Source: Yinghuangia soli
GTDB lineage: Bacteria > Actinomycetota > Actinomycetes > Streptomycetales > Streptomycetaceae
Assembly (NCBI RefSeq): GCF_021502675.1
Contig: NZ_JAKFHA010000046.1
Coordinates: 1 to 64,000 of the forward strand
Reading direction: 5' to 3'
DNA: 64,000 nt
Shown here: positions 1-64,000 of the stretch, piece after piece
Layout: each line of letters opens with the position of its first letter
Numbering within the stretch: the first letter of the stretch is position 1
Position numbers and translations under genes: made by a program
Notes under the pieces: model-generated
What the model was told of the DNA's origin: nothing
What the model saw: the letters and a program-made list of their open reading frames with translations, nothing else
Database searches by the model: none

Positions 1-104
1 AGCCGAAGTCCAGGGCGGACTCGGCTTCGGCGCCGGCTTCCGGGGCGAGTGCGGAGGCCCGGATCAGGAAGGCGCGGGCCGCGCGGTCGGCTCCCGCGTC
101 CTGA
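1..104 (+). CDS. Possible 3' end of an unknown gene (partial)
   Basis: An open frame from the window edge ends in TGA at 102-104, seven bases before a strong hairpin, as expected for the last codons of a plus-strand gene converging on the response regulator. The 33 visible residues are Ala/Ser/Arg-rich and low in complexity, so no family can be named. The opposite strand also has a GC3-biased open frame here, but it contains no ATG, GTG or TTG between its upstream stop and the edge, so I prefer the plus strand. Very tentative. Confidence 0.3.
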   Translation, partial: PKSRADSASAPASGASAEARIRKARAARSAPAS

Positions 105-110
105 CCGTGC

Positions 111-150
111 GATCCCTTCCGGGTGCGGCGCTCCGTACCCGGAAGGGATC
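111..150. terminator. Perfect 14-bp stem bidirectional terminator
   Basis: Arms 111-124 and 137-150 are exact reverse complements around a 12-base loop. The right arm overlaps the stop codon of the minus-strand response regulator. The hairpin probably ends transcription from both sides. There is no U-tract, which is usual for actinomycete hairpin terminators. Confidence 0.8.
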
Positions 151-793
151 ACCCCCGCAGGAACTTCAGCACCGCCATGACGCGCCGGTGGTCCTCGTCG
201 GAGGGCGGCAGGTCGAGCTTGGTGAAGATGCTGCCGATGTGCTTCTCGACGGCCCGGTCGCTGACCTTCAGGCCCTTGGCGATGGCGGCGTTCGAGCGGC
301 CTTCGGCCATCAGGCCGAGGACGTCGCGCTCGCGCGGGGTGAGTGTGTCGAGGGCGTCGACGCGGCGGCCCGCGCCGAGGAGTTGGCCGACGACCTCGGG
401 GTCGAGCGCGGTGCCGCCGGCCGCCACGCGCGCGAGGGCGTCGACGAAGTCGCGGACGTCCACGACGCGTTCCTTGAGCAGGTAGCCCACGCCCGCGGCG
501 TTCTCGGCGAGCAGCCGGGCGGCGTAGCGGGTCTCGACGTACTGCGAGAAGACGAGGACGCCCAGGGTCGGGTGGGCGCGCCGCAGTTCTATCGCGGCGC
601 GCAGCCCTTCGTCGGTGTGCGTCGGCGGCATGCGGATGTCGACGACGATCACGTCGGGCCGGTGTTCGGCGACCGCGGCGGCGAGCCCGTCCGCATCGGC
701 CAGCGCGGCGGGGACCTCGTGGCCGCGGTCGGTGAGGAGTTGGACGAGTCCGTCGCGCAGGACCGCGGCGTCCTCGGCAATCACGATTCGCAT
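149..793 (-). CDS. NarL/FixJ-family two-component response regulator
   Basis: 214-aa DNA-binding response regulator. The N-terminal receiver domain (about 1-120) has the acidic pair E7/D8, the phosphoacceptor D52 in 'VVDIRMPP' and a conserved Lys in 'YLLKERV'. The C-terminal LuxR-type helix-turn-helix begins at 'LTPRERDVLGLMAEG' (about 150-205). The 'MPPTHTDEGLRAA' segment is typical of the actinobacterial subgroup paired with membrane histidine kinases. It lies 13 bases downstream of the cognate kinase gene, so both are probably one operon ending in the hairpin at 111-150. Targets cannot be read from the sequence. Confidence 0.93.
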   Translation of the reverse strand: MRIVIAEDAAVLRDGLVQLLTDRGHEVPAALADADGLAAAVAEHRPDVIVVDIRMPPTHTDEGLRAAIELRRAHPTLGVLVFSQYVETRYAARLLAENAAGVGYLLKERVVDVRDFVDALARVAAGGTALDPEVVGQLLGAGRRVDALDTLTPRERDVLGLMAEGRSNAAIAKGLKVSDRAVEKHIGSIFTKLDLPPSDEDHRRVMAVLKFLRG

Positions 794-806
794 GGTCCCG
801 ATGCTC

Positions 807-2231
807 TCAGGCGGCCGGCAGCTCGACGGTCACGCGGGTGGGGCCGTGCTCGGGGCTCTCGATGCGGACGCTGCCGTCGACGGTGCGGACGCGTTCGGCC
901 AGCCCCGCGAGGCCGCCGCCGGGCCGGACCCGGGCGCCGCCGGAGCCGTTGTCCTGCACGGTGACGACGAGGGTGTCACCGGTGCGGACGACGTCGAGCT
1001 GCACGGCGGTGGCGTCGCTGTGCCGGGCCACGTTGGTGAGGAGTTCCGCGGCGCAGAAGTACGCGATGGACTCGACCGCGGCGGGCGGGCGGACCGGGAT
1101 GTCGGCGTGCATGCGGACCGGCACGGCACTGCCCGCGATGAGGGTGGCGAACGCGACGTCGAGGCCTTCGTCCAGGACCGGCGGGTGGATGCCGCGGGCC
1201 AGGTCGCGCAGTTCGGTGATGGCCAGGCGGGCGTTGCCGAGTGCGGAGTCGACGTGGGCGCGGGCCTTGGTGAGGTCGGGGGTGCCTTCGTCCTCGTCGA
1301 GCCTTTCCTGCGCCTGGCTGAGGTGCATGGCCAGGGCGACGATGCGGGCCTGGGCGCCGTCGTGGAGGTCGCGTTCGATGCGGCGCAGGCGGGCGGCCGA
1401 GTCGTCGACGGCGAGGGCGCGCGTCTCTTCGAGGTCGCGGACGCGCTCGGAGACGCGGGTGGGGCCGAGGAGTACGCGCATGAGCCAGATGTCGGCCTTG
1501 GCGACGAGGCGGACGGCCCACGGGGCGACGAGGACCATGGCCAGGCCGATAGCGGTGATCCAGGCGATCTCGTACCAGCTGTCCATGTGGTTCTGGCCGA
1601 GCGTGACGCCGGCGTCCGGGTCGACGTCGGTCGCGGCCACGTACCACCAGGTCGGGTAGCTGAGGAACATGAGGCCGACGCCCCACAGGGTCCATGCCGT
1701 CAGGGATGCGACGAAGGTGACCGGGAGGCGGACGACGAGGTACGCCAGTCCGCGCCAGCCGTCCGCGTGGCCGAGGGCAGAGCCGAGCCAGCCGAAGGCG
1801 CCGGGCCGGGGCCGGAACGGACGCGGCCCCTCCAGGTCGGCGCCGAGGAGCGTGCGGCCGATGGCCCGGTCGAATGTGCCTTGGTAGCGGCCGAGCAGGA
1901 CGACGACGGCGAGCAGCGGGATGCCGACGACGGTGATGGTCAGCGAGACGGAGACCGCGAAGGCGATGAAGAACACGATCGCGAGGGTGAGGGCGATCGG
2001 GAACGCGATCAGCCCGTAAAGGAGTTCGCGGAGCGAGCGCACGCGGGTCGGCTCGCGGAGGATCCGCACGAGCAGGGCCCGGGCATCGGGTCCGGTCCGG
2101 GGGACGCCCGGGGCACGGGGCTTCCCGGAAGCGGCAGGTCCGCCGGGCCGTCCGGACGCGACGCCTTGGGCGGGTTCGGCATGCCGCGTGGGCCCGGGTT
2201 CCGTGCCCTGCGGTTCTGATGCGGAGGTCAT
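807..2231 (-). CDS. Membrane sensor histidine kinase (NarL-type partner)
   Basis: 474-aa kinase. A disordered, Pro/Gly-rich N-terminus is followed by a putative sensor region with four hydrophobic segments (for example 'LIAFPIALTLAIVFFIAFAV' and 'WITAIGLAMVLVAPW'). Then come the HisKA_3 dimerisation helix with the phosphorylated His290 in 'IERDLHDGAQARI' and a C-terminal HATPase_c domain with an N box ('AAELLTNVARHSDA') and G box ('DNGSGGARVRPGGGL'). I chose the ATG at 2231 ('MTSASEP') rather than the upstream in-frame start, whose 16 extra residues are unlike coding sequence. It is co-directional with the response regulator. The ligand is unknown; the fold resembles the liaS/vraS-like envelope-sensing class. 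Confidence 0.9.
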   Translation of the reverse strand: MTSASEPQGTEPGPTRHAEPAQGVASGRPGGPAASGKPRAPGVPRTGPDARALLVRILREPTRVRSLRELLYGLIAFPIALTLAIVFFIAFAVSVSLTITVVGIPLLAVVVLLGRYQGTFDRAIGRTLLGADLEGPRPFRPRPGAFGWLGSALGHADGWRGLAYLVVRLPVTFVASLTAWTLWGVGLMFLSYPTWWYVAATDVDPDAGVTLGQNHMDSWYEIAWITAIGLAMVLVAPWAVRLVAKADIWLMRVLLGPTRVSERVRDLEETRALAVDDSAARLRRIERDLHDGAQARIVALAMHLSQAQERLDEDEGTPDLTKARAHVDSALGNARLAITELRDLARGIHPPVLDEGLDVAFATLIAGSAVPVRMHADIPVRPPAAVESIAYFCAAELLTNVARHSDATAVQLDVVRTGDTLVVTVQDNGSGGARVRPGGGLAGLAERVRTVDGSVRIESPEHGPTRVTVELPAA

Positions 2232-2402
2232 GCGCCCATGCTGGCCGCCCCGGGCGGCACCGCGACAGGGCGCCCCCACCCTGTGCCGGGGTACGGCTCA
2301 CCCCACCCCGGCAGTGCGGTCCGGCACACGGCGGCTCGGCCGAAGGCACCCGGCGACGTGTCCGGTCGCCGCGTTGTCGGAGCGATCTGACACCGTACGC
2401 GC

Positions 2403-3485
2403 ATGGCACAGCCGCTCAAGGACATGATCGACACCGGGTCCGTCACCCGCCTCGCCGACGGCATCGCCGCCGCCTCCCCCGCCGGGCGCGCGGCCCGCGA
2501 CCCGTTCGTCGCCGCCGCGCTCGCCGGGTTGGACGGCCGCGAGCTCAAGGACCGCATCCGGCATGTCGCCGGTGCGCTGCACGAGGCGCTCGCGCTGCCC
2601 TTCCCCGCAGCCGCGGCGGTCCTGCGCGACGCGACCGCGCATGTGCGGCTGGACATGTGGAGCGGCTGGCCCGCCACGGAGTACGTCGGCACGTACGGCG
2701 TCGACCACCTCGACGAGGCCATGTCCACGATCGCGGTGCTGACCCCGTATGCGACGGGCGAGTTCGCGGTGCGCCCCTTCCTGGACCGGTACGGCGACAT
2801 TGCGCTGAAGACCATGCGCGACTGGGCCGACGCCGACGACGAGCACCTGCGCAGGCTCGCCTCCGAAGGCTCGCGGCCGCGGCTGCCGTGGGGTTCGCGG
2901 GTGCGGTGGCTGATGGCCCCGGGGCCGACCGTGCCGATCCTGGACCGGCTGCGGGACGACCCGAGCGAGTACGTGCGGCGTTCCGTCGCCAACCACGTCA
3001 ACGACTTCTCGAAGGACGACCCGGACGCCGCGCTCGCGCTGCTCACCCGGTGGCGTGCCGAAGGCGGCACGCATGTCGACCGCGTGCTGCGGCATGCGCT
3101 GCGCGGCATGTTGCGGGCCGGCCATCCGGAGGCGCTGGCCCTCGTGGGAGCGGCGCCGGGAGCCGGGGCGGTCGAGGCGCTGGCGGTCGCCGCGGAGGTC
3201 GCGGTCGGCGACCGGCTGCCGTTCACCGTCACGGTGCGGGCCGGTGCGCCGGGGCCGCTGATCCTCAAGTACGCGGTGCGCCGGGACGGTTCGCGCCGGG
3301 TGTTCCACTTGGCCGAGCGGGTCGCGGCGCGTGCGGACGAGACGTTCACGGTCACCAAGAACCACTCGTTCCGGCCGGTGACCACGCGCACCGAACCGCC
3401 CGGCCCGCGCGAGCTGGACATCATCGTGAACGGCGAGCCGCGCGCGACCGCCGCGTTCACCCTGGTCGAGGCGCGCACGGGCTGA
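2403..3485 (+). CDS. AlkC-like DNA alkylation repair protein (HEAT repeats plus Ig-like tail)
   Basis: 360-aa HEAT-like repeat protein. Residues about 1-245 carry the helical repeats and signatures of AlkD/AlkC-family 3-methyladenine glycosylases ('VAGALHEALALPFP', 'MSTIAVLTPYATGEFAVRPFL', 'SRPRLPWG', 'SVANHVNDFSKDDPD'). Residues about 255-360 are beta-rich ('LPFTVTVRAGAPGPLILKYAVRR ... RAFTLVEARTG'-type pattern), matching the Ig-like C-terminal domain of AlkC rather than AlkD. The expected role is excision of N3/N1-alkylated bases without base flipping. It diverges from the kinase operon, and no Shine-Dalgarno is obvious before its ATG. Confident for family; AlkC versus another HEAT glycosylase subgroup is less certain. 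Confidence 0.85.
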   Translation: MAQPLKDMIDTGSVTRLADGIAAASPAGRAARDPFVAAALAGLDGRELKDRIRHVAGALHEALALPFPAAAAVLRDATAHVRLDMWSGWPATEYVGTYGVDHLDEAMSTIAVLTPYATGEFAVRPFLDRYGDIALKTMRDWADADDEHLRRLASEGSRPRLPWGSRVRWLMAPGPTVPILDRLRDDPSEYVRRSVANHVNDFSKDDPDAALALLTRWRAEGGTHVDRVLRHALRGMLRAGHPEALALVGAAPGAGAVEALAVAAEVAVGDRLPFTVTVRAGAPGPLILKYAVRRDGSRRVFHLAERVAARADETFTVTKNHSFRPVTTRTEPPGPRELDIIVNGEPRATAAFTLVEARTG

Positions 3486-3490
3486 CGCGG

Positions 3491-3745
3491 TCAGACCATC
3501 AGCCCCACGACGACCGCCCCGACCGCGAGTACGAAGCCGAGGACGAAGAGGCCGCAGCCGTCGTTCGAGGAGTGCCGCGTACGGCTGCGTCCGCGGCCTC
3601 CGCCCCGGCGCGGGCGCCGCGGCCGCCGGGCCGCGGCGCCTCCGGTGTGCTGCGCGCAGAACCTCGACCCGGGCGCGGCCGGGTTGCGGCAGTTGACGCC
3701 GCCGCGGCTGGAGCGCGTCGAATGCTGACACTTGGCCAAAGTCAT
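3491..3745 (-). CDS. Small C-terminally anchored protein with a Cys/His cluster
   Basis: 84-aa protein if translated from the ATG at 3745 ('MTLAKCQHSTRSS'); an in-frame upstream extension is low-complexity and unlikely. The N-terminal part has a CxH...C...C...H arrangement ('KCQH', 'NCRNP', 'FCAQHT') that could bind one metal ion. A basic linker follows, then a single hydrophobic helix at the C-terminus ('GLFVLGFVLAVGAVVVGLMV') suggesting a tail anchor. It converges on the AlkC-like gene with a five-base gap. No function is recognised. Confidence 0.6.
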   Translation of the reverse strand: MTLAKCQHSTRSSRGGVNCRNPAAPGSRFCAQHTGGAAARRPRRPRRGGGRGRSRTRHSSNDGCGLFVLGFVLAVGAVVVGLMV

Positions 3746-3911
3746 CCTCCCCCGACGAGACCCTGAGTGCCGTGCGTGTGCGAACCGTCCGATGCCGCTG
3801 CGGGCGGTCTGCGGGGACGCGTGCCGCCCTTCGGCCCTTATGTCCGCTTCATTGCCGCCGGGCGCACCGGTCAACCCTCGTTCGGCCTTGCTGCGCAGGG
3901 GAGTTCGTACC

Positions 3912-4745
3912 TCAGAGCTCGCGCCACCGGGCCATGGCGAACGAGAAGACCCCGAACAGGACGAGCCCGGCCGCGACGGCGACCAGCAGCCAAGGGCCGG
4001 CCGGGGTGCCGGCGAACGACCTGAGCGTGTCGTCGACGCCCTTGGCCTTGTCCGGGTTGTAGTCCTTGGCCGCGGTGACCGCGAAGATGCCGGCCGCGGT
4101 GAAGACCGCGCCGCGGCTCACTCCGCCGGCGACGCCCACGAAGTCCACGGCCTTGCGCAGGTGCTCGGGGATCTTCCCGGTCTCCATGCGCTTGCGGAAC
4201 TTCCGCAGGGCCGCGCGTATGCCGATCCAGATGCCGGCGATCGCGATCCCGAGTCCGGCGATGCCGACCAGCCAGCGCCCGGCGGGGAGGTCGAGTACGT
4301 CGGCGGTGACGTCCTTGGACTGCTTGTCGCTCGACTCGTTGCCCTTGCCCACGGCGGCGAGGGCCAGTACCGAGCCCGCGACGAAGCCGTAGAAGACGAA
4401 GCGCACGAACGCCAGGAGGCGTCGGGAGGCTTTGTCTCCTTCCGGGCCCGCGGCCCCGAAGACGGCCTCGGACAGCCGCCACAGCGCCATGCAGGCCAGC
4501 CCGATGCCCAACGCCCAGACCAGCGCGCCGCCGAACGGCTGCCGCGCCAACTCGCCCACCGCGCCGCTGCGGTCCGCCTCGGTGTCCCGCTCCCCGAAGG
4601 CGATCTGCAGCGCCAGGGCGCCCACCAGGATGTACACCACGCCGCGCGCGACGAATCCGAAACGGGCCGCGACCCGCACCGCGGTTCCGCCGGCTCCGGG
4701 CTGCTCGGCGGCGGTGGAGCCGGGGCTGACTGTGCTCGTCTTCAT
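3912..4745 (-). CDS. DUF1206-family membrane protein
   Basis: 277-aa integral membrane protein with repeated two-helix modules. Each starts with an 'R.G...RG.VY...G' signature ('FGFVARGVVYILVGALALQIAF', 'FVRFVFYGFVAGSVLALAAVG', 'GGVSRGAVFTAAGIFAVTAAKD'). This tripled pattern defines DUF1206 proteins, whose function is unknown. The ATG at 4745 ('MKTSTVSPG') is preferred; a longer in-frame extension is Arg-rich and shadow-like. It stands alone, divergent from the HutD-like gene. Confidence 0.85.
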   Translation of the reverse strand: MKTSTVSPGSTAAEQPGAGGTAVRVAARFGFVARGVVYILVGALALQIAFGERDTEADRSGAVGELARQPFGGALVWALGIGLACMALWRLSEAVFGAAGPEGDKASRRLLAFVRFVFYGFVAGSVLALAAVGKGNESSDKQSKDVTADVLDLPAGRWLVGIAGLGIAIAGIWIGIRAALRKFRKRMETGKIPEHLRKAVDFVGVAGGVSRGAVFTAAGIFAVTAAKDYNPDKAKGVDDTLRSFAGTPAGPWLLVAVAAGLVLFGVFSFAMARWREL

Positions 4746-4945
4746 GCCTCTGCCCTTCTGTGTCCTTGTTGCCGCTGCCCGGATACCGCTATCGGATGCG
4801 CGGCGGGCCGCTGCGGGGGCGGGCCGACCGCTCGGAGGGCAGGGCACCGGGGCGGCATAGGATCTGCGGCGGTGCGGGGAGACACACCCCCTGCCGGACC
4901 CGATCCGATGCCGCGGGACAGCGCCGTCCCGCAGGAGGCGTGCAC

Positions 4946-5548
4946 GTGAACCACTTCGATGTCGAGACCCTGCCGGTCAGCCCGTGGCGCAACGGGGGCG
5001 GTGAGACCCGTGAGATCGCCTCCGGACCGGCCGGCTCGGAGGGACCGGCACCGGCGGCGGCCTGGGGGTGGCGGGCCAGCATCGCGACGATCGCGCAGGA
5101 CGGGCCGTTCTCGGTGTTCCCGGGCGTCGACCGGTCGATCACGCTGCTGTCCGGCGACGGTGTACGCCTGGTCGGCGAGGGCGGGGTGGACCATCTGCTC
5201 GTCCGCGCGGGCGAGCCGTTCGCATTCCCGGGCGACATCGCGCTCGGCGCGACGCTCACCGGAGGCAGCAGCCGCGACTTCAACATCATGACGCGCCGCG
5301 GCGGGTGGGCCGCGGACGTGCGCCGCGTGACCGGCCCGGCGACCCCGCCGCCCGGGCACGCCGGGGTGTTCTACGTTCTGCAGGGCACATGGTCGTACGA
5401 CGGCACCGTGCTGGCGGCCGGCCACGGCGTGTGGTGGCCGCACGACTCCGCCCACTCCCCTGCGACCGCCGCGCCGGCGTCCCCGGACGCGGCCGCACTG
5501 TGGGCCGACATCCGCCCCGCGCCGGACGCCGGGCCCGCCGAAGGCTGA
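4946..5548 (+). CDS. HutD/Ves-family cupin-like protein
   Basis: 200-aa beta-barrel protein of the HutD family. It has the N-terminal signature 'PVSPWRNGGGETREIA' and the core blocks 'RASIATIAQDGPFSVFPGVDR', 'LLSGDGVRL' and 'DFNIMTRR'. HutD proteins associate with histidine utilisation genes in other bacteria, where a regulatory or ligand-sensing role is proposed, but there are no hut genes here. The GTG at 4946 is chosen because an AGGAGG box (4933-4938) sits seven bases upstream; another GTG at 4940 is too close to it. The last third is Ala/Pro-rich. Confidence 0.87.
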   Translation: MNHFDVETLPVSPWRNGGGETREIASGPAGSEGPAPAAAWGWRASIATIAQDGPFSVFPGVDRSITLLSGDGVRLVGEGGVDHLLVRAGEPFAFPGDIALGATLTGGSSRDFNIMTRRGGWAADVRRVTGPATPPPGHAGVFYVLQGTWSYDGTVLAAGHGVWWPHDSAHSPATAAPASPDAAALWADIRPAPDAGPAEG

Positions 5549-5642
5549 ACTGGTGCCACACCGGCGCCGCACCGGCGCCGTCTCGCAGTGCGGGCGCACG
5601 AAGGCGACAGCCCGGAGGCCGGGCGACTAGCCTGCTCGAATC

Positions 5643-6335
5643 GTGCGAGGGTCGGGGAAACGAGGGTCGGCGCGTATGGGGTTCTTCTCCGCATGGGGCG
5701 AGCGGACGGCAAGACGCAGCGATTTAGCGGCTGCCGACCAGGTCGGCGCGGCCGCCGCCTGCCAAGCTGCCCACCAGGCCGACAAGCAGGCCGAGGAACA
5801 CGCCGAGGAACAAGCCGACGAGCAAGCCGACGCGGACGACATACGTATGGAGCGGATGTACCGCCAGTACGCCGTCCCGCTCCTGTCGTTCTGCCTGAAG
5901 CACACCGGCGGCGACCGGCAGTGGGCCGAGGACGTCGTGCAGGAGACGCTGCTGCGTGCCTGGCGGAACACCGGACTCCAGGACGGTGAGGGCAAGTCGC
6001 TGATGCCGTGGCTGGCCACGGTGGCCCGCAGGATCGTGATCGACGACCGCCGGGCCCGCAGTGCGCGGCCCCAGGAGGTCAACCCGGAGCCGCTGGAGTT
6101 CGTCCCCGCGGACGACCAGTGGGAGCCGCTGCTCCGCAGCATGGTCGTCGCGGACGCGCTGCAGTCGCTGTCCCCCGCACACCGCGAGGTGCTGGTCGAG
6201 ACGGTGCTGCGCGACCGCAGTGTCAATCAGGCCGCCGAGGCCCTGGGGATCCCCGTGGGTACCGTGAAGTCCCGGGTCTATTACGCGGTGCGCGCGCTGA
6301 AGATCGCACTCGAGGAGAGGGGGGTGGAACGATGA
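5643..6335 (+). CDS. ECF-type RNA polymerase sigma factor
   Basis: 230-aa sigma-70 family factor. Region 2 (about 68-140) includes 'YRQYAVPLLSFCLKHTGGDRQWAEDVVQETLLRAWRN'-type sequence, and region 4 (about 165-220) includes 'LSPAHREVLVETVLRDRSVNQAAEALGIPVGTVKSRVYYAVRALK'-type sequence. The N-terminal extension has a 12-bp-repeat-encoded acidic segment ('AEEHAEEQADEQADADD'). Start choice is uncertain: GTG 5643, with a TAGCCT box at 5628-5633 in near-leaderless position, or ATG 5676. Its stop overlaps the anti-sigma start (ATGA), so they are translationally coupled and form a sigma/anti-sigma unit. Confidence 0.9.
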   Translation: MRGSGKRGSARMGFFSAWGERTARRSDLAAADQVGAAAACQAAHQADKQAEEHAEEQADEQADADDIRMERMYRQYAVPLLSFCLKHTGGDRQWAEDVVQETLLRAWRNTGLQDGEGKSLMPWLATVARRIVIDDRRARSARPQEVNPEPLEFVPADDQWEPLLRSMVVADALQSLSPAHREVLVETVLRDRSVNQAAEALGIPVGTVKSRVYYAVRALKIALEERGVER

Positions 6336-7126
6336 GCGGGTCCGTCGAGCACACCGACGTCGGCGCCTACGCCCTCGGCCTGTTGGAGGACGACGACCGC
6401 CGGGCGTTCGAGGCGCACCTGGCCGGGTGTGCGGCGTGCACCGCGGAACTTGCCGATATCGGCGACATGCGGGGCCTGTTCGCCGACATCGAGGCCGACG
6501 CCTTCACTCCCATCACGGCCGCGGCCCCGCCTGTCGCACCTGCTGTCCCTGACCGGCCCGAAGCGCCTGTCGCGCCTGTCGCGCCAGTCGCTCCTGTGGT
6601 CGACCTCGCCGCGGCCCGCAGCCGCCGCGTCCGGCGCGCCGCGACCGCCTTCGCCGCCGCGGCGGCCGCCGCGGTGCTGGTGCTCGCCGGGGTGGCCATC
6701 GGTGGCGGCTTCGACTCGTCGGACGACGCGGGCAAGCAGACCTCCGCGGAGCCGGGGCACGTCATGCCGACGACGCCGTCCGGGACACTGATGCTCACCG
6801 GCGAGCGGCATCCCGCGCAGGGCTCGGTGACCGGGGCCGACGGCGCCACGGGGGCGATCGCGCTCGAGGAGAAGGGCTGGGGCACCCACATCGGCCTGGA
6901 ACTCGGCGGCGTAAGGGGGCCGTTGAACTGCGAGATGGTCGTGGTCGCCAAGGACGGCACCCGCCAGGTCATCGGCAACTGGTCGGTGCCCGCGAAGGGC
7001 TACGGCGTCCCGGAGAACACCGTCCCGCTCACCTTCCACGGCGGTACCGCGATCACCAAGGGCAACGTGCAGGCGGTCGAGGTCCGCGTGGTCGGCGGGA
7101 AGACCCTGGTGTCGGTGCCGGTCTGA
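6332..7126 (+). CDS. Zinc-finger transmembrane anti-sigma factor (RskA-like)
   Basis: 264-aa anti-sigma factor. The N-terminal zinc-binding anti-sigma motif is H...HxxxCxxC ('AFEAHLAGCAACTAEL', about 28-42). A Pro/Val/Ala linker with short 'APV' repeats follows, then one transmembrane helix ('AAAAAAVLVLAGVAIGG', about 105-125) and an extracytoplasmic RskA-like domain ('LTGERHPAQGSVTG ... TFHGGTAI'). It is expected to hold the upstream sigma factor at the membrane and release it on an envelope signal. It overlaps the sigma gene by four bases. Confidence 0.92.
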   Translation: MSGSVEHTDVGAYALGLLEDDDRRAFEAHLAGCAACTAELADIGDMRGLFADIEADAFTPITAAAPPVAPAVPDRPEAPVAPVAPVAPVVDLAAARSRRVRRAATAFAAAAAAAVLVLAGVAIGGGFDSSDDAGKQTSAEPGHVMPTTPSGTLMLTGERHPAQGSVTGADGATGAIALEEKGWGTHIGLELGGVRGPLNCEMVVVAKDGTRQVIGNWSVPAKGYGVPENTVPLTFHGGTAITKGNVQAVEVRVVGGKTLVSVPV

Positions 7127-7144
7127 GCCGCGCTGCCGTGCGGG

Positions 7145-7822
7145 TCAGGCCGCCGCGCGAGCCAGCAGGCCGAGCAGCAAGACCTCCAGCGCGCTGCTCA
7201 GCGTGTCGGTGAAGTCCAGGCGCAGAGTGGCCAGTTCCGGGTGCGCCTCGTAGGCCGCGAGCATGGCCGCGGACGGCTGCGCGTGGGTCCACACCGCGCC
7301 GGCGGTCAGCACCGCCAAGGCGGCGAACTGCACCGCGTCGGCCTCGTCCAGTTCGGGCAGGTGCCGGCGGACGAGTGCGACCAGGGTGGCGAGACTGGCA
7401 TGCGCACCGCGCTTGTAGGCGGCGGCGATCTCCGCGGAGACGTTGCGTTCGAGTACGGCGGCCTGGGCGGCGACCAGGTCGCACAGCACGGGCCGGGCGG
7501 CGAGTGAGGCCGCGGTGGCGGTGCCGATCTGCCGGGCGCGCCGGGCCGGGGGCGCATCCGCGGTGACGGCGGCGGCCAGGTCCGCCTCGTACTGCGCGAG
7601 CCAGTCCCGGACCGCGGCGTCCAGCAGGTCCAGGAGCACGGCCTCGCGCGATTCGAAGTAGCGCAGCACGTTGGACTTGGCCAGGCCGACGCGGCGGCTC
7701 AGCTCGTTGAGGCTCAGTTCGGCGACGGGCATCTCGGTGAGCATCGTGCTCGCGGTGTCGAGGATCGCCCGGCGGCGGATCTCGCGCTGTTCGTCGCTGC
7801 GCGCGCGTTGGAACGTGGCCAT
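7145..7822 (-). CDS. TetR-family transcriptional regulator
   Basis: 225-aa repressor. The N-terminal helix-turn-helix ('LSLNELSRRVGLAKSNVLRYFESREAVLLDLL', about 38-70) is typical of TetR proteins; the C-terminal ligand domain is all-alpha and Ala-rich. It converges on the anti-sigma gene. A long hyphenated palindrome begins 15 bases upstream of the start, so autoregulation is likely. No divergent target gene follows directly (the next gene, TerB, is also on the minus strand and ends there), so other targets are unknown. Confidence 0.92.
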   Translation of the reverse strand: MATFQRARSDEQREIRRRAILDTASTMLTEMPVAELSLNELSRRVGLAKSNVLRYFESREAVLLDLLDAAVRDWLAQYEADLAAAVTADAPPARRARQIGTATAASLAARPVLCDLVAAQAAVLERNVSAEIAAAYKRGAHASLATLVALVRRHLPELDEADAVQFAALAVLTAGAVWTHAQPSAAMLAAYEAHPELATLRLDFTDTLSSALEVLLLGLLARAAA

Positions 7823-7836
7823 GCCGCGATTCTACG

Positions 7837-7869
7837 GACCCGCGGTCTGTTGTTAAGAGACCGCAGGTC
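7837..7869. promoter_or_regulatory. Candidate TetR operator
   Basis: GACC-c-GCGGTCT, nine bases, AGACCGC-a-GGTC: a 12-bp hyphenated inverted repeat with one mismatched pair and an AT-richer centre (GTTGTTAAG). It lies just upstream of the TetR start at 7822, the usual place for an autoregulatory operator. Confidence 0.75.
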
Positions 7870-7908
7870 TTCTACCCTGTCCGCCGCCGACCTGCGGCAC
7901 CGGTCGGC

Positions 7909-8364
7909 TCAGAGGCCGAACTCCGCGGCCGGCAGCCCCAGGGCGAAGCACACCTCGCGGACGATTGCGCGCTCCTGCGGGTCGAAGTGCCCGTCCGCGC
8001 CGCCGATGACGATGCCGATCTGGATCACCGCGCGGGCCTCGTCGGGCTTCTTCTTGGCCTTGGCGATCTCCTGCATGACCTGGATCTTGCCGACCTGGAA
8101 GTCCGTCCCGAGCTGCCCGGCGTAGGCGTAGAACCGGCGCTGCAGGTCGTCCTTGTCGAAGTTCTGCAGGACTTCGTTGGTGGCGATCAGCTGGGCGACC
8201 TTCTGGGTCTCGGACTCGTCGATCGTGCCGTCGGCCGCCGCCACCAGCGCGCACATGGCCATACTGGCGTCCCGGAACGCGCCACTGGTCAGGTCCTTCT
8301 TCTTCGCGAGCAATTGCGCCTGCATGCTCTGCGCGGACTGCTTGAACTTGTCCCACAGGGCCAT
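7909..8364 (-). CDS. TerB-family tellurite resistance-like protein
   Basis: 151-aa soluble helical protein of the TerB family. The body shows the two acidic metal-binding-type motifs expected ('AAADGTIDESETQKVAQLI', 'GGADGHFDPQERAIVREVC'). The ATG at 8364 ('MALWDKFKQSAQ') is preferred over an extension to 8430. TerB proteins are predicted metal-binding components of the Ter stress-response network. Here the gene is solitary; a TerD-like gene lies 22 kb away. Confidence 0.88.
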   Translation of the reverse strand: MALWDKFKQSAQSMQAQLLAKKKDLTSGAFRDASMAMCALVAAADGTIDESETQKVAQLIATNEVLQNFDKDDLQRRFYAYAGQLGTDFQVGKIQVMQEIAKAKKKPDEARAVIQIGIVIGGADGHFDPQERAIVREVCFALGLPAAEFGL

Positions 8365-8539
8365 GTGTCTCTCCCCGGTCGGCGGCCGCACCCGCCCCGG
8401 GCGGCGGTCGCCCGGGATTCGTCGATCCACGCATCAAACGGTTGCCGCCATCCTCCGGTTCCCGCCCGCCGGCGCGGTGGTCGCCGCGCCGGATGGATCA
8501 TGTGCGGGGCCGGTGCGGTCCGGGTGCGACGATCTGGCC

Positions 8540-9748
8540 ATGACTCTCACCGAACGCACCGGCGTCGCGGAGCAGCCGTGGCCGCACGAGGATCTGGCCG
8601 AGGCGTGGCGGACCGCGCGTGCGGCCGTCCCGCCGGGCTACCTGAATGCGGCGGCCTGCAACGTGCCCAGCGATGCCGTGCTGGCGGCGATGGCCGGGCA
8701 CCTGGACCTGGAGCGCTCGGTCGGCGGCTACGAGGCGGCCGCGCAGGCCGGGCCGGTGCTGGATGCGGGGCGTGCGGCGATCGCCGCGTACGTCGGACTC
8801 GCCGCGCAGGACGTGGGGTTCGTGGAGAGCGGCACGGTGGCGATGGCCGTGCTGCTCGGCGGTCTGCGGCTGGGCGCGGGGGCGCGGGTCGGGGTGCTGC
8901 GCGCCGAGTTCGGCAGCAACCGGATGCTGCTGAACCGGCTGGTCGCGCAGCGCGGTTGGACGCTGGTCGAGCTTGCCGCGGACGGGCATTCGCGTCTGGA
9001 CCTGGAGGCGCTCGCCGACGAATTGGCGCGCGGGCTGGACCTGGTCGTCTTCCCGCACATCGCGTCGCAGCACGGCATCGTGCAGCCCGCCCAGGAGGCC
9101 GGGGCACTGTGCCGGGGCGCGGGCGTTCCGCTGGTCCTCGACATCTGCCAGTCGCTGGGCCATGTCGAGGTGGGCGGCGTGGATGCGGCGGCGTACGTCG
9201 GGACGTCCCGCAAGTGGCTGGCGGGCCCGCGCGGCGTGGGCTTCGTGATCATGCCAGGGCTGGCCGAGGGCGCCGGGCCGGACGGGTTCGCGCCCTCCGT
9301 GCAGTCGCACACCTGGGACCGCCCCGAAGGCGCGCCGGTCGCGGGGGCGCTGCGCTTCCAGACGGACGAGGCGTCCGTCGCGGGCCGTGTGGGACTGGCG
9401 GTCGCGGTCCAGGAGCACCGGGCGGCCGGTCCGGGACGCGCGTATGCCCGCCTCGCGGCGGCCGGGCAGGCCGTCCGCCACACGCTCGACGGCGTCGGCG
9501 GCTGGCGCGCGGTCGAACCGCTCGGCGAACCCAGCGCGATCGTGACGCTGCGGCCCCCGGCCGGGGCAGACCCTCAGGCCGCGGTCCAGGAAGCTGCGGC
9601 CAAGGCGCGGGCGGCGGGCATCACCGTGGGGGCGATCCCGGTCAGCCGCGCTCCGTCCGACATGCCCACGCCGGTGCTGCGGGTGTCGCCGCTGCTCGGC
9701 TCGGACATGGCGACCGTGGCGGCGCTGGCGGCAGCTCTGGCCCGCTGA
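8540..9748 (+). CDS. Class V aminotransferase-like PLP enzyme, EgtE-like
   Basis: 402-aa fold-type I PLP enzyme. The PLP-binding Lys is in 'GTSRKWLAGPRGVGF', the cofactor Asp in 'VPLVLDICQSLGHV', and the substrate-channel block in 'PHIASQHGIVQP'. The N-terminal 'AACNVPSDAVLAAMAGHLDLERSVGGYEAA' pattern resembles actinobacterial EgtE, the C-S lyase of ergothioneine synthesis. None of egtA-egtD is nearby, so the assignment rests on similarity alone; another cysteine desulfurase-like lyase is possible. The ATG at 8540 follows a region without a good ribosome site. Confidence 0.7.
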   Translation: MTLTERTGVAEQPWPHEDLAEAWRTARAAVPPGYLNAAACNVPSDAVLAAMAGHLDLERSVGGYEAAAQAGPVLDAGRAAIAAYVGLAAQDVGFVESGTVAMAVLLGGLRLGAGARVGVLRAEFGSNRMLLNRLVAQRGWTLVELAADGHSRLDLEALADELARGLDLVVFPHIASQHGIVQPAQEAGALCRGAGVPLVLDICQSLGHVEVGGVDAAAYVGTSRKWLAGPRGVGFVIMPGLAEGAGPDGFAPSVQSHTWDRPEGAPVAGALRFQTDEASVAGRVGLAVAVQEHRAAGPGRAYARLAAAGQAVRHTLDGVGGWRAVEPLGEPSAIVTLRPPAGADPQAAVQEAAAKARAAGITVGAIPVSRAPSDMPTPVLRVSPLLGSDMATVAALAAALAR

Positions 9749-9782
9749 GCACGGCACGCCCCGGGACGCGGCGCCGGTCGCG

Positions 9783-10445
9783 TCAGGCGACCATGCCGGA
9801 CTCGTAGGCGAAGATCACCAGTTGGGCGCGGTCCCGGGCCCCGGTCTTGGCCAGCAGGTTCGTCAGGTGCGTCTTGACGGTGCTGGTGGCCAGCACCAGG
9901 TCGGCGGCGGTCTCGGCGTTGGACATGCCGCGTGCCACCCGGTCCAGGACGTCGCGTTCCCGGTCGGTGAGGGTGGCCAGGACCTGCCGGGCCGGGCTCG
10001 GGAAGGCGTCGTCGGCGCGGGTCGCGGGGGTGGCGGTGAAGCGGTCGATGAGGCGCCGGGTCGCCGCGGGGGTGAGCAGTGCCTCGCCGGCCGCGACCAC
10101 GCGGATCGCGGTGAGCAGGTCCTCGGGCGGGGAGTCCTTGAGGAGGAAGCCGCTTGCCCCGGCGCGCAGCCCGGCGAAGACGTACTCGTCGAGGTCGAAC
10201 GAGGTCAGGATGACCACGCGGACCGCCGGGTCCGCGGTGATCGCGCGGGTCGCGTCGATGCCGTTCATGCCGGGCATGCGGACGTCCATCAGGACCACGT
10301 CGGGGCGCAGCGCGGCGGCGAGTTCCACGGCCTGGACGCCGTTCTCCGCGGTGCCCGCGACTTCCATGCCGGGCTCGGTGCCGAGCAGCGCGGCCAGCGA
10401 GGCGCGCAGGAGGGCCTGGTCGTCGGCGATCAGCAGGCGGATCAT
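9783..10445 (-). CDS. NarL/FixJ-family response regulator
   Basis: 220-aa regulator. The receiver domain has D8/D9 and phosphoacceptor D54 in 'VVLMDVRMPGMNGIDATR', with the conserved Lys in 'GFLLKDSPPEDLL'. The C-terminal LuxR HTH is 'LTDRERDVLDRVARGMSNAETAADL'. The gene overlaps the upstream kinase by four bases (ATGA), so it is the partner of that kinase. The divergent ABC exporter and the 42-bp palindrome between them make the exporter the most likely target. Confidence 0.94.
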   Translation of the reverse strand: MIRLLIADDQALLRASLAALLGTEPGMEVAGTAENGVQAVELAAALRPDVVLMDVRMPGMNGIDATRAITADPAVRVVILTSFDLDEYVFAGLRAGASGFLLKDSPPEDLLTAIRVVAAGEALLTPAATRRLIDRFTATPATRADDAFPSPARQVLATLTDRERDVLDRVARGMSNAETAADLVLATSTVKTHLTNLLAKTGARDRAQLVIFAYESGMVA

Positions 10446-11548
10446 GGGCGGTCCTCGTGCGGTGCGGAGCGGTACGGGATCCAGGCCTCGACCTGCCAGC
10501 CGTCCGGCGGGGTGGGGCCGGCGTGCACGGTGCCGCCGTAGAGGCGGGCGCGTTCCTGCATGCCCGATATGCCTTGGCCGGTCCGGGCGGTGGCGGCCGG
10601 TCCCGGGTTGGCGACCCGGAGGCGGATGCCGTCGTCCTCGTGCCCGACGGTGACCGCCGCGGTCCTGGTCGCGGCGTGCTTGACGGCGTTGGTGAGGGCT
10701 TCCTGGGCGATCCGGTAGGCGGCCAGGTCGGCGCCGGGCGGCAGCCCGCGCGGCGTGCCGTGGACCGCGATCTCGGTACGCAGCCCGGCCGCCGACGCGG
10801 CGGCGACGAGGCCGCCCAGGTCGGCGAGGCCGGGCTGCGGGGCGAGGCCGTCGGTGTCGTCGCCGCGCAGCAGGTTCATGAGGCGGCGCATCTCGGCGAG
10901 CGAGGAGCGTCCGGTCTGCTCGATCGTCGCGACGACGTCGTGCAGCGGGTCGTCGGGCGCGGAGCGGAGCCGGGCGATGCCCGCCTGGACGGTCATCAGG
11001 GTCACGCCGTGCGCGACGACGTCGTGCAGTTCGCGGGCGATGGTGAGGCGTTCCGCGGCGATGCGGGCCTCGGCCTCGGCATCCGCACGCCGGCGCTGCT
11101 GGTCGGCGAACGCGGTACGCCAGGTGCGGCGCTGCCGGACGATGTCGGCGACCAGGCAAGGCGGCAGCGCGATGATGGCCGGCATGACGGCCAGTTGCAG
11201 CGGGGTCATGCCGCCTTGGTGCAGCACGATCCCCTGGGCGAGCAGCCAGGTGCCGATCCCGGTGACGACCGCGGCGCGGCGGGACCGGACGGCGGCCGAG
11301 TAGGACGCCAGCATCCAGGCCGCGGGCAGCAGGCTGGGTTCCAGCTTGAGGACGAACAAATAGGTGATGGCGTTCGTCCAGATCAGCACCGGCACCGGGT
11401 ATTTGCGGCGCAGCAGGACCGGCGCGGTGACCAGGAACAGCGGCAGGAACAGGCCCGGTTCGCCGTCGCCGTCCGCGGCGAGCACGGCCAGCAGCAGCAC
11501 CGCGACGGCATCCAGCGCCACCCAGTGCCACGGCCGCAGTTCGATCAT
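10442..11548 (-). CDS. Sensor histidine kinase (NarL-type partner)
   Basis: 368-aa kinase. An N-terminal membrane module of four to five short hydrophobic helices ('WVALDAVAVLLLAVLAAD', 'LFLPLFLVTAPVLL', 'LQLAVMPAIIALPPCLV') has almost no extracytoplasmic loop, as in intramembrane-sensing kinases. The dimerisation helix has His175 in 'ARELHDVVAHGVTLM', and HATPase_c has 'EALTNAVKHAATRTAA' and 'GQGISGMQERARLYGG'. The start ATG is at 11548. It is translationally coupled to the response regulator. The arrangement with a divergent ABC transporter resembles antibiotic-sensing modules, but the ligand is unknown. Confidence 0.93.
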   Translation of the reverse strand: MIELRPWHWVALDAVAVLLLAVLAADGDGEPGLFLPLFLVTAPVLLRRKYPVPVLIWTNAITYLFVLKLEPSLLPAAWMLASYSAAVRSRRAAVVTGIGTWLLAQGIVLHQGGMTPLQLAVMPAIIALPPCLVADIVRQRRTWRTAFADQQRRRADAEAEARIAAERLTIARELHDVVAHGVTLMTVQAGIARLRSAPDDPLHDVVATIEQTGRSSLAEMRRLMNLLRGDDTDGLAPQPGLADLGGLVAAASAAGLRTEIAVHGTPRGLPPGADLAAYRIAQEALTNAVKHAATRTAAVTVGHEDDGIRLRVANPGPAATARTGQGISGMQERARLYGGTVHAGPTPPDGWQVEAWIPYRSAPHEDRP

Positions 11549-11582
11549 CGGCCGACCGTACCGCCTGGCCGGGCGGCGCCGG

Positions 11583-11624
11583 TTCCCCCCACGGTCCCGA
11601 CCGGGGTCGGGACCGTGGGGGGAA
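11583..11624. promoter_or_regulatory. 42-bp perfect palindrome in a divergent promoter region
   Basis: Two exact 20-base arms (11583-11602 and 11605-11624) flank two bases; the core is built on ACGGTCCCGACC. It lies 35 bases before the kinase start and 46 before the ABC ATPase start. Position and symmetry suit an operator for the adjacent response regulator controlling both units. A divergent hairpin acting as an insulator is the alternative. Confidence 0.7.
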
Positions 11625-11669
11625 GTGCCGGGGCGGCCCGGTCGGCGAGGGTGGGTCCGGGAGGTCGAA

Positions 11670-12578
11670 ATGATCGAGATCACCGGTCTGGTCAAGCGGT
11701 ACGGCAGGACCACGGCCGTCGACGGGCTCACGTTCGCGGTCCGCCCCGGGGGCGTCACCGGGTTCCTCGGGCCGAACGGCGCGGGCAAGTCGACGACGAT
11801 GCGCCTGGCCTTGGGCCTGGAACACCCGCAGGAGGGCCGCGTACTGATCGACGGGCGGCCGCTGCGTGCGCACGACCGGCCGCTGACCCGGGTCGGCGCG
11901 CTGCTGGATGCCGCGGCGGTGCACCCCGGGCGGTCGGCCCGCAACCATCTGCGGTCGCTCGCGGCGGCGAACGGCATCGGCGACCGGCGGGTGGACGCGT
12001 GTCTGGAACGCGTCGGGCTGGCCGGCGTCGCGGGCCGCCGGATCCGCACGTTCAGCCTGGGGATGCGCCAGCGGCTCGGGATCGCCGCGGCGCTGCTCGG
12101 CGATCCGTGGGTGCTGATGTTCGACGAGCCGGTCAACGGGCTGGACCCGGAGGGCATCCAATGGGTCCGGACGCTGATGCGCGACTTGGCCGCCGAAGGC
12201 CGGACGGTGTTCGTGTCGTCGCATCTGATGGCCGAGATGCAGAACACCGCCGACCATCTCGTGGTGATCGGCCGCGGCAGGCTGCTGGCCGACGCCCCGA
12301 TCCGCGAACTGGTGGCGGCTGCGTCCGTCGATGTGCAGGTGCCGGACTCGGACCGCGGCCATGCGGTCGCGCAACTGGCGGCCGCGGGCGGCACGGTGGC
12401 CGCGGACCGGACCGGCCTGGTGGTGCGCGGGCTGAGTGCCGACCGGGTCGGCGAGGTGCTGCACGGGGCCGGGATCGCGGTGGTCCGGCTGGCCGAGCGG
12501 CAGGCGTCGTTGGAGGACGCGTATCTGGAACTCACCGGCGGCAGCGTCGAGCACCGTGCCCAGGAGGTCGGGTCGTGA
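11670..12578 (+). CDS. ABC transporter ATP-binding protein
   Basis: 302-aa ATPase of the DrrA/BcrA-like export class. Walker A is 'GPNGAGKSTTMRLALGL' (about 37-53), the signature is 'FSLGMRQRLGIAAALLG', Walker B is 'VLMFDEPVNGLDPEG', and the H-loop is 'VSSHLMAEM'. About 80 C-terminal residues form the accessory domain common in this class. The ATG at 11670 has a GGGAGG box upstream. It overlaps the permease gene (GTGA at 12575-12578), so the two form an exporter, probably regulated by the divergent two-component system. Confidence 0.94.
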   Translation: MIEITGLVKRYGRTTAVDGLTFAVRPGGVTGFLGPNGAGKSTTMRLALGLEHPQEGRVLIDGRPLRAHDRPLTRVGALLDAAAVHPGRSARNHLRSLAAANGIGDRRVDACLERVGLAGVAGRRIRTFSLGMRQRLGIAAALLGDPWVLMFDEPVNGLDPEGIQWVRTLMRDLAAEGRTVFVSSHLMAEMQNTADHLVVIGRGRLLADAPIRELVAAASVDVQVPDSDRGHAVAQLAAAGGTVAADRTGLVVRGLSADRVGEVLHGAGIAVVRLAERQASLEDAYLELTGGSVEHRAQEVGS

Positions 12579-13375
12579 TCATGGGTCGGGTCGGGCCGGC
12601 GGAGTTCCGGCATGCGCTGCGCGCGGAGTGGATCAAGCTGTGGTCGGTGCGCTCGACTTGGTGGTGCCTGGGGACGGCGGCCGTCTTGGTGCCCGTGTTC
12701 GGGGTACTGGCTGCGGCGTCGGCCGATCCTGCGGATGCCGCGCTGCCCAAGGCCTGGGAGGTCGCGGACGGCGGTTTCGACCCGCTCGAACCGCTGCGCG
12801 GCATGCTGCTGGCGCAGTTCGCGTTCGGCGTGCTCGGGGTGCTGGTGATCAGTGCGGAGTTCTCGTCGGGGCAGATCCGCAGCTCGCTCGTCGCGGTGCC
12901 GCGGCGTCGTCGGCTCCTGGCCGCCAAGCTCGCGGTGCTGGTCCCGGTGGCCGCGGTCGCGGCGGCGGTCCTGGCGTTCGGGACGTTCTTCCTGACCCAG
13001 GCGGTCCTGCCGGACGCCCTGGCCATCGGGCCGGGCGACGGCGGTGCCTGGCGGGCACTGCTCGGCCTGGTCGGCTACAGCGTGTTCATCGCGGTGTTCG
13101 GGTTCGCGGTCGGCACGGTGGTGCGCCGCACGGCCGCGTCGGTGACGGTGTTCCTGGCGGTGACCTTCGTGGTGATGAGCGCGCTGCCGGCGGTGTTCCC
13201 GGCGTCGATGCGGGACGGTGTCGGGCGCTACACCTTCGTCGGGCTGGCCGATTCGCTGACCGCGCTGCAGCCGGACCCGCGGCCCGGCGTGCCCGTCGCG
13301 GCACTCGTCCTGGCCGGGTACGCCGCGGCCGCACTGGCCGCCGGGCTGCTGCCGGCCGAGCGCCGCGACGTCTGA
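12575..13375 (+). CDS. ABC-2 type transporter permease
   Basis: 266-aa integral membrane protein with about six hydrophobic helices ('WWCLGTAAVLVPVFGVLAAAS', 'AQFAFGVLGVLVISAEF', 'LAVLVPVAAVAAAVLAFGTFFL', 'VTVFLAVTFVVMSALPAVF', 'VAALVLAGYAAAALAAGLL'). The N-terminal 'EWIKLWSVRSTWW' motif is typical of ABC-2 permeases whose first helix follows an amphipathic segment. Start GTG 12575 with CAGGAGG seven bases upstream. It pairs with the preceding ATPase as an efflux or immunity pump. Confidence 0.92.
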   Translation: MIMGRVGPAEFRHALRAEWIKLWSVRSTWWCLGTAAVLVPVFGVLAAASADPADAALPKAWEVADGGFDPLEPLRGMLLAQFAFGVLGVLVISAEFSSGQIRSSLVAVPRRRRLLAAKLAVLVPVAAVAAAVLAFGTFFLTQAVLPDALAIGPGDGGAWRALLGLVGYSVFIAVFGFAVGTVVRRTAASVTVFLAVTFVVMSALPAVFPASMRDGVGRYTFVGLADSLTALQPDPRPGVPVAALVLAGYAAAALAAGLLPAERRDV

Positions 13376-13379
13376 ACGG

Positions 13380-13397
13380 CCGCGGCGCCGGCCGCGG
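13380..13397. terminator. Short GC hairpin between convergent genes
   Basis: CCGCGGC-GCCG-GCCGCGG, directly after the permease stop and before the convergent small membrane gene's end. Seven-base arms; no U-tract. Confidence 0.5.
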
Positions 13398-13401
13398 GGC
13401 T

Positions 13402-13611
13402 TCAGCGGCGCTGGTGTACCCCGTCCGCGGCGATCATCAGTACCACGCCCAGGACGAGCAGGATCGGGTTCACCCACAGCTGGAAGTCGCCCAGGAAGGT
13501 GAGGTGGCGGGTGAACGTCCACAGCCGGAACCAGCCGAAGAAGTGGTGCACGATGCCCGCGGCACCGGCGATGGCGAACAGGAAGCCGACGGTCTCCAGG
13601 AATTTCTTCAC
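13402..13611 (-). CDS. Small two-helix membrane protein
   Basis: 69-aa protein with two clear transmembrane helices ('FLETVGFLFAIAGAAGIVHHFF' and 'NPILLVLGVVLMIAADGV') joined by an aromatic loop ('GWFRLWTFTRHLTFLGDFQLW'). It starts with 'MKK' and ends in basic residues, as small inner-membrane proteins do. No family is recognised. It converges on the ABC permease gene, and there is no obvious operon partner. Confidence 0.72.
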   Translation of the reverse strand: MKKFLETVGFLFAIAGAAGIVHHFFGWFRLWTFTRHLTFLGDFQLWVNPILLVLGVVLMIAADGVHQRR

Positions 13612-13827
13612 GCGTCGATCGTGTCCGGCGGGCGGGGGCCGAGCCTAGCGCCGGAGGTTCCGGGCGGTGCGACGAAAGTAGGTCGTGCCATCGACCTCGG
13701 ACGGGGCCGGGAATCCCGTACTCCTCCCGGGTGACCGCGAAGGTGCGCGGGGCCGGGGCGGGCCGGGATGCTGGCCCCGGCGCCCGGCCGCAAGGGTCCG
13801 CGCCGGCCGAGCGAACCGGAGTCTGCC

Positions 13828-14340
13828 ATGCCGTCCGTCCTGCGTACCGCCGTGCATCGGTCGGGGCTTTCGCGTCCGGTGCGGCACGCACTCGTGTCGG
13901 TGTCCATGGCGGGTGCGCTGGTCGCGGCGCTGGCCCCGGCCGTCGAGGCGGCGCCCGCGGCGTCGAACCCGTGCCCGAAGGGCTACGTGCGGATCGTGTG
14001 CGTGGACCTGAACCGGCAGAGCCTGTGGATGCAGGACGCGTCCGGCAAGCGCACGTTCGGGCCGGTGCCGATCCGCAGCGGCCGCAAGGGCTTTGCCACG
14101 CGTACCGGGATGAAGAAGATCTTCGCGAAGTACGAGAAGGACTACTCGCGGCTCTACCACGTGTCGATGCCGTACGCGCAGTACTTCGACGGCGGTCAGG
14201 CGCTGCACGCGTACGCGGGGGCGATCACGAACCCGCCGGGCTCGCACGGCTGCGTGAACATGCGGCACGCGGATGCCAAGAAAGTGTTCTCGCTGACCCG
14301 CAACGGCGACCGCGTGTACATCTGGGGCCGCCGGCCCTGA
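13828..14340 (+). CDS. Secreted L,D-transpeptidase (YkuD domain)
   Basis: 170-aa exported enzyme. A signal peptide ('HALVSVSMAGALVAALAPAVEA', about 19-40) is followed by a single YkuD catalytic domain. The catalytic block is 'SHGCVNM' with Cys142 as nucleophile and His140 beside it; 'HAYAGAITNPPGSHGC' replaces the usual H-G-T upstream part. Such enzymes make 3-3 peptidoglycan cross-links or attach proteins to peptidoglycan. There is no LysM or Ig domain, so it is a minimal version. ATG 13828 is the start that places the signal sequence correctly. Confidence 0.9.
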   Translation: MPSVLRTAVHRSGLSRPVRHALVSVSMAGALVAALAPAVEAAPAASNPCPKGYVRIVCVDLNRQSLWMQDASGKRTFGPVPIRSGRKGFATRTGMKKIFAKYEKDYSRLYHVSMPYAQYFDGGQALHAYAGAITNPPGSHGCVNMRHADAKKVFSLTRNGDRVYIWGRRP

Positions 14341-14360
14341 CCCCCGCCGCCAGGTGCGCT

Positions 14361-14378
14361 CGGGCCGTCAGCGGCCCG
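14361..14378. terminator. GC hairpin between convergent genes
   Basis: CGGGCCG-TCAG-CGGCCCG, 20 bases after the transpeptidase stop and overlapping the end of the convergent tautomerase gene. Probable bidirectional terminator. Confidence 0.5.
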
Positions 14379-14718
14379 GGTGCATGGCCAGGCGGTAGGT
14401 GGCGCGGTCGAGTTCGGTGATCTGGACGGCGACCGCGGCGGGGGCGTCCACGTGGCGCTGCAGCAGGTCGAGGACCTGCGCGGACAACTCGGCGCGCAGT
14501 TCTACGCCGCGGCCCGCGAGGATCTTGATCTCGGCGAGCACCACCGCGCGACCCTCGCTGCCGTCCCCGACCAGGTGGTCCGAGGCGGGCCGGAACACCG
14601 TCTTGCACTCCGGGACCGTGGTGTCGATGACGTCGGCGATCAGCCCGTGCAACTCCTTGGCGAGCGCAAGGCGGTCGAAGGTCAGCTCGGCCGAGTAGTC
14701 GACCAGGATCTGCGGCAC
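14368..14718 (-). CDS. Tautomerase-superfamily protein, CHMI-like
   Basis: 116-aa protein resembling 5-carboxymethyl-2-hydroxymuconate isomerase. It keeps the catalytic Pro directly after the initiator Met ('MPQILVDYSAEL'), which becomes the N-terminal general base, and the family length and 'ILAGRGVELRAELSAQVLDLL' helix. In aromatic meta-cleavage pathways such enzymes isomerise a ring-fission intermediate. It is not next to the catabolic cluster at 18-25 kb, so its substrate is unknown. Confidence 0.82.
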   Translation of the reverse strand: MPQILVDYSAELTFDRLALAKELHGLIADVIDTTVPECKTVFRPASDHLVGDGSEGRAVVLAEIKILAGRGVELRAELSAQVLDLLQRHVDAPAAVAVQITELDRATYRLAMHPGR

Positions 14719-14811
14719 ACGGACCTCCGGCGGCAGCGGGAACTACGAGCGGACAGCACGCACCGGCACGGACCGCGTACCTGCGGGCGGCGGCCGGTGA
14801 TGATCACGACG

Positions 14812-15402
14812 CTATCGCGCGCCGGGCCCTGCCGTGTCGGCCCCGGCGGCCGCGCGGTCCGCGGCCCCGAGCAGCGCTGCGGCAACCCTGCGGGCCCGGT
14901 CCGCCGCGTCCGGAGTGCGCTCGCGCAGTGCAGTGACGATCGCGCCGTCCATGAGCAGGACGAAATGCTCGGCGAGCACGCCTGGTTCGGAGACTCCGTC
15001 GGCGGCCAGCAGGCCGCGTACGTACGCGATGACCGCCGCTTTGTGGCCCGCCGCGACGCGGTGCGCGGCGCTGTCCGGGTCCGCCGACTCGACCATCGTG
15101 TTGATGAACGCGCAGCCGCGGAAGTCGGCGGCCGCGAAGCGTTCGGCCAGGGCGTCGAACACCGCGAGCGGTCCGCCGCCCTGCGCCTCGACGCGTTCGG
15201 CCAGCCAGGCGCGCCACCGCACGTCGCGGCCTTCGAGGACCGCGACGACGAGGTCGTCCTTGCCGGGGAAGTGCCGGTAGAACGACGCGCGGCCGACGCC
15301 GGACTCGCCGAGGATGCGCTCGACTCCGACCGCCCTGATCCCGTCGGCGTAGAAGAGCTCCTCGGCGGTGCGGAGCAGGCGTTCGCGTGCTTGGACTGGC
15401 AT
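14812..15402 (-). CDS. TetR-family regulator
   Basis: 196-aa repressor. HTH 'GIRAVGVERILGESGVGRASFYRHFPGKDDLV' (about 24-55) and a C-terminal domain of the TetR_C type. ATG 15402 ('MPVQARERLL') is chosen; the 18-codon in-frame extension overlaps the operator region. It is divergent from an AhpD-like gene, with two near-identical palindromic operators between them, so it very likely represses that operon and itself. Confidence 0.92.
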   Translation of the reverse strand: MPVQARERLLRTAEELFYADGIRAVGVERILGESGVGRASFYRHFPGKDDLVVAVLEGRDVRWRAWLAERVEAQGGGPLAVFDALAERFAAADFRGCAFINTMVESADPDSAAHRVAAGHKAAVIAYVRGLLAADGVSEPGVLAEHFVLLMDGAIVTALRERTPDAADRARRVAAALLGAADRAAAGADTAGPGAR

Positions 15403-15432
15403 GCCCGCCAGCCTAATCGCCCTTGACCGAAA

Positions 15433-15485
15433 ACGGAACCGGTCGGTACCGTCCATGCCGTCAGAACGGAACCGATCAGTACCGT
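15433..15485. promoter_or_regulatory. Twin TetR operators
   Basis: Two 20-bp imperfect palindromes, ACGGAACCGGTCGGTACCGT (15433-15452) and ACGGAACCGATCAGTACCGT (15466-15485), start 33 bases apart, about three helical turns. They fill the space between the divergent TetR and AhpD-like genes. Confidence 0.85.
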
Positions 15486-15500
15486 TTGGAGCGACACGCC

Positions 15501-16019
15501 ATGCCCCGCATCCCCCTCGTCGCCGACGACCCCGGCGGCCTGCTCGACGCGACGCGCCGCAGCCTCGGCCGCGTCCCCAACCTGTACGCGACGCTCGCCA
15601 ACGGCCCGCAGGCGCTCGCCGGGTACCTGGCCATGCGCGACGCGCTCACCGAGGGCGTCCTCAGTGCCCGGGTCCGCGAGCAGCTCGCCCTGCTCATCGC
15701 CCAGGAGAACGCCTGCACCTACTGCGTCAGCGCGCACACCCTGCGCGGCTCGAAGATGGGCTTCAGCGCCGACGAGCTGGTGGGCACGCGCAAGGCGTCC
15801 GACGCCGACCCGCACGTCGCCGCGCTCCTCCACCTCACCCGGGAACTCGTGCGGACCCGGGGCCGGGTCGGCGACGACGCACTCGCCGAGGCCCGCGCGG
15901 CCGGCGTGACCGACGCCGAACTGGCCGAGGTCGTCGCGCACATCGCGCTCAACACGCTCAGCAACTACTTCAACCACCTGGCCGAGCCGGAGCTCGACTT
16001 CCCGGAGGTGGCTGCATGA
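15501..16019 (+). CDS. Carboxymuconolactone decarboxylase/AhpD-like peroxidase
   Basis: 172-aa all-alpha protein of the AhpD-like CMD family. The redox motif CxxC with downstream His is present: 'ENACTYCVSAHTLRG' (about 71-85). N-terminal 'LGRVPNLYATLANGPQALAGYLAMRDAL' is typical of the YciW/PA0269-like subgroup. The role is likely reduction of organic hydroperoxides or other electrophiles, with induction through the adjacent TetR. It overlaps the next small gene by ATGA, so the two are coupled. Confidence 0.9.
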   Translation: MPRIPLVADDPGGLLDATRRSLGRVPNLYATLANGPQALAGYLAMRDALTEGVLSARVREQLALLIAQENACTYCVSAHTLRGSKMGFSADELVGTRKASDADPHVAALLHLTRELVRTRGRVGDDALAEARAAGVTDAELAEVVAHIALNTLSNYFNHLAEPELDFPEVAA

Positions 16020-16222
16020 CGCCCGCCCCGCGGCGCACCGCGCGCATCGAACTCCTGCCCGATCACCCGGTCACCGGCCCCGACGGGCAGCCGACCACCG
16101 ACGTCGAGGCCGAGTTCGCGATCACCGGCGGATACCTCGAACTCCGCGTACCGGGCACCGGGACCGTCCAGATCGTGTCGGCCCCGGCCGTCCGCCGCAT
16201 CACCCATCCGGACGCCTCCTGA
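16016..16222 (+). CDS. Small beta-rich protein coupled to AhpD-like gene
   Basis: 68-aa protein starting inside the AhpD-like stop codon (ATGA). It alternates hydrophobic and polar residues ('RIELLPDHPVTG', 'AEFAITGGYLELRVPGTGTVQIVS'), suggesting a small beta-sandwich without membrane segments or cysteines. No family recognised. Coupling implies work alongside the AhpD-like peroxidase. A strong terminator follows 20 bases after the stop. Confidence 0.7.
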   Translation: MTPAPRRTARIELLPDHPVTGPDGQPTTDVEAEFAITGGYLELRVPGTGTVQIVSAPAVRRITHPDAS

Positions 16223-16242
16223 CCGGAGTCCGGCTTGCTCCC

Positions 16243-16281
16243 GCAGCGCGTCCCGCCTGATCCACCGGCGGGACGCGCTGC
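16243..16281 (+). terminator. Strong 15-bp stem terminator
   Basis: Exact arms 16243-16257 and 16267-16281 (core GCAGCGCGTCCCGCC) with a nine-base loop, directly downstream of the AhpD-like operon and ahead of the Hsp70-like gene. Confidence 0.85.
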
Positions 16282-16361
16282 GCGGTCACGGACCGGTTGG
16301 CCTATCGTGCCGGGATGCCGACCACGCCGGCGCAGGACGCCCGGTGCCCCGAGGAGGAACT

Positions 16362-17414
16362 GTGACCCACGCGATCGGGATCGACCTGGGCTCCACCACG
16401 TCGGTCGTGGCCGCGGCCGCCGGCGCCCGGGAAGCCGCGGTCGTACCGGTCGGGAAGAAGGAGCGCACGACCCCGTCGTACGTCTCGTTCGACGGCCGCA
16501 AGACACTGCTCGGCGCCGCGGCGCAGCGGCAGACCGGCGCGAACCCGGGCGGCACGTTCCGCCTGCCGCCCGGCCTGGCCCCCTCGGCAGCAATCCCTGG
16601 CGGCCCGTCCCCCTACGAACTGGCCCGCCTCGTCGCCGACGGCATCCGCAACGGCCTTGGCAAACCGTTCCGCTCCGGCACCCTGGAAACCGTCGTCGCG
16701 GTCCCCGGCACCGCAGACGAGACGCAACTCGCGCTCTACCGCGACGCAGTCGCCCACGCGGGCTTCGCCGTGCGCGGCACGGTGAGCGCGGCCCAAGCCG
16801 CCGCCACCGCACACGGCCTGGACCAGGCATCGCAGGCGCGGGCCCTCGTGGTGATCCTCGGCGGCACCACCCTCGAGGTCACGGCCCTGCAGATCAGTGA
16901 CGGCCGGACGACCATCCTCGGCACCCCCATCAGCCGCCCGCTCGGCGGCGACCACTGGACTTACGCCATCGCCGAAGAGGTCGCCGCCTCCGTCCACGCC
17001 GCGCACGGCTTCGACGCCCGCCGCGACCCCCTCGCCTGGCAACGCGTCTTCGAAGCCGCCGAGGCAGCCAAGATCCGACTCACCACCCGCGACTCGGCGT
17101 CCGTGGACATCCCCTACCTGGCCAAGAACGGCCGCAACCCGGTACACGCCGACGCCACGATCACCCGCGCCCGGTTCACCGCCATGACCGCCCACCTCGT
17201 CGACGAAGCAGTAGCCGCCCTCGCTCCCACCCTCGACCGAGCAGACCTCGCCCCGACCGACCTGGACGCCCTGATCCTGACCGGCGGCGGCACCCTGACC
17301 CCCGCCATCGCCACCGCGATCCCCACCCACCTCGCCATCCCCCCGACCCCCGGCCCCCACCCCCAGGAATCAACCGCCCTCGGCGCCGCCCTCCACGCCT
17401 GGCACCTCCGCTGA
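16362..17414 (+). CDS. Miniature Hsp70-family protein (ATPase domain only)
   Basis: 350-aa protein corresponding to a DnaK-type nucleotide-binding domain without the substrate-binding domain. It has phosphate-1 'GIDLGSTTSVVAAA' (4-17), 'KKERTTPSYVSF', 'TVVAVPGTADETQ', connect/phosphate-2-like 'LVVILGGTTLEVTAL', and adenosine 'ALILTGGGTLTPAIATAI'. Length is about half of DnaK. Start GTG 16362 follows GGAGGA. Such truncated Hsp70-like proteins occur in actinobacteria with unknown clients; whether it still hydrolyses ATP cannot be told from sequence. Monocistronic, ended by the hairpin at its stop. Confidence 0.87.
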   Translation: MTHAIGIDLGSTTSVVAAAAGAREAAVVPVGKKERTTPSYVSFDGRKTLLGAAAQRQTGANPGGTFRLPPGLAPSAAIPGGPSPYELARLVADGIRNGLGKPFRSGTLETVVAVPGTADETQLALYRDAVAHAGFAVRGTVSAAQAAATAHGLDQASQARALVVILGGTTLEVTALQISDGRTTILGTPISRPLGGDHWTYAIAEEVAASVHAAHGFDARRDPLAWQRVFEAAEAAKIRLTTRDSASVDIPYLAKNGRNPVHADATITRARFTAMTAHLVDEAVAALAPTLDRADLAPTDLDALILTGGGTLTPAIATAIPTHLAIPPTPGPHPQESTALGAALHAWHLR

Positions 17415-17442
17415 CGCCTCCCCGGGCCGGGGTCAGAGGCGT
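17414..17442. terminator. Bidirectional terminator between Hsp70-like and TY-Chap-like genes
   Basis: Outer arms ACGCCTC (17414-17420) and GAGGCGT (17436-17442), with an inner CCCC/GGGG pair, lie across the ends of two convergent genes. Confidence 0.6.
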
Positions 17443-18368
17443 TCGAGGCCCAGTTCGGTGAAGACGTAGTCGGGGTCGGGGCGGCGGCCGTTGCGGAAGG
17501 CTCGTATGCGGAGGTCTTTGGGGGTGCCGGCGCCGAGGAGGCGGAGGGCGGTGACGGCTTTGCGGGCCAGGGGGCCGGCGCCGGCGTGGATGACGGGTTC
17601 GCCGAGGGTCCATTCGGCCATGCCCGCGGTGAAGATGCTGGGCTCCCAGCCGTCGTCGAAGAAGGTGCGGTGGCGTTCGTCGCCCGGGGATTCGCGGGTG
17701 GGCAGGTCGGCGGCGTCGAGGGTGCTGTCCATGGCGCTGGTGTGGACGGTGCTGCCGAAGGTGGTCATGAACTGCACGACGCTGTTGCCGGGGCCGGCGA
17801 TCACGACGGCGGCGTCGGCGGGGAGGGTGGAGAGGACCCAGTCGAGCCTGGTGCGGAGGTCGTGCCAGTCGGTGCAGGGGCCGGTCGCGGCGCGCAGGCT
17901 GGGGCGGTCGTCGAACTCTTCGAAGCCGTAGGCGCGGAAGGGCCCGTCGTTGCCCCAGCCGCGTACCGTCAGCCGGTCGGCGGGCAGTGCGAGGACGTCG
18001 CGGAGTGCGGCCACGATGGCGCGGCCGCGCGGTGCGCGGGTCTCGGCGTCGGCGTACCAGCGCCATTCGAGGCACCAGGTAGGCCGGATCGGGGATGTGC
18101 CCGATTCGGTCTGTTCCCAGCCGAGGGCGGTGAGTTGCTGTTCCTGGTCCCTGGTCAGTTCCTCGCCTTCGGGGAGGAAGACCTCGGCGATGACGTGGCG
18201 GTCGCTGTATCTGGTGAGGGTGACCGATGCGGCGTCGTCGGGCGGGCCGATCCGGACGCGGTCCTGGGCCGCCACTTCCTCGCCCCAGAGGAGGTCCGCC
18301 ACGGCCGGGACGCCGTCGCTTCCGCTCCGCAACAGGGCGTCCCACACGCTCGGTTCCTTGGTCGCCAT
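17433..18368 (-). CDS. Hypothetical protein, TY-Chap-like N-terminal region
   Basis: 311-aa soluble protein from the ATG at 18368 ('MATKEPSVWD'). Residues about 50-115 ('ASVTLTRYSDRHVIAEVFLPEGEELTRDQEQQL', 'ALGWEQ') resemble the TY-Chap (type III secretion chaperone-like) fold that is common in actinobacterial stress or kinase-linked proteins. The rest is acidic/aromatic with no clear motif. The neighbouring catabolic cluster is co-directional and starts 33 bases upstream, but functional linkage is doubtful. Domain assignment is tentative. Confidence 0.65.
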   Translation of the reverse strand: MATKEPSVWDALLRSGSDGVPAVADLLWGEEVAAQDRVRIGPPDDAASVTLTRYSDRHVIAEVFLPEGEELTRDQEQQLTALGWEQTESGTSPIRPTWCLEWRWYADAETRAPRGRAIVAALRDVLALPADRLTVRGWGNDGPFRAYGFEEFDDRPSLRAATGPCTDWHDLRTRLDWVLSTLPADAAVVIAGPGNSVVQFMTTFGSTVHTSAMDSTLDAADLPTRESPGDERHRTFFDDGWEPSIFTAGMAEWTLGEPVIHAGAGPLARKAVTALRLLGAGTPKDLRIRAFRNGRRPDPDYVFTELGLERL

Positions 18369-18401
18369 GGCCGACAGCATGCCGGGTCGGCCCGCGGGAC
18401 G

Positions 18402-20045
18402 TCAGGCCGGGGCCGGGTCGCGCAGGTGGAGGGCGGCGGCCAGGGCGTGCAGGAGGGCGGGGAGTTCCGCGGCGGTGGCGGCCGTGCCGAACAGGTAGTG
18501 GTCGGGGCGTACGACCGCGATCTCGTGGCCGTTGGCACGCATGTGGGGCAGGTAGAAGCCGTCGGTGTCGGTGACGACGCGGACCGGGCAGCCGTCGGGT
18601 GCGGGCGGGGCGAGGTGGCCGGGTTCGGTGATGTGGACGATGTGGGCGCCGAGGGTGGTGAGGAGGGCGGTGGTCTCGGGGGTGAGGTCGAGGCCGGTGG
18701 TGGTGGCCACGACGAATCCGGGGCCGGTGATCTGGTCGAGGCGGTCGGTACGCCCGGTCGCGTCGGTGACCCGGGCCTGCTCGGTGCGTTGTCCGGCGGT
18801 GCCGATCGGTATGCCGTCGGCGTCGGTGTGCAGGACGCCGGGGCCGAGCACCGCCGGGGGTATCGGCGGCAGCGCGACCTCGGGGTCGCCGCCGGCCTTG
18901 AGCAGGTATTCGTCGCGGAGCGCGGCCGCGGCCGGGTCGGCCAGGCAGATGACGTTGCCGAGTTCGACGGATATGGCGATCGCGTTGCGGACGTGGGCGG
19001 CGCGTTCGCTGGTGTAGGTGTCGAGGAGTGCCTCGGCGGCTCGTCCGGTGAGGACGAGGTCGAGTTTCCAGGCGAGGTTGGCGGCGTCCCGGATGCCCGA
19101 GCACATGCCCTGTCCGGCGAACGGCGGCATGAGGTGTGCGGCGTCCCCGGCGATGAGGACGCGTCCCGAGCGCCAGCATTCGGCCCAGCGTGCGGCGAAG
19201 GTGTAGACGGTGTGGCGTTCCAGGGTGGCGGTGTCCGGTGTGACGTCCCAGGGTGCGAGGAGCCGCCAGGCGGCCTCGGGGGTGTCGAGGTCCGCGGTCG
19301 TCTCGTGCGGCAGGCGCATGAACTCCCAGCGGCGGCGGCCGGGGCCGCCGGAGACCATGGTGGTCGGCCGGGCGGGGTCGCAGAGCTGCAGGTTGGTCGG
19401 GTGCCACGGGCGCGGTTCGTGCGGGACGACGTCGACGATCAGCCAGTCGTACTGGAAGCCGAGGTCGGTGACGGTTCCGCCGAGGTGGTCGCGGACGAAG
19501 CTGTTCGCGCCGTCGCAGCCGACGACGTAGCGGGCGGTGAGGGTGCCCGGTGCGGGGCCGTCGGGCAGTCCTGCGCTTTGAAGCGTGAGACGGACGTGTC
19601 CGCGGTCTGCGTCCCCGTCCGGCGCGTGCTCTTCGCTGATGCCGACGACCTGGCAGCCGCGCCGGACGGTCACCCCGAGGGCGGCCGCACGCTCGGCCAG
19701 TACCGCTTCGAGTTCGGGCTGGCCGAACATGTTGGCGGTGGGCCAGGCGCCCGGGCCGAGGCCGCCCCAGTCGAAGTGCAGGAGGGTGGCGCCGTCGGCA
19801 TTGCGCCAGTCGTACGCGTCCGCAGTCTCGGTGATCCGGGCGAGTTCGGGCCCGATGCCCATGCCCGCGAAGGCCCGGGCGATCTCGTCGTCGAAGTGCA
19901 CGGCGCGCGGCAACCGGTAGGGCTCGGGGCGGCGTTCGAGGACGGTGACGCGGTGGCCGGACTGGGCGAGGAGGATCGCCAGGGCCTGGCCGACCGGTCC
20001 GGCGCCGACGACGGCGACGTCGGCATCGACGTCGCGGTCCGTCAC
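18402..20045 (-). CDS. FAD-dependent aromatic hydroxylase (MhpA-like)
   Basis: 547-aa class A flavoprotein monooxygenase. Rossmann FAD motif 'VAVVGAGPVGQALAILLAQSGHRVTVLER' near the N-terminus, the second FAD/NADPH motif 'VGCDGANSFVRDHLG', and the ribityl-binding 'LIAGDAAHLMPPFAGQGMCSGIRDAANLAWKL'. Best family match by eye is 3-(3-hydroxyphenyl)propionate hydroxylase, which ortho-hydroxylates a phenol before ring cleavage. The C-terminal thioredoxin-like region of this family is present (about 420-547). It overlaps the extradiol dioxygenase gene by four bases, so the two are coupled in a catabolic operon. The true substrate is not determinable. Confidence 0.9.
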   Translation of the reverse strand: MTDRDVDADVAVVGAGPVGQALAILLAQSGHRVTVLERRPEPYRLPRAVHFDDEIARAFAGMGIGPELARITETADAYDWRNADGATLLHFDWGGLGPGAWPTANMFGQPELEAVLAERAAALGVTVRRGCQVVGISEEHAPDGDADRGHVRLTLQSAGLPDGPAPGTLTARYVVGCDGANSFVRDHLGGTVTDLGFQYDWLIVDVVPHEPRPWHPTNLQLCDPARPTTMVSGGPGRRRWEFMRLPHETTADLDTPEAAWRLLAPWDVTPDTATLERHTVYTFAARWAECWRSGRVLIAGDAAHLMPPFAGQGMCSGIRDAANLAWKLDLVLTGRAAEALLDTYTSERAAHVRNAIAISVELGNVICLADPAAAALRDEYLLKAGGDPEVALPPIPPAVLGPGVLHTDADGIPIGTAGQRTEQARVTDATGRTDRLDQITGPGFVVATTTGLDLTPETTALLTTLGAHIVHITEPGHLAPPAPDGCPVRVVTDTDGFYLPHMRANGHEIAVVRPDHYLFGTAATAAELPALLHALAAALHLRDPAPA

Positions 20046-20980
20046 CGGTCACCGCCGTGCGCGCCGGTCATGAGCTCGGCCAGGTCGTCCGGGGCGAGGA
20101 ACGACGGCGGCGGGGGCGGTCCCCAGTTGTAGAGCCCGCGCAGGCCTTCGACGGCCTCGGGGCGCCACAGGGCGTCCTCGACGATGCAGTCGAGGTCGGA
20201 GTAGTACTCGGAGAAGTTCCCGGCCGGGTCGCGCAGGTACCAGAAGAAGTTCGAGCCGATGTGGTGCCGTCCGAGGCCCCAGATGTGGCGTTCGGGGTGG
20301 CCTTCGAGCATCGCGCTCGCGCCGCGGCCCACCTCGTCGACGTCGTCGACCTCCCATGCGGTGTGGTGCAGGAAGGCGAGCGGTGCCTGCTGGACGAGCA
20401 CGTTGTGGTGGTCGGTCGAGCAGCGCATGAAGGCGGCCAGGCCGGGCACGGTGTCGCTGGTCTTGAAGCCGAGGCCGGCGCCGAAGAAGCGCTCCGACTG
20501 CTCCTGGTCGGTGGAGCCGACGACGACGTGGCCGAGCCGCCGGGGCCGGACGCGCTCGTCGCGCAGGACGCCGGGCGCCCGGGTGTCGGGGCGTACGACG
20601 CTGCCGGGTGCGTTGTACGGCGGTGCCGGGGTCTCCTTCTGCACGATCCGCGCGGTCACTTCGACCACCACCGCGGTTTCGGTGCCGGCGTCGACGGCCC
20701 GGATGGCACCGCCGCCGGGCGCCCGGGTGGCGGTGATGCCGAGCGCGGCGAGTTGGGCGGCGATCCGGTCGATGTCGTCCGGGTCGTCGGCGCCGATGCG
20801 GATCTCGGCGAGCCGGCGGCGCTCGCCGTGCACGAGGCGGAGCTGGTCGCCGCCGTCGGCGGTGGCGTACGTGCCGTCCTGGGCGGCGGACGGTTCGAGG
20901 CCGAACTCCGCGTAGTACGCCCCGACTGCGGCGACGTCGGGTACGGCGACGGTGATCTGGTTCAGGCGGTGCAGGGGCAT
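20042..20980 (-). CDS. VOC-fold extradiol ring-cleavage dioxygenase
   Basis: 312-aa two-module vicinal oxygen chelate protein. The N-terminal module begins 'LNQITVAVPDVAAVGAYYAEFGLEP'; the catalytic C-terminal module begins 'LGHVVVGSTDQEQSERFFGAGLGF' and supplies likely iron ligands His in 'RLGHVVV', His in 'LHHTAWEVDDV' and Glu in 'NFSEYYSD'. It should cleave a catechol-type ring made by the coupled hydroxylase. The ATG at 20980 has an AGGA-type site upstream. The 50-base gap to the FAH-family gene contains short direct repeats. Confidence 0.9.
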   Translation of the reverse strand: MPLHRLNQITVAVPDVAAVGAYYAEFGLEPSAAQDGTYATADGGDQLRLVHGERRRLAEIRIGADDPDDIDRIAAQLAALGITATRAPGGGAIRAVDAGTETAVVVEVTARIVQKETPAPPYNAPGSVVRPDTRAPGVLRDERVRPRRLGHVVVGSTDQEQSERFFGAGLGFKTSDTVPGLAAFMRCSTDHHNVLVQQAPLAFLHHTAWEVDDVDEVGRGASAMLEGHPERHIWGLGRHHIGSNFFWYLRDPAGNFSEYYSDLDCIVEDALWRPEAVEGLRGLYNWGPPPPPSFLAPDDLAELMTGAHGGDR

Positions 20981-21030
20981 GTCCTGGTCTCCTGGTCTCC
21001 GGCTGTCCTGGTCGCCGGCTGTCCTGTGTC

Positions 21031-21915
21031 TCAGTCGCGCGGGCCGCTGGTCTCCCCGGAAGCGGGCACGGGGCCGGCGACCATGGTGTTGCGCAGTTCG
21101 CCGATGCCGACGACGTGGCTGACCAACGTGGTGCCCGGCTGCAGGTAGCGCTGCGGGTCGCGGGCCATGCCGACGCCGGACGGCGTGCCGGTGAAGATGA
21201 TGTCGCCGGGCAGCAGCGGGCAGACCGCGGAGAGCCGGGCGATCAGTTCGGCGACGCCGAAGATCATGTCCCGGGTCCGGCCCTGCTGCAGCACCTCGTC
21301 GCCGATGCGGCAGCCGAGTTCCAGGTCGTCCGGGTCGGCGAACTCGTCCGGGGCGACGAGCGCGGGCCCCAGCGGGGCGAAGCCCGGGTACGACTTGCCG
21401 AGCGAGAACTGCGGTACGGGGCCCGATAGCTGCACCATGCGCTCGGACAGGTCCTGGCCGACGGTGAGCCCCGCGACGTGGTCCCAGGCGGCCGACTCGG
21501 CGACGCCGACCGCGGTACGCCCGATGGCGACCACCAGCTCGACCTCCCAGTCGACGTGGGCGCTCGGCAGCACCACCTGGGCGCGCGGGCCGGTGATCGA
21601 GGTCGGGAACTTGGTGAAGACCGGCGGGGTGTCCGGCCGGGCGATCCGCGATTCCGCGGCGTGCTCGGCGTAGTTGAGGCCGATGGCGAACACCTGCCGG
21701 GGCGTCGGCGCCGGGGCGCCGAGCTGCGTCGCGTCGACCGCGAAGTCGCCGCCGCTGCCGCCCGTTTGCGCCGCCCAGTCGCGCAGGGCGTCCCAGTGCT
21801 CGAACAGCGCCTGGGGGTCGGAGGGCAGCCGGCCGCCGCTTGCCTTCGCGACGTCCAGTCCCCCGCCGTCGGTGTCCAGCAAGGTGGCTCGTCCGGCGAC
21901 GTTGGCGATGCGCAT
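21031..21915 (-). CDS. Fumarylacetoacetate hydrolase-family protein
   Basis: 294-aa FAH-fold enzyme. It has the FAH core 'VFAIGLNYAEHAAES', metal-binding 'DWEVELVVAIGRTAVGV' (E-x-E type), 'GLTVGQDLSER' and 'PGDIIFTGTPSGVGMARDPQRYLQPG'. These enzymes hydrolyse C-C bonds of acylpyruvates or act as hydratase/decarboxylase after ring cleavage. It is the first gene of the catabolic operon (with dioxygenase and hydroxylase) and is divergent from an acetoacetyl-CoA synthetase. This suggests that the pathway ends in a beta-keto acid. ATG 21915 is the first well-placed start. Confidence 0.92.
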   Translation of the reverse strand: MRIANVAGRATLLDTDGGGLDVAKASGGRLPSDPQALFEHWDALRDWAAQTGGSGGDFAVDATQLGAPAPTPRQVFAIGLNYAEHAAESRIARPDTPPVFTKFPTSITGPRAQVVLPSAHVDWEVELVVAIGRTAVGVAESAAWDHVAGLTVGQDLSERMVQLSGPVPQFSLGKSYPGFAPLGPALVAPDEFADPDDLELGCRIGDEVLQQGRTRDMIFGVAELIARLSAVCPLLPGDIIFTGTPSGVGMARDPQRYLQPGTTLVSHVVGIGELRNTMVAGPVPASGETSGPRD

Positions 21916-21993
21916 GTGGTCTCTCCCGTGAGCGGTGGTGCGGGGCGTGACGGCTGCGGCCAGCCTGCGCCCCGGCGGATGAACCGTCAAGAC

Positions 21994-22005
21994 AAAATCG
22001 ATTTT
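21994..22005. promoter_or_regulatory. AAAATCGATTTT palindrome, possible GntR site
   Basis: A 12-bp perfect palindrome in an AT-rich patch within the 182-base divergent region between the FAH-family and acetoacetyl-CoA synthetase genes. The run CGATTTTCC recurs at 25045-25053, upstream of the cluster's GntR gene, which fits a shared regulator. Inferred from position only. Confidence 0.5.
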
Positions 22006-22097
22006 CCGTCGGAATGATTGGTGATCCACAGACAATCGTTTCCTCGGTGGTAGCGTGGCCGCGCTCGAAGTCCCGGCACTTTGGGGAGGCATCCGGT

Positions 22098-24200
22098 ATG
22101 ACCGAGACACCCGGCACACCCACCAGGACGTCGATGAACCCGCCCGCCGCACAGGAGATATCCGCGGAGGAACCGCGTCCGCCGGCAGCACTCTGGGAGC
22201 CCGACCCGGACGCCGTGCAGGCCGCGACCATCTCGGCCTTCATGCGCGACGTCGAGCAGCGGTACGGCGTCCCGCTGGCGAACTACCGCGACCTGTGGCG
22301 GTGGTCGGTGGACCGGCTGCCGGACTTCTGGTCCGCGGTGTGGACGTTCTTCGCGGTGGCGCCGGGCGAGGCCCCGTCGCCGGTGCTGGCCGCCGACGCG
22401 CTGCCGGGGGCCGAGTGGTTCCCGGGCGTGCAGCTCAACTTCGTCGACCGGGTCTTCGCCGGACGCCGCGCGGACGAGGTCGCACTGATCGCGGTGACCG
22501 AGGCCGGTGTCGAAGCAGGCGAGGCAGGCGAAGCAGGCGGCCCCGACTCGGCACGCACCCCGGCCGACGCCGAAGAGCGCCTCACCTGGTCCGAGTTGGA
22601 GCAGCGCGTGGCCGCGACCGCCGACCTGCTGCGCGATCTGGGGGTGGGTCCCGGCGACCGGGTCGTCGGCTTCCTGCCCAACGGGACGGCAGCCGTGGTC
22701 GCGTTCCTGGCCGCCGCGAGCATCGGGGCGATCTGGTCGTGCTGCGGCCCGGACTATGCGGCACCCGCCGCCGCGAACCGCCTCGCGCAGCTCGAACCCA
22801 AGGTGCTCGTGTGCGCCGACGGCTACCACTTCAACGGCCGCCGCCACGACCGGAGGGCCGAGGCGGTCCGCCTGGCCGGCCTGCTGCCGACCGTCTCCGC
22901 GGTGGTGCACGTCCGGCATCTGGGTCTGCCCGCCCATGAGTTCCCGGTTCCGTCGGTGGACTGGCGGTCCGCCGCCGACCCTGCGCCGGGGCCGCTCCGG
23001 GTCGAGCCCGTACCGTTCGACCACCCCCTGTGGGTGCTCTATTCGTCCGGTACGACCGGCGTGCCGAAGGCGATCGTGCACGGCCACGGCGGCGTGGTCC
23101 TGGACGGGCTCAAGACCCTCGGCCTGCACTTGGACCTGACCGACCGCGACCGGTTGTTCTGGTACACGACCACCAACTGGATGATGTGGAATTTCACGGT
23201 CCAGGCGCTGCTCTCCGGTGCGTCGCTGCTGCTGTACGACGGCAGTCCGGCCCGTCCGCACGTCGACCGCCTGTGGGAACTGGCCGCCGAGCACCGCGTC
23301 ACGGTGCTCGGCACCAGCCCCGGATACCTCGCGGCTTGCGAGCGCGACGACTCGCGGCGCCTCGCGGAGGCGTACGACCTGTCGGCTCTGCGGCTCCTGG
23401 GCGCGACGGGGTCACCGGTGCCCGCGGCGTCCTCGGCGTGGATCCACGGGCAGTTCGGCGGCCGGGTGCCGCTGGTGTCCGTGTCGGGCGGCACGGACGT
23501 GGTGACGGCCTTGGCCGGCTGGGCACCGAACCTGCCGATCCGGCCGGGCGAGATCTCCGCCCCGGCGCTGGGCGTCGCGCTCGATTCCTTCGATGCGGAC
23601 GGCAAACCGGTGCGCGGCGACGTGGGCGAGCTGGTCGTCACCCGCCCGATGCCCACGATGCCGCTGTACTTCTGGAACGACCCGGACGGCACGAAGTACC
23701 ACGAGGCGTACTTCGACACGTACGACGGCATCTGGCGGCACGGCGACTGGGTCACCGTGACCGAGCGCGGCAGCATCGTGATCCACGGCCGCTCGGACGC
23801 GACGCTCAACCGGCACGGCGTACGCCTGGGCAGCGCCGACATCTACGACGTGGTCGAGCGGGTCCCCGGGGTGCTGGACAGCCTGGTGGTGGGCATCGAC
23901 CGCCCGGACGGGGCGTACTGGATGCCGCTGTTCGTGGTGGTGGACGGCGAGCTGGACGACGGCCTGCGGGCGGCGATCGCGGAACGCCTGAGGCGCGAGG
24001 CGTCGCCGCGGCATGTGCCGGACGCGATCGTCGCGGTGCCGGGGATTCCGCGTACCCGGACCGGCAAGAAGATCGAGGTGCCGGTCAAGCGGATCCTGCT
24101 GGGCGCCGAACCGGGACGCGTGGTGAGCCGGGACGCGGTGGACGATCCGGTGCTGCTGGACGCGTTTCTCGCGATCGCCCGGAAGGCGGCCGGGGCCTGA
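22098..24200 (+). CDS. aacS: Acetoacetyl-CoA synthetase
   Basis: 700-aa ANL-superfamily ligase activating acetoacetate with ATP and CoA. It has the P-loop 'LWVLYSSGTTGVPKAIVHGHGG', core 'FWYTTTNWMMWNFTVQALL', 'GGTDVVTAL', A8 'HGRSDATLNRHGVRLGSADIYDVVE' and the catalytic Lys in 'RTRTGKKIEVPVKR'. N-terminal 'YGVPLANYRDLWRWSVDRLPDFW' is typical of AacS. Length is slightly above the usual 650 because of a short Ala/Glu/Gly insertion ('EAGVEAGEAGEAGG') and a disordered N-terminus. The ATG at 22098 has GGGGAGG upstream. It probably channels acetoacetate from the divergent ring-cleavage operon into acetoacetyl-CoA. Confidence 0.92.
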   Translation: MTETPGTPTRTSMNPPAAQEISAEEPRPPAALWEPDPDAVQAATISAFMRDVEQRYGVPLANYRDLWRWSVDRLPDFWSAVWTFFAVAPGEAPSPVLAADALPGAEWFPGVQLNFVDRVFAGRRADEVALIAVTEAGVEAGEAGEAGGPDSARTPADAEERLTWSELEQRVAATADLLRDLGVGPGDRVVGFLPNGTAAVVAFLAAASIGAIWSCCGPDYAAPAAANRLAQLEPKVLVCADGYHFNGRRHDRRAEAVRLAGLLPTVSAVVHVRHLGLPAHEFPVPSVDWRSAADPAPGPLRVEPVPFDHPLWVLYSSGTTGVPKAIVHGHGGVVLDGLKTLGLHLDLTDRDRLFWYTTTNWMMWNFTVQALLSGASLLLYDGSPARPHVDRLWELAAEHRVTVLGTSPGYLAACERDDSRRLAEAYDLSALRLLGATGSPVPAASSAWIHGQFGGRVPLVSVSGGTDVVTALAGWAPNLPIRPGEISAPALGVALDSFDADGKPVRGDVGELVVTRPMPTMPLYFWNDPDGTKYHEAYFDTYDGIWRHGDWVTVTERGSIVIHGRSDATLNRHGVRLGSADIYDVVERVPGVLDSLVVGIDRPDGAYWMPLFVVVDGELDDGLRAAIAERLRREASPRHVPDAIVAVPGIPRTRTGKKIEVPVKRILLGAEPGRVVSRDAVDDPVLLDAFLAIARKAAGA

Positions 24201-24238
24201 CCGTCGCGGCTTGCCGTGCGGCGGCCCTTCAGGGCAGG

Positions 24239-24994
24239 TCAGGGGGCGGCTGCGTCCGCCGCCGCGGCTCGTTCGGCGTAGGCCAGCAGCAGGTCCGTGG
24301 TGCGGTTGATGTGCGCGGCCAAGAGCTCCGCGGCGCGGTCGGCGTCGCGGTCGAGGGCCGCGTCCATGAGGTCGCGGTGCTCGCAGGCGACGTCGCGGGT
24401 GCGGTCCTGGCTGCCGAGCGGGCCGGACCAGCGCCGGTACAGCTCGGCGCGGTCGCGCAGGCTCGCCGCCAGGCCGCGGAGCCGCGGGCTCGGCGAGGCG
24501 CTGATCAGCGCGTCGTGGAACAGGGCGTGCGCGGCGGCCCATTCGTCGGTGACGGTGAGGGTCGCCGGGTCCTTCAGGAACGGGGTACGCGCGAGGCGGT
24601 GGTGCGCGCCGACCACGAGCGCCTCGTACTCGACGTCCGCGTGCTCGACCGCTTCGCGCAGCGCGGCCGTCTCGATCAGGACGCGCACTTTGGTGAGGTC
24701 GACGAGGTCGGCGACGTCGAGCGAGACGACCGAGAACCCGAGCTGCGGGGCGGCCACCACGAGCCCTTGCTCGGTCAGCCGGCTCAGCGACTCGCGGACC
24801 ACCGACAGGCTCACCTCGAAGCGGTCGGCGAGCGCCCGGGGGCTCAGCCTTGCGCCGGGCGGGTGGACGCCGGCGAGGATCTGGGCGCGCAGCTCGGTCT
24901 GGACGGCGACACCGAGGCTCGGAGCCGACCCGCCGTCGGCGGCCTTGTCCACCCGGCGACCGGACGGACGCTCCTTGCTCTGTCGTGCCGGCAA
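24239..24994 (-). CDS. GntR-family (FadR/FCD) transcriptional regulator
   Basis: 251-aa regulator. Winged helix 'GVAVQTELRAQILAGVHPPGARLSPRALADRFEVSLSVVRESLSRLTEQGLV' (about 27-80), then an all-alpha FCD ligand domain with likely metal/ligand His residues ('HHRLARTPFL', 'HALFHDALI', 'EHRDLMDAAL'). The only start consistent with an AAGGGG ribosome site is TTG 24994. It converges on the acetoacetyl-CoA synthetase gene and is the natural regulator of the 18.4-24.2 kb catabolic cluster. Confidence 0.9.
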   Translation of the reverse strand: MPARQSKERPSGRRVDKAADGGSAPSLGVAVQTELRAQILAGVHPPGARLSPRALADRFEVSLSVVRESLSRLTEQGLVVAAPQLGFSVVSLDVADLVDLTKVRVLIETAALREAVEHADVEYEALVVGAHHRLARTPFLKDPATLTVTDEWAAAHALFHDALISASPSPRLRGLAASLRDRAELYRRWSGPLGSQDRTRDVACEHRDLMDAALDRDADRAAELLAAHINRTTDLLLAYAERAAAADAAAP

Positions 24995-25084
24995 CGCACT
25001 GCCCCTTGGCGTCGGAAGACCTGTTCGCGGAACGCGAGTTTAGCCGATTTTCCCCTGATGATCATAAATCCCACGGGCGATCGA

Positions 25085-26053
25085 TTATCCGCCGACACTC
25101 GCCGCCTCGACGTCGGCCAGCACGGCGCCGAGCACATGCCGGGCGTTGGCCGCCATCGCCTGATTGGTCGTCCGGTAGTAGGGCAGGGCGATGAGGGCCT
25201 GCGACAGCGTGCGCCCGCGCCCGCGGGTCCAGGCGGCATCGTCCGCGTCGAGCGCCTTGCGGAAGGCCTCGCGCCCTGCGGCGGGCAGCAGGTTCCAGGC
25301 CGGGAACAGGTCGCAGGCCGGGTCGCCGAGGCCCAGGCAGCCGAAGTCGATCACCGCGGCGAGCCGGCCCGCGCCGTCGAGCAGGAGGTTGCCCGGCATC
25401 AGGTCGGCGTGCAGCCACACGGGCGGTCCGTCCGGGCCGGGTGCCCGCAGCGCAGCGTCCCAGACGGCCTCGACCGCATCCCAGTCGAACTTCTCCTCGG
25501 CGATGCCGCGGAGTTCGGCGAGTGCCGACCGCGTCGCACGGTCCAAGGAGGCGATCGGGCCTCCGCGGTGCGCAATCGGCGCCCCGGCGGCCGGCCCCGA
25601 CTCCGACTTCGGCTTGGTGGCCGGATCGGGCACCGGCAGGCTGCCGCGCATCTCGGTCACGAAGGCGGCCAGGTCCGCGGCCAGCAGCTCGGGCTCGGCG
25701 AGCGCGTCCGCCTGCGGGATCTCACCGGGGAGCCACCGCAGGACGGACCACGGCCAGGGGTACCCCTCCCCCGGCTCGCCGGCGCCGAGCACCACCGGAA
25801 TGGCCGTCGACAGGCGTCCGGCCAGACGCGGCAGCCATTCCTGTTCGAGCCGGACGTCCGGTGCCCCGTCGGCAAGCAGGGGCAGGCGGACGGCCATGGC
25901 GTCGCCCAGCCGGTACATGGCGTTGACCGTCCCGCCGGATGGCACGCGTACCACCGGCAGGTCCGCCCACTGCGGGAACTGCGCGGCGACGAGCCGTCGC
26001 ACGAGGGCTTCGTCGACGGGGTGCTGACCGGGGTGCATCTGGAGGGCGCTCAT
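25085..26053 (-). CDS. APH-fold phosphotransferase
   Basis: 322-aa kinase-like protein of the aminoglycoside phosphotransferase/choline kinase family. Catalytic loop 'VWLHADLMPGNLLLD' and metal-binding 'AAVIDFGCLGLGDPACDL' are intact; the nucleotide-binding lobe has 'VPSGGTVNAMYRLGDAMAVRLP'. Family members phosphorylate small hydroxylated molecules, and most actinobacterial ones are not resistance genes. A Pro/Lys/Ser insertion near residue 145 is not conserved in the family. It stands between the GntR gene and an enoyl-CoA hydratase with no overlap. Confidence 0.88.
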   Translation of the reverse strand: MSALQMHPGQHPVDEALVRRLVAAQFPQWADLPVVRVPSGGTVNAMYRLGDAMAVRLPLLADGAPDVRLEQEWLPRLAGRLSTAIPVVLGAGEPGEGYPWPWSVLRWLPGEIPQADALAEPELLAADLAAFVTEMRGSLPVPDPATKPKSESGPAAGAPIAHRGGPIASLDRATRSALAELRGIAEEKFDWDAVEAVWDAALRAPGPDGPPVWLHADLMPGNLLLDGAGRLAAVIDFGCLGLGDPACDLFPAWNLLPAAGREAFRKALDADDAAWTRGRGRTLSQALIALPYYRTTNQAMAANARHVLGAVLADVEAASVGG

Positions 26054-26120
26054 AGGCGGCCATCCGACCGCCGCGTCCCGCCCGCGTCAAACGAGAATCC
26101 ACCGGCCGCGACGCACCGGC

Positions 26121-26822
26121 CTACCCCGTCAAGGAATCGAAGTACGCGGCATCCGCTTCCATCGCGGCCCGAATCGCCGCCAGCGCCGGACCCCGGGCGC
26201 GGAGTTTGGTGGCGGCATGCGCCTGCCCGTCGAGACGGGCGAGCTCGGCGGCCTTGCGCTGCGCGGCCTCGGCGAGTTCGCCGTCCGCGACCACGGCGTC
26301 CAGGAAGCCGGGCGCGACCGCATCGGCGGTCGCGTACACCTCGGCATTGACGACCGCGCGGGTGAAGTGCGCGGGTGTCAGCCGCTGCCGGCAGATCTCG
26401 ACGGCCGCGTGCGGCATCGTCAGACCGATTGCCGCCTCGTTCGCGGTGATCGTGTACGGCCCGGCCACCCCGATGCGGTAGTCGGCGGACAGCAGCACGA
26501 ACACCGCCATCGCGATCGTGTGGCCGTTGCACGCGATGACCACCGGCCGCGGGAACGCCAGCAGCCGCGCGGCAAGCTCGAAGCCCGCCAGCAGCATCGC
26601 GGACGCATCGGGCCCGCCGCCCTGCAGCACCCCCAGGTCGAACCCGGCCGAGAACACCTTTCCTTGGCCGGTGAGGATCACCACCACACCGTCGGCCTCG
26701 GCCTGGTCCAGAGCCGAACCGAGCTCGTCGAGCATCTGCGGCGACAGGACGTTCACCTTGCCGTCGTCCATCGTGATCGTCGCGACGTCGCCCTCGCGGT
26801 GGTACGTGACCAGCGTTCCCAT
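26121..26822 (-). CDS. Enoyl-CoA hydratase/isomerase (crotonase) family protein
   Basis: 233-aa crotonase-fold protein. It has CoA/oxyanion segments 'GKVFSAGFDLGVLQGGG' and 'RPVVIACNGHTIAMAVFVLLSADYRIG', and the second helix 'ITANEAAIGLTMPHAAVEICRQRL'. Glu at the usual hydratase acid/base position is present ('ANEAAIGL'). The start at 26822 ('MGTLVTYHREGD') gives the standard N-terminus. It probably acts on a short or unusual acyl-CoA; the small size and lone position leave the substrate open. Confidence 0.9.
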   Translation of the reverse strand: MGTLVTYHREGDVATITMDDGKVNVLSPQMLDELGSALDQAEADGVVVILTGQGKVFSAGFDLGVLQGGGPDASAMLLAGFELAARLLAFPRPVVIACNGHTIAMAVFVLLSADYRIGVAGPYTITANEAAIGLTMPHAAVEICRQRLTPAHFTRAVVNAEVYATADAVAPGFLDAVVADGELAEAAQRKAAELARLDGQAHAATKLRARGPALAAIRAAMEADAAYFDSLTG

Positions 26823-26981
26823 GGCGGCTCCCTCGTCGGCTGACCGGCACCCGGCGGCGCATCCGCGCCCCGGGCAGCCTAGGGGCAACTCCCGTGTTTT
26901 CGACGGAAGTCACCCGGGCCGACACGCCCGCGGTCCCCTCCCCCTCCCCTCCCGCCTCGGACGGAGCGGTACGCAACCGGC

Positions 26982-27020
26982 TGCCCGGCCGGCAGCCCGC
27001 CTTCGACTGCCGGCCGGGCA
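26982..27020 (-). terminator. Strong 14-bp stem terminator
   Basis: Exact arms TGCCCGGCCGGCAG (26982-26995) and its complement (27007-27020) with an 11-base loop, about 70 bases downstream of the hemerythrin gene's stop. It accounts for most structure in the 269-base gap. Confidence 0.8.
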
Positions 27021-27091
27021 CAGGGCATCACCGGCCGGGCGCCCTCGCGCACCGGTGGCCTTCGGCAATCACGCGGGCCGCCTGACAGGCG

Positions 27092-27685
27092 CTAACGACC
27101 GGATGAGCTGGTGCGCAGGGCATCCTTCGCCTGGTCGACCATCGCGGCGAACGGGCCGACCGTCCAGGCCGCTGTCGTCGAGCCGGCGGCACCAGGGTGG
27201 GCGTGCGTCGGCGCGAACTTCTCCGCGGCACGCAGGCGCGAGCCCATGGTCCGGCGTTCCTCGGGCGTGTAGCCGTCGCGCAGGTTCGGGAACTCCTGGC
27301 GCTCCTCCAGTTCCGCGTGGCGCTTGACGAAGGCCTCCAGCGACGCGAACTTCACCGCGAACTCCGCGCTGCTGACGTCCAGATCCTCCAACTCGGCCAG
27401 CACCTGCGCAGCCTGCTTCTCCTCGCGGTTGCGGGCATCCGTCTCGGCCGTCCCGGCGACCTTCTTCGCCGCAGGCCGTACGACCATCTCCTCGGCGGCC
27501 TCGTGGACCGCGAGCAGGCAGCGCAACTCGTCGAAGGCCCGCCGCTTGGCCGGGCCACCGCTGTCGTAATGCTTCACATCGGCGAACAACTCCTCGATCC
27601 GCGCGTGCTGGTCGAGCAGGATTCCGACGACGTCATCGCGATGCAGCCGAGCAGCCTCGGCCCGCGTAGCCTCGGGTCCGGTCAT
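27092..27685 (-). CDS. Hemerythrin HHE-domain protein
   Basis: 197-aa helical protein with di-iron-type ligands: 'LLDQHARIEELFADV', 'LLAVHEAAEEMVV', a later 'FVKRHAELEERQEFP', and intervening Glu residues. HHE proteins bind oxygen or NO, or act in iron and redox stress. An AAGGAGG ribosome site seven bases upstream fixes the ATG at 27685. It is divergent from the P450 gene; the shared 214-base region carries three 12-bp direct repeats. Confidence 0.9.
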   Translation of the reverse strand: MTGPEATRAEAARLHRDDVVGILLDQHARIEELFADVKHYDSGGPAKRRAFDELRCLLAVHEAAEEMVVRPAAKKVAGTAETDARNREEKQAAQVLAELEDLDVSSAEFAVKFASLEAFVKRHAELEERQEFPNLRDGYTPEERRTMGSRLRAAEKFAPTHAHPGAAGSTTAAWTVGPFAAMVDQAKDALRTSSSGR

Positions 27686-27796
27686 GACCGTTGCCTCCTT
27701 CAGATCGGCGCGGGCGGTGTTGCGGACGACCGTCTCGACCGTGGCCGCCATGCCCTTCGCGCGCTGCGAATCTGCGCCGCTACCCGGTCCGCCCGA

Positions 27797-27829
27797 GATA
27801 TGCCTCCGGATATGCCTCCCGATATGCCT
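27797..27829. repeat. Three tandem 12-bp repeats (GATATGCCT core)
   Basis: GATATGCCT recurs at 27797, 27809 and 27821, exactly 12 bases apart. The array lies in the divergent region between the hemerythrin and P450 genes. It could be an iteron-like regulator site or a simple tandem expansion. Confidence 0.75.
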
Positions 27830-27899
27830 GCCGGCAACCGCCCCGCGTTCTGCCCGTGCCGGGCCGTTTGTCCGCTGCATCCGGGGACAGCGTCCGGCC

Positions 27900-29351
27900 A
27901 TGCGCTTGCTGAAAGCGGCTTCGCCCGCTGAACCGTCCACCCGACCGCGTGCGCACCCGCCCTCCCACGACGGGCTGCGGCCGCGGCTCCGGTCCCGTTT
28001 CGGGTCCGGCGCACCGCCTCCGGATCCGTCCTGCCGGGCGCACCGGGTCTCCGCCGCCGACTCCCTGCGCGTGGCCGCCCGGGTGGTCCTGCCGCTCATC
28101 GCCCAGGGTCCGATCATCCGGCGGCCGCGTGCCGAGTCCGCGGCAGCACGGGTCGACGCCATGCGGCGGAGCAGCACCCTGCTGAGCCGGTTGCGCGACA
28201 AGTACGGTGACGACCCGCTGCTGGTGTCGGTCGGCGGGCGGCAGGTCGTCCTCCCACTCGCGGCCCGGGACGTACGCGAGATCCTCGCCCTGACGCCCGA
28301 CCCCTACTCCCCCGCAAGCCGCGAAAAGAGCGCGGCGCTCAGGCATTTCGAACCGGACGCGGTGCTGATCACGCCACCCGGGCAGCGCCCGCCGCGCCGG
28401 GCTCTCAACGAAGCAGTCCTGGACACGCCGCATTCCGCGCACCACCTTGCGGGTGCCTTCCATAGCGCGGTCCGGGACGAGACCGGGCGGCTGCTCCAGC
28501 GTGTCGGTCCGACCGGCATCGTCACCTGGGAGCGGTTCCACCTGATGTTCCACCGCATCGTCCGGCGCATCGTGCTGGGCAGCGGTGCTGCCGACGATGT
28601 CGTGCTCACCCGATTGCTGGACAGCCTGCGCGCGGACGGGAACTGGGCGTTCGCGCACCCGCGCCGGTCCGGGGAACGCGGCCTCTTCGCGGACCGGCTG
28701 GCCGGGCACCTGCGGCGCGCCGAAGCGGGCAGCCTCGCCGGCTCCCTGGCGGATCTCGACGGCGGCCCGGAAGCCGAGCCGTACGCCCAGGTCCCGCATT
28801 GGCTGTTCGCTTTCGACGCGGCAGCCATCGCCGCGTTCGACACGTTGGCGCTGCTGGCGGCGCATGAGTCGGAGACCGAGCGGGCCTGCCGCGAGGTCGA
28901 GGCGTACGACCCCGACGACCCGCGGGTGCCGGCCGAGCTCGCTTTCCTGCGCAGTTGCGTCCTCGAAGCGCTGCGCTTGTGGCCGACGACGCTGGTGATC
29001 CTCCGCGAACCGCTTCGCCCTACCCCGCTTGCGCCGGTCGGCGCGGCGGTGGCCATCGTGAGCTCGTTCTTCCACCGGGACGCCCAGGCCTTGGACTTCG
29101 CCGACCGGTTCACCCCCGAGGCGTGGCCCGACGGGCGTGCGGCTCCGGCTCGCGGGATCGTGCCCTTCAGTGACGGCGCGGCCGCCTGCCCGGGGCGCAA
29201 TCTCGTGCTCTATACGGTGACCGCTGTTCTCGCGGAGGTCCTGCGCGATTTCCGCGGCATGCGCCTGCTGTCGCCGATGCTCGTCGGCGGCCCCCTCCCG
29301 CACACGCTCGACCACACCCAGATCGAGATCGCCTTCGGCCCTGCCAAGTAG
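27900..29351 (+). CDS. Cytochrome P450
   Basis: 483-aa P450 from the ATG at 27900. Heme-binding loop 'IVPFSDGAAACPGRNLVLY' with Cys430 as the iron ligand, and the K-helix ExxR motif as 'CVLEALRLWPTT'. The I-helix is unusual: 'FAFDAAAIAAFDTLALLAAH' lacks the usual A-G-x-D/E-T-T; only 'FDT' resembles it. About 60 N-terminal residues are Pro/Arg-rich, and the start may lie further downstream (for example GTG 28072). Not linked to an electron-transfer partner. Substrate unknown. Confidence 0.82.
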   Translation: MRLLKAASPAEPSTRPRAHPPSHDGLRPRLRSRFGSGAPPPDPSCRAHRVSAADSLRVAARVVLPLIAQGPIIRRPRAESAAARVDAMRRSSTLLSRLRDKYGDDPLLVSVGGRQVVLPLAARDVREILALTPDPYSPASREKSAALRHFEPDAVLITPPGQRPPRRALNEAVLDTPHSAHHLAGAFHSAVRDETGRLLQRVGPTGIVTWERFHLMFHRIVRRIVLGSGAADDVVLTRLLDSLRADGNWAFAHPRRSGERGLFADRLAGHLRRAEAGSLAGSLADLDGGPEAEPYAQVPHWLFAFDAAAIAAFDTLALLAAHESETERACREVEAYDPDDPRVPAELAFLRSCVLEALRLWPTTLVILREPLRPTPLAPVGAAVAIVSSFFHRDAQALDFADRFTPEAWPDGRAAPARGIVPFSDGAAACPGRNLVLYTVTAVLAEVLRDFRGMRLLSPMLVGGPLPHTLDHTQIEIAFGPAK

Positions 29352-29454
29352 TTCCTGGGGGTTGCGGCCACGAGAACGGCGAGCTGTCGCCGTCCCCCTG
29401 CCACGCGTAGCGCAGAAGTGCCTGCGGCTTGCCAATACGCCTCGCGATGGTGTT

Positions 29455-29471
29455 AGTTGGATTTTCCAACT
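29455..29471. promoter_or_regulatory. Palindromic operator before SDR gene
   Basis: AGTTGGA-TTT-TCCAACT, a perfect 7-bp inverted repeat in an AT-rich island, 27 bases upstream of the SDR ATG. Looks like a TetR-type operator, but no regulator gene adjoins it. Confidence 0.65.
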
Positions 29472-29498
29472 TACTCCGCTGCGGGAGGGTATACGAGC

Positions 29499-30209
29499 AT
29501 GAGCGACATCGGTGTGCGCATCGACGGGGTCACCGCACTCGTCACGGGTGCGAATCGCGGGCTGGGGCGGGCCATTGCCTCGGCGTTGCTGGACCGTGGG
29601 GCTGCCACTGTCTACGCGGGGGTGCGGGATGCGGCGTCGGTGACCGATTCCCGGCTCATGCCGGTCGAGCTGGACGTCACTGATCCCGCGGCGGTCGCTG
29701 CTGCGGCCCTCCGATGCGGGGATACCGCGCTGCTCGTCAACAACGCGGGGATCGCGCGGGGCGGCGGGTTCGCGGCTTCTGCGTCGTCGGCTGCGGCGCG
29801 TGCGGAGATGGAGACGAACTACTTCGGGACGCTGGAGATGTCCCGCGCCTTCGCCCCGGTGCTCGCCCGCAACGGGGGCGGGGCGCTGGTCAACGTGCTG
29901 TCGGTGCTCTCGTGGATCACGCTGCCGAACGTCGCCTCTTACGCGGCGTCCAAGGCCGCGGCCTGGTCCCTGACGAACGCGCTGCGGCTGGAGCTCGCGG
30001 AGCAGCGCACCCTCGTGGTCGGCGTGCACGCGGCGTTCATCGACACCGACATGGCGGCCGGCATCGCGCAGCCGAAGACCTCGCCCGAGGACGTGGCCGC
30101 GCAGATCCTCGATGCCGTCGAGAAGGGCCTGCCCAGCGTCTTCGCGGACGCGATCACGCGCGGCACGGCCGCGACGGGCGTCGGACGACTGGGCGTACCC
30201 GCCTCATGA
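29499..30209 (+). CDS. Short-chain dehydrogenase/reductase
   Basis: 236-aa classical SDR. Cofactor motif 'ALVTGANRGLGRAIASALL', 'NNAGIA' and catalytic S...YxxxK ('NVLSVLSWITLPNVASYAASKAA') are complete. The ATG at 29499 is preceded by GGGAGGG. It overlaps the following small gene by four bases (ATGA). Substrate unknown; a palindromic operator sits in its promoter. Confidence 0.93.
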   Translation: MSDIGVRIDGVTALVTGANRGLGRAIASALLDRGAATVYAGVRDAASVTDSRLMPVELDVTDPAAVAAAALRCGDTALLVNNAGIARGGGFAASASSAAARAEMETNYFGTLEMSRAFAPVLARNGGGALVNVLSVLSWITLPNVASYAASKAAAWSLTNALRLELAEQRTLVVGVHAAFIDTDMAAGIAQPKTSPEDVAAQILDAVEKGLPSVFADAITRGTAATGVGRLGVPAS

Positions 30210-30559
30210 GCGCGGCCGAGGCGTTCGCCGCCGAGGTACGGCAGGCGTTCGAGGAGCTCCGGAGTGCACTCGCCGAAGAGGGACTGGGCTTCGAGCGGGT
30301 GGCGAAGCTGCGACTGACCATGGTCGGCCACGACGAACTTTCGCTGGCGGTCGTCCTCGCCGAGGTCGCCCGACTCGGGGACGGTACGACGCCTGCCTAC
30401 ACGCTGCGGCGCGTGGCGGGGCTTGCGGAGGCGCATGCGCTCTTCGAGGTGGCCGTCGAGAGGAAGGATGACGCCGTTCGGGAAGCCTACCGTCCGCTTT
30501 CCGACCTCGGCGAACGCTGCGGGGAACTCCCTGCCGACATGGCTGCGCATCCCCGGTAG
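30206..30559 (+). CDS. Hypothetical small protein coupled to SDR
   Basis: 117-aa soluble, mostly helical protein ('AEAFAAEVRQAFEELRSALAEEGLGFERVAKLRLTM' pattern and 'VAGLAEAHALFEVAVERKDDAVREAY'). No motif or family recognised. It begins within the SDR stop codon, so expression is tied to that enzyme. A 70-base gap separates it from the TerD-like gene. Confidence 0.7.
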   Translation: MSAAEAFAAEVRQAFEELRSALAEEGLGFERVAKLRLTMVGHDELSLAVVLAEVARLGDGTTPAYTLRRVAGLAEAHALFEVAVERKDDAVREAYRPLSDLGERCGELPADMAAHPR

Positions 30560-30628
30560 GTTCGGGTCGGCGGCCGTGGGGACTGCCGCTTCGGTCGAGA
30601 CAGGAACAGGGACGGGGACGGGGGCGCC

Positions 30629-32263
30629 ATGCGCAGATTGGCACCGGGGGACAGCGCGCACGTGGGCGAGTTCGCCCCGTCCGGCGATCTGGTGGTCGGG
30701 ATGGCCGCGGTCGGCCACGGCGCCGTGCTCCAGGGCGGCTGCCTCGGTCTGCAGGAGGGTTGGCGGTTCGCGGGTGCGCAGTACGCGGTCGGCCCGATGC
30801 GCGGTGCCTTCCCCGAAGGCGGCGTACGGTCGCTGTCCAGCCCGATCGGCGAGACTCTGTTCGCCATCGACCCGCGCGCGCTCCCGCCGCATCTGCACCA
30901 CCTGGTGTTCGTGGTGCACCTGGTCGCGCCCGGACCCGGTTCGGGCCTGCCGGTCGGCGGCGCGCCCGGTCCGCAGATGCCGGCCTCGGTACGCGTCCGC
31001 CTTGCATCCGGCGGTGTCGACACCGCGCATCTGGACCTCCCCGCGGGCCAGTTGGCGCCCGGGCGCAGCGGTCTCGTACTGGAGATCAAGCGGCACGGGA
31101 ACGGCTGGTGGCTGGGCGCGCTTGCGCATGTGTACGCGGGCGGGCTGGCCCAGCTCTCCGGCGAGCTGGGCGTACCGCTGAACCACCTGCCGTTCCCGAC
31201 CGTGGCCGCGGACCCGACGAACTCGACGGGCGGGGCTGCCGCGTACGTCCAGGCGTACCAGGAGCGCGCGGCGCAGAATCCGACGCCGTCGGCACCGACG
31301 CCGTACGCGCCGTTGCATACGCCGTGGGGTGTCCCGCCCGGGCAGGCGGGGCAGCCGGGTCCGCCGCCGCAGTTCCCGGTCGCCCCGGCCGCGCCGGTCG
31401 CCCCGGTGCCGCCGTCGCCTGCCGAATACGGGCCGTTCGCCGAGTTGCACGGGTCCACGACGACGTCCATGCGGATCCCCCAACTGCCGCCGCAGCAGCC
31501 TCCGTATCCGCCGCAGCAGCCCGCGGTTCCCTACCCCCAGCCCGGCGTCCCGTACCCGCAAACCGGAGGTCCCTTCCCGCAAGGCGGAATCCCGGCACCG
31601 CAGGCTGCGCCCTACCCGCCGGCCGCGCCGTACCCGCCTGCTCCGGTCCACTCGCTGCCCCCGTCCCCGCCTCCGGCGCATGGCCCGCAGCACATGGGAG
31701 CACCGCCCGCCCCGCCCATGTCCGGCGCCGCGGCGCGGCAGGACGGGCACGGCAACGGGACGATCGCCCTGGCGGCTCCGCCCGGCGCCCGGATGGTGCT
31801 CGTGGAGTTCACCCCGACCGACGCCAGGCCCGACTCGACCGCGTCGGTGGACGTCATCGACCACACCGGCCGTTCGGGGAGCGCTGTCCTCGACTCCCAC
31901 GACGGGACCCGTGCCCTCGGCATCGCGCCGGTCCCTGCCGACGGCCAGTGCCGGTTCCGGGTGCGGTACCGGGGGTCGTGGTCGGTGGCGCTGCTGCCCG
32001 TCGGGACGGTCCGCAGTCTCGGACCGGGGCTGCGCTTGCGCGGCCGCGGAAGCGACGTCGTCCGATGGGACGGTGGCGGGTCGGTGGGCATGGCCTACGA
32101 CGGCGACAGCATGTTCACGGTGGAGACGTTCGACTACTCGGGCCGCTCGCGCGGCATCATCGCGGACGAACTCGACTACTGCCGGCTGCAGATCCCGATG
32201 CCGCCGGAGCCCTGCTACCTGCGGATCACGACCGAGGGCCCGTGGACCTTGTCCTACGGCTGA
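30629..32263 (+). CDS. TerD-like protein with proline-rich linker and C-terminal beta domain
   Basis: 544-aa fusion. Residues 1-195 resemble a divergent TerD calcium-binding stress domain ('VVGMAAVGHGAVLQ', 'GETLFAIDPRALPPHLHHLVFVVHL', 'WWLGALAHVYAGGLAQL'). Residues about 220-365 are a Pro/Gln/Tyr-rich linker with 'PYPPQQP'- and 'PYPQ'-type repeats. Residues about 370-544 form a beta-rich domain with repeated 'DYSGRS'/'DHTGRSG' elements. Canonical TerD acidic calcium motifs are weak. Ter proteins act in chemical and phage stress. The last 17 bases of the gene are tandemly duplicated across the stop. Confidence 0.75.
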   Translation: MRRLAPGDSAHVGEFAPSGDLVVGMAAVGHGAVLQGGCLGLQEGWRFAGAQYAVGPMRGAFPEGGVRSLSSPIGETLFAIDPRALPPHLHHLVFVVHLVAPGPGSGLPVGGAPGPQMPASVRVRLASGGVDTAHLDLPAGQLAPGRSGLVLEIKRHGNGWWLGALAHVYAGGLAQLSGELGVPLNHLPFPTVAADPTNSTGGAAAYVQAYQERAAQNPTPSAPTPYAPLHTPWGVPPGQAGQPGPPPQFPVAPAAPVAPVPPSPAEYGPFAELHGSTTTSMRIPQLPPQQPPYPPQQPAVPYPQPGVPYPQTGGPFPQGGIPAPQAAPYPPAAPYPPAPVHSLPPSPPPAHGPQHMGAPPAPPMSGAAARQDGHGNGTIALAAPPGARMVLVEFTPTDARPDSTASVDVIDHTGRSGSAVLDSHDGTRALGIAPVPADGQCRFRVRYRGSWSVALLPVGTVRSLGPGLRLRGRGSDVVRWDGGGSVGMAYDGDSMFTVETFDYSGRSRGIIADELDYCRLQIPMPPEPCYLRITTEGPWTLSYG

Positions 32264-32279
32264 CCTTGTCCTACGGCTG
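32246..32279. repeat. 17-bp tandem duplication across the TerD-like stop codon
   Basis: Two identical 17-base copies (32246-32262 and 32263-32279) abut; the first holds the last sense codons and the stop begins at the junction. The second copy flows into the terminator stem. Confidence 0.9.
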
Positions 32280-32303
32280 ACCTGCTCACCCGAGCAGGTC
32301 AGC
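32276..32303. terminator. Perfect 12-bp stem, 4-base loop terminator
   Basis: GCTGACCTGCTC-ACCC-GAGCAGGTCAGC, 13 bases after the TerD-like stop and touching the end of a possible convergent small ORF. Confidence 0.85.
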
Positions 32304-32436
32304 CGCCAGGCAGGTCGCCGCCGTACTGCTTGCCGACCTGCCGACGCACGAGGAGTCGCAGACCCACGGTGCGGCCGACGACTCTTGTCAGCGCCTCGGA
32401 AATCTCCGGGAAAACCCAGGCCACTACGGACAGCAT
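32299..32436 (-). CDS. Possible small hydrophobic/basic peptide
   Basis: 45-aa frame starting 'MLSVVAWVFPEISEALTRVV' and ending in a basic segment. It is proposed because a GGAAGGGAG ribosome site sits six bases before the ATG at 32436, and because it fills the gap between the terminator and the MocR gene. No homology is recognised, and the stop lies in the hairpin arm. May be spurious. Confidence 0.35.
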   Translation of the reverse strand: MLSVVAWVFPEISEALTRVVGRTVGLRLLVRRQVGKQYGGDLPGG

Positions 32437-32556
32437 GCCCACTCCCTTCCTCATGTTCATCGGAAGGAACGAGCAGCACGGAGGCCGCAGTTCCGCGATG
32501 TCCACAATGCGCGAAGGACGGCAGCGCACATTGTCGCGCGAGTCCGCGGGTCAGCG

Positions 32557-33870
32557 TCAGACGCGGCTGTGCCGACGCGGCGCCAGCAGGCCGGATGCCG
32601 CGGCGACCGCCTCGGCCAGCGGGGCCGCCTCGTCCTCGCGGAGTTGGGCGACGGTGATGCGGATGGCCGGCCCGGAGTTCAGCCGGTAGCGCTTGCCGGG
32701 GGCGACCAGCCATCCGCGGGCGAGGAGTTCGGCGACCGCGCCGACCTCGTCGCGGACCGGTACCCAGACGTTGATGCCGGACTTCCCGTGCGCGGTCACG
32801 CCGCGCGCAGCGAGTGCGTCGACGAGCCATGCGCGGCGCTGGGCGTACGTGCGCCGGGCGACTTCCACCTGGGCCGCGACATCCGGGGATGTCCAGGCGT
32901 GCGCGACCGCATGCTGCAGGGCGTGGCTGACCCAGCCGGGGCCGAGGCGCTGGCGTCCGGCGATGCGGCCGATGGTGGTCTCGTCGCCGGACGCGACCGC
33001 GCAGCGCAGGTCGGGGCCGTACGCCTTGGCGCTGGACCGCACGTACAGCCAGTGCTCGGAGCCGCCCAGCACCGACGCCAGTTCGGGGCCGGCGATGGCG
33101 TTGCCGTGGTCGTCCTCGACGACGAGGACGCCCGGATACCCGGCGAGCACCGAGCGCAGGTCGGCGGCGCGGGCCGCGGAGACTGCGGCGCCGGTCGGGT
33201 TCTGCGCGCGTGAGGTGATGACGAGTCCGCGGGCGCCTTCGCGCAGGCCGGCGGCGACCTCGTCGGGGTCGGGGCCGTCGTCGTCGATGCGTACCGGACG
33301 GGCCGTCAGGTTGAGGGCGGCGAGCAGGTCCAGGTAGTTCGCCCAGCCGGGGTCCTCGACAAGGACGGTGTCGCCGGGGCGCAGGTGGGCCATGAGCCCG
33401 CGTTCGATGGCGTCCAGCGCTCCGGAGGTGGCCACGAGGTGGTCGGCGGGCACGCCGTCCGCGGTGAACACGGCGCGGGCGGCGTCGGCGAGCGGTTCGT
33501 ACAGCGGCGGGTGGCTGTAGAGGGGACGCCAGGTCGCCGGGTCCGGGAACGCCGGATCGGGCAGCAGCGCGGCGTCGGGTTCGCCTTTGGCAAGGTGCCG
33601 GGTGCCGGGCGGAGCGGTCGGGCCGAGGGCGTTGCGCTCGGTGGCAGCGGGCCGCGGGCGGACGCGGGTGCCGGCGCGGCCGTGGGTCTCGACCGTGCCG
33701 CGGTCGCGCAGCAGCCGGTACGCGGCGGCGACGGTGTTGGCGTTGACCCCGAGTTCCGCGGCGAGTGTCCGGACCGGGGGCAGCGCATCGCCGGGTGCGA
33801 GGTCGCCGCGGCGCAGGTCGCGCTCGACGGAGGCCGCGATGTCGGCGGCGGTGCGGCCGGTCGGTGCCAC
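32557..33870 (-). CDS. MocR-family regulator (GntR HTH fused to aminotransferase), PtsJ-like
   Basis: 437-aa fusion. Winged helix at about 1-75 ('GDLAPGDALPPVRTLAAELGVNANTVAAAYRLLRDRGTVE'), then a fold-type I aminotransferase-like domain whose PLP lysine is in 'LYVRSSAKAYGPDLR'; cofactor Asp in 'VLVVEDDHGNAIAG' and 'RAQNPTGAAVS' are also typical. MocR proteins use PLP as effector, often to regulate vitamin B6 genes. It is divergent from a PNPOx-like flavoprotein, with an inverted repeat over the latter's promoter, so that gene is the probable target. Confidence 0.92.
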   Translation of the reverse strand: MAPTGRTAADIAASVERDLRRGDLAPGDALPPVRTLAAELGVNANTVAAAYRLLRDRGTVETHGRAGTRVRPRPAATERNALGPTAPPGTRHLAKGEPDAALLPDPAFPDPATWRPLYSHPPLYEPLADAARAVFTADGVPADHLVATSGALDAIERGLMAHLRPGDTVLVEDPGWANYLDLLAALNLTARPVRIDDDGPDPDEVAAGLREGARGLVITSRAQNPTGAAVSAARAADLRSVLAGYPGVLVVEDDHGNAIAGPELASVLGGSEHWLYVRSSAKAYGPDLRCAVASGDETTIGRIAGRQRLGPGWVSHALQHAVAHAWTSPDVAAQVEVARRTYAQRRAWLVDALAARGVTAHGKSGINVWVPVRDEVGAVAELLARGWLVAPGKRYRLNSGPAIRITVAQLREDEAAPLAEAVAAASGLLAPRRHSRV

Positions 33871-33901
33871 GGGCGTTCCTCCTGCGGGCGGTCGTTCCTG
33901 C

Positions 33902-33927
33902 GTTCGTGCGTGCTGTTCGTGCGTGCT
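33902..33927. repeat. Two tandem 13-bp repeats
   Basis: GTTCGTGCGTGCT occurs at 33902-33914 and 33915-33927 with a partial third copy after. Located just upstream of the MocR start, in the divergent promoter region. Confidence 0.8.
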
Positions 33928-34015
33928 GTTCGCGCCTGTGGTTCATGCGTGAGTGGACGTCCGACCACGCACGCTACGCCACCACAGGCCCGCGGACCCC
34001 GGCCGGGATTCGCCG

Positions 34016-34078
34016 TTGACAGCACTCCCCGCTCTGCATTTATTGTACTACCGCGAAGACACGATTGAACTAGTACAA
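34016..34078 (+). promoter_or_regulatory. Promoter and candidate MocR operator
   Basis: A consensus TTGACA (34016-34021) is followed, 17 bases on, by TTTATT (34039-34044) as -35/-10. The inverted repeat TTGTACTA (34043-34050) / TAGTACAA (34071-34078) overlaps the -10 edge and the start-site region, as expected for a MocR site controlling the flavoprotein gene at 34092. Confidence 0.75.
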
Positions 34079-34091
34079 AGAAGGTCCCGCC

Positions 34092-34778
34092 ATGACCGTC
34101 GCTCCCGAGGCCCCTCCCGTCTACGCCCGCACCGAGGCCACCACGCCCACCCGCGCCCGCGACCGCATGCGCTACGACGCCGATGTGGTCCACGCGATCC
34201 TCGACGAGGCGTTCCTTGCGCACATCTCGTTCACCGCCTTCGGGCAGCCGCACATCCTGCCGCTGGCCTTCGGCCGTGACGGCAGCCGCGTGTACGTGCA
34301 CGTCTCCAGCGGTTCGCACCTCGCCACGGCGGTCCGCAAGGCCGGCGACGAGGGGCTCCCGGTCTCGTTCGCGGTCACGCACGCCGACGCGCTCGTCCTG
34401 GCCCGCTCGGCGATGCACCACTCGCTGAACTTCCGCTGCGTCATCGCGCACGGCCCGCTGCGCCGCGTCACCGAGCCGGACGAGCTCGTGCGCGGCTGGT
34501 CGGTCCTGCTCGACCACTTGGTGCCGGGGCGCTCCGCGGACACGCGTCCGCCGAACCGCAAGGAGGCGGCGCAGACCGGCCTGTTCGCCCTCGAACTCGT
34601 CGAGGTCGCGGCCAAGGTCCGCACCCACGGCCTCTCCGAGGACGAGGCCGACCTCGGCCTCGACCACTGGGCAGGCGTCGTCCCGCTCCGCGTGGTGGCC
34701 GGCACTCCCGAGGCGGACGCCGGGGTCTCCCCCGAGCTTCCGGCATACCTGGCCGCGTGGACGGCCGAGCACTCATGA
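34092..34778 (+). CDS. PNPOx-like split-barrel flavoprotein (NimA-type)
   Basis: 228-aa FMN-binding split-barrel protein of the pyridoxamine 5'-phosphate oxidase-like/nitroimidazole-resistance family. Signatures are 'ILDEAFLAHISFTAFGQPHILPLAFGRDGSRVYVHVS', 'HHSLNFRCVIAHGPLRRV', and the C-terminal 'ETKVRTH'-like 'VAAKVRTHGLSED'. AAGAAGG precedes the ATG. The neighbouring MocR regulator suggests a link to vitamin B6 status or PLP damage rather than drug resistance. Monocistronic. Confidence 0.88.
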   Translation: MTVAPEAPPVYARTEATTPTRARDRMRYDADVVHAILDEAFLAHISFTAFGQPHILPLAFGRDGSRVYVHVSSGSHLATAVRKAGDEGLPVSFAVTHADALVLARSAMHHSLNFRCVIAHGPLRRVTEPDELVRGWSVLLDHLVPGRSADTRPPNRKEAAQTGLFALELVEVAAKVRTHGLSEDEADLGLDHWAGVVPLRVVAGTPEADAGVSPELPAYLAAWTAEHS

Positions 34779-34813
34779 CCGGCACCGGCCGCCCCGGCGA
34801 ATGCCTGACCGCC

Positions 34814-34819
34814 TAGCCT
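34814..34819 (+). promoter_or_regulatory. TAGCCT -10 box for leaderless GNAT mRNA
   Basis: TAGCCT ends six bases before the ATG at 34826, which puts the transcription start on the start codon. It supports that ATG over the GTG at 34820. Confidence 0.55.
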
Positions 34820-34825
34820 GTGGAA

Positions 34826-35290
34826 ATGACCGTTTTCCGGGCGGCCGGTCCCGACGACCTCGACGGCATCATGCACCTGTACCGCCAACTCCAGCCCGGG
34901 GACCCGGTATTGGACGACGGCTCGGACACGGCGACCTTCGCCGTCATCCTCGGCACCCCGGGGCTGACCCTGTTCGTGCTGGAGGACGAAGACGCGGCGC
35001 GACTGGTCGCGACCACCTACCTCAACGTCATCCCGAACCTGTCCCGCTCGGCCCGGCCGTACGCAGTCGTCGAGAACGTCGTGGTCGACGAGGCGCTGCG
35101 CGGCACCGGGCTCGGCCGGCGCATCATGGCCGGCACCCTCCAGGCCGCCTGGGACGCAGGCTGCTACAAGGCAATGCTGCTGACCGGTTCGCACGACCCG
35201 TCGACCCACGCGTTCTATCGGGCCTGCGGATTCTCTGCGGACGCCAAGACGGCCTACCTCGCCCGTCCCCCGGCGGCCGCCGCGCGCTGA
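34826..35290 (+). CDS. GNAT-family N-acetyltransferase
   Basis: 154-aa acyltransferase. Acetyl-CoA-binding motif A is 'VVENVVVDEALRGTGLGRRIMAGTL' (R-x-x-G-x-G), motif B is 'CYKAMLLTGSHDPSTHAFYRACGF'. This last 'FYRACGF' segment is characteristic of small-molecule or antibiotic acetyltransferases. A leaderless-type -10 box points to the ATG at 34826. Substrate unknown. Confidence 0.92.
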   Translation: MTVFRAAGPDDLDGIMHLYRQLQPGDPVLDDGSDTATFAVILGTPGLTLFVLEDEDAARLVATTYLNVIPNLSRSARPYAVVENVVVDEALRGTGLGRRIMAGTLQAAWDAGCYKAMLLTGSHDPSTHAFYRACGFSADAKTAYLARPPAAAAR

Positions 35291-35350
35291 CCGGGGCACC
35301 GATTGCCGTGTCCCGCACGAAGTCGTCGGCGTACCAAGCCGTGGGGCGGG

Positions 35351-37099
35351 TCAGCCGGTCGACGGTTGGGGCGGGGCGACCTTGATGCCCTTGCGTACGA
35401 CGTCCAGCACGCCGGCCGCGGGCGCCTCGGTGTCCTTGTCGAGGGCGGTGACCACCAGGGGGAACACCTGCTTGTTGCGATCCGGGAATGGATTGTCGAC
35501 CACGATGATCTGCACGGACTTGCTGCGCACGATGCCGTTGCCGTCCGGCTTCTTCATCCGGATCTCCACCATCAGCCACATCGCGCGTTTGCCGTCGACC
35601 GTGACGGGTTCGTTCCGGACGGTGCGGATCAGGGTGAAGTCCGGGTTGTCGCTTGCCTCGTCGAGCAGGTCGCGGGCGGCCTTCTCGATGCTGTCCCCGC
35701 GGAGCGTGTGGATCGCGACCTCGCCGAGGAAGCAGCCTATGTCCCGCTTGTCGGACGGGCAGGGGTACGCGCCCGTGGTCTGGTGCCCGGGCGCCGTGCC
35801 GGAGAGGTCGGACCAGCCCTTGAGGCGCGGCACGCTGATGCCGGTGCGCGGGTCGGTGACCACGCCGTCGACCGCCGTGCCGGAGCCGTCGTCTGCGGCG
35901 CGGTCCGCGAGCACGACACCCAGGCCGGCGAGGAGCGCGACCGCGACCACCGAGGCCGCGATGATCCAGGCTCGGCGCCGCGTGGACCGCGGCCGGGGCG
36001 GCGGCGCAGGGGCGGCCGGAGGCACCGGAGGCGGGGGCACGTGGAGCGGCATGTGGGGCGCCGTCTGGACCGACACCCCATGCGGAGTCTGATGCGGGGT
36101 CGGAGGCGGTGTCGCCTGCGGAGTCTGATGCGGGAACGGCGGTGGGGCCGTGACCGGGCCGGGATCGCCGAGCAGGGCAAGTGCCTCCGCGATACTCGGC
36201 CGGTTCTCCGGCTTCTTCATGAGCAGCCCGACGATCAGCCGGGCCAGCGCGGGATCCCCGCGCCGGAGCGGCGGCGGGTCGTGCAGGACGACCGCGGTCA
36301 GCGTCCCGGTCGCGGTCTCGCGGCGGAACGGCGAGACGCCCTCCAGCGCTTCGTACAGGGTCACGCCCAGCGAGAACAGGTCGCTCGCGCCGTCGTCCTG
36401 GTCCCCGTCGAGCCGCTCAGGTGCCATGTACGCGACGGACCCGACAATGCCGCCGCTGGTCGTGAGCCTGGTGTCGGTCTCGTGGACCGCGATCCCGAAG
36501 TCGGCGAGGAGGATCTGCCCCTGGGCGGTCACCATGACGTTGGCGGGCTTGAGGTCGCGGTGGACGACGCCGGTCGCGTGCGCGGCCTGGAGTGCGCCGA
36601 GGAGCGCGCGGGCGATTCCGGTGACCCGCGGCGCGGGCAACGGGCCTTCCGAGGCGAGGATTTCGGCCAGTGACCGGCCGACGACCAGGCGCATGACGAT
36701 CCACGGGACGCCTTCTTCGACCACCACGTCGTGGACGGCGACGATGTGCGGATGGTCGCGGAGCCGGGCCGCATTGCGCGCTTCACGTACCGCACGGGCC
36801 ACGAGGTCCGCACGGACGGTCGCGGAGTCGGACCCGGGCTCGTCCGCATCGGAGTCGTGCGGCAGCCCGACTTCCTTGACCGCGACCTCGACGCCCAACA
36901 CGGAGTCGTACGCCCGCCACACGCGCCCGAAGCCGCCGGCTCCGAGCGGGGCGACGAGGCCGTAGCGCCCGCCGATGACCCGCTGCGGCTGTGCCGGTCC
37001 CTGTTCCTGCGTGCGGTGACCTGGTTCTTGCGTGTGGCGCCCTGCCGACAAATCCCTCAGCCCCCGTGGCTGGCCGTTCTTCCGGGCGTCTCCCGGCAC
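35351..37099 (-). CDS. Membrane Ser/Thr protein kinase (PknB class)
   Basis: 582-aa Hanks-type kinase. Glycine loop 'LGAGGFGRVWRAYD', Lys in 'EVAVKEVGL', catalytic 'VVHRDLKPANVMV', and 'LADFGIA' with activation segment 'TTSGGIVGSVAYMAPERL' are all intact (about 45-305). A Pro/His/Gln-rich juxtamembrane linker (about 315-385) and one transmembrane helix ('IIAASVVAVALLAGLGVVLA') lead to an extracellular domain of about 175 residues with two Cys ('YPCPSDKRDIGCFLGE'). There are no PASTA repeats, so the sensed signal differs from PknB proper. Monocistronic. Confidence 0.93.
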   Translation of the reverse strand: MPGDARKNGQPRGLRDLSAGRHTQEPGHRTQEQGPAQPQRVIGGRYGLVAPLGAGGFGRVWRAYDSVLGVEVAVKEVGLPHDSDADEPGSDSATVRADLVARAVREARNAARLRDHPHIVAVHDVVVEEGVPWIVMRLVVGRSLAEILASEGPLPAPRVTGIARALLGALQAAHATGVVHRDLKPANVMVTAQGQILLADFGIAVHETDTRLTTSGGIVGSVAYMAPERLDGDQDDGASDLFSLGVTLYEALEGVSPFRRETATGTLTAVVLHDPPPLRRGDPALARLIVGLLMKKPENRPSIAEALALLGDPGPVTAPPPFPHQTPQATPPPTPHQTPHGVSVQTAPHMPLHVPPPPVPPAAPAPPPRPRSTRRRAWIIAASVVAVALLAGLGVVLADRAADDGSGTAVDGVVTDPRTGISVPRLKGWSDLSGTAPGHQTTGAYPCPSDKRDIGCFLGEVAIHTLRGDSIEKAARDLLDEASDNPDFTLIRTVRNEPVTVDGKRAMWLMVEIRMKKPDGNGIVRSKSVQIIVVDNPFPDRNKQVFPLVVTALDKDTEAPAAGVLDVVRKGIKVAPPQPSTG

Positions 37100-37197
37100 C
37101 GACCGGATTCAGAGCGTACGGACCCGCCCGGCCGGGATCAACGTGACCTGGCCCCGGCCGCGTTGCCGGGCTACGTTGCGGCCCCGGACGGGCGGAC

Positions 37198-37950
37198 TCA
37201 GGCGTTGCGCGGGCGGTCGGCGCGGGGCGCCGCCGGATCCCCGGCCTTGGCCTGTTCGGCGTGCGCGAGCATGCGCTTGAGCAGGGCGTCCAGGACGTCG
37301 CGGTCGTCGGGGCCGAGCGGTGCGACGAGGTCGGTCTCGGCGGCGCTCATCAGGTGCATCGCGGATTCCCACCGGGTGCGGCCGAGGTCGGTCATCTCGA
37401 CGTCGACGCGGCGGCGGTCCTCGGTGCTGCGGATGCGCCGGATCAGGCCGGCCTCCTCCAGCGTGTCGAGGCGGCCGGTCATGCCTGCCGGGGAGACGAG
37501 GAGTTCGGCGGCGAGTTCGGACGGGGTGGCGCGTCCGGTGCCGGCTGCCCGGCCCGGCGGGCGGCGCGCGGCGAGGCGGTGGAGGGTCTCGAACTCGAAG
37601 TCCTGCAGACCGACTTCGGCAAGCGAGTGACGCTTGGCCTGGGCGACGTGCTTCACCAGGAACTGCATGCGCGTGACGATGCCCTCGACCCGCTCGTCGA
37701 ACGGCGCCCGGCCGCGCCAGCGTGCGATGTGGCGGTCGACGGAGTCCTCGGCGGGGTCGGCGCCGGGTCCGGTGGCGGGTCCGGTGACGCGTGACGCCTG
37801 ACCGGACGCATCGGACGCATCGGACGCCGACGCGTCGGCCCCGTCGCCCGCGCCGGGACCCGTCGGGCCGGGCGCGGTGCGGCCTTTGCGCGCAGGGGCG
37901 TTCCCCGCAGGGGTAACGCGCTGCGGGGACTTCTGCTGCCGGGGTGCCAT
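37198..37950 (-). CDS. MarR-family transcriptional regulator
   Basis: 250-aa MarR protein, long because of a disordered N-terminus (about 85 residues rich in Ala, Gly, Pro, Ser, Asp with 'DASDASDASG'-like repeats). The winged helix is 'ATPSELAAELLVSPAGMTGRLDTLEEAGLIRRIRSTEDRRRVDVEMTDLG'. Start 37950 or in-frame 37959. It is divergent from an MFS transporter, with repeated and inverted elements over the short intergenic region, so it very probably represses that transporter. Confidence 0.9.
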   Translation of the reverse strand: MAPRQQKSPQRVTPAGNAPARKGRTAPGPTGPGAGDGADASASDASDASGQASRVTGPATGPGADPAEDSVDRHIARWRGRAPFDERVEGIVTRMQFLVKHVAQAKRHSLAEVGLQDFEFETLHRLAARRPPGRAAGTGRATPSELAAELLVSPAGMTGRLDTLEEAGLIRRIRSTEDRRRVDVEMTDLGRTRWESAMHLMSAAETDLVAPLGPDDRDVLDALLKRMLAHAEQAKAGDPAAPRADRPRNA

Positions 37951-37967
37951 GTCCCGCATTATGCTAC

Positions 37968-38009
37968 GCCAGCGAGTATTTCGTTGACGAATGATTCGCC
38001 AGCGAAATA
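37968..38009. promoter_or_regulatory. Candidate MarR operator in divergent region
   Basis: GCCAGCGA is repeated at 37968 and 37998 (30 bases apart), and TATTTCG (37977-37983) is inverted as CGAAATA (38003-38009). The segment is AT-richer than its surroundings and lies between MarR and MFS starts. Confidence 0.6.
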
Positions 38010-38020
38010 CATTGCCCGGC

Positions 38021-39505
38021 ATGATGCCTCCGGTGCACCGCCTCCTGATCGGTCGCACGGTCGCCGCCCTCGCGACCGCACTGATCCCGACCACGCTGAT
38101 CCTCGCCGTCCTGCGCACCGGCACCCCGACCGACCTCGGGATCGTCCTGGCCTGCGAGTTGGTGCCGATGCTGATGCTGCTCCCGGTGGCCGGCGTGGCC
38201 GCGGACCGCTTCCGAGCCGGGCGCGTCGTCCTGGCTGCGGACCTCGTACGGGCCGCCGCGCAGTTCGGCATCGGCGCCGAACTGCTCGCCGGCAGCGGGC
38301 GTATCCCCCTGCTGGCCGGGCTGGCCGCGGTGACCGGCGCGGCGATCGCGTTCGGGATGCCGGCGGTACGCACCCTGGTCGCGGGCTGCGTCGCCGAACC
38401 GGACCGGCTGCGGACGAACGCCCGGCTGAACGTCGCGCAGGGCCTCGCCCAGATCACCGGCCCGGCCGCGGCAGGCGGGCTGATGCTGGCCATCGGGCCG
38501 GGGTGGTCCTCGATGCTGACGGGGCTTCTGTTCATGGGCTCGGCTGCGACGTTGGGGAGCCTGCAGCCCCGGCGGCGGGCGACCTCCGAAGCGGGCCCGA
38601 CGGAGGTTAGGGGGGCGAAGGGGTCGAGGAAGGCGATGGACGGCACGGCGGCGGCAGGTGCGGCGGACGCGGCCGAGTCGGCGGACGTCGCAGGCACCGC
38701 GGGCACCGCGGAACCTGCGGATACTGCGGACAACGGCGCAGACACCGCCAAGCGTCGGCATTGGCGGGCCGACCTCCGCGACGGATGGGCCGAAGCCCGC
38801 CGGCACCCGTGGTTCCTCACCAACGTCGCGGGCCACGGGGTGTGGCACCTGGCCGCGGGCTTCCTGCTGACGCTCGGCCCGGCGATCGCGGTCGACCACC
38901 TCGGCGGGGAGACCGCGTGGGTGGTCATCGCCCAGCTGGGTGCGGTGGGAATGGTGGCCGGCGCCTTCGCGGCGGCCCGCCTGCCGATCCGCCGGCCGGC
39001 GGTCGCGGTGGCCGTGGGTGCATCGGCTTACGCGATCCCGCTGGTCGCGTTCGCGGTGCATGCGCCGGTGGCGGTGGTGACCGCGGCGTACTTCGCGGCG
39101 ATGTTCGGGCTGGGAGTGCTGAGTCCGCTGTGGGAGACCATGATGCAGAACCGCATCCCGGCGGAGGCTCTGGGCCGGGTGGGGTCGTTCGATGCGCTGA
39201 TCTCGTTCGCGGCCCGGCCGGTCGGCCTCGCGGTGGCCGCGCCCGTGGCGGCGGTGATCGGCACCAGCGCGCCGCTCCTGATCGCCGCGGCACTCGTGGC
39301 CGCGGCGAACCTCGCGATCCTGCTGCTGCCCGATGCGCTCACCGCACCGATCGGGACAGCGGAGGAGTACCCGTCGACCGACACGGCGGAGGCAACCGAG
39401 GCGACCGAGGCAATCGACGAACCGCATGCCGCCGACGCGAACGACGCGGCCGAGGCCGACGGCGGCCTCGGCTCCGTCACACCGCCGCAGGCAGCGTCAC
39501 GGTGA
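38021..39505 (+). CDS. Major facilitator superfamily transporter
   Basis: 494-aa membrane protein of the MFS drug-efflux type with about 12 helices ('LLIGRTVAALATALIPTTLILAVL', 'LACELVPMLMLLPVAGVAADRFRAGRVVLAADLVR', the latter containing the loop 2-3 motif G-x-x-A-D-R). The central loop (about 195-255) is unusually long and Ala/Thr/Asp-rich, and the C-terminus has 'ATEATEA' repeats. The in-frame start at 37991 would cover the operator, so ATG 38021 is preferred. Its last 29 bases overlap the convergent kinase gene. Probably controlled by MarR. Confidence 0.88.
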   Translation: MMPPVHRLLIGRTVAALATALIPTTLILAVLRTGTPTDLGIVLACELVPMLMLLPVAGVAADRFRAGRVVLAADLVRAAAQFGIGAELLAGSGRIPLLAGLAAVTGAAIAFGMPAVRTLVAGCVAEPDRLRTNARLNVAQGLAQITGPAAAGGLMLAIGPGWSSMLTGLLFMGSAATLGSLQPRRRATSEAGPTEVRGAKGSRKAMDGTAAAGAADAAESADVAGTAGTAEPADTADNGADTAKRRHWRADLRDGWAEARRHPWFLTNVAGHGVWHLAAGFLLTLGPAIAVDHLGGETAWVVIAQLGAVGMVAGAFAAARLPIRRPAVAVAVGASAYAIPLVAFAVHAPVAVVTAAYFAAMFGLGVLSPLWETMMQNRIPAEALGRVGSFDALISFAARPVGLAVAAPVAAVIGTSAPLLIAAALVAAANLAILLLPDALTAPIGTAEEYPSTDTAEATEATEAIDEPHAADANDAAEADGGLGSVTPPQAASR

Positions 39506-40796
39506 CCACCAGCCCGCCCGACTCCCGGGGTTCGGCCCGGACGTCGCCGCCGTGCGCCCGGGCCACCGCCCGCACGATCGACAACCCGAGCCCCGCGCCC
39601 GGGGCCGCGGAGAGCCGGTCCGCACCGAGCCTGCGGAACGGTTCGAACAGCGTGGGGATGTCGTACGGAGCCACCACCGGCCCGGTGTTGCTCACCTCCA
39701 GGACGACCGTTCCGGGTACGTCGCCCGGTCCGCAGGCCACCCGGACCCAGCCGCCGTTCGGCGTGTTGTGGCGGACACCGTTCTCGACCAGGTTCTGCAC
39801 GAGGCGTTCGAGCAGCACCGGGTTTCCGGTGGTGGGTGCCTCGTCGGCAGCCGTCACCACCTTGACCTCGGCAGCGCTCTCGCTGTCGGCGGCATCCGCG
39901 AGGTCGGCCACATGTTCGACGACGTCGGCGAGGTCGACGTACGCCTGTTCCAGCACCTCGGCCTCCGAGCGGGCCAGCAGCAGGAGTCCGTCGATCAGGC
40001 GTTCGTGCCTGGCATTGATGTCGAGCAGCGTGGTGCCGAGCTGCCGGACCTCGACGGATGCCTCTGCCCCGCGTACCGCGACCTCGAGGAGCGCCTTGTT
40101 GAGCGAGAGCGGTGTCCGCAGCTCGTGCGACGCGTTGGCGATGAACCGCCGCTGGCCGTCGAACGCGTGGTCGAGCCGGGCCAGCATGACGTCGAACGTG
40201 TCGGCGAGCACCTTCACTTCGTCCGCGGGCCCGGGCAGGGCGATGCGCTCGTGCAGGCCGCGGTCCGCGGCCGGGGCGTCCGCGATCCGGCGCGCGGTCT
40301 CGGTGACGCGGTGCAGCGGTTGCAGGACCCGTCCGGCGATCAGCCAGCCGAGCGCTCCGGAGATCGCGCCGACGACGCCCAGGGCGATGGCGCCTTGGGT
40401 GAGCAAGGAGCCCATGACGTCGTTCTGGGCCTGCTCGGCGTAGTGCTGGTTGGTCACCGCACCCGGCGGTGCGCCTCCGGGCGGATCGTCGCGCGGGCGG
40501 TCGCCTTCGTTCAGGGTGACGGCTTCGGGCGGCAGCGGGCGGCCGTCCGGGGCGACGCCGGAGATCATCTTGCTGTCGCCGGGCGGGCTGTCGAACTGCT
40601 GGGAGACCAGGACGTACGTCAGGCCCAGCAGCAGGACGCCGGCCAGCATGAACAGGCCGCCGTACACGAGTGTGAGGCGGGCCCGGAGGCTGAGGGGCCG
40701 ACGCCTGCGGGCCGGCGCGGAGGCGGCGGCCGCGGCGACCGCGGAAGGGATGGCGGTGGCACTGGCGGTGGGCGTAGGCGTGGGAGCGGCGGTCAC
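39477..40796 (-). CDS. OmpR-type sensor histidine kinase
   Basis: 439-aa kinase. First helix 'LVYGGLFMLAGVLLLGLTYVLV', extracytoplasmic domain of about 95 residues, second helix 'LLTQGAIALGVVGAISGALGWLIAG', HAMP ('RVLQPLHRVTETARRIAD'), HisKA with His224 ('FIANASHELRTPLSLN'), and HATPase ('LLERLVQNLVENGVRHN', 'GAGLGLSIVRAVARAHGGDV'). It overlaps the response regulator gene by four bases. The pair is divergent from the efflux operon at 41.6-45.5 kb. Its 3' end overlaps the MFS gene tail-to-tail. Confidence 0.94.
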   Translation of the reverse strand: MTAAPTPTPTASATAIPSAVAAAAASAPARRRRPLSLRARLTLVYGGLFMLAGVLLLGLTYVLVSQQFDSPPGDSKMISGVAPDGRPLPPEAVTLNEGDRPRDDPPGGAPPGAVTNQHYAEQAQNDVMGSLLTQGAIALGVVGAISGALGWLIAGRVLQPLHRVTETARRIADAPAADRGLHERIALPGPADEVKVLADTFDVMLARLDHAFDGQRRFIANASHELRTPLSLNKALLEVAVRGAEASVEVRQLGTTLLDINARHERLIDGLLLLARSEAEVLEQAYVDLADVVEHVADLADAADSESAAEVKVVTAADEAPTTGNPVLLERLVQNLVENGVRHNTPNGGWVRVACGPGDVPGTVVLEVSNTGPVVAPYDIPTLFEPFRRLGADRLSAAPGAGLGLSIVRAVARAHGGDVRAEPRESGGLVVTVTLPAAV

Positions 40797-41455
40797 GGTA
40801 TCCGGTACCCCACTCCCGGCTCGGTGTGCACGACCGCCGGTTCGCCCAGCTTGCGGCGCAGTTTGAGGATGGCGATGCGGACCGCATTGGTGAAGGGGTC
40901 GGCGTTCTCGTCCCAGGCCTTCTCCAGCAGGTGCTCGGCGGAGACGGCCGCGCCGTCCGCGCGGAGCAGTTCGGCGAGGACCGCGAACTCCTTGCGGGAG
41001 AGCGGGACGTAGCGGCCGTCGCGGTAGACCTCGCGGCGGTGCGGGTCGAGCCGGATCCCGGCACGCTGGAGCACCGGCGGGGCGCTGGGCCCGCCGCGGC
41101 GGCCGAGCGCGACCACGCGGGCGGCCAGCTCCGGGAACGCGAACGGCTTGGGCAGGTAGTCGTCCGCGCCCAGCGCGAAGCCGGCCACCCGGTCGTCGAT
41201 CTCGCCCGCGGCGGTCAGCATGAGCACGCGGGCCGGTGCACCCTCGGCGGTGAGCCGCCGGCAGACCTCGTCGCCGTGCACGACCGGCAGGTCGCGGTCC
41301 AGCACCACCACGTCGTAGTCGTTGACGCCGACCCGCTCGAGTGCGGCCGCCCCGTCATGGACGACGTCGACCGCATGCGCGTCGCCGCGCAGCCACTTGG
41401 CCACGGCATCGGCCAGCAGCACTTCGTCCTCCACCACCAGAATGCGCATCCGCAC
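40793..41455 (-). CDS. OmpR/PhoB-family response regulator
   Basis: 220-aa regulator. Receiver with E9/D10, phosphoacceptor D53 ('VVVLDRDLPVVHGDEV') and Lys in 'DYLPKPFAF'. The C-terminal winged helix has 'REVYRDGRYVPLSRKEFAVLAELLRADG' and 'TNAVRIAILKLRRKLGEPAVVHTEPGVGYRI'. The start may be 41455 or the second Met at 41449. It is coupled to the kinase and lies divergent from the lipoprotein/MacB-like operon, its likely target. Confidence 0.94.
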   Translation of the reverse strand: MRMRILVVEDEVLLADAVAKWLRGDAHAVDVVHDGAAALERVGVNDYDVVVLDRDLPVVHGDEVCRRLTAEGAPARVLMLTAAGEIDDRVAGFALGADDYLPKPFAFPELAARVVALGRRGGPSAPPVLQRAGIRLDPHRREVYRDGRYVPLSRKEFAVLAELLRADGAAVSAEHLLEKAWDENADPFTNAVRIAILKLRRKLGEPAVVHTEPGVGYRIP

Positions 41456-41580
41456 ATCGTGGCCTGCGGGGGTGTTTCCCGGGCGTTAACGCTTTCGGAA
41501 ACGGCCGGGATATGCGGCCTCGGCTCGAATGCGGGGCAGCGGCCGGCAGGTGTCCGGCCCGGAGGAGGACGACGGCTGCC

Positions 41581-42303
41581 ATGCAGAACCGACCCCGCAA
41601 CGAGATCCGGCACCAGCGCCGGAATCACCACCAGTTCCAGGACCGGATGCAGAACCCGACGTACGCCCCGGCCTGTGCCGGCGGCGACACCCCCGCGAGG
41701 CCGCGCACCCGGCGCCCGCGGTCCGGCGCTGCGGCGACCGCCGCCGCGGCCGCCGCGTTCGTCCTGGCGCTCGCCCTTGCCGGGTGCAGTTCCTCGGACG
41801 GCGACGGTTCCAGGGTCGCCAGCGCCGCAACCCCAAGCGCATCCTCCCCCGGCGGCAGCGCGAGCCCCTCGGGCTCGTCCGGCAGCGGGGATTCGGAGGA
41901 GCAGAAGATGCTCCGGCATTCGCAGTGCATGCGGGAGAACGGCGTCCCCGACTTCCCCGACCCGGTGATGGACGGCAAGGGCGGCGCCGGGATCTCCCTG
42001 CCCGAAGGAACCGACATCAACGCCGTGAAGAAGGCCGAGGCGGCCTGCAAGAAGTTCGCCCCGGGCGGCGGCGAGAACAAGCCGATCAACCCGGAGGCCG
42101 CGAAGCGCAACCGGGAGATTTCCAAGTGCATGCGGGAGAACGGCGTCCCCAACTTCCCCGACCCCTCGGCGGACGGGACGCTGCAGATCGAGGCCACCCC
42201 GGGGTCCGGCATGGAGCCGGGCAATGCGGCCTTCGAGGAAGCGTCGAAGAAGTGCAACATGCTGGGTCAGGGCGGCGGTTCGACGAACCAGGTGAAGCCG
42301 TGA
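41581..42303 (+). CDS. Lipoprotein with duplicated 'CMRENGV' module
   Basis: 240-aa lipoprotein from the ATG at 41581 (GGAGGAGG site upstream). A long basic N-region precedes the hydrophobic helix and lipobox ('FVLALALAGC', Cys about 63). After a Ser/Gly linker come two copies of a module, 'HSQCMRENGVPDFPDPVMDG' and 'ISKCMRENGVPNFPDPSADG', each followed by a second Cys ('EAACKKFAPG', 'SKKCNMLGQG'). The paired Cys suggest a disulfide in each module. First gene of the MacB-like operon; it overlaps the adaptor gene by GTGA. Presumably an extracellular accessory of the pump. Confidence 0.82.
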   Translation: MQNRPRNEIRHQRRNHHQFQDRMQNPTYAPACAGGDTPARPRTRRPRSGAAATAAAAAAFVLALALAGCSSSDGDGSRVASAATPSASSPGGSASPSGSSGSGDSEEQKMLRHSQCMRENGVPDFPDPVMDGKGGAGISLPEGTDINAVKKAEAACKKFAPGGGENKPINPEAAKRNREISKCMRENGVPNFPDPSADGTLQIEATPGSGMEPGNAAFEEASKKCNMLGQGGGSTNQVKP

Positions 42304-43385
42304 CGCGTACGGGACGGGTCGTCGGCGCCGCGGCCGCGGTCGTCGCGGTGGCCGCGGGAGCGGCGGCCGGGCTCGGTTTCGCCCCCGAGTTCGGCGGCAA
42401 CGGCGAGGACGGGAAGCCGGCGCGCGGCAACCTGCCGCCGGCGACCGCGACCGTCGGCAAGCAGACCCTGGTCGACACCACGACCAAGACGGGATCGCTG
42501 AGCCACGGCGACAGCACCACGGTGAACGGCAAGCTGACCGGCACGGTCACGGGCCTGGCGGCGGTCGGCAGCATCGTCGCGCCCGGGAAGGCGTTGTACG
42601 ACGTCGACGCGAAGCCGGTCGTCCTGCTGCAAGGGGCGTTGCCCGCGTACCGGGCCCTGGCCCCGGACACCGAGGGCGCGGACGTCAAGCAGTTTGAACA
42701 GAACCTGTGGGCGCTGGGCTACCGGGGCTTCACGGTCGACACGAAGTACACCGACGCCACGGCGACCGCGGTGAAGAAGTGGCAGAAGGCGCTCGGTCTG
42801 GAGAAGACCGGGACCGTCGAACTCGGGCGGATCGTGTACGCGTCCGGGCCGGTCCGCGTCGATGCGCACAAGACTGTGGTCGGCGACGCGGCGCAGCCCG
42901 GGCAGGCGGTTCTCACGTACACGGGCGATGCGCGGGTGGTGACCGTCGACCTGGACGTGGCCGACCAGCGGCTCGCCGTCGAGGGCGCGGCGGTGACCGT
43001 CAAGCTGCCGGACGGGCGGCCGGTGCCCGGGAAGGTCACCGGGGTGAAGACGGTCGTCGACCCCGGTACCGGGAAGGGCGGGGGCGGTACGGACGACCCG
43101 AAGACAAAGGTGCGCGCCACGGTGGCGCTGGACGAGCCCGCCAACCTCACCGGCCTTGACCAGGCGTCGGTGGGCGTCGCCTTCACCGCGGGCAAGCGCG
43201 AGGGGGTGCTGACCGTGCCGATCGGCGCGCTGCTGGCGCTGTCCGAGGGCGGGTACGGCGTGCAGGTCGTCGAGAACGGCGCGTCACGGGTCGTGGCGGT
43301 GGAGGTGGGGATGTTCGCCGACGGGCGGGTCGAGGTCAGCGGCGGCGGGCTGGCCGAAGGGACGACCGTGGGGATGCCGACGTGA
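42300..43385 (+). CDS. Efflux periplasmic adaptor-like protein with peptidoglycan-binding domain
   Basis: 361-aa exported protein starting at a GTG that overlaps the lipoprotein stop. One N-terminal helix ('[21 protein letters not shown]'), a biotinyl-lipoyl-like beta segment ('[23 protein letters not shown]'), a PG_binding_1 domain ('[17 protein letters not shown] ... [14 protein letters not shown]') and C-terminal HlyD-like beta-barrel ('[22 protein letters not shown]'). This adaptor type with a peptidoglycan-binding insert accompanies MacB-like transporters in actinobacteria, linking the pump to the wall. Confidence 0.88.
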
Positions 43386-44251
43386 GCCTGTCCGCTTCCG
43401 CCTCCTATCCGGATCCGGCTCGCGACCGGCCGGGCGACCCGGCCGGAGTCGCCGACCTGGCCGGCGGCATCGGAGCCGTCGAAGGCGGGGTCACCGAAAA
43501 CGGCGCCGCCGGAGTCGGAGCCGCCGGAGTCGGCGTCACCGAAGTCGGACTCGCCCAAGTCGGGCTCGCCGAGGCCGGCCCGACTGCCCGGTCCACCGCC
43601 CTCGTCGAGCTCGACCGGGTGAGCAAGACGTACGCCGGGAGCGTGGCCGCCGTCCGCGAGGTCTCGCTGACCATCGGGTTCGGCGAACTCGTCGCCATCG
43701 CCGGGCCGTCCGGCTCGGGCAAGTCGACGATGCTGAACCTGATCGGCACCTTGGACCGCCCGTCGTCGGGCACGGTCCGCATCGACGGGCACGACGTCGC
43801 CGCGCTGTCCGACCGGAAGCTGTCCGCGCTGCGGGCGCAGCTGATCGGGTTCGTGTTCCAGCAGTTTCATCTCGCGCCCGGGCAGGCCGCGGTCGACAAC
43901 GTCGCCGACGGGCTCCTGTACTCGGGCGTCTCGCTGCGCGAGCGCCGGCGGCGGGCGAAGGAGGCGCTGCTGCGGGTCGGGCTGTCCGGTCGGTTGACCC
44001 ATCTGCCGCACGAAATGTCGGGCGGCGAACGGCAGCGGGTGGCGATCGCCCGCGCGGTCGTCGGCGAGCCCGCGCTGCTGCTGGCGGACGAGCCGACCGG
44101 CAACCTCGACTCGGCGTCGGGTGCGGGCGTCATGGAGTTGCTGCACGAACTGCACGCTTCCGGCACCACGGTGCTGGTGATCACGCACGACCGGGAAATC
44201 GCCGCGGCCCTGCCGCGCCGTATCTCGATGCGGGACGGGGAGGTGGTCTAG
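43382..44251 (+). CDS. MacB/LolD-like ABC transporter ATPase
   Basis: 289-aa ATPase. Walker A '[20 protein letters not shown]', signature '[17 protein letters not shown]', Walker B '[16 protein letters not shown]', H-loop '[10 protein letters not shown]'. Start GTG 43382 overlaps the adaptor stop. The first ~75 residues are a non-family extension with a degenerate 'A/E-x-V-G-x' repeat ('[26 protein letters not shown]', shown in part). It is followed without gap by the permease. MacB-like mechanotransmission of substrates, probably amphiphilic peptides or drugs. Confidence 0.93.
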
Positions 44252-45454
44252 GTGGCGATGGTGCTCTCGCCTGCGCGTCTGCGGGTCCGGGACGTGCTGC
44301 GGGTCGGCGGGTCGGGGTTGCGGACACGCCGCATGCGGGTGTTCCTGTCCGCGCTGGGCATCGCGATCGGCATCGCGGCGATGACCGCGGTGGCCGGGAT
44401 CTCGACCTCCAGCCGGGCGGAACTCGACCGCGAGCTGGACCGGTTCGGGACGAACCTGCTGACCGTGGCACCGGGCAACAAGCTCACCGGCGGTGCCGCG
44501 TCGCTGCCGCCGGAGGCCGTCCCGATGATCGCCCGCATCGGCCCGGTCGAGACGGTCGCCGCGACGGGGCAGTTGTCCGGCGCGAAGGTCTACCGGAACG
44601 ACCGCATCCCGGCCGCCCAGACCAACGCGATCTCGGTCCTCGCGGTCCACCTGAACCTGCCCGCGACGCTGGGCGCGGACCTCGCCGACGGCACCTGGCT
44701 CAACGCCGCCACCGCGAAGTTCCCGGCCGTCGTCCTGGGTTCGGAGACCGCGCAGCGCCTCGGCATCGGGGCCGCGGCGCCGGACGTCCAGGTCCTGCTC
44801 GGCGGCGAACTGTTCACCGTCGTGGGGGTGCTTCAGCCGGTGGCCCTGGCCCCGGAGGTCGACTCGGCCGCGCTCATCGGCTGGCCGGTCGCCCAGTCGC
44901 TCCTCGCGTTCGACGGGCACCCGACGACCGTGTACTCCAGGTCCGTCGAGTCGCAGGTCGAGGCGGTGCGCGACGTCCTGGCCGCGACGGCCAATCCGGC
45001 CAACCCCAACGAGGTGAAGGTCTCGCGCCCGTCCGATGTCCTGGCCGCGAAGCACGCCACGAACGAGGCCTTCACCGGTCTCCTCCTGGGCCTGGGCGCG
45101 GTGGCACTCCTGGTCGGCGGGGTCGGCGTGGCCAACACCATGGTCATCTCGGTCCTGGAGCGCCGGGCGGAGATCGGCCTGCGCAGGTCGCTGGGCGCCA
45201 CCCGCGGCCAGATCCGCACCCAGTTCCTGACCGAGTCCCTGCTCCTTTCCGCCCTGGGCGGCATCGGCGGCGTCTTCCTGGGGACCGCGGTCACGACGGG
45301 CTACGCCGCCACGCAAGGCTGGCCCGCGGTGGTCCCGTTGTGGGCGACGGCCGGCGGGGTCGCGGCCACGCTCGTCATCGGCGCGATCGCCGGCCTGTAC
45401 CCGGCCATACGCGCGTCCCGGCTGCCACCGACGGAGGCACTGGCCGCGACGTAG
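44252..45454 (+). CDS. MacB/FtsX-like ABC permease
   Basis: 400-aa permease beginning (GTG) directly after the ATPase stop. Topology is MacB-like: one N-terminal helix ('VFLSALGIAIGIAAMTAVAGI'), a large extracytoplasmic MacB_PCD domain of about 220 residues, then three C-terminal helices ('LLLGLGAVALLVGGVGVANTMVISV', 'LLLSALGGIGGVFLGTAVTT', 'LWATAGGVAATLVIGAIAGLYPAIRASRL'). The 'ERRAEIGLRRSLGATRGQIRTQFLTES' coupling helix is classic. Last gene of the operon; a GC hairpin follows. Confidence 0.93.
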   Translation: MAMVLSPARLRVRDVLRVGGSGLRTRRMRVFLSALGIAIGIAAMTAVAGISTSSRAELDRELDRFGTNLLTVAPGNKLTGGAASLPPEAVPMIARIGPVETVAATGQLSGAKVYRNDRIPAAQTNAISVLAVHLNLPATLGADLADGTWLNAATAKFPAVVLGSETAQRLGIGAAAPDVQVLLGGELFTVVGVLQPVALAPEVDSAALIGWPVAQSLLAFDGHPTTVYSRSVESQVEAVRDVLAATANPANPNEVKVSRPSDVLAAKHATNEAFTGLLLGLGAVALLVGGVGVANTMVISVLERRAEIGLRRSLGATRGQIRTQFLTESLLLSALGGIGGVFLGTAVTTGYAATQGWPAVVPLWATAGGVAATLVIGAIAGLYPAIRASRLPPTEALAAT

Positions 45455-45508
45455 GTACGCAGTGGAGGTGCGGCGAATACGTCGCGGAGGTGGGGCGCCG
45501 GCCCAACG

Positions 45509-45536
45509 GGGGGGCCGCCCCCAACTGCGGCCCCCC
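45509..45536 (+). terminator. GC-rich hairpin after MacB-like operon
   Basis: GGGGGGCCGC (45509-45518) and GCGGCCCCCC (45527-45536) pair exactly around eight bases, 54 bases past the permease stop. The rest of the 269-base gap shows no gene. Confidence 0.7.
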
Positions 45537-45723
45537 AAGGCGCCGAGGGGCGGCGTAGCGGCATCCGGCAGGTCCCCACCCGCACGACTCCGACCCCGCT
45601 GAAGAGACCGCCACGCCCAACCGGATAATCGGTTCCCCTGTCCGGCGGCCCTGCCGCCCAGGCAGCGCCCGAACGCAGGCCGCCCCTATCCACCCCCGCA
45701 TCCCGCCCCCGCAGGAGGCCCGC

Positions 45724-46407
45724 ATGAACGCCCCCGCGCCGTCCGCCCGGCTTCTCGCGGCCTTGGCCTGCACCGTTCTCCTCGGCGCTGTCGCCGCGTG
45801 CAGCGGGGACGACTCCCCCGCGGCCGCCCCGGCAGCCTCGACGCCGGAGGCCGCCCTGCCCACGGCGCCCGCCTCCCCTGCCCCGGCGACCTCGCCGGCA
45901 GTCGCACCCACCGCGGCCCGTACCCCGTCCGCCTCCGCGGGCACCCCGTCGCCCGCGTCCACGTGGTCCGAGATGGCGCCGAACCACGGGGACTGGCGCG
46001 ACCGGCCCCGCGCGGGCACGGCCCCGGACAACGAGAGCGTGAAGCAGCACTTCGAGGAGTACATCGGCGACATGGAAAACACGTATGGCTCAGGCCGTGG
46101 CGCCAAGTGCTGGCCCGAACGGCCCACCATGTGGACCGACAAGTGCGCCCTCGGCGCCGCAAAGGCCACCGAGGCGGTCAACGCCACACTGGGCCTCATC
46201 AAGCACGAGCCCGCCAACACCTACCCGACCCTGCGGGCCAACGCCGCCCTTGTCCTCAAGGCCGCTTCGGCTTATCGCGCCAACAACTGCGCATCCGACC
46301 CGAAGGACCCGAAGACCCGCGCGACCTGCCAGCAGAACGCCCACACCATCGCCCTCGCGTACGGCTACCTCCGCGACGGCGTCAACGCCGGCCTCGAAGG
46401 CCGCTGA
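45724..46407 (+). CDS. Putative lipoprotein
   Basis: 227-aa exported protein. Signal peptide with lipobox 'LLGAVAACSG' (Cys about 26), then an Ala/Pro/Ser/Thr-rich stalk to residue 80, then a compact domain with four Cys ('AKCWPERPTMWTDKCALG', 'NNCASDPKDPKTRATCQQN'), probably two disulfides, and helical segments. No family recognised. GCAGGAGG precedes the ATG. Monocistronic, ahead of the CHAT gene but separated by an inverted-repeat-bounded gap. Confidence 0.8.
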   Translation: MNAPAPSARLLAALACTVLLGAVAACSGDDSPAAAPAASTPEAALPTAPASPAPATSPAVAPTAARTPSASAGTPSPASTWSEMAPNHGDWRDRPRAGTAPDNESVKQHFEEYIGDMENTYGSGRGAKCWPERPTMWTDKCALGAAKATEAVNATLGLIKHEPANTYPTLRANAALVLKAASAYRANNCASDPKDPKTRATCQQNAHTIALAYGYLRDGVNAGLEGR

Positions 46408-46415
46408 AGCAAGCG

Positions 46416-46497
46416 AGCATCCGGATCGTGCAGCGGGCGGCCCACGTAGGCGAGTGTCGAGGTCGCGGCGCCGACGGCGCCGACGCGGCCGGATGCT
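46416..46497. repeat. Inverted repeat bounding an 82-bp segment upstream of CHAT gene 1
   Basis: AGCATCCGG (46416-46424) is inverted as CCGGATGCT (46489-46497). The inner segment is GC-rich with a doubled GGCGCCGAC. Could be a large stem-loop or chance; no target-site duplication is apparent. Confidence 0.4.
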
Positions 46498-46564
46498 GAT
46501 TGCTCCGCATCCCTTCGCGTGGCGGCCTTGCGCGAGTGCAAGGTGCGTACCGGAGTGACGGTTC

Positions 46565-46570
46565 TAGACT
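46565..46570 (+). promoter_or_regulatory. TAGACT -10 box, leaderless promoter of CHAT gene 1
   Basis: TAGACT ends seven bases before the GTG at 46578, placing the transcription start at or beside the start codon. The same hexamer sits six bases before the paralogous gene at 55194. No -35 consensus is visible. Confidence 0.6.
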
Positions 46571-46577
46571 CCTCCTT

Positions 46578-48881
46578 GTGGGGGACTTCGGTACTGACCT
46601 CGACTTTCACGTGGTCATCGGGGCTGCGACCGACGGCGGTTACCACGTCACGTGGCAGGCGCCAGGGGGTGGCGAGGCGGCGACTGTCATGGCGTTGCCG
46701 CCGACGGCTGTGCTGGACGCGCTCGTCGAGCGGATACCGGACTCTGTTCTGGCGTCGTCCGCCCGTACCCGGCGGGTGATCGTCGGGGACGAGATCCCCG
46801 TGAACCGGCTCGGTCGGCTGCTGTTCGATGCCTTGGTCACCTCTGAGGGCCGGTCGCTCCTGCTCGCGAGTCGGCGACAGGCACACCACGCGCACGGACG
46901 GCTCCGCTTCGTCTTACGGATTCTGCCGCCCGAGCTTGCCCGGCTCCCTTGGGAGTTCATGTACGACTCGGCCGACGAGGAGTACGTCTGCCTCACCACT
47001 CCCCTGATCCGCCACCCCCAGGCCCTGCCCGCTGCACGGCCGCTGCGCGTCGAGGCGCCGCTGCGCATCCTGTGCATGAGCGCGCGGCCCCATGATCAGC
47101 GCAACCTGGCGGTCGACGCCGAAGACGCGCAATTGCGGAGGGCTTTGGCCGACCTCGAGGCGAGCGGCCACGTCGAGGTCGGCTGGGTGCGCGGCCAGAC
47201 CTGGCGGGACCTCCGCGATGCGCTGCACCAAGGCCCCTGGCACGTCTTCCACTTCATCGGGCACGGCAGTTTCGACCGCAGCGCCCAGCAGGGTGCGCTC
47301 GCGCTGGCCGACGAGAACGGCGGCACGCGTTACCTGGGCGCCGACCAATTGGCCACGCTGCTGGCGCAGCACCCCTCCGTGCGGCTCGTCGTCCTCAACG
47401 CCTGCGAGACCGGGCGCGCGGCGGCCCTCAATGCGTCGTCCAGCGTCGCCGGGTCGCTGATGCGCAAGGGGCTGTCCGCGGTGCTCGCCATGCAGTACCC
47501 GATCTCGGACGACGCGGCGGTGGAGTGCAGCCGGACGTTCTACGAGAGCCTGGCCCGCGACCTCCCGGTCGACCTGGCCGTCACCGAGGCGCGCCAGGCC
47601 ATCTGGATGTCGCACCCGGGGTCGCTGGAGTGGGGCACTCCCGTCCTCTATATGCGTTCGCCGGACAGGCACGTGTTCGACGTCGCGGCCACCATCGTCG
47701 CTCCCGCCCGTACCCCCGTCCCGGAGCTGCCGCCCGCGCATGAAGTCGGAGTGATCCACACCGACCCTTGGGACGCTGCGGCCGCCACGTTCCTCGCCGC
47801 CCTGCGCAGGAACGGCGCCCATCTCGTCGCCACTTCCCCCGCCGTCGTCCAGCCCGCAGAGGGGCCAAGCCCTGCGGGGCCGGAACCACTAGGACCTGAG
47901 GACACGAAGGCACCACGGACCCTGCGCGCCGTGCACGCTGCACAGCTCATGCTCGACCTCCCCGTGGACTGCCTCGCCGTCGACAAGGGCGGATATCTCA
48001 TGGCGGCCGCGTCGGGTCCCGGCACGGTCGCGATGTTCAACCTGTTCGAGCTCTTCGCCGGGCGAGACCCCGAGGTCAGCCGTGTACGGCTCGGCAACGC
48101 CAGGAGCACCGGCCTCCATGCCGTGGCGATTTCCCCGGGGGTCAACCTGACCGCCACGACATCGCCCAACGGCAATGTCCGGATCTGGCACTCCCATAGC
48201 GGCGAGGGGGCGCGCTGGCGCTTCCGGCACCGGAGCGCCGTCCTCGACGCGGCGTTCAGCCTCGACGGCAAGCGGATCGCCACGGTGAGCCTCGACCAGG
48301 GGGTCAGCGTGTGGAGCTGGCAAGGCGACCTGGAGTCCCGATTCGACATCGGCCTCCCGGCGGGCCGTGTGGTCTTCAGCCGGGACAGCCGGTGGGTCGC
48401 CGCGACCTCGCTGCAGAACCTCGTCCACGTCTGGGATCTGGAGTCCGGGACCGAGACCGTCCATGCCATGCGGTACCTCGGACCGTCCGGGCTGACCTTC
48501 ACCGCGGACGGACGCGACCTCGTGGTGGGCAACATCGGCGGGATGGCCGAGTTCATCGACGTGGTCACGGGTGAGCAAGGCAGAACCCTCACGCACTTCG
48601 TGACGGACGAGAAGCAGCTCGCCGAACACCCCGTCCCGACCGCCCGCGGCCTGCCCGGTCTGGACGTCGCCGTCGGCGACGACGGACGTGTGCTGGCCAC
48701 GTTCGGGCCGGGCCACGACGTGATGCTCTGGGACCCCTCCTCCGGCGCGGAGCTCGCCCGGATCACCCACGAGTCGGCCGTCCGCGCGGCGGTATTCGGA
48801 CCCCGCGGCAGGTTCCTGGCGACCGGCTGCGACGACGCGACCCTGACCGTCTGGCGGCTTGCCGAGGAGACCGATGACTGA
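46578..48881 (+). CDS. CHAT-domain (caspase-like) peptidase fused to WD40 propeller
   Basis: 767-aa protein. After an N-terminal region (about 1-110, 'DLDFHVVIGAATDGGYHVTWQAPGG'), a CHAT peptidase domain (to about 370) carries the catalytic pair His229 ('HVFHFIGHGSFD') and Cys276 ('VVLNACETGRAAAL'). A Pro-rich linker follows, then a WD40 propeller (about 450-767) with blades ending 'VRIWHSHSG', 'VSVWSWQGD', 'VHVWDLESG', 'VMLWDPSSG' and 'LTVWRLAEE'. CHAT domains are clan CD proteases used in regulated proteolysis and bacterial conflict or cell-death systems. The GTG start is set by alignment to the paralogue and by the -10 box. Its end overlaps the next gene by eight bases. Substrate unknown. 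Confidence 0.92.
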   Translation: MGDFGTDLDFHVVIGAATDGGYHVTWQAPGGGEAATVMALPPTAVLDALVERIPDSVLASSARTRRVIVGDEIPVNRLGRLLFDALVTSEGRSLLLASRRQAHHAHGRLRFVLRILPPELARLPWEFMYDSADEEYVCLTTPLIRHPQALPAARPLRVEAPLRILCMSARPHDQRNLAVDAEDAQLRRALADLEASGHVEVGWVRGQTWRDLRDALHQGPWHVFHFIGHGSFDRSAQQGALALADENGGTRYLGADQLATLLAQHPSVRLVVLNACETGRAAALNASSSVAGSLMRKGLSAVLAMQYPISDDAAVECSRTFYESLARDLPVDLAVTEARQAIWMSHPGSLEWGTPVLYMRSPDRHVFDVAATIVAPARTPVPELPPAHEVGVIHTDPWDAAAATFLAALRRNGAHLVATSPAVVQPAEGPSPAGPEPLGPEDTKAPRTLRAVHAAQLMLDLPVDCLAVDKGGYLMAAASGPGTVAMFNLFELFAGRDPEVSRVRLGNARSTGLHAVAISPGVNLTATTSPNGNVRIWHSHSGEGARWRFRHRSAVLDAAFSLDGKRIATVSLDQGVSVWSWQGDLESRFDIGLPAGRVVFSRDSRWVAATSLQNLVHVWDLESGTETVHAMRYLGPSGLTFTADGRDLVVGNIGGMAEFIDVVTGEQGRTLTHFVTDEKQLAEHPVPTARGLPGLDVAVGDDGRVLATFGPGHDVMLWDPSSGAELARITHESAVRAAVFGPRGRFLATGCDDATLTVWRLAEETDD

Positions 48882-49428
48882 CGCCGTCCCGCCCCCGCAC
48901 GCCGACTTCGTGGTCGACGCCGCGGTCACCGTCGAGCAGGAACTGCCGCTGCTGGAGGCCTTGGACGCCATCGGGTTCACGGTCCGCACACGCGTGCTGC
49001 CGACGCGCCGGGCCGATCCGCTCACCTGGCTGATCCTGATCGCGGTGCCGCTGAGCGGCTTCCTCGGCGGCTTCGGCACCAAGGCGGGCGAGGACTCGTA
49101 CCGCAAGTTCACCGACGGCCTGCGGGCGGTGCTCCGCCGCCACAACCGTCTCACGGAGTCGTCCGACGAAGCGGAGCCGGACGCGGGATCGGCATCGGAA
49201 CCGGCGTCGGAACCGGAGCCCGAGCAGCCGTCCGGCACCGCCCCGCGGCACATCGTCCTCCAAGACCCGGCCTCCGGGCTGCGGATCCTCATCGACCACG
49301 AGCTGACGCCCGAGGCCTACGCGGAACTCCTCAGTCTCGACCTGACCACCTACCAACTTGGCCCGCTCCACTACGACCACGCTCAGAAGCGCTGGCGCTC
49401 CACTGCGGACGAGGCCCTCGCCGGTTGA
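48874..49428 (+). CDS. Hypothetical CHAT-partner protein, putative single membrane segment
   Basis: 184-aa protein that starts eight bases inside the CHAT/WD40 gene, so the two are translationally coupled. Residues about 5-45 look like a small alpha/beta unit ('VVDAAVTVEQELPLLEALDAIGFTVRTRV'); 'LTWLILIAVPLSGFLGGFG' is a plausible membrane helix; an acidic Ser/Pro/Glu linker precedes a C-terminal unit with 'LRILIDHELTPEAYAELLSLD' and 'GPLHYDHAQKRW'. No family recognised. Coupling makes it a candidate substrate, anchor or inhibitor of the CHAT peptidase, but this is inference. Confidence 0.8.
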   Translation: MTDAVPPPHADFVVDAAVTVEQELPLLEALDAIGFTVRTRVLPTRRADPLTWLILIAVPLSGFLGGFGTKAGEDSYRKFTDGLRAVLRRHNRLTESSDEAEPDAGSASEPASEPEPEQPSGTAPRHIVLQDPASGLRILIDHELTPEAYAELLSLDLTTYQLGPLHYDHAQKRWRSTADEALAG

Positions 49429-49484
49429 ACGCGCATGCGAGCGGCGGCTCGTACGGTCAGCCGGGAAGGAGGGCTGCCGGGCCC

Positions 49485-49793
49485 TTATGCGCCCCTGCCT
49501 TTGGTGACCTGCGGGGCGTCATCGCACGCGATCCCGAGGTCGCACATCTCGCTGAGCAGCGTGGCCGCGTTGTCGGCTGCCTGGGGGTCCAGCGGGCCGG
49601 ATGCGGCGAACGGGTCTTGCGCGCTTAGCTGTTCCAGCACCGCATCCTTGGCGGCGGCGAACGAGGGATGGCGTCCGGCCTCTCGGCGTACGGCGTCGGC
49701 GATCCGCTCGGAGGCGGTCAGGCTCGCCGACAGGTACGCCGCGCAGTCCGTGCCGCGGATGACGTTCGTGAACGTCAGCACCCCCTGCGGCAC
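49485..49793 (-). CDS. Hypothetical protein
   Basis: 102-aa frame with a GTG start, because an in-frame TAA lies five codons upstream. It contains 'TFTNVIRGTDCAAYLSASLTASERIADAVRREAG' (in part) and an Ala-rich helical middle, with three Cys in all. No family recognised and no ribosome site. It follows the 100-aa membrane protein by 36 bases on the same strand, so it may be the last gene of a small operon. Could be a truncated gene. Confidence 0.5.
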   Translation of the reverse strand: MPQGVLTFTNVIRGTDCAAYLSASLTASERIADAVRREAGRHPSFAAAKDAVLEQLSAQDPFAASGPLDPQAADNAATLLSEMCDLGIACDDAPQVTKGRGA

Positions 49794-49829
49794 GGGCCGC
49801 GACGCTTATTGCCTTCTGTCCGCGGCCAC

Positions 49830-50132
49830 TCAGGCGGTGGCGTACAGGACTGTTCCGGCGGCTGCGAGGAAGACTCCGCCGGCCAGTTGCAGCCAGGTCA
49901 TGGCCCGGACGAAGCGCGCTGCGTCGTCCTCGCGGGGCTGGGACGCGGTGGCCAGGTCGCCGTGGCGTCGGTGCAGGTGGGTGACGTTGGACATGCGCCG
50001 CTGCACCGCCTTGTCGAGGCTCCCGCCGAGGTTGAGGACTACGCGCAGGTTGTACGCGGCGATCGCCAACCCGGCCAGCGCCAGGATCACGAACACGCCG
50101 GTCGGTTCCTCGCCACCACTCGCTGCAAACAT
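49830..50132 (-). CDS. Small two-helix membrane protein
   Basis: 100-aa protein from the ATG at 50132 ('MFAASGGEE') with a GGGGGG stretch upstream. Two transmembrane helices ('GVFVILALAGLAIAAYNLRVVL' and 'WLQLAGGVFLAAAGTVLYATA') flank a basic/acidic cytoplasmic loop of about 45 residues. No family recognised. It lies between two other minus-strand hypothetical genes. Confidence 0.7.
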   Translation of the reverse strand: MFAASGGEEPTGVFVILALAGLAIAAYNLRVVLNLGGSLDKAVQRRMSNVTHLHRRHGDLATASQPREDDAARFVRAMTWLQLAGGVFLAAAGTVLYATA

Positions 50133-50265
50133 CGTCCCCCCGGAGATCCATGATCGACGCGACGAGCGAGTATGGCAGGAACCATCCGCAGACGGCATGC
50201 CGAAATTGCTTTGTTCGTCGGTTGGTTCGGGGTGGCTGTCGGGGCTTGTGCCTGCTGCGGACCGG

Positions 50266-51330
50266 TCAGGACGCTGCCGCGCTCCAGCGATTAAGCGTCT
50301 CGCTGACGGTGTCGTAGGTCAGCCAGGTTCCGTCCCCGAGCGGGCGTACGTAGCTCTCGACGGGCCCCGTGGGATAGGCGAGCCGTCCGCGCACCGCCAA
50401 GGTGTGTGCGTCGAGCAGCCAGTGGCCGGGATCGTCGGAGTCGAGCGTCGAGCCGATGACCGTGTCGGCATCGACAAAGCCGCAGAGGTAGTCCCAATAG
50501 GGCAGTTCGCCGTCGTCGGTCGGCTCGGGCGGCCCTTCGGAGAGCACAGTGCCGTCCAGGGCGTGGAGTTGCAGATTCGCGCATTCGTGGTCGACGGTCA
50601 GGAAGCCTGCATGCCCCGGGTGGACGTCCGTGAGGATGCGGTCCATGTGCTGGTTCAGGTCCCAGCCGATGAGCTTCTCGCCGTCCCAACGCGCCCAGTA
50701 CAGCAGGATGCCGTCCTGGCCCATGCCGATGCAGAGCCCGACGTGCACGCCGTCCGGGTGCGAGAGCTGGTGCGAGCCGGAGGCCACGCTGTCCTCCAGT
50801 GGCAGGCGGGCCAATTCCCGTCCGTCCCGGGCGTCCAACACGACCCAGCACTCCAGAAACTCGTACTCGTCGGGCTCCGGCAGCTCGACCATGACGTGTG
50901 CCCACACAAGGCGGCCGTCGTCGGAGACACGGCAAGAGCCGTGCTCCAAGCCGTAGCACAGCTCCTGCTCGTCCCCGGTGTGGGTGTGATCGGTCACCGG
51001 CCCCCAACATGCGTGCCGGTACTCCCACAGCACTTCTCCGGTCGCGCTCACGGCCCTGACTGCGCGCTGGCCGGAGAACACCGCGTACGACCCGTCGGGA
51101 CTGACCGACGGGATGCTGCGGTCCCACGCCGGCCACGGAAGGGGGACGACCGCGGTCGGCACTCTGTCGCCCTTGAACAGCCTGGCCAAGTCGTGGACGA
51201 CCAGTGCGTGCTCGTTCCGAAGCAGCGCATGGTGCTCCCCGTCGCCACGGCTTTCGAGGGCAAGGCCGCCCACCAGGGCTTCTCCGCCCGGAAGCCGCAC
51301 CGAGTCGCGCAGTTGTGCAGTGATCGACAT
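50266..51330 (-). CDS. Beta-propeller-like hypothetical protein
   Basis: 354-aa soluble protein with propeller-like repeats: 'PSVSPDGSYAVFSGQRAVRAVSATGEVLWEY', 'CRVSDDGRLVWAHVMVELPEP', 'WVVLDARDGRELARLPLED', 'LLDAHTLAVRGRLAYPTG' (strand-turn-strand units ending in D-x-x-D/G). No enzymatic motif. Similar proteins occur in actinobacteria without assigned function. The window also has two WD40 fusions nearby and another propeller at its right edge. Confidence 0.78.
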   Translation of the reverse strand: MSITAQLRDSVRLPGGEALVGGLALESRGDGEHHALLRNEHALVVHDLARLFKGDRVPTAVVPLPWPAWDRSIPSVSPDGSYAVFSGQRAVRAVSATGEVLWEYRHACWGPVTDHTHTGDEQELCYGLEHGSCRVSDDGRLVWAHVMVELPEPDEYEFLECWVVLDARDGRELARLPLEDSVASGSHQLSHPDGVHVGLCIGMGQDGILLYWARWDGEKLIGWDLNQHMDRILTDVHPGHAGFLTVDHECANLQLHALDGTVLSEGPPEPTDDGELPYWDYLCGFVDADTVIGSTLDSDDPGHWLLDAHTLAVRGRLAYPTGPVESYVRPLGDGTWLTYDTVSETLNRWSAAAS

Positions 51331-51532
51331 GGCCGGAACCTAGCGAACCGCCCGGACAGGGCATCCGTACGCCACCTCGAACCGGAGGCCCCGACCCGGG
51401 CCAGGAACTGCCGCGCGACTACGCCGTGGCCGGCAGGTCGCTGCGGCGCCGAGCGCGCCACCGCGGCGAAGCGTGGAACACCGCAGCCTCCGAGGAGGCC
51501 TACCCCACTGCCCTCGTGGCGGAGGCCGCCGC

Positions 51533-51538
51533 TAGGGT
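51533..51538 (+). promoter_or_regulatory. TAGGGT -10 box, leaderless promoter
   Basis: TAGGGT ends six bases before the ATG at 51545, matching the leaderless arrangement of the CHAT genes. The 213-base gap upstream has no convincing gene. Confidence 0.5.
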
Positions 51539-51544
51539 CCGGCC

Positions 51545-52189
51545 ATGATCTCGTCGGATGCTTCGCAGGCCATCGCCGTACGCCACCGGCCGCTGACGGT
51601 CCCGCTGGTCGGGCAGTTGGTCGACCTGGCCCGGGCGGACTGGGACCGGGAGGCCGTCGCGCGGCTGTGGGACACGTTCGGCTGGGGCGCCGGGCCCGTG
51701 CCGCCTGCGCGGCTGACAGGTACGGGGCATCCGCTCATGCCGTCTGACGAAGACGCGGGCGGGCACACAGCCTTCTTCCTGGAGTTCGCGTACCACCATC
51801 CGGATGCCGACGACGAGTACGGAGAGGACTTCCTCGGCGCCGAATTCCCCTGGCCCGACTGGCCGGAGACCTTGGCCGGGGACGCTGCCGCGGCAGCTTT
51901 CGCCAAGGCGTGGGCGGATGCCGAAGAGGTGATCATCGCCGCGCTCGGCCGGCCCGAGGTCCGGTACACGCAGGACACCGGGCCGGACGGGTGGAACTTC
52001 GCCGCGTGGCGCCTGGGGAACCGGGCGCTGGTGCTCGCCCAAGGCGAGGAGTTCAGCACGTACGGCGAGTTGGAGATGGCCGCGCTCTGGCTGGTGCCGC
52101 ACCCGGCGGCGGCCCCGTTCCCGGCCGGTCCCGACTTCTACGACTGGCTCGTCAGGCCCTCCCAGGGGCGGGAGTCGCACGGGGCCTGA
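51545..52189 (+). CDS. Hypothetical protein
   Basis: 214-aa acidic, Trp/Phe-rich soluble protein ('LARADWDREAVARLWDTFGWGAGPVPP', 'FFLEFAYHHPDADDEYGEDFLGAEFPWPDW', 'WNFAAWRLGNRALVLAQGEE'). It resembles the immunity- or SMI1-type small alpha/beta proteins common in actinobacteria, but no diagnostic motif is present. The start is supported by a leaderless -10 box. Neighbours are unrelated. Confidence 0.7.
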   Translation: MISSDASQAIAVRHRPLTVPLVGQLVDLARADWDREAVARLWDTFGWGAGPVPPARLTGTGHPLMPSDEDAGGHTAFFLEFAYHHPDADDEYGEDFLGAEFPWPDWPETLAGDAAAAAFAKAWADAEEVIIAALGRPEVRYTQDTGPDGWNFAAWRLGNRALVLAQGEEFSTYGELEMAALWLVPHPAAAPFPAGPDFYDWLVRPSQGRESHGA

Positions 52190-52260
52190 GCCGACGCGGC
52201 ATGAGGACGCGGCCGAACCTGTCCCGTACCTGGCTCTGGTGGGGCCCGGCCCCGGCCGCC

Positions 52261-52380
52261 GGTCCGGCACTGGGCTTGGCGACGAGTCCGGCACTCACGT
52301 CCGTCACCGTCCGGGTACTGACCTTGGCGACCGGCCCGGTGCACACCTCCGCCACCCGTCCCGCCCTGACCTCGGCCTCC
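52261..52380. repeat. Degenerate 24-bp tandem repeats (about five units)
   Basis: Read on the plus strand from 52261, successive 24-base units give GPALGLAT, SPALTSVT, VRVLTLAT, GPVHTSAT and RPALTSAS. They occupy most of the gap between two convergent hypothetical genes. No start or stop context supports a gene. Confidence 0.55.
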
Positions 52381-52473
52381 GCCTCGGCGCGACGGACGGG
52401 CCGCCCGGATTCGCTCCGGACGACCCGCCTACCGGCCGTCGCGTGCGCGGGCCGTCCCGCGCAACCACGGCCC

Positions 52474-53352
52474 CTACTGCAGCAGTTCGTGCAGACCGCG
52501 CCACTCCATATAGAGCAGGAAGCGGATGTGGTTGTAGGCCGCGTGCAGGTCGTCGCTGCGGTCCGGCTCCATCTTGACGAGCTTGCCCTTGGTCGGCGCG
52601 AAGGTGCGGCCGCTCATGCCTTCCAGGTCGATGAGGCCGAGCTTCTCCATCTGGATGAGGCCGTTGTCGGCCTTGAACATGTCGGCCCCGATGAGCTTGT
52701 TCATCTCGCCGTTCGCCGGGTTCTTGGACGGCGGGCCGCTGATCATCGGGGTCGGCGGGCCCTTCCGCAGGGCCTTGATGCACGCGTCGCGGCCGCCGTT
52801 GAGGACGTCGACCCAGTTGATGCGGTAGCTCGCCGTCTTCACGGTCGGGCGGCCGATGTCGGTGGTGATCGTCACCTCGGGGACGTTCAGCTTCTTCATC
52901 TGGCGGCTGCGCGCCTCGATCGTGGAGCGCATGGCGAGCAAGTGGTGTGCCAGGTTGCACAGTTCGCCGATCGGCGCGTTGAGCGGGTTCACGTCGAAGG
53001 CCTGGTTCACCGTGGGCCCCGGACACCACTCCCAGTCGACCGGCAGGGTGACCACCAGGGCGATGACGGAGTCCAGCAGGCAGGCGTTCTTCGTGAGGTT
53101 CGGTACCAGCGCGGTCGAGACGAGCGTCCGGACGGGCAGCATGGTGGCGGTCTTGAAGACCGCGGCGGCGTTGCTGCTGTTGGTCCATTGCCCGTCGAGC
53201 TTGTAGTCGGCGGACGTCGGGGCCCCGCCGGCCGGGTAGGTGTAGGTGACGTGGTGGACCGCGCCGTGCAGGAACTCGCTTCCCGGGAGCTTCCCGCCCT
53301 CCCCCGGGACCACGTTCCAGGTTCCATTGGCGACCGGACCAGGCAAAGCCAT
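52474..53352 (-). CDS. Hypothetical protein
   Basis: 292-aa protein from the ATG at 53352, which has GAGGGGAAC upstream. Alternating beta/helical pattern; notable 'SEFLHGAVHHVTYTYPAGG', 'LLDSVIALVVTLPVDWEWCPGP', 'IGELCNLAHHLLAMRSTIEARSRQ' and 'HAAYNHIRFLLYMEWRGL'. Four Cys, no signal peptide or membrane helix. Base composition is a little more AT-rich upstream than in neighbours. No family recognised; possibly acquired. Confidence 0.78.
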   Translation of the reverse strand: MALPGPVANGTWNVVPGEGGKLPGSEFLHGAVHHVTYTYPAGGAPTSADYKLDGQWTNSSNAAAVFKTATMLPVRTLVSTALVPNLTKNACLLDSVIALVVTLPVDWEWCPGPTVNQAFDVNPLNAPIGELCNLAHHLLAMRSTIEARSRQMKKLNVPEVTITTDIGRPTVKTASYRINWVDVLNGGRDACIKALRKGPPTPMISGPPSKNPANGEMNKLIGADMFKADNGLIQMEKLGLIDLEGMSGRTFAPTKGKLVKMEPDRSDDLHAAYNHIRFLLYMEWRGLHELLQ

Positions 53353-53798
53353 GGCTGTTCCCCTCCCCCGCGGGCACAGGCGCGCCCGCACAGCCGCATG
53401 GTTGCGGCACCTCCGGTTCCGGGGCAAGAGTTACGCAAGGTAGTAATGGGTTAATTATCTTATATGGCTGGCAATTGCGAATCACTGCCTGCTTCCGCCC
53501 CGCTTGCTGTCGGCAATCGACCGCCCGACGACCCGTCCTGCCACCCCGGATCCGTCCGGCGACAGCCCGGTGTAGCTCGGACAGTGGAACGTCTCACGCG
53601 TGAACGCGGTACGCAGCCCCCAGTCCGCCCGCGGGCCCGTCCGCCGGCTTCGCGGAAGCAGGCCATGCCCGCGCCCACGCCGACGACGTCGGGGCGGCGC
53701 AGTAGTACGTCACTGAACATGACTTGCTCAGAACGGGGTTCGTGGCGCGCGTGGTTCCCGGTCTCGTGATGAAGGCCGGCTGAGGTCGGCGGTTTCGC
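53353..53798. other. 446-base gap with an AT-rich island
   Basis: Bases 53432-53475 are strikingly AT-rich (contains TTAATTATCTTATAT), probably the promoter of the minus-strand gene ending at 52474. The remainder has short Arg/Pro-rich frames on both strands. One minus-strand frame (53460-53720) opens with 'MFSDVLLRRPDVVGVGAG', which could be a decayed gene start, but I do not call it. Confidence 0.5.
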
Positions 53799-53810
53799 TC
53801 AGGCCGGCCT
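53773..53810. terminator. Hairpin at the end of the methyltransferase gene
   Basis: AGGCCGGCTGAG (53773-53784) pairs with CTCAGGCCGGCCT (53798-53810) with one bulged base; it overlaps the methyltransferase stop. Confidence 0.6.
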
Positions 53811-54620
53811 GCTGACGAGTTCGTAGGTGAAGCCGACGGTTTCGGCGAGGCGGCCGTCGGTCGTGTGGCGCTCCAGTGCGGCGGCGAGGGCGGCGTCGAA
53901 GTCGGGGCTGCGGTCTGCGAGGACCGCGGGCGGCAGGAAGGACGTCGAACGGATGTGGCCGGCGAGTTCGGCCACGGTCCACTGGTGTTCGGTCGGGAAG
54001 TCGTGGCGTCCGGCGGGCTGGAAGCCGGCGCGGGCGAGGAGGGCGTGGTCGGGGTCGGTCTCCCGGGTGTCGTGCCAACCCGCGGGGACGCGGGACGTCG
54101 CGCCGAGCGTGTCCTTCCACGTGCCGATCAGGGCGTCCAGGTCACGCTGCCACGCCGCGTCGCCGGCCCAGGGGGACGTGGACCAGCACAGCGCGAGGTA
54201 GCCGCCGGGGCGGAGCCAGGAGTGGATGCGTGCGGCGACGAGGGCGCGGTCGAGGCGATGGAAGGCGTTGCCGATGACGACCAGGTCGACGCTGCCGGGG
54301 TCGACGTCCAGGGCTTCGGCGCCGGAGGTGACCGCAGTGATCCCGTCTGCCTTGAGTGCGGCGGCTTTGGCGCGGACCGCGGCGGTCATGTCGGGCTCGG
54401 CGTCCACGGCCAGGACGTCCGCGAAGTGGCGGTGCAGCGGGAACGCAAGTTGGCCGGTGCCGCAGGCGAGGTCGATCAGGCGGGCGGGGCCCGGGTCCGC
54501 GGGCGCGGTGCGGTGGGCGAGGTCGTCGATCATGGCGTCCGGGTACGGAAGCCGGAAGCGGTCGTAGTAGTCGGCGGTGCCCTGGTAAAGGTCGGGGTCG
54601 AACCCCGGGGTGTCGCCCAT
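53799..54620 (-). CDS. Class I SAM-dependent methyltransferase
   Basis: 273-aa Rossmann-type methyltransferase. Motif I 'ARLIDLACGTGQLAFPL', acidic residue of motif II 'DVLAVDAEPDMTAAV', motif III/IV region 'VDLVVIGNAFHRLDR' and 'WLRPGGYLALCWST'. N-terminal 'YQGTADYYDRFRLPYPDAMIDDL' is typical of ubiquinone/menaquinone or small-molecule methyltransferases. Substrate unknown. Divergent from a cupin gene. Confidence 0.92.
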   Translation of the reverse strand: MGDTPGFDPDLYQGTADYYDRFRLPYPDAMIDDLAHRTAPADPGPARLIDLACGTGQLAFPLHRHFADVLAVDAEPDMTAAVRAKAAALKADGITAVTSGAEALDVDPGSVDLVVIGNAFHRLDRALVAARIHSWLRPGGYLALCWSTSPWAGDAAWQRDLDALIGTWKDTLGATSRVPAGWHDTRETDPDHALLARAGFQPAGRHDFPTEHQWTVAELAGHIRSTSFLPPAVLADRSPDFDAALAAALERHTTDGRLAETVGFTYELVSRPA

Positions 54621-54722
54621 GCCGCCCTACCCTGCCACGAACTCGGTCCGCGTCCGGACTATTTCGGCTCCAGGGGCTTCCTGCCCGCCCCGCCGGGCCG
54701 ACCGCGTGCGAAGATCCTCACC

Positions 54723-55052
54723 ATGGATGTCATCGACTGCGGATCGTTCCGCCCCGGCCCGGGCGGCGCCGCCGACTTCGTGGAGCAGCTACGGGTGCCC
54801 ACCCTGAGCTTCGGCACGTACTCCATCCCGGCCGGTGCGGCGGACGACCAGTCGCCGCACGCCGAGGACGAGATCTACGTCGTGTCCTCGGGTCGTGGTC
54901 GGTTCACCTCCGGCGGCCGCACGGTCGATGTGGGCCCGGGGACGGCCCTGTTCGTCCCGGCCCGCGAGGAGCACCGCTTCCATGATGTGACGGAAGACCT
55001 CGCTGTGCTGGTGTTCTTCGCGCCGGCGTATTCGGGCGTGCCCGGGTCCTGA
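54723..55052 (+). CDS. Single-domain cupin protein
   Basis: 109-aa small barrel with the two cupin motifs: 'DDQSPHAEDEIYVVSSGRGRFTSGG' (G-x5-H-x-H-like with His/Glu) and 'VGPGTALFVPAREEHRFHDVTED' (G-x5-P-x-G-x2-H). Likely metal ligands are present. Cupins of this size act as isomerases, dioxygenases or sensors; nothing nearby narrows it. The next 141 bases are repeat DNA leading to CHAT gene 2. Confidence 0.9.
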   Translation: MDVIDCGSFRPGPGGAADFVEQLRVPTLSFGTYSIPAGAADDQSPHAEDEIYVVSSGRGRFTSGGRTVDVGPGTALFVPAREEHRFHDVTEDLAVLVFFAPAYSGVPGS

Positions 55053-55067
55053 GGCGCCGCCCCGCCT

Positions 55068-55165
55068 TCCGCGCTCCCCCGAGAGTTCTGGTCCCGCCCC
55101 CTTCCGCGCTCCCCCGCGAGTTCCGGTCCCGCGCCGTCCGCGCTCCCCCGCGAGTTCCGGTCCCG
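55068..55165. repeat. Three 29-bp direct repeats upstream of CHAT gene 2
   Basis: Copies at 55068-55096, 55103-55131 and 55137-55165, separated by six and five bases. Copies 2 and 3 are identical; copy 1 differs at two positions. A truncated fourth copy (CCGCGCTCC) abuts the -10 box. Core GCGCTCCCCCGCGAG. Likely regulator binding sites or a local tandem expansion. Confidence 0.9.
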
Positions 55166-55181
55166 GAGCGGCCCGCGCTCC

Positions 55182-55187
55182 TAGACT
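55182..55187 (+). promoter_or_regulatory. TAGACT -10 box, leaderless promoter of CHAT gene 2
   Basis: TAGACT ends six bases before the ATG at 55194. It is the same hexamer, within CTAGACT, as before the paralogue at 46578, and it lies directly downstream of the 29-bp repeat array. Confidence 0.6.
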
Positions 55188-55193
55188 TGCCGG

Positions 55194-57818
55194 ATGGGGG
55201 AAAACGCGGCCGATCTCGACCTGCACGTGGAGATCGGCGCGGCGAGCGAGCACGGGTACCACGTCGTCTGGAGAGCGCCCGGCGGCAGCGAGGCGGTGAC
55301 CGCCATGGTCCTGCCGCCCGCGCCGGTGCTCGACGCGCTGGCGCTGCGCGTCCCGGACTCGGTGCTGGCGTCGACCGCAGTGGTGCGGCGTACGGTCACC
55401 GGCGACGAGGTCGCGGTCCACGAACTGGGGCGGCTGCTGTTCGACGCGCTGGTCACCGGCGACGGGCACGCGCTTCTGGTGTCGGCCCGGCATCGGGCGG
55501 CTCGGGACGGCAGCCGGCTGCGGGTCGTGCTGCGTGTGCATCCCCCTGAACTTGCGCGACTCCCCTGGGAGTTCCTGTTCGACAGCGGCCAGGACGGCTA
55601 CCTGTGCCTGGACACGCCGCTGATCCGGTACCCGTACGCGCTGCCGCCCACGGTTCCGTTGCAGGCCTCGGGGCCGCTGCGCATCCTGTGCATGGCGGCC
55701 CGCCCCGAGGACCGGGCGCACCTGGCCGCGGAGGCGGAACTCGACCGGCTGCGTACGGCGTTGGCTGATCTGGTCGACGCCGGGCTGGTGGAGTTGGGAC
55801 GCGTCCCAGGGGAGACGTGGCGGGACCTGCGCGATGCGCTGCGGCCGGGCGGAGCGGGCGGGACGGGTGCTGCCGGCGGCCCGTGGCACGTGTTCCACTT
55901 CGTGGGGCACGGCGGCTTCGACAGCAGCTCGCAGGAGGGCACCATCGCCCTTGCCGGCGAACGCGGCGGCACGCAGGCGCTCCGCGCCGAGCAGTTGGCG
56001 ATCCTGCTGGCCGGACACCGTTCGCTGCGGCTGGCGGTGCTGAACGCCTGCGAGACGGGGCGGGCGGCGCCGGTCGACCCGTTCTCCAGCGTCGCGGGCT
56101 CCCTGATGCGCCGCGGGCTGCCCGCGGTGCTCGCCATGCAGTTCCCGATCACGGACGCGTCGGCGGTGGAGTGCAGCCGGACGTTCTACGAGGCCCTGGC
56201 CCGGCAGTTGCCGGTGGACTTGGCGGTGACGGAGGCCCGGCAAGCGATCTGGATGGCGCACCCGGGATCGCTGGAGTGGGGGACGCCGGTCCTGTACATG
56301 CGGTCGTTGGAGGGGCGGCTGTTCGACCTCGGGGCGGCGGCCGCCGACGTCCCGGCCAAGCCGGTCGCGGAGTCCGTCCCGCGTGACGAGGACCGAGCAG
56401 CCGCGGAGGACTGGTACAGCCGCGGAGTCGGCGCGTTCTACACCGATGAATGGGACGCGGCCATCGAGGCGTTCGCCCGCGTGCTCGCCATCGATCCCGG
56501 CCATCCGCGCGCAGCGCAAAGGCTGGCCGATGCGAAGGACGGTCGCGCAGCGGCATCCGCAGCCGCGGCAGCCGAAGCGGCCGTCGCACGGCAGGACTGG
56601 AAAGAGGCTGCGGCGCAGTACGAACGCTTGCTGGCCGCGGCGCCGGACCACCCAGGCGCGCAGGATGGCCTCACCGCAGCCAACCGGGAGATCGAACACG
56701 ACGAGTTCGCGGCCGGGATCGCCCTGCTGCACCGCTACGGCAACTGGAAGGCCGTGGTTGCCACGGCGCAACGGTTCCGCGAAGCGGCGCCCGCCGGCCC
56801 CGGGGACCGGTTCGCCTTCGTCGACGACTTGGCCTCCTCCGCGTCCGCACACCTGGAGGAACAGGCCCGCCGCGAGCTGGGCGGGGCGACGCAGCCCGGG
56901 CCCCCGCTGACGTCGCGGGCGATGACCCGACGGCTGTCTGCCGCCGCCAACGCACTCGCCTTCGCACCCGACGGCAGCTTCCTGGTGGCCGCGTGCGACT
57001 GGAACCTCGTCGTCACCGTCGCCCTGGACGGCGGTCCCGAGGGCGAAGGAGAGCAGCGGGGCCGCCAGTCGGGACCGCTCTGGCACGCCGCCTTCATGCC
57101 TGACGGGCAATCCTTCGCGACCGCCGGCTCCAACGGCACCGTCACCTGGTGGGACCGCAAGCCCAGGAAGCGGCAGCGGCAGTTCAGCCTCCTTGACGTG
57201 CAGGCCCTGGCCATCGACGCGCAGGGGAAGAACCTGGCAGTGGCCAGTGAGCAACAGGCCGCGCACGTCTATTCGCTGGAGAACTCCCAAAGGTACTTCA
57301 ACTTGCCCATGCGGGCCCGCGTCCGCGCCCTGGCGTACCGACCGGGCAGTTCCCAACTCGCCGTGGCGGGCGACGACGGCAGGGTCCGCATCTGGGACAC
57401 CGACACGAAGCTGCTGCTGCACTCCCTGACACACCCTCATGGACTGACCGACGTCTTGTTCAGTCCCGACGGCCGGCACCTGGCGACCGCGTCCGACGAC
57501 TGCACAGCCCGGGTCTGGGATGCCGAGACCGGCGTCCGGCTGTCGAAAATGCGACACGCCAGGCGCGGGGAGAGACACAGCCGGGCAGCACACCATCTCG
57601 CGTACACCCCGGACGGGATCCACCTGGCGACCTTCGGGTGGGACGGAGTTCTCCGCGCCTGGAACGCGGCGACCGGTGAACCGGCGTTCCACTTGGCCTT
57701 CCCCGGCAGCGTCCGGGCAGGAGCGTTCAGCCCGGACGGCACGATGGTCGCCGTCGGCCTCGACAACCGGGATCTGCACATTCGGGACTGGCCGCCCTCC
57801 CCTGCTCCCGGCTCTTGA
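55194..57818 (+). CDS. CHAT-domain peptidase with TPRs and WD40 propeller
   Basis: 874-aa protein. N-terminal region and CHAT domain (to about 380) closely match the protein encoded at 46578; catalytic His239 ('HVFHFVGHGGFD') and Cys286 ('AVLNACETGRAAP') are intact. Then TPR-like helices (about 395-540: 'WYSRGVGAFYTDEWDAAIEAFARVLAIDPGHPRA' type, and 'DWKEAAAQYERLLAAAPDHPGA'), then a WD40 propeller (about 575-874) with blade ends 'VTWWDRKPR', 'VRIWDTDTK', 'ARVWDAETG' and 'LRAWNAATG'. TPR and WD40 parts probably sense or bind a partner and license the protease. No coupled partner gene. Role inferred: regulated proteolysis or conflict effector. Confidence 0.93.
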   Translation: MGENAADLDLHVEIGAASEHGYHVVWRAPGGSEAVTAMVLPPAPVLDALALRVPDSVLASTAVVRRTVTGDEVAVHELGRLLFDALVTGDGHALLVSARHRAARDGSRLRVVLRVHPPELARLPWEFLFDSGQDGYLCLDTPLIRYPYALPPTVPLQASGPLRILCMAARPEDRAHLAAEAELDRLRTALADLVDAGLVELGRVPGETWRDLRDALRPGGAGGTGAAGGPWHVFHFVGHGGFDSSSQEGTIALAGERGGTQALRAEQLAILLAGHRSLRLAVLNACETGRAAPVDPFSSVAGSLMRRGLPAVLAMQFPITDASAVECSRTFYEALARQLPVDLAVTEARQAIWMAHPGSLEWGTPVLYMRSLEGRLFDLGAAAADVPAKPVAESVPRDEDRAAAEDWYSRGVGAFYTDEWDAAIEAFARVLAIDPGHPRAAQRLADAKDGRAAASAAAAAEAAVARQDWKEAAAQYERLLAAAPDHPGAQDGLTAANREIEHDEFAAGIALLHRYGNWKAVVATAQRFREAAPAGPGDRFAFVDDLASSASAHLEEQARRELGGATQPGPPLTSRAMTRRLSAAANALAFAPDGSFLVAACDWNLVVTVALDGGPEGEGEQRGRQSGPLWHAAFMPDGQSFATAGSNGTVTWWDRKPRKRQRQFSLLDVQALAIDAQGKNLAVASEQQAAHVYSLENSQRYFNLPMRARVRALAYRPGSSQLAVAGDDGRVRIWDTDTKLLLHSLTHPHGLTDVLFSPDGRHLATASDDCTARVWDAETGVRLSKMRHARRGERHSRAAHHLAYTPDGIHLATFGWDGVLRAWNAATGEPAFHLAFPGSVRAGAFSPDGTMVAVGLDNRDLHIRDWPPSPAPGS

Positions 57819-57841
57819 TCTTCACGGCGGCCCGCCCTACG

Positions 57842-57859
57842 TTACGTTACGCAACGTAA
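57842..57859. promoter_or_regulatory. TTACGTT-ACGC-AACGTAA palindrome
   Basis: Perfect 7-bp arms around four bases, 24 bases upstream of the amidohydrolase GTG. Looks like a TetR-type operator; no regulator gene adjoins it. Confidence 0.7.
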
Positions 57860-57883
57860 ACAATCAGGGCGTGGGGTGGCAGC

Positions 57884-59605
57884 GTGGGCGAGCTTCGTGG
57901 CGGCGATCTTCTTGTCAGGGGCGGCACCGTCGTCGACGGGACCGGCGCGCCGGGGCGCGTCGCCGATGTGCGGATCCGGGGCGGGGTCATCGCCGAGATA
58001 GGCCCGGACCTCACCCCGCAGGGCGAGCCGGAGATCGACGCGTCCGGGGCCGTCGTCGCGCCCGGATTCGTGGACGCGCACACGCACTTCGACCCGTCCC
58101 TGTGGTGGGACCCGAGCGCCGATCCGATGCCCGGGCACGGCGTCACCACCGTCGTCCAGGGCAACTGCTCGCTGAGCCTGGCGCCGCTGACCGGCGACAC
58201 CGCCGCGCGCGACAAGCTGCTCGACGCGTTCTCCTACATCGAGGACATGCCGCCGGAGGCGTTCCGTACCGGCATCCCGTGGAACTGGACGACCTGGGCC
58301 GAGTACCGCGACCGTTTCGACGCGCTCGGCAGCGCGGTGCACGTGGCGGCGCTCGTCGGCCACTCCACGCTGCGCGCGTACGCGATGGGCGAGGCCGCCG
58401 ACCAGCGGGCCGCGACCGCGGACGAGCGCGCCGCGCTCGCCGCCGCGCTGCAGGAGTGCCTGGCGGCGGGCGCCTTCGGGCTCTCCACGTCCTTCGTCGA
58501 CTCCGACCGCGCGGGCAACCCGGTGGCCAGCCGGTACGCCGACGACGAGGAGTTCGCCGCGCTCGCCCAGGCGCTGCACGCGGCCGGGCGTACCGTCTTC
58601 GAGTTCGTGCCGCACATGCCGCTCGCCGACAAGCTGGCCGACATCGAGCGCATCCACCGGGCCTGCGCCGGGACCGCGGTCCGCGGCTCCTGGACGCAGC
58701 TGGGCGCGGGCGGCCGCAGCGCGGCGGACGTGCCCGTCATCCTCGAACAGGCCGGCCGTACGCAGGCCGAGGGCGCGGGCGTGTTCCCGCAGGTGTCGGC
58801 GCGCAGCTTCGACATCCAGATCAACTTCGACCGCACCATCGTGTTCAACGCCATGCCGCACTGGAACGCGTGGGTGCAGGTCGACCGCGACGAGAAGCTG
58901 CGCTGCCTGGCCGACCCGGCGTGGCGGGACAAGGCCCGAGCCGAGTGGGACGAGGTGCCGTACGCGCTCTTCCCGAAGGGCCGCATGCACAAGTTGCGCG
59001 CGGTGCGCGTGTCCGACCCTGCGCTCGAACGCTACGTCGGCTGCTTCTTCGACGAGATCCTCGCCGACCACCCGGGCGAGCACGAGGCCGACGTGTTCAT
59101 GCGCTGGCTGGCGGACAATAAGGTCGACCTCGGCCTCGCGGTCATCGGCCTGGGCAACGACGACCCGGACGCGGTCGCCGAACTCCTGCGCGACCCCCGC
59201 GTGGTGGTCGGCGCCAGCGACGCGGGCGCGCACGTGCAGATGATGTGCGGGGCGGGCGACAGCACGCTGCTGCTCACCCGGCACGTCCGCGAGCGCGGCG
59301 ACCTGACGATCGAGGAGGCCGTCCAGGCGCTGACGTCGCGCCCCGCCGAGATCTTCGGTATCCGCGACCGCGGCATCCTCGCCCCCGGCTACGCGGGCGA
59401 CCTGGCCGTCTTCGCGCTCGACGAACTCACCTACGAGCTGGACTACTTCGTCGACGACATGCCGGACGGATCGGCGCGCCTGACGCGTCCGCACGGCAAC
59501 TACCGCGCGACGGTCGCCGCGGGCGTGCCCACGCACTTGGCGGGCTCCCCCACCGGCGCGCGCCCGTGCGGGATGCTCGACGCGTCGGCGGCCGCGCCGC
59601 GCTGA
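57884..59605 (+). CDS. N-acyl-D-amino-acid deacylase-family amidohydrolase
   Basis: 573-aa metal-dependent amidohydrolase. Metal-binding H-x-H in 'GFVDAHTHFDPSLWWDP', conserved 'GVTTVVQGNCSLSLAPL', and the catalytic Asp region 'VVVGASDAGAHVQMM', plus the C-terminal composite beta domain ('GILAPGYAGDLAVFALDEL'). The D-aminoacylase/dihydroorotase-like family hydrolyses N-acyl or cyclic amide bonds. Start GTG 57884. A palindromic operator precedes it and a strong hairpin follows. It is unrelated to the CHAT gene upstream apart from being co-directional. Confidence 0.9.
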   Translation: MGELRGGDLLVRGGTVVDGTGAPGRVADVRIRGGVIAEIGPDLTPQGEPEIDASGAVVAPGFVDAHTHFDPSLWWDPSADPMPGHGVTTVVQGNCSLSLAPLTGDTAARDKLLDAFSYIEDMPPEAFRTGIPWNWTTWAEYRDRFDALGSAVHVAALVGHSTLRAYAMGEAADQRAATADERAALAAALQECLAAGAFGLSTSFVDSDRAGNPVASRYADDEEFAALAQALHAAGRTVFEFVPHMPLADKLADIERIHRACAGTAVRGSWTQLGAGGRSAADVPVILEQAGRTQAEGAGVFPQVSARSFDIQINFDRTIVFNAMPHWNAWVQVDRDEKLRCLADPAWRDKARAEWDEVPYALFPKGRMHKLRAVRVSDPALERYVGCFFDEILADHPGEHEADVFMRWLADNKVDLGLAVIGLGNDDPDAVAELLRDPRVVVGASDAGAHVQMMCGAGDSTLLLTRHVRERGDLTIEEAVQALTSRPAEIFGIRDRGILAPGYAGDLAVFALDELTYELDYFVDDMPDGSARLTRPHGNYRATVAAGVPTHLAGSPTGARPCGMLDASAAAPR

Positions 59606-59618
59606 CGGTCCTTCGACG

Positions 59619-59655
59619 TGCCCGCGTCCCCCGCCCCTGGTGGCGGACGCGGGCA
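59619..59655 (+). terminator. 11-bp stem terminator after amidohydrolase
   Basis: TGCCCGCGTCC (59619-59629) pairs with GGACGCGGGCA (59645-59655); the loop contains a further short pairing. Confidence 0.75.
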
Positions 59656-59708
59656 CCCGTCGCGGCATTTGTACGGTGGAGCCGGCACCTCCACCGAAAG
59701 GCACCACC

Positions 59709-60467
59709 GTGACCACGCACAATCCCGGCCGCCTCGACCACCTCCGTATCGCGATCAACGCCGCCGGGCGGGACTTCGGCCGGACGCTCGCGATCCGCTT
59801 GGCCGACCTGGGCGCCGAACTGCACCTCGCGGCCCGGTCTGCGGACGCGGCCGAGGCGGTCGCCACCGAGATCCGGGAACGCGGGCACGAACGGGTACAC
59901 GCGTACCGCTGCGACCTCACCGCACCGGACACCGTCGCCGCCTTCGCCGGCGCGGTGGCCGAGCGCACGGACCGCGTCGACGTCCTGATCAACAACGGCG
60001 CCCGCTACCTGGCCGCCGCGGATCTGGTTTCGGCATCCGACGAGGACATCGTCGCCACGGTCGCCTCGGGGACAGCCGGCACGGTCCTCACCGTCAAGCA
60101 TTTCCTGCCCCTGCTGCGCCGCTCGGACGTGCCCGACATCGTCACGATGGTCTCGACCGCGGGAACCCCCGGCCATTTCCTGTCCGATGCGCACGAGGCC
60201 TTCTACGCCGCCAAGGCCGGCCAGGGCGGCTTCACGGAGGTGCTGTCCAAGCGCCTGCGCCCCGAGGGCATCCGGGTGATCTCCCTCTACCCGCCGGACT
60301 TCGCCAACCCGGACCCGCTCGGCGAGGCCTGGGAGAGCACCCCGCGCGGACCGCAGGACGCGCTCACCGCGCAGTCGCTGGTGGACTGCGTCCTGTTCGC
60401 CATCGGCCAGCCGCGCGACTGCTTCATCAAGTCCTTCCACTTCGAACAGGCCTGGCAGCAGCACTGA
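59709..60467 (+). CDS. SDR-family oxidoreductase with atypical cofactor motif
   Basis: 252-aa SDR-fold protein. The usual TGxxxGxG is replaced by 'INAAGRDFGRTLAIRLADLGAEL'; 'VLINNGARY' stands for NNAG; the active-site part 'IVTMVSTAG ... EAFYAAKAGQGGFTEVL' keeps Ser, Tyr and Lys. The altered glycine motif suggests changed cofactor preference or a non-catalytic member. Start GTG 59709 with GAAAGG upstream. Monocistronic. Confidence 0.87.
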   Translation: MTTHNPGRLDHLRIAINAAGRDFGRTLAIRLADLGAELHLAARSADAAEAVATEIRERGHERVHAYRCDLTAPDTVAAFAGAVAERTDRVDVLINNGARYLAAADLVSASDEDIVATVASGTAGTVLTVKHFLPLLRRSDVPDIVTMVSTAGTPGHFLSDAHEAFYAAKAGQGGFTEVLSKRLRPEGIRVISLYPPDFANPDPLGEAWESTPRGPQDALTAQSLVDCVLFAIGQPRDCFIKSFHFEQAWQQH

Positions 60468-60513
60468 CGGCCGCTGCCTGCAGATGCCGGTCAGGTGGAC
60501 GTAGGGCATGAGT

Positions 60514-60532
60514 GCGGGTTCCGCGAACCCGC
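60514..60532. terminator. GCGGGTTC-CGC-GAACCCGC hairpin
   Basis: Perfect 8-bp stem with a three-base loop between the convergent SDR and hypothetical genes. Confidence 0.7.
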
Positions 60533-60566
60533 CCGGATCTCGGCGACGGCGATCGGCCCCGTGCTG

Positions 60567-61301
60567 TCAGCCCGCGGTACCGAGCAGGCGGGCGAGGCGG
60601 TGGCTCTGGCGGGTAGTGATGCCGCCGTGGGCGATCGGGATGGTCCGGGCGCTGTTGGGGGCGGCGCAGACGAGGATGCCGGTGCCGTACGTCTGATCGG
60701 TGGTCCAAGCGACCGGGCCGAAGCAGTCGTTGTCGAAAGCGAGCGCCGTCAGGACCGGCACGGCGGCGGGTATCGCTCCGTGGGCGGTGAAGGCCTGCGC
60801 GATGAGGTCCGCGGCTTCGCCGAGCGGGATGTCTGCGTCGCCGAGGATCGGCAGCAGGAGGAGGAGCCGGGTGGCGGGGCCGAGTCGGGCACCCGGTGGT
60901 GTGGCAGCGACCAGGGCGCGGAGCTCGGCCCAGGCCAGCCCGGGGCCGGCCGGGTCGGGGCCGATTGTCGCCAGGAACCCGGGGCGGGTCCAGTCGGGGT
61001 GGACGAGTGCGTACTCGCGCGTGTTCTCGGACTCGTCGCCGAAATCCAGGTTGGTGATACGGACTTCCAGCGAGTGCCGGTCGGGCAGGTCGAGGGCGAA
61101 CAGGTGGCAGGTGTTGCCTTCGAACACGAGGGATGCGGCGGCGTCTGCTTCGCCGGGGTTGGCGTCGAAGGCTTCGGCCAAGTCGTCCAGGTCCAATTCG
61201 TGCGAGAAGACCTGTTCCAGGTATGCAGGCCAGAAGCCGGGATGGGCGATCAGGTGCTCGGCGCGCTTCGCCTGCGGGATGTCGATCTCCTCGAAGTGCA
61301 T
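60567..61301 (-). CDS. Hypothetical protein
   Basis: 244-aa soluble protein from the ATG at 61301 ('MHFEEIDIPQAKRAEHLIAH'). Acidic N-terminal half ('FSHELDLDDLAEAFDANPGEADAAASLVFEGNTCHLFALDLP' in part) and an Ala/Leu-rich helical C-terminal half. No motif recognised. It may form an operon with the membrane protein 59 bases upstream. Confidence 0.75.
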   Translation of the reverse strand: MHFEEIDIPQAKRAEHLIAHPGFWPAYLEQVFSHELDLDDLAEAFDANPGEADAAASLVFEGNTCHLFALDLPDRHSLEVRITNLDFGDESENTREYALVHPDWTRPGFLATIGPDPAGPGLAWAELRALVAATPPGARLGPATRLLLLLPILGDADIPLGEAADLIAQAFTAHGAIPAAVPVLTALAFDNDCFGPVAWTTDQTYGTGILVCAAPNSARTIPIAHGGITTRQSHRLARLLGTAG

Positions 61302-61360
61302 GCGCCCATCATTCAGAACGCGGGCAGGCGTCCCGCTCGCGGCCCGCGCTTTCTTGGCCG

Positions 61361-62917
61361 CTACGTCAACAGGTAGGCGGTCAGGATCGCGATCGCCGCG
61401 ATCGGGAGGAGAAACCAGAAGCGCGGGGCGGCCGCGTGTGCGTCCTCTTCGCTCGGGCGCAGCGCCGGGTGGGCGCGCATGGCGTCCAGGACGGCGGCGG
61501 CGTGGGCCAGTTCGCTTGGGCCATGCAGGGAGTGGCGGTGGCCGCGGGTGGTGGTGACGAGCAGGGTATGCGGACGGTACGAGACCCGTACGACGTCGTC
61601 CCACGGCACCGTGCGGTGGCGCCAGGGTGTGGACAGGCGTACGCCGAGCGCATCGGCGGAGACCGACCTGCCGGTGAGGCTCCAGGCCACCGGGGCATCC
61701 CGTTCGCCCATCTGCTCCGCGGTCACCTCGAGGCCGCGGGGCCGGTACGGGGCTCGCTCGGAGGTGGGGATCAGGCGGATACCGGACGCGGTGATCTCGG
61801 TGCAGGTGCCGTCCGGGCATGCGGCATCGGGAACGGTCAGGGCCACGGCCCCGTCTGCCCGCGGCCGGCCGTGCAGGACGGCCTCGTGCATCGTGTCGGC
61901 GTCGGCTCCGGCCGGGAGGGGTACGCGGCACACGAACAGCGGGGTACGCCCGTACTCGTCGTCGGCCGGGTAGACGACCGTGACGCCCGGGCTCTGCTCG
62001 CGCACCCGGACCAAGCGGGCGGGAACCTGGCCGCGCAGGAGTTGGGCGGCACTCGACGGGATCCGCAGCGCGCCGACGAGGAAAGTGAGCGCCGGGGCTG
62101 CGGCAAGAATGCCTGCCCACGTCAGCGGTGAGATGTCACGCGGTGCCGACGCGTAGAAGTAGGGGTTCGTGTACAGCACCCCATCGTGCTGGTACGACTC
62201 GAACGGCCCGGGCACCAAGCCGCTTGACTCCCCCATCAGCGTGAACGGGATCGGCAGCTGTCCGGAGGTACCTTCGGCCTGGCCGAACAACCCATAGCCG
62301 TAGAGTCCCCCCGAAGCAGACGTCGTCGACGCGTGTTCGGGGTCCGGTGTCCGGCCGGCACCGATCACCGCACAGAGAACGCCCGCCCCCAGCAGCACCG
62401 CGGCCGCGCTCGACCGGCGCACGAAGGTACGGCGGTGCCAAGCAGCGGACGGGGTCGGCGCCTGGGAGGCCGAGGCGAACAGCCGGCGTCTCCGTCGGGA
62501 CACTGCGAACTCCGCAGCCGCGGCGGCGAACCCCCAGGCCACCGCAGCCGCCATGCACCACACATGCCACGCATCAAGGCCGCCCTCGGACATCCAGACG
62601 ACACAGCCCGCCAGCACCGCCGCTCCGGCCGGTGCCGCGAGCCATATGCAGCGCAGCAGGGCTGCGACGTACAGCGCAGCGAATCCGAAGACGACTTGTC
62701 CGGACGGCTCCGGCGCGCATACACCGACAGAGTCGCAGGCGGCCGGCGGAGCTGTCAGGCAGACGATGACTGTGGCGGCGACCATGGCTGCCGCAGGCCA
62801 CGCCGGGTGCAGGCCGCGTGGCGGGCGGGCTTTGGCCCAGCGCTCGGCGTCCGCGGTGAGCCACGGTTCGACCCCGGGCGGTCGGGCTCCGTCGGGAAGG
62901 CTTATCGGGGAACGCAC
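61361..62917 (-). CDS. Multi-pass membrane protein with PH-like C-terminal part
   Basis: 518-aa membrane protein with a GTG start. Three to four N-terminal helices ('WPAAAMVAATVIVCLTAP', 'VVFGFAALYVAALLRCIWLAAPAGAAVLAGCVVWM', 'WCMAAAVAWGFAAAAAEFAV'), a fifth at about 170-188, an extracytoplasmic segment, another helix near 280, then a beta-rich cytoplasmic domain with a PH-like strand run ('VRLSTPWRHRTVPWDDVVRVSYRPHTLLVTTTRGHRHSLHGP' in part) and a last C-terminal helix. Such proteins are common and uncharacterised in actinomycetes. Confidence 0.78.
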   Translation of the reverse strand: MRSPISLPDGARPPGVEPWLTADAERWAKARPPRGLHPAWPAAAMVAATVIVCLTAPPAACDSVGVCAPEPSGQVVFGFAALYVAALLRCIWLAAPAGAAVLAGCVVWMSEGGLDAWHVWCMAAAVAWGFAAAAAEFAVSRRRRRLFASASQAPTPSAAWHRRTFVRRSSAAAVLLGAGVLCAVIGAGRTPDPEHASTTSASGGLYGYGLFGQAEGTSGQLPIPFTLMGESSGLVPGPFESYQHDGVLYTNPYFYASAPRDISPLTWAGILAAAPALTFLVGALRIPSSAAQLLRGQVPARLVRVREQSPGVTVVYPADDEYGRTPLFVCRVPLPAGADADTMHEAVLHGRPRADGAVALTVPDAACPDGTCTEITASGIRLIPTSERAPYRPRGLEVTAEQMGERDAPVAWSLTGRSVSADALGVRLSTPWRHRTVPWDDVVRVSYRPHTLLVTTTRGHRHSLHGPSELAHAAAVLDAMRAHPALRPSEEDAHAAAPRFWFLLPIAAIAILTAYLLT

Positions 62918-63042
62918 GGGCCGCAGTATGCCGGATGGTTGGTCGTCCAGTCAGGAAGGTGCCTGCCGGGGAACAGGATTGACGCTGCGTCGGACCAGAG
63001 GACGGCAGCCCGTAAAGGGGGTCCGTGATGCGACCAGGAAAG

Positions 63043-64000
63043 CTACTCGGCTGAGTCTCGTTCCCCGGTCATCGCGCAGTCCAGGAGTCTCCCGTCGTTC
63101 GTGCCCACGAGCATGCGGCCGGGGCCCGTGACGGTGAGCGCGGTGGCCACGACACGAAGTCCGGCCACGGCCAAGTGGAGGCGGCGGCGGACGCTCCCGT
63201 CGTGGAGGTCGAGTACGACGAGTTCGCCGTCGCCGTACGTGACGTAGACGCAGTCCGCGCCGTGGTCGAGGTCGAGATCCGTGGCTATGCGGTCGGTCCG
63301 GAAGACCCACACCGGATCGCCGCCCTCCGGCGTGCGCCGTACGACGAACGATCCGCCGGGCTGCAATCCGGCGCCGTGATGCACGGAACCGGCATGGACC
63401 AGGTCTCCGTCGGCGGTCTCGATCCCCGGACCCGCGAAGTGAGTCTCGCCGGGGATCCACGCGTACGGCGACAGACGGCGGCCCCCCGCCTTCTCCGGCT
63501 CTCGCGGGCGTCCGGCGACCGTCGCGGGCTCCGGTTCCGCCACCGCCAGCCAGTCCTCACTCGGGCCATAACGCCGCTTGCCCTCCGCAAGCACGGATTC
63601 CCGGAAGTAGATCCGACGGCCATGCCGGATACGCAACCGACTCCGCGCACCGTTGTCGCCCGCGGGCGCGAGGGCCGGCAGGCCGTCGGCGCAACGCACC
63701 AGGGAAACCGCGTCAGTGGGAGCAAAATGGTCGAGTTGCGCCCCGTCCTGAAGTGCGAGTCGCACGACGGCCTCGGCCTCCCCTGTCCAGGGCGAGCGCA
63801 CGAGTCCGACCCATGCCGACTGCTCGTCCGCCGCAATGACGATGTCGCGGCCGCCGCTGTCGTCCGGGACCACCCACTGCCGTTGCCCCGCAGGCGACCA
63901 CGCCTCCAATTGGACGCCGTCGAGGGTCGCCACGATCCGGCCGTCGGAGAGTTTCTCCACCGCGCGGATGTTGCGCCGCGGGTCCCAGTCCGCGCTCAAG
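63043..64000 (-). CDS. Beta-propeller-like protein (5' end outside window)
   Basis: At least 318 residues, open to the window edge; the only in-window start is a TTG at the edge, so the true start is probably beyond it. Propeller-type repeats are visible ('LSDGRIVATLDGVQLEAWSPAGQRQWVV', 'GADCVYVTYGDGELVVLDLHDGSVRRRL', 'GRMLVGTNDGRLLDCAM'). No catalytic motif. It resembles WD40/PQQ-like hypothetical proteins of actinomycetes. Confidence 0.75.
   Translation of the reverse strand, partial: LSADWDPRRNIRAVEKLSDGRIVATLDGVQLEAWSPAGQRQWVVPDDSGGRDIVIAADEQSAWVGLVRSPWTGEAEAVVRLALQDGAQLDHFAPTDAVSLVRCADGLPALAPAGDNGARSRLRIRHGRRIYFRESVLAEGKRRYGPSEDWLAVAEPEPATVAGRPREPEKAGGRRLSPYAWIPGETHFAGPGIETADGDLVHAGSVHHGAGLQPGGSFVVRRTPEGGDPVWVFRTDRIATDLDLDHGADCVYVTYGDGELVVLDLHDGSVRRRLHLAVAGLRVVATALTVTGPGRMLVGTNDGRLLDCAMTGERDSAE

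Follow-up and report, generated by a model that had tools for sequence, protein, structure and literature searches.

The 64,000-nucleotide stretch of Yinghuangia soli DNA analysed here (contig NZ_JAKFHA010000046.1, hereafter the window) contains a gene for a CHAT-WD40 protease whose 3' end overlaps a gene for a 184 amino acid protein, which raises the question of what the small protein does for the protease. To our knowledge, what restrains bacterial CHAT proteases, or what they target, is known for few of them. The first-pass annotation of the window described the small protein as an orphan and a putative membrane protein, and proposed that it could be the substrate, anchor or inhibitor of the protease, with possible action at the membrane after cleavage.

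The CHAT-WD40 gene occupies positions 46578..48881 of the forward strand and encodes 767 amino acids, from a GTG start that was chosen at 46578 (an in-frame TTG lies upstream at 46500) to the TGA at 48879-48881. The CHAT (caspase-like) domain at 46812..47615 (+) matched Pfam PF12770 with 109.6 bits, above the cut-off of 24, and E values of 1.1e-31 and 2.6e-31, while the WD40 repeat region at 48108..48860 (+) was recognised by Pfam PF00400 (E 1.2e-16) and by beta-propeller models; the E values of 2.6e-31 for CHAT and 1.2e-16 for WD40 were obtained with the protein read from 46572. The putative catalytic residues are His229 in the motif HFIGHG (47262..47264, +) and Cys276 in the motif VVLNACETG (47403..47405, +), which we take to form the catalytic dyad with the role it has in the CHAT family. 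Alignment by eye revealed both residues in 15 of 15 CHAT domains that are paired with a partner protein. The match to PF12770 and the presence of both dyad residues assign the predicted product of the 46578 gene to the CHAT peptidase family. The window contains a second CHAT gene at 55194-57818, which encodes an 874 amino acid protein with CHAT, TPR and WD40 regions and has no adjoining partner gene.

The partner gene begins at the ATG at 48874 and extends to 49428 (48874..49428, +). As first described, it starts eight bases inside the CHAT gene; the overlap ATGACTGA at 48874..48881 (+) is identical in two other genomes, and a ribosome-binding-like site, GAGGAG, is located within the 3' end of the CHAT gene at 48864..48869 (+), 4 bases before the ATG. 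The GC contents of the three codon positions are similar in the CHAT-WD40 and partner genes (0.73/0.51/0.88 and 0.74/0.49/0.90, respectively), and relatives of the partner are under purifying selection, with dN/dS values of 0.27-0.41 in 7 pairs and a dS of approximately 1 in two pairs. The reading frame at 48874-49428 is a real gene. Its product contains a hydrophobic segment at residues 50-68 (49021..49077, +), modelled as a strand and a short helix with no membrane helix, an acidic linker at residues 98-126 (49165..49251, +), and the C-terminal beta-beta-alpha-beta-beta part of the core module (49252..49401, +), which includes a conserved tryptophan at residue 174. The initial description of one hydrophobic stretch, an acidic linker and a further part holds for this protein, but the linker is peculiar to it and is no family feature, having 29 residues in the window partner compared to 4-10 in the other 14 of 15 members.

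Relatives of the partner were identified with one protein as query, which gave matches in 5 of 200 same-family genomes, the window's included, and by profile searches. A profile of 5 members matched in at least 19 of 394 same-family genomes, and a profile of 15 members matched at least 25 places in at least 21 of 394, so that the protein is no orphan. These counts are lower bounds because only 9 first-look candidates per genome, part of those found, were scored. The 15 members are full-length matches with E <1e-41 over nearly the whole length, and the 10 weaker places were left out of this set. An additional place in G315 (E 7e-4), with no CHAT gene beside it, was matched by the 5-member profile and not by the 15-member profile. 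At the level of the phylum at least 2 of 396 genomes matched, both from the same family, and at the level of the class at least 6 of 394, two of them outside the family: G1012 (E 1e-12) and G920 (E 7e-4), where the sequence read, of 7,968 and 13,477 bases respectively, contained no CHAT gene. In G1012 the partner-like gene, of 146 amino acids, lies upstream of a 643 amino acid gene with no Pfam match at E 0.01 (L162 4682-7176). Plasmids, phages and viral contigs, each searched with one partner protein, gave no match, and neither did a scan of genome contigs with the window partner.

The window partner matched no Pfam family above cut-off (best E 0.013) and nothing in NCBIfam or PADLOC up to E 1. 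For the 15 members the best stray matches were SelB-wing_3 in Pfam (E 0.013, 1/15), RSP_7527 in NCBIfam (E 0.0058, 1/15) and ZorA in PADLOC (E 0.036, 2/15), and the family profile gave a best E of 0.11 against the sequences of solved structures. No description of the family was recognised in the open-licence PMC literature among the matches listed. The partner probably belongs to an as yet undescribed family, whose members are small and probably soluble, and accompany CHAT proteases as a constant partner in Streptomyces-type actinobacteria.

The surroundings of all 25 places matching the partner profile were examined, using gene calls from GC contrast that were crude and included antisense frames at L077 and L113. 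All 15 full-length homologues with E <1e-41 were found beside a CHAT gene, either adjoining it (11) or one gene off (4), and the Pfam CHAT domain was shown in 14 of the 15 loci, the CHAT domain of G209 being shown by an HMM built here and not from the G209 protein itself. The co-occurrence on which the first-pass annotation had staked the pairing was thus borne out for every strong homologue, and for 1 of the 10 weaker ones. Eight loci have a WD40-CHAT gene followed by the partner (the window, G183, G319, G311, G318, G371, G132 and G009; the WD40 repeats of G132 were recognised by eye). The window, G183 and G319 share the 8-base overlap, all with the sequence ATGACTGA, while G318 and G132 have a 4-base overlap, which in G132 lies in a frame that follows an apparent frameshift, and G311, G371 and G009 have gaps of 14, 10 and 11 bases. 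Conservation of the exact overlap was therefore confirmed for three of eight pairs, window included, and not for the others. The CHAT-WD40 gene of G132 (L082 7188-9571) appears frameshifted, which is either real or an assembly error.

In the remaining 7 loci the partner accompanies other CHAT proteins, lying 5' in five and tail to tail in two. In G094, G197, G209 and G321 the partner is followed by another gene and then by a long CHAT protein, with a TPR match below cut-off in the CHAT protein of G094 and TPR repeats in the middle gene of G209, the only middle gene scanned. In G264 a TPR-CHAT gene follows the partner after 77 bases, and in G102 and G314 a TPR-CHAT gene is tail to tail with it, so Pfam clearly shows TPR repeats in 3 of the 7 loci (G102, G314 and G264). 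The occurrence of one partner family with WD40-CHAT and with other CHAT proteins indicates that the partner is constant and the CHAT architecture variable. With all 15 strong homologues near a CHAT gene and overlaps that recur, the prediction that the small protein is a dedicated partner of the CHAT protease is well supported. The window's genome (9.7 Mb) contains 4 CHAT matches and one partner match, and no partner adjoins the CHAT genes at 55194-57818 or on contig 16. A mirror-tree comparison of partner and CHAT was weak (Pearson 0.80, Spearman 0.26, reached by 112 of 5000 permutations; with 10 representatives Spearman 0.22, reached by 480 of 5000) and was left out of the support.

The structure of the partner was modelled using AlphaFold2. 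The window partner gave a mean pLDDT of 72.8, and a relative from G318, which has no long linker and was modelled with 22 sequences, gave a mean pLDDT of 84.1 and a pTM of 0.79 as one compact domain. Both models have the order beta-alpha-beta-beta-alpha-alpha-beta-beta-alpha-beta-beta, to which the window partner adds a last short helix, and in the window model the acidic linker joins the long helix to the fourth strand. The hydrophobic segment supplies strand three and the helix after it, and is buried in a soluble alpha/beta domain in both models. A 22-row alignment revealed an invariant phenylalanine and an invariant tryptophan, a nearly invariant glycine and alanine, and no invariant charged or polar residue, which fits a role in binding rather than catalysis. 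When the partner model was compared with known structures by Foldseek the best match had an E of 0.018 and a TM score of 0.33, and weak tautomerase/MIF-like arrangements were found. The N-terminal ~100 residues of the G318 model align with the two beta-alpha-beta units of the tautomerase/MIF fold over 86-88 residues, with an rmsd of 3.4-3.8 and a Z score of 5.7, below 8. In the tautomerase superfamily the proline directly after the start methionine is the catalyst; the partner has no proline at position 2 in 14 of the 14 members shown with their start methionine, the 15th alignment row being without its start. With this difference and the weak fold scores a tautomerase enzyme was rejected.

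Rather than a membrane protein, the partner is probably a dedicated adaptor or regulator of a bacterial protease that acts in defence or death. Judged from sequence, we give an even chance to the reading in which the protein is soluble and serves its own CHAT protease as adaptor or regulator. The CHAT-WD40 protein and its partner would be produced in a constant ratio and would form a complex. By means of the beta-alpha-beta part at its N-terminus and its conserved core, the partner would serve as adaptor and gate, either keeping the protease off or docking it to a signalling complex. The WD40 repeats, or the TPR repeats in other members, would sense a trigger, and on activation the CHAT domain would cut its target, leading to defence or cell death.

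The weaker profile matches count against this adaptor reading, since 9 of the 10 are not beside a CHAT gene, as do the CHAT genes of the window's genome that have no adjoining partner, the weak mirror-tree agreement, and the rarity of the family (at least 21 of 394 genomes). The one weaker match beside CHAT, G094:C1:173648, is oriented divergently to a CHAT gene that has a TPR-S match. Seven places (G327, G240, G385, G008, G358, G319:C27 and G319:C26) are matched mainly in the core and have no CHAT gene within roughly 7 kb on either side; the protein of G385 contains TPR repeats (Pfam) and its gene adjoins a DNA ligase gene, and that of G327 is Sel1-like by eye. Alignment to the partner profile gave 99% for six of the core sequences, although these had been picked out by that same profile. 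In G311:C22 (L077 5239-7757) a distant relative, similar over most of its length and with an extension that has a weak HTH match, overlaps the gene of a CmlA-like diiron hydroxylase by 4 bases, and is coupled to the hydroxylase and not to a CHAT gene. The occurrence of the core without CHAT in TPR, Sel1-like and weak-HTH proteins is as might be expected of an adaptor module that recurs. In G252 (L117 3819-4196) a truncated remnant of the partner was found with no CHAT gene in the 16 kb read, as if the two had been lost together. By eye, genes that adjoin this remnant are also neighbours of the partner in other, related genomes.

A less probable reading, although the strongest alternative to the adaptor, is that the partner is a substrate or pro-effector, cleaved by the CHAT protease to release a fragment that acts. 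Passages of PMC10028731 describe cleavage of the genetically associated Csx30 by Csx29, a TPR-CHAT protein, and this pair resembles the present one by layout, a CHAT protease with repeats next to an associated protein. Proteins encoded beside proteases are likewise described as substrates in passages of PMC12799240 on protease-activated nucleases, caspase loci included. The long flexible acidic linker of the window partner could be cut, but a linker of 4-10 residues in 14 of 15 members indicates that release by linker cleavage is not a shared mechanism. A conserved cleavage site in the linker was accordingly rejected. The compact single domain of the G318 model and the absence of any toxic domain recognised by Pfam, NCBIfam or PADLOC also weigh against a substrate, although a cut could fall at a non-conserved place, as is reported for Craspase and Csx30.

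It is unlikely, and somewhat more so than cleavage of the partner, that the small protein is an antitoxin-like inhibitor, blocking the CHAT active site until it is released or degraded on a trigger. The tight coupling with gene overlap would suit an inhibitor, as would a small partner that diverges faster than the CHAT domain (63% compared to 72% identity between G318 and G009). Against this, some CHAT genes of the window's genome stand without an adjoining partner, and the core occurs with no CHAT gene nearby.

A membrane anchor or pore former, in which the hydrophobic segment would insert into the membrane before or after cleavage, is improbable. Hydropathy alone is compatible with a membrane protein and is borderline, with a KD19 of 1.79 in the window partner and a value of 1.6 reached by 9 of 15 members, and EACC1, which is laid out alike, is described with one TM helix in passages of PMC7159879. 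The two AlphaFold2 models, which know no membrane, instead give a strand and short helix within a soluble fold, the stretch contains proline and polar residues, and an approximate insertion energy was positive in 15 of 15 members (0.8-4.2 on a rough scale made here). The suggestions that the partner is a membrane protein or anchors the protease to the membrane are accordingly disfavoured. That the two genes are chance neighbours with no joint function, as the narrow distribution of a rare family might allow, is highly improbable given that 15 of 15 members lie at or one gene from a CHAT gene in several arrangements with recurring overlaps, compared to an expected adjacency of ~0.1% (0-6 CHAT matches in 7 genomes, with 8,000 genes assumed).

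The partner was compared with two known groups of small proteins encoded beside proteases, as described in passages of Kaur et al. (2020, PMC7159879). EACC1 (Pfam PF19953) is described there as the partner of caspase-superfamily proteases with variable attached domains in actinobacteria, and has a single TM helix flanked by alpha+beta elements. The CHAT partner shares with it a small alpha+beta protein, one hydrophobic segment and a constant association with a protease. The two differ in that the 15 CHAT partners have no match to PF19953 up to E 1, hhalign gave a probability of 0.1-0.2% compared to 98.6-99.8% for positive controls, and the hydrophobic segment, of borderline hydropathy, is modelled as a strand and helix. 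EACC1 is also the 5' gene of its pair in that account, while the window partner is 3' of CHAT-WD40 and the partner is 5' in 5 of 15 loci. Membership of EACC1, suggested by the layout, was rejected by the profile comparison. The Trypco (trypsin-co-occurring) domains are small domains encoded beside a protease in conflict systems according to the same passages, an arrangement like that of the CHAT partner, and membership of Trypco1 and Trypco2 (PF19493, PF19631) was rejected as there was no Pfam match up to E 1 and hhalign gave 0.8% and 0.2%. On an Arthrobacter plasmid (NZ_AP024648.1, L118 4992-7912) a CHAT gene is overlapped by 4 bases by a Trypco1 gene, in the same position 3' of CHAT as the window partner, and this CHAT protein is 41% identical to approximately half of the window CHAT-WD40 protein. 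A trypsin-co-occurring domain paired with a CHAT protease in this way is a precedent for the arrangement in the window. As far as sequence goes, the layout resembles the EACC1-caspase and Trypco-trypsin pairs without homology by profile comparison.

Some relatives have genes of possible defence function nearby. In G183 and G319 the CHAT gene is oriented divergently to a gene that matches DO-GTPase2 (E 1e-5 and 1e-7, above cut-off), while the other 8 of the 10 genomes searched, the window's included, gave no match; in G183 the partner is followed by genes for a McrB-like AAA protein and McrC. At L028 1591-9034 the CHAT-WD40/partner pair lies between a divergent DO-GTPase2-like gene on one side and McrB-like/McrC genes on the other, and this locus is possibly a defence island. 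Beside the partner in some relatives is a gene that we take to resemble a geosmin synthase gene. DO-GTPase-GAP1 is described as a core module of conflict systems in passages of Kaur et al. (2020, PMC7159879).

The family, of 134-184 amino acids and with close relatives that are all at CHAT genes, provides a direct experimental handle on the control of CHAT proteases. A protease with a small constant partner is suggested as a general layout for trypsins, caspases and CHAT proteases, in which the small partner domains are apparently unrelated between protease types. Tentatively, and with less confidence than in the adaptor reading itself, the partner family may be a constant component, so far without a name, that gates CHAT proteases whose sensor repeats differ (WD40, TPR). 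It would then join EACC1, for caspases, and Trypco, for trypsins, as a third class of protease partner, and its scaffold, soluble and tautomerase-like, would be one exchanged between conflict systems.
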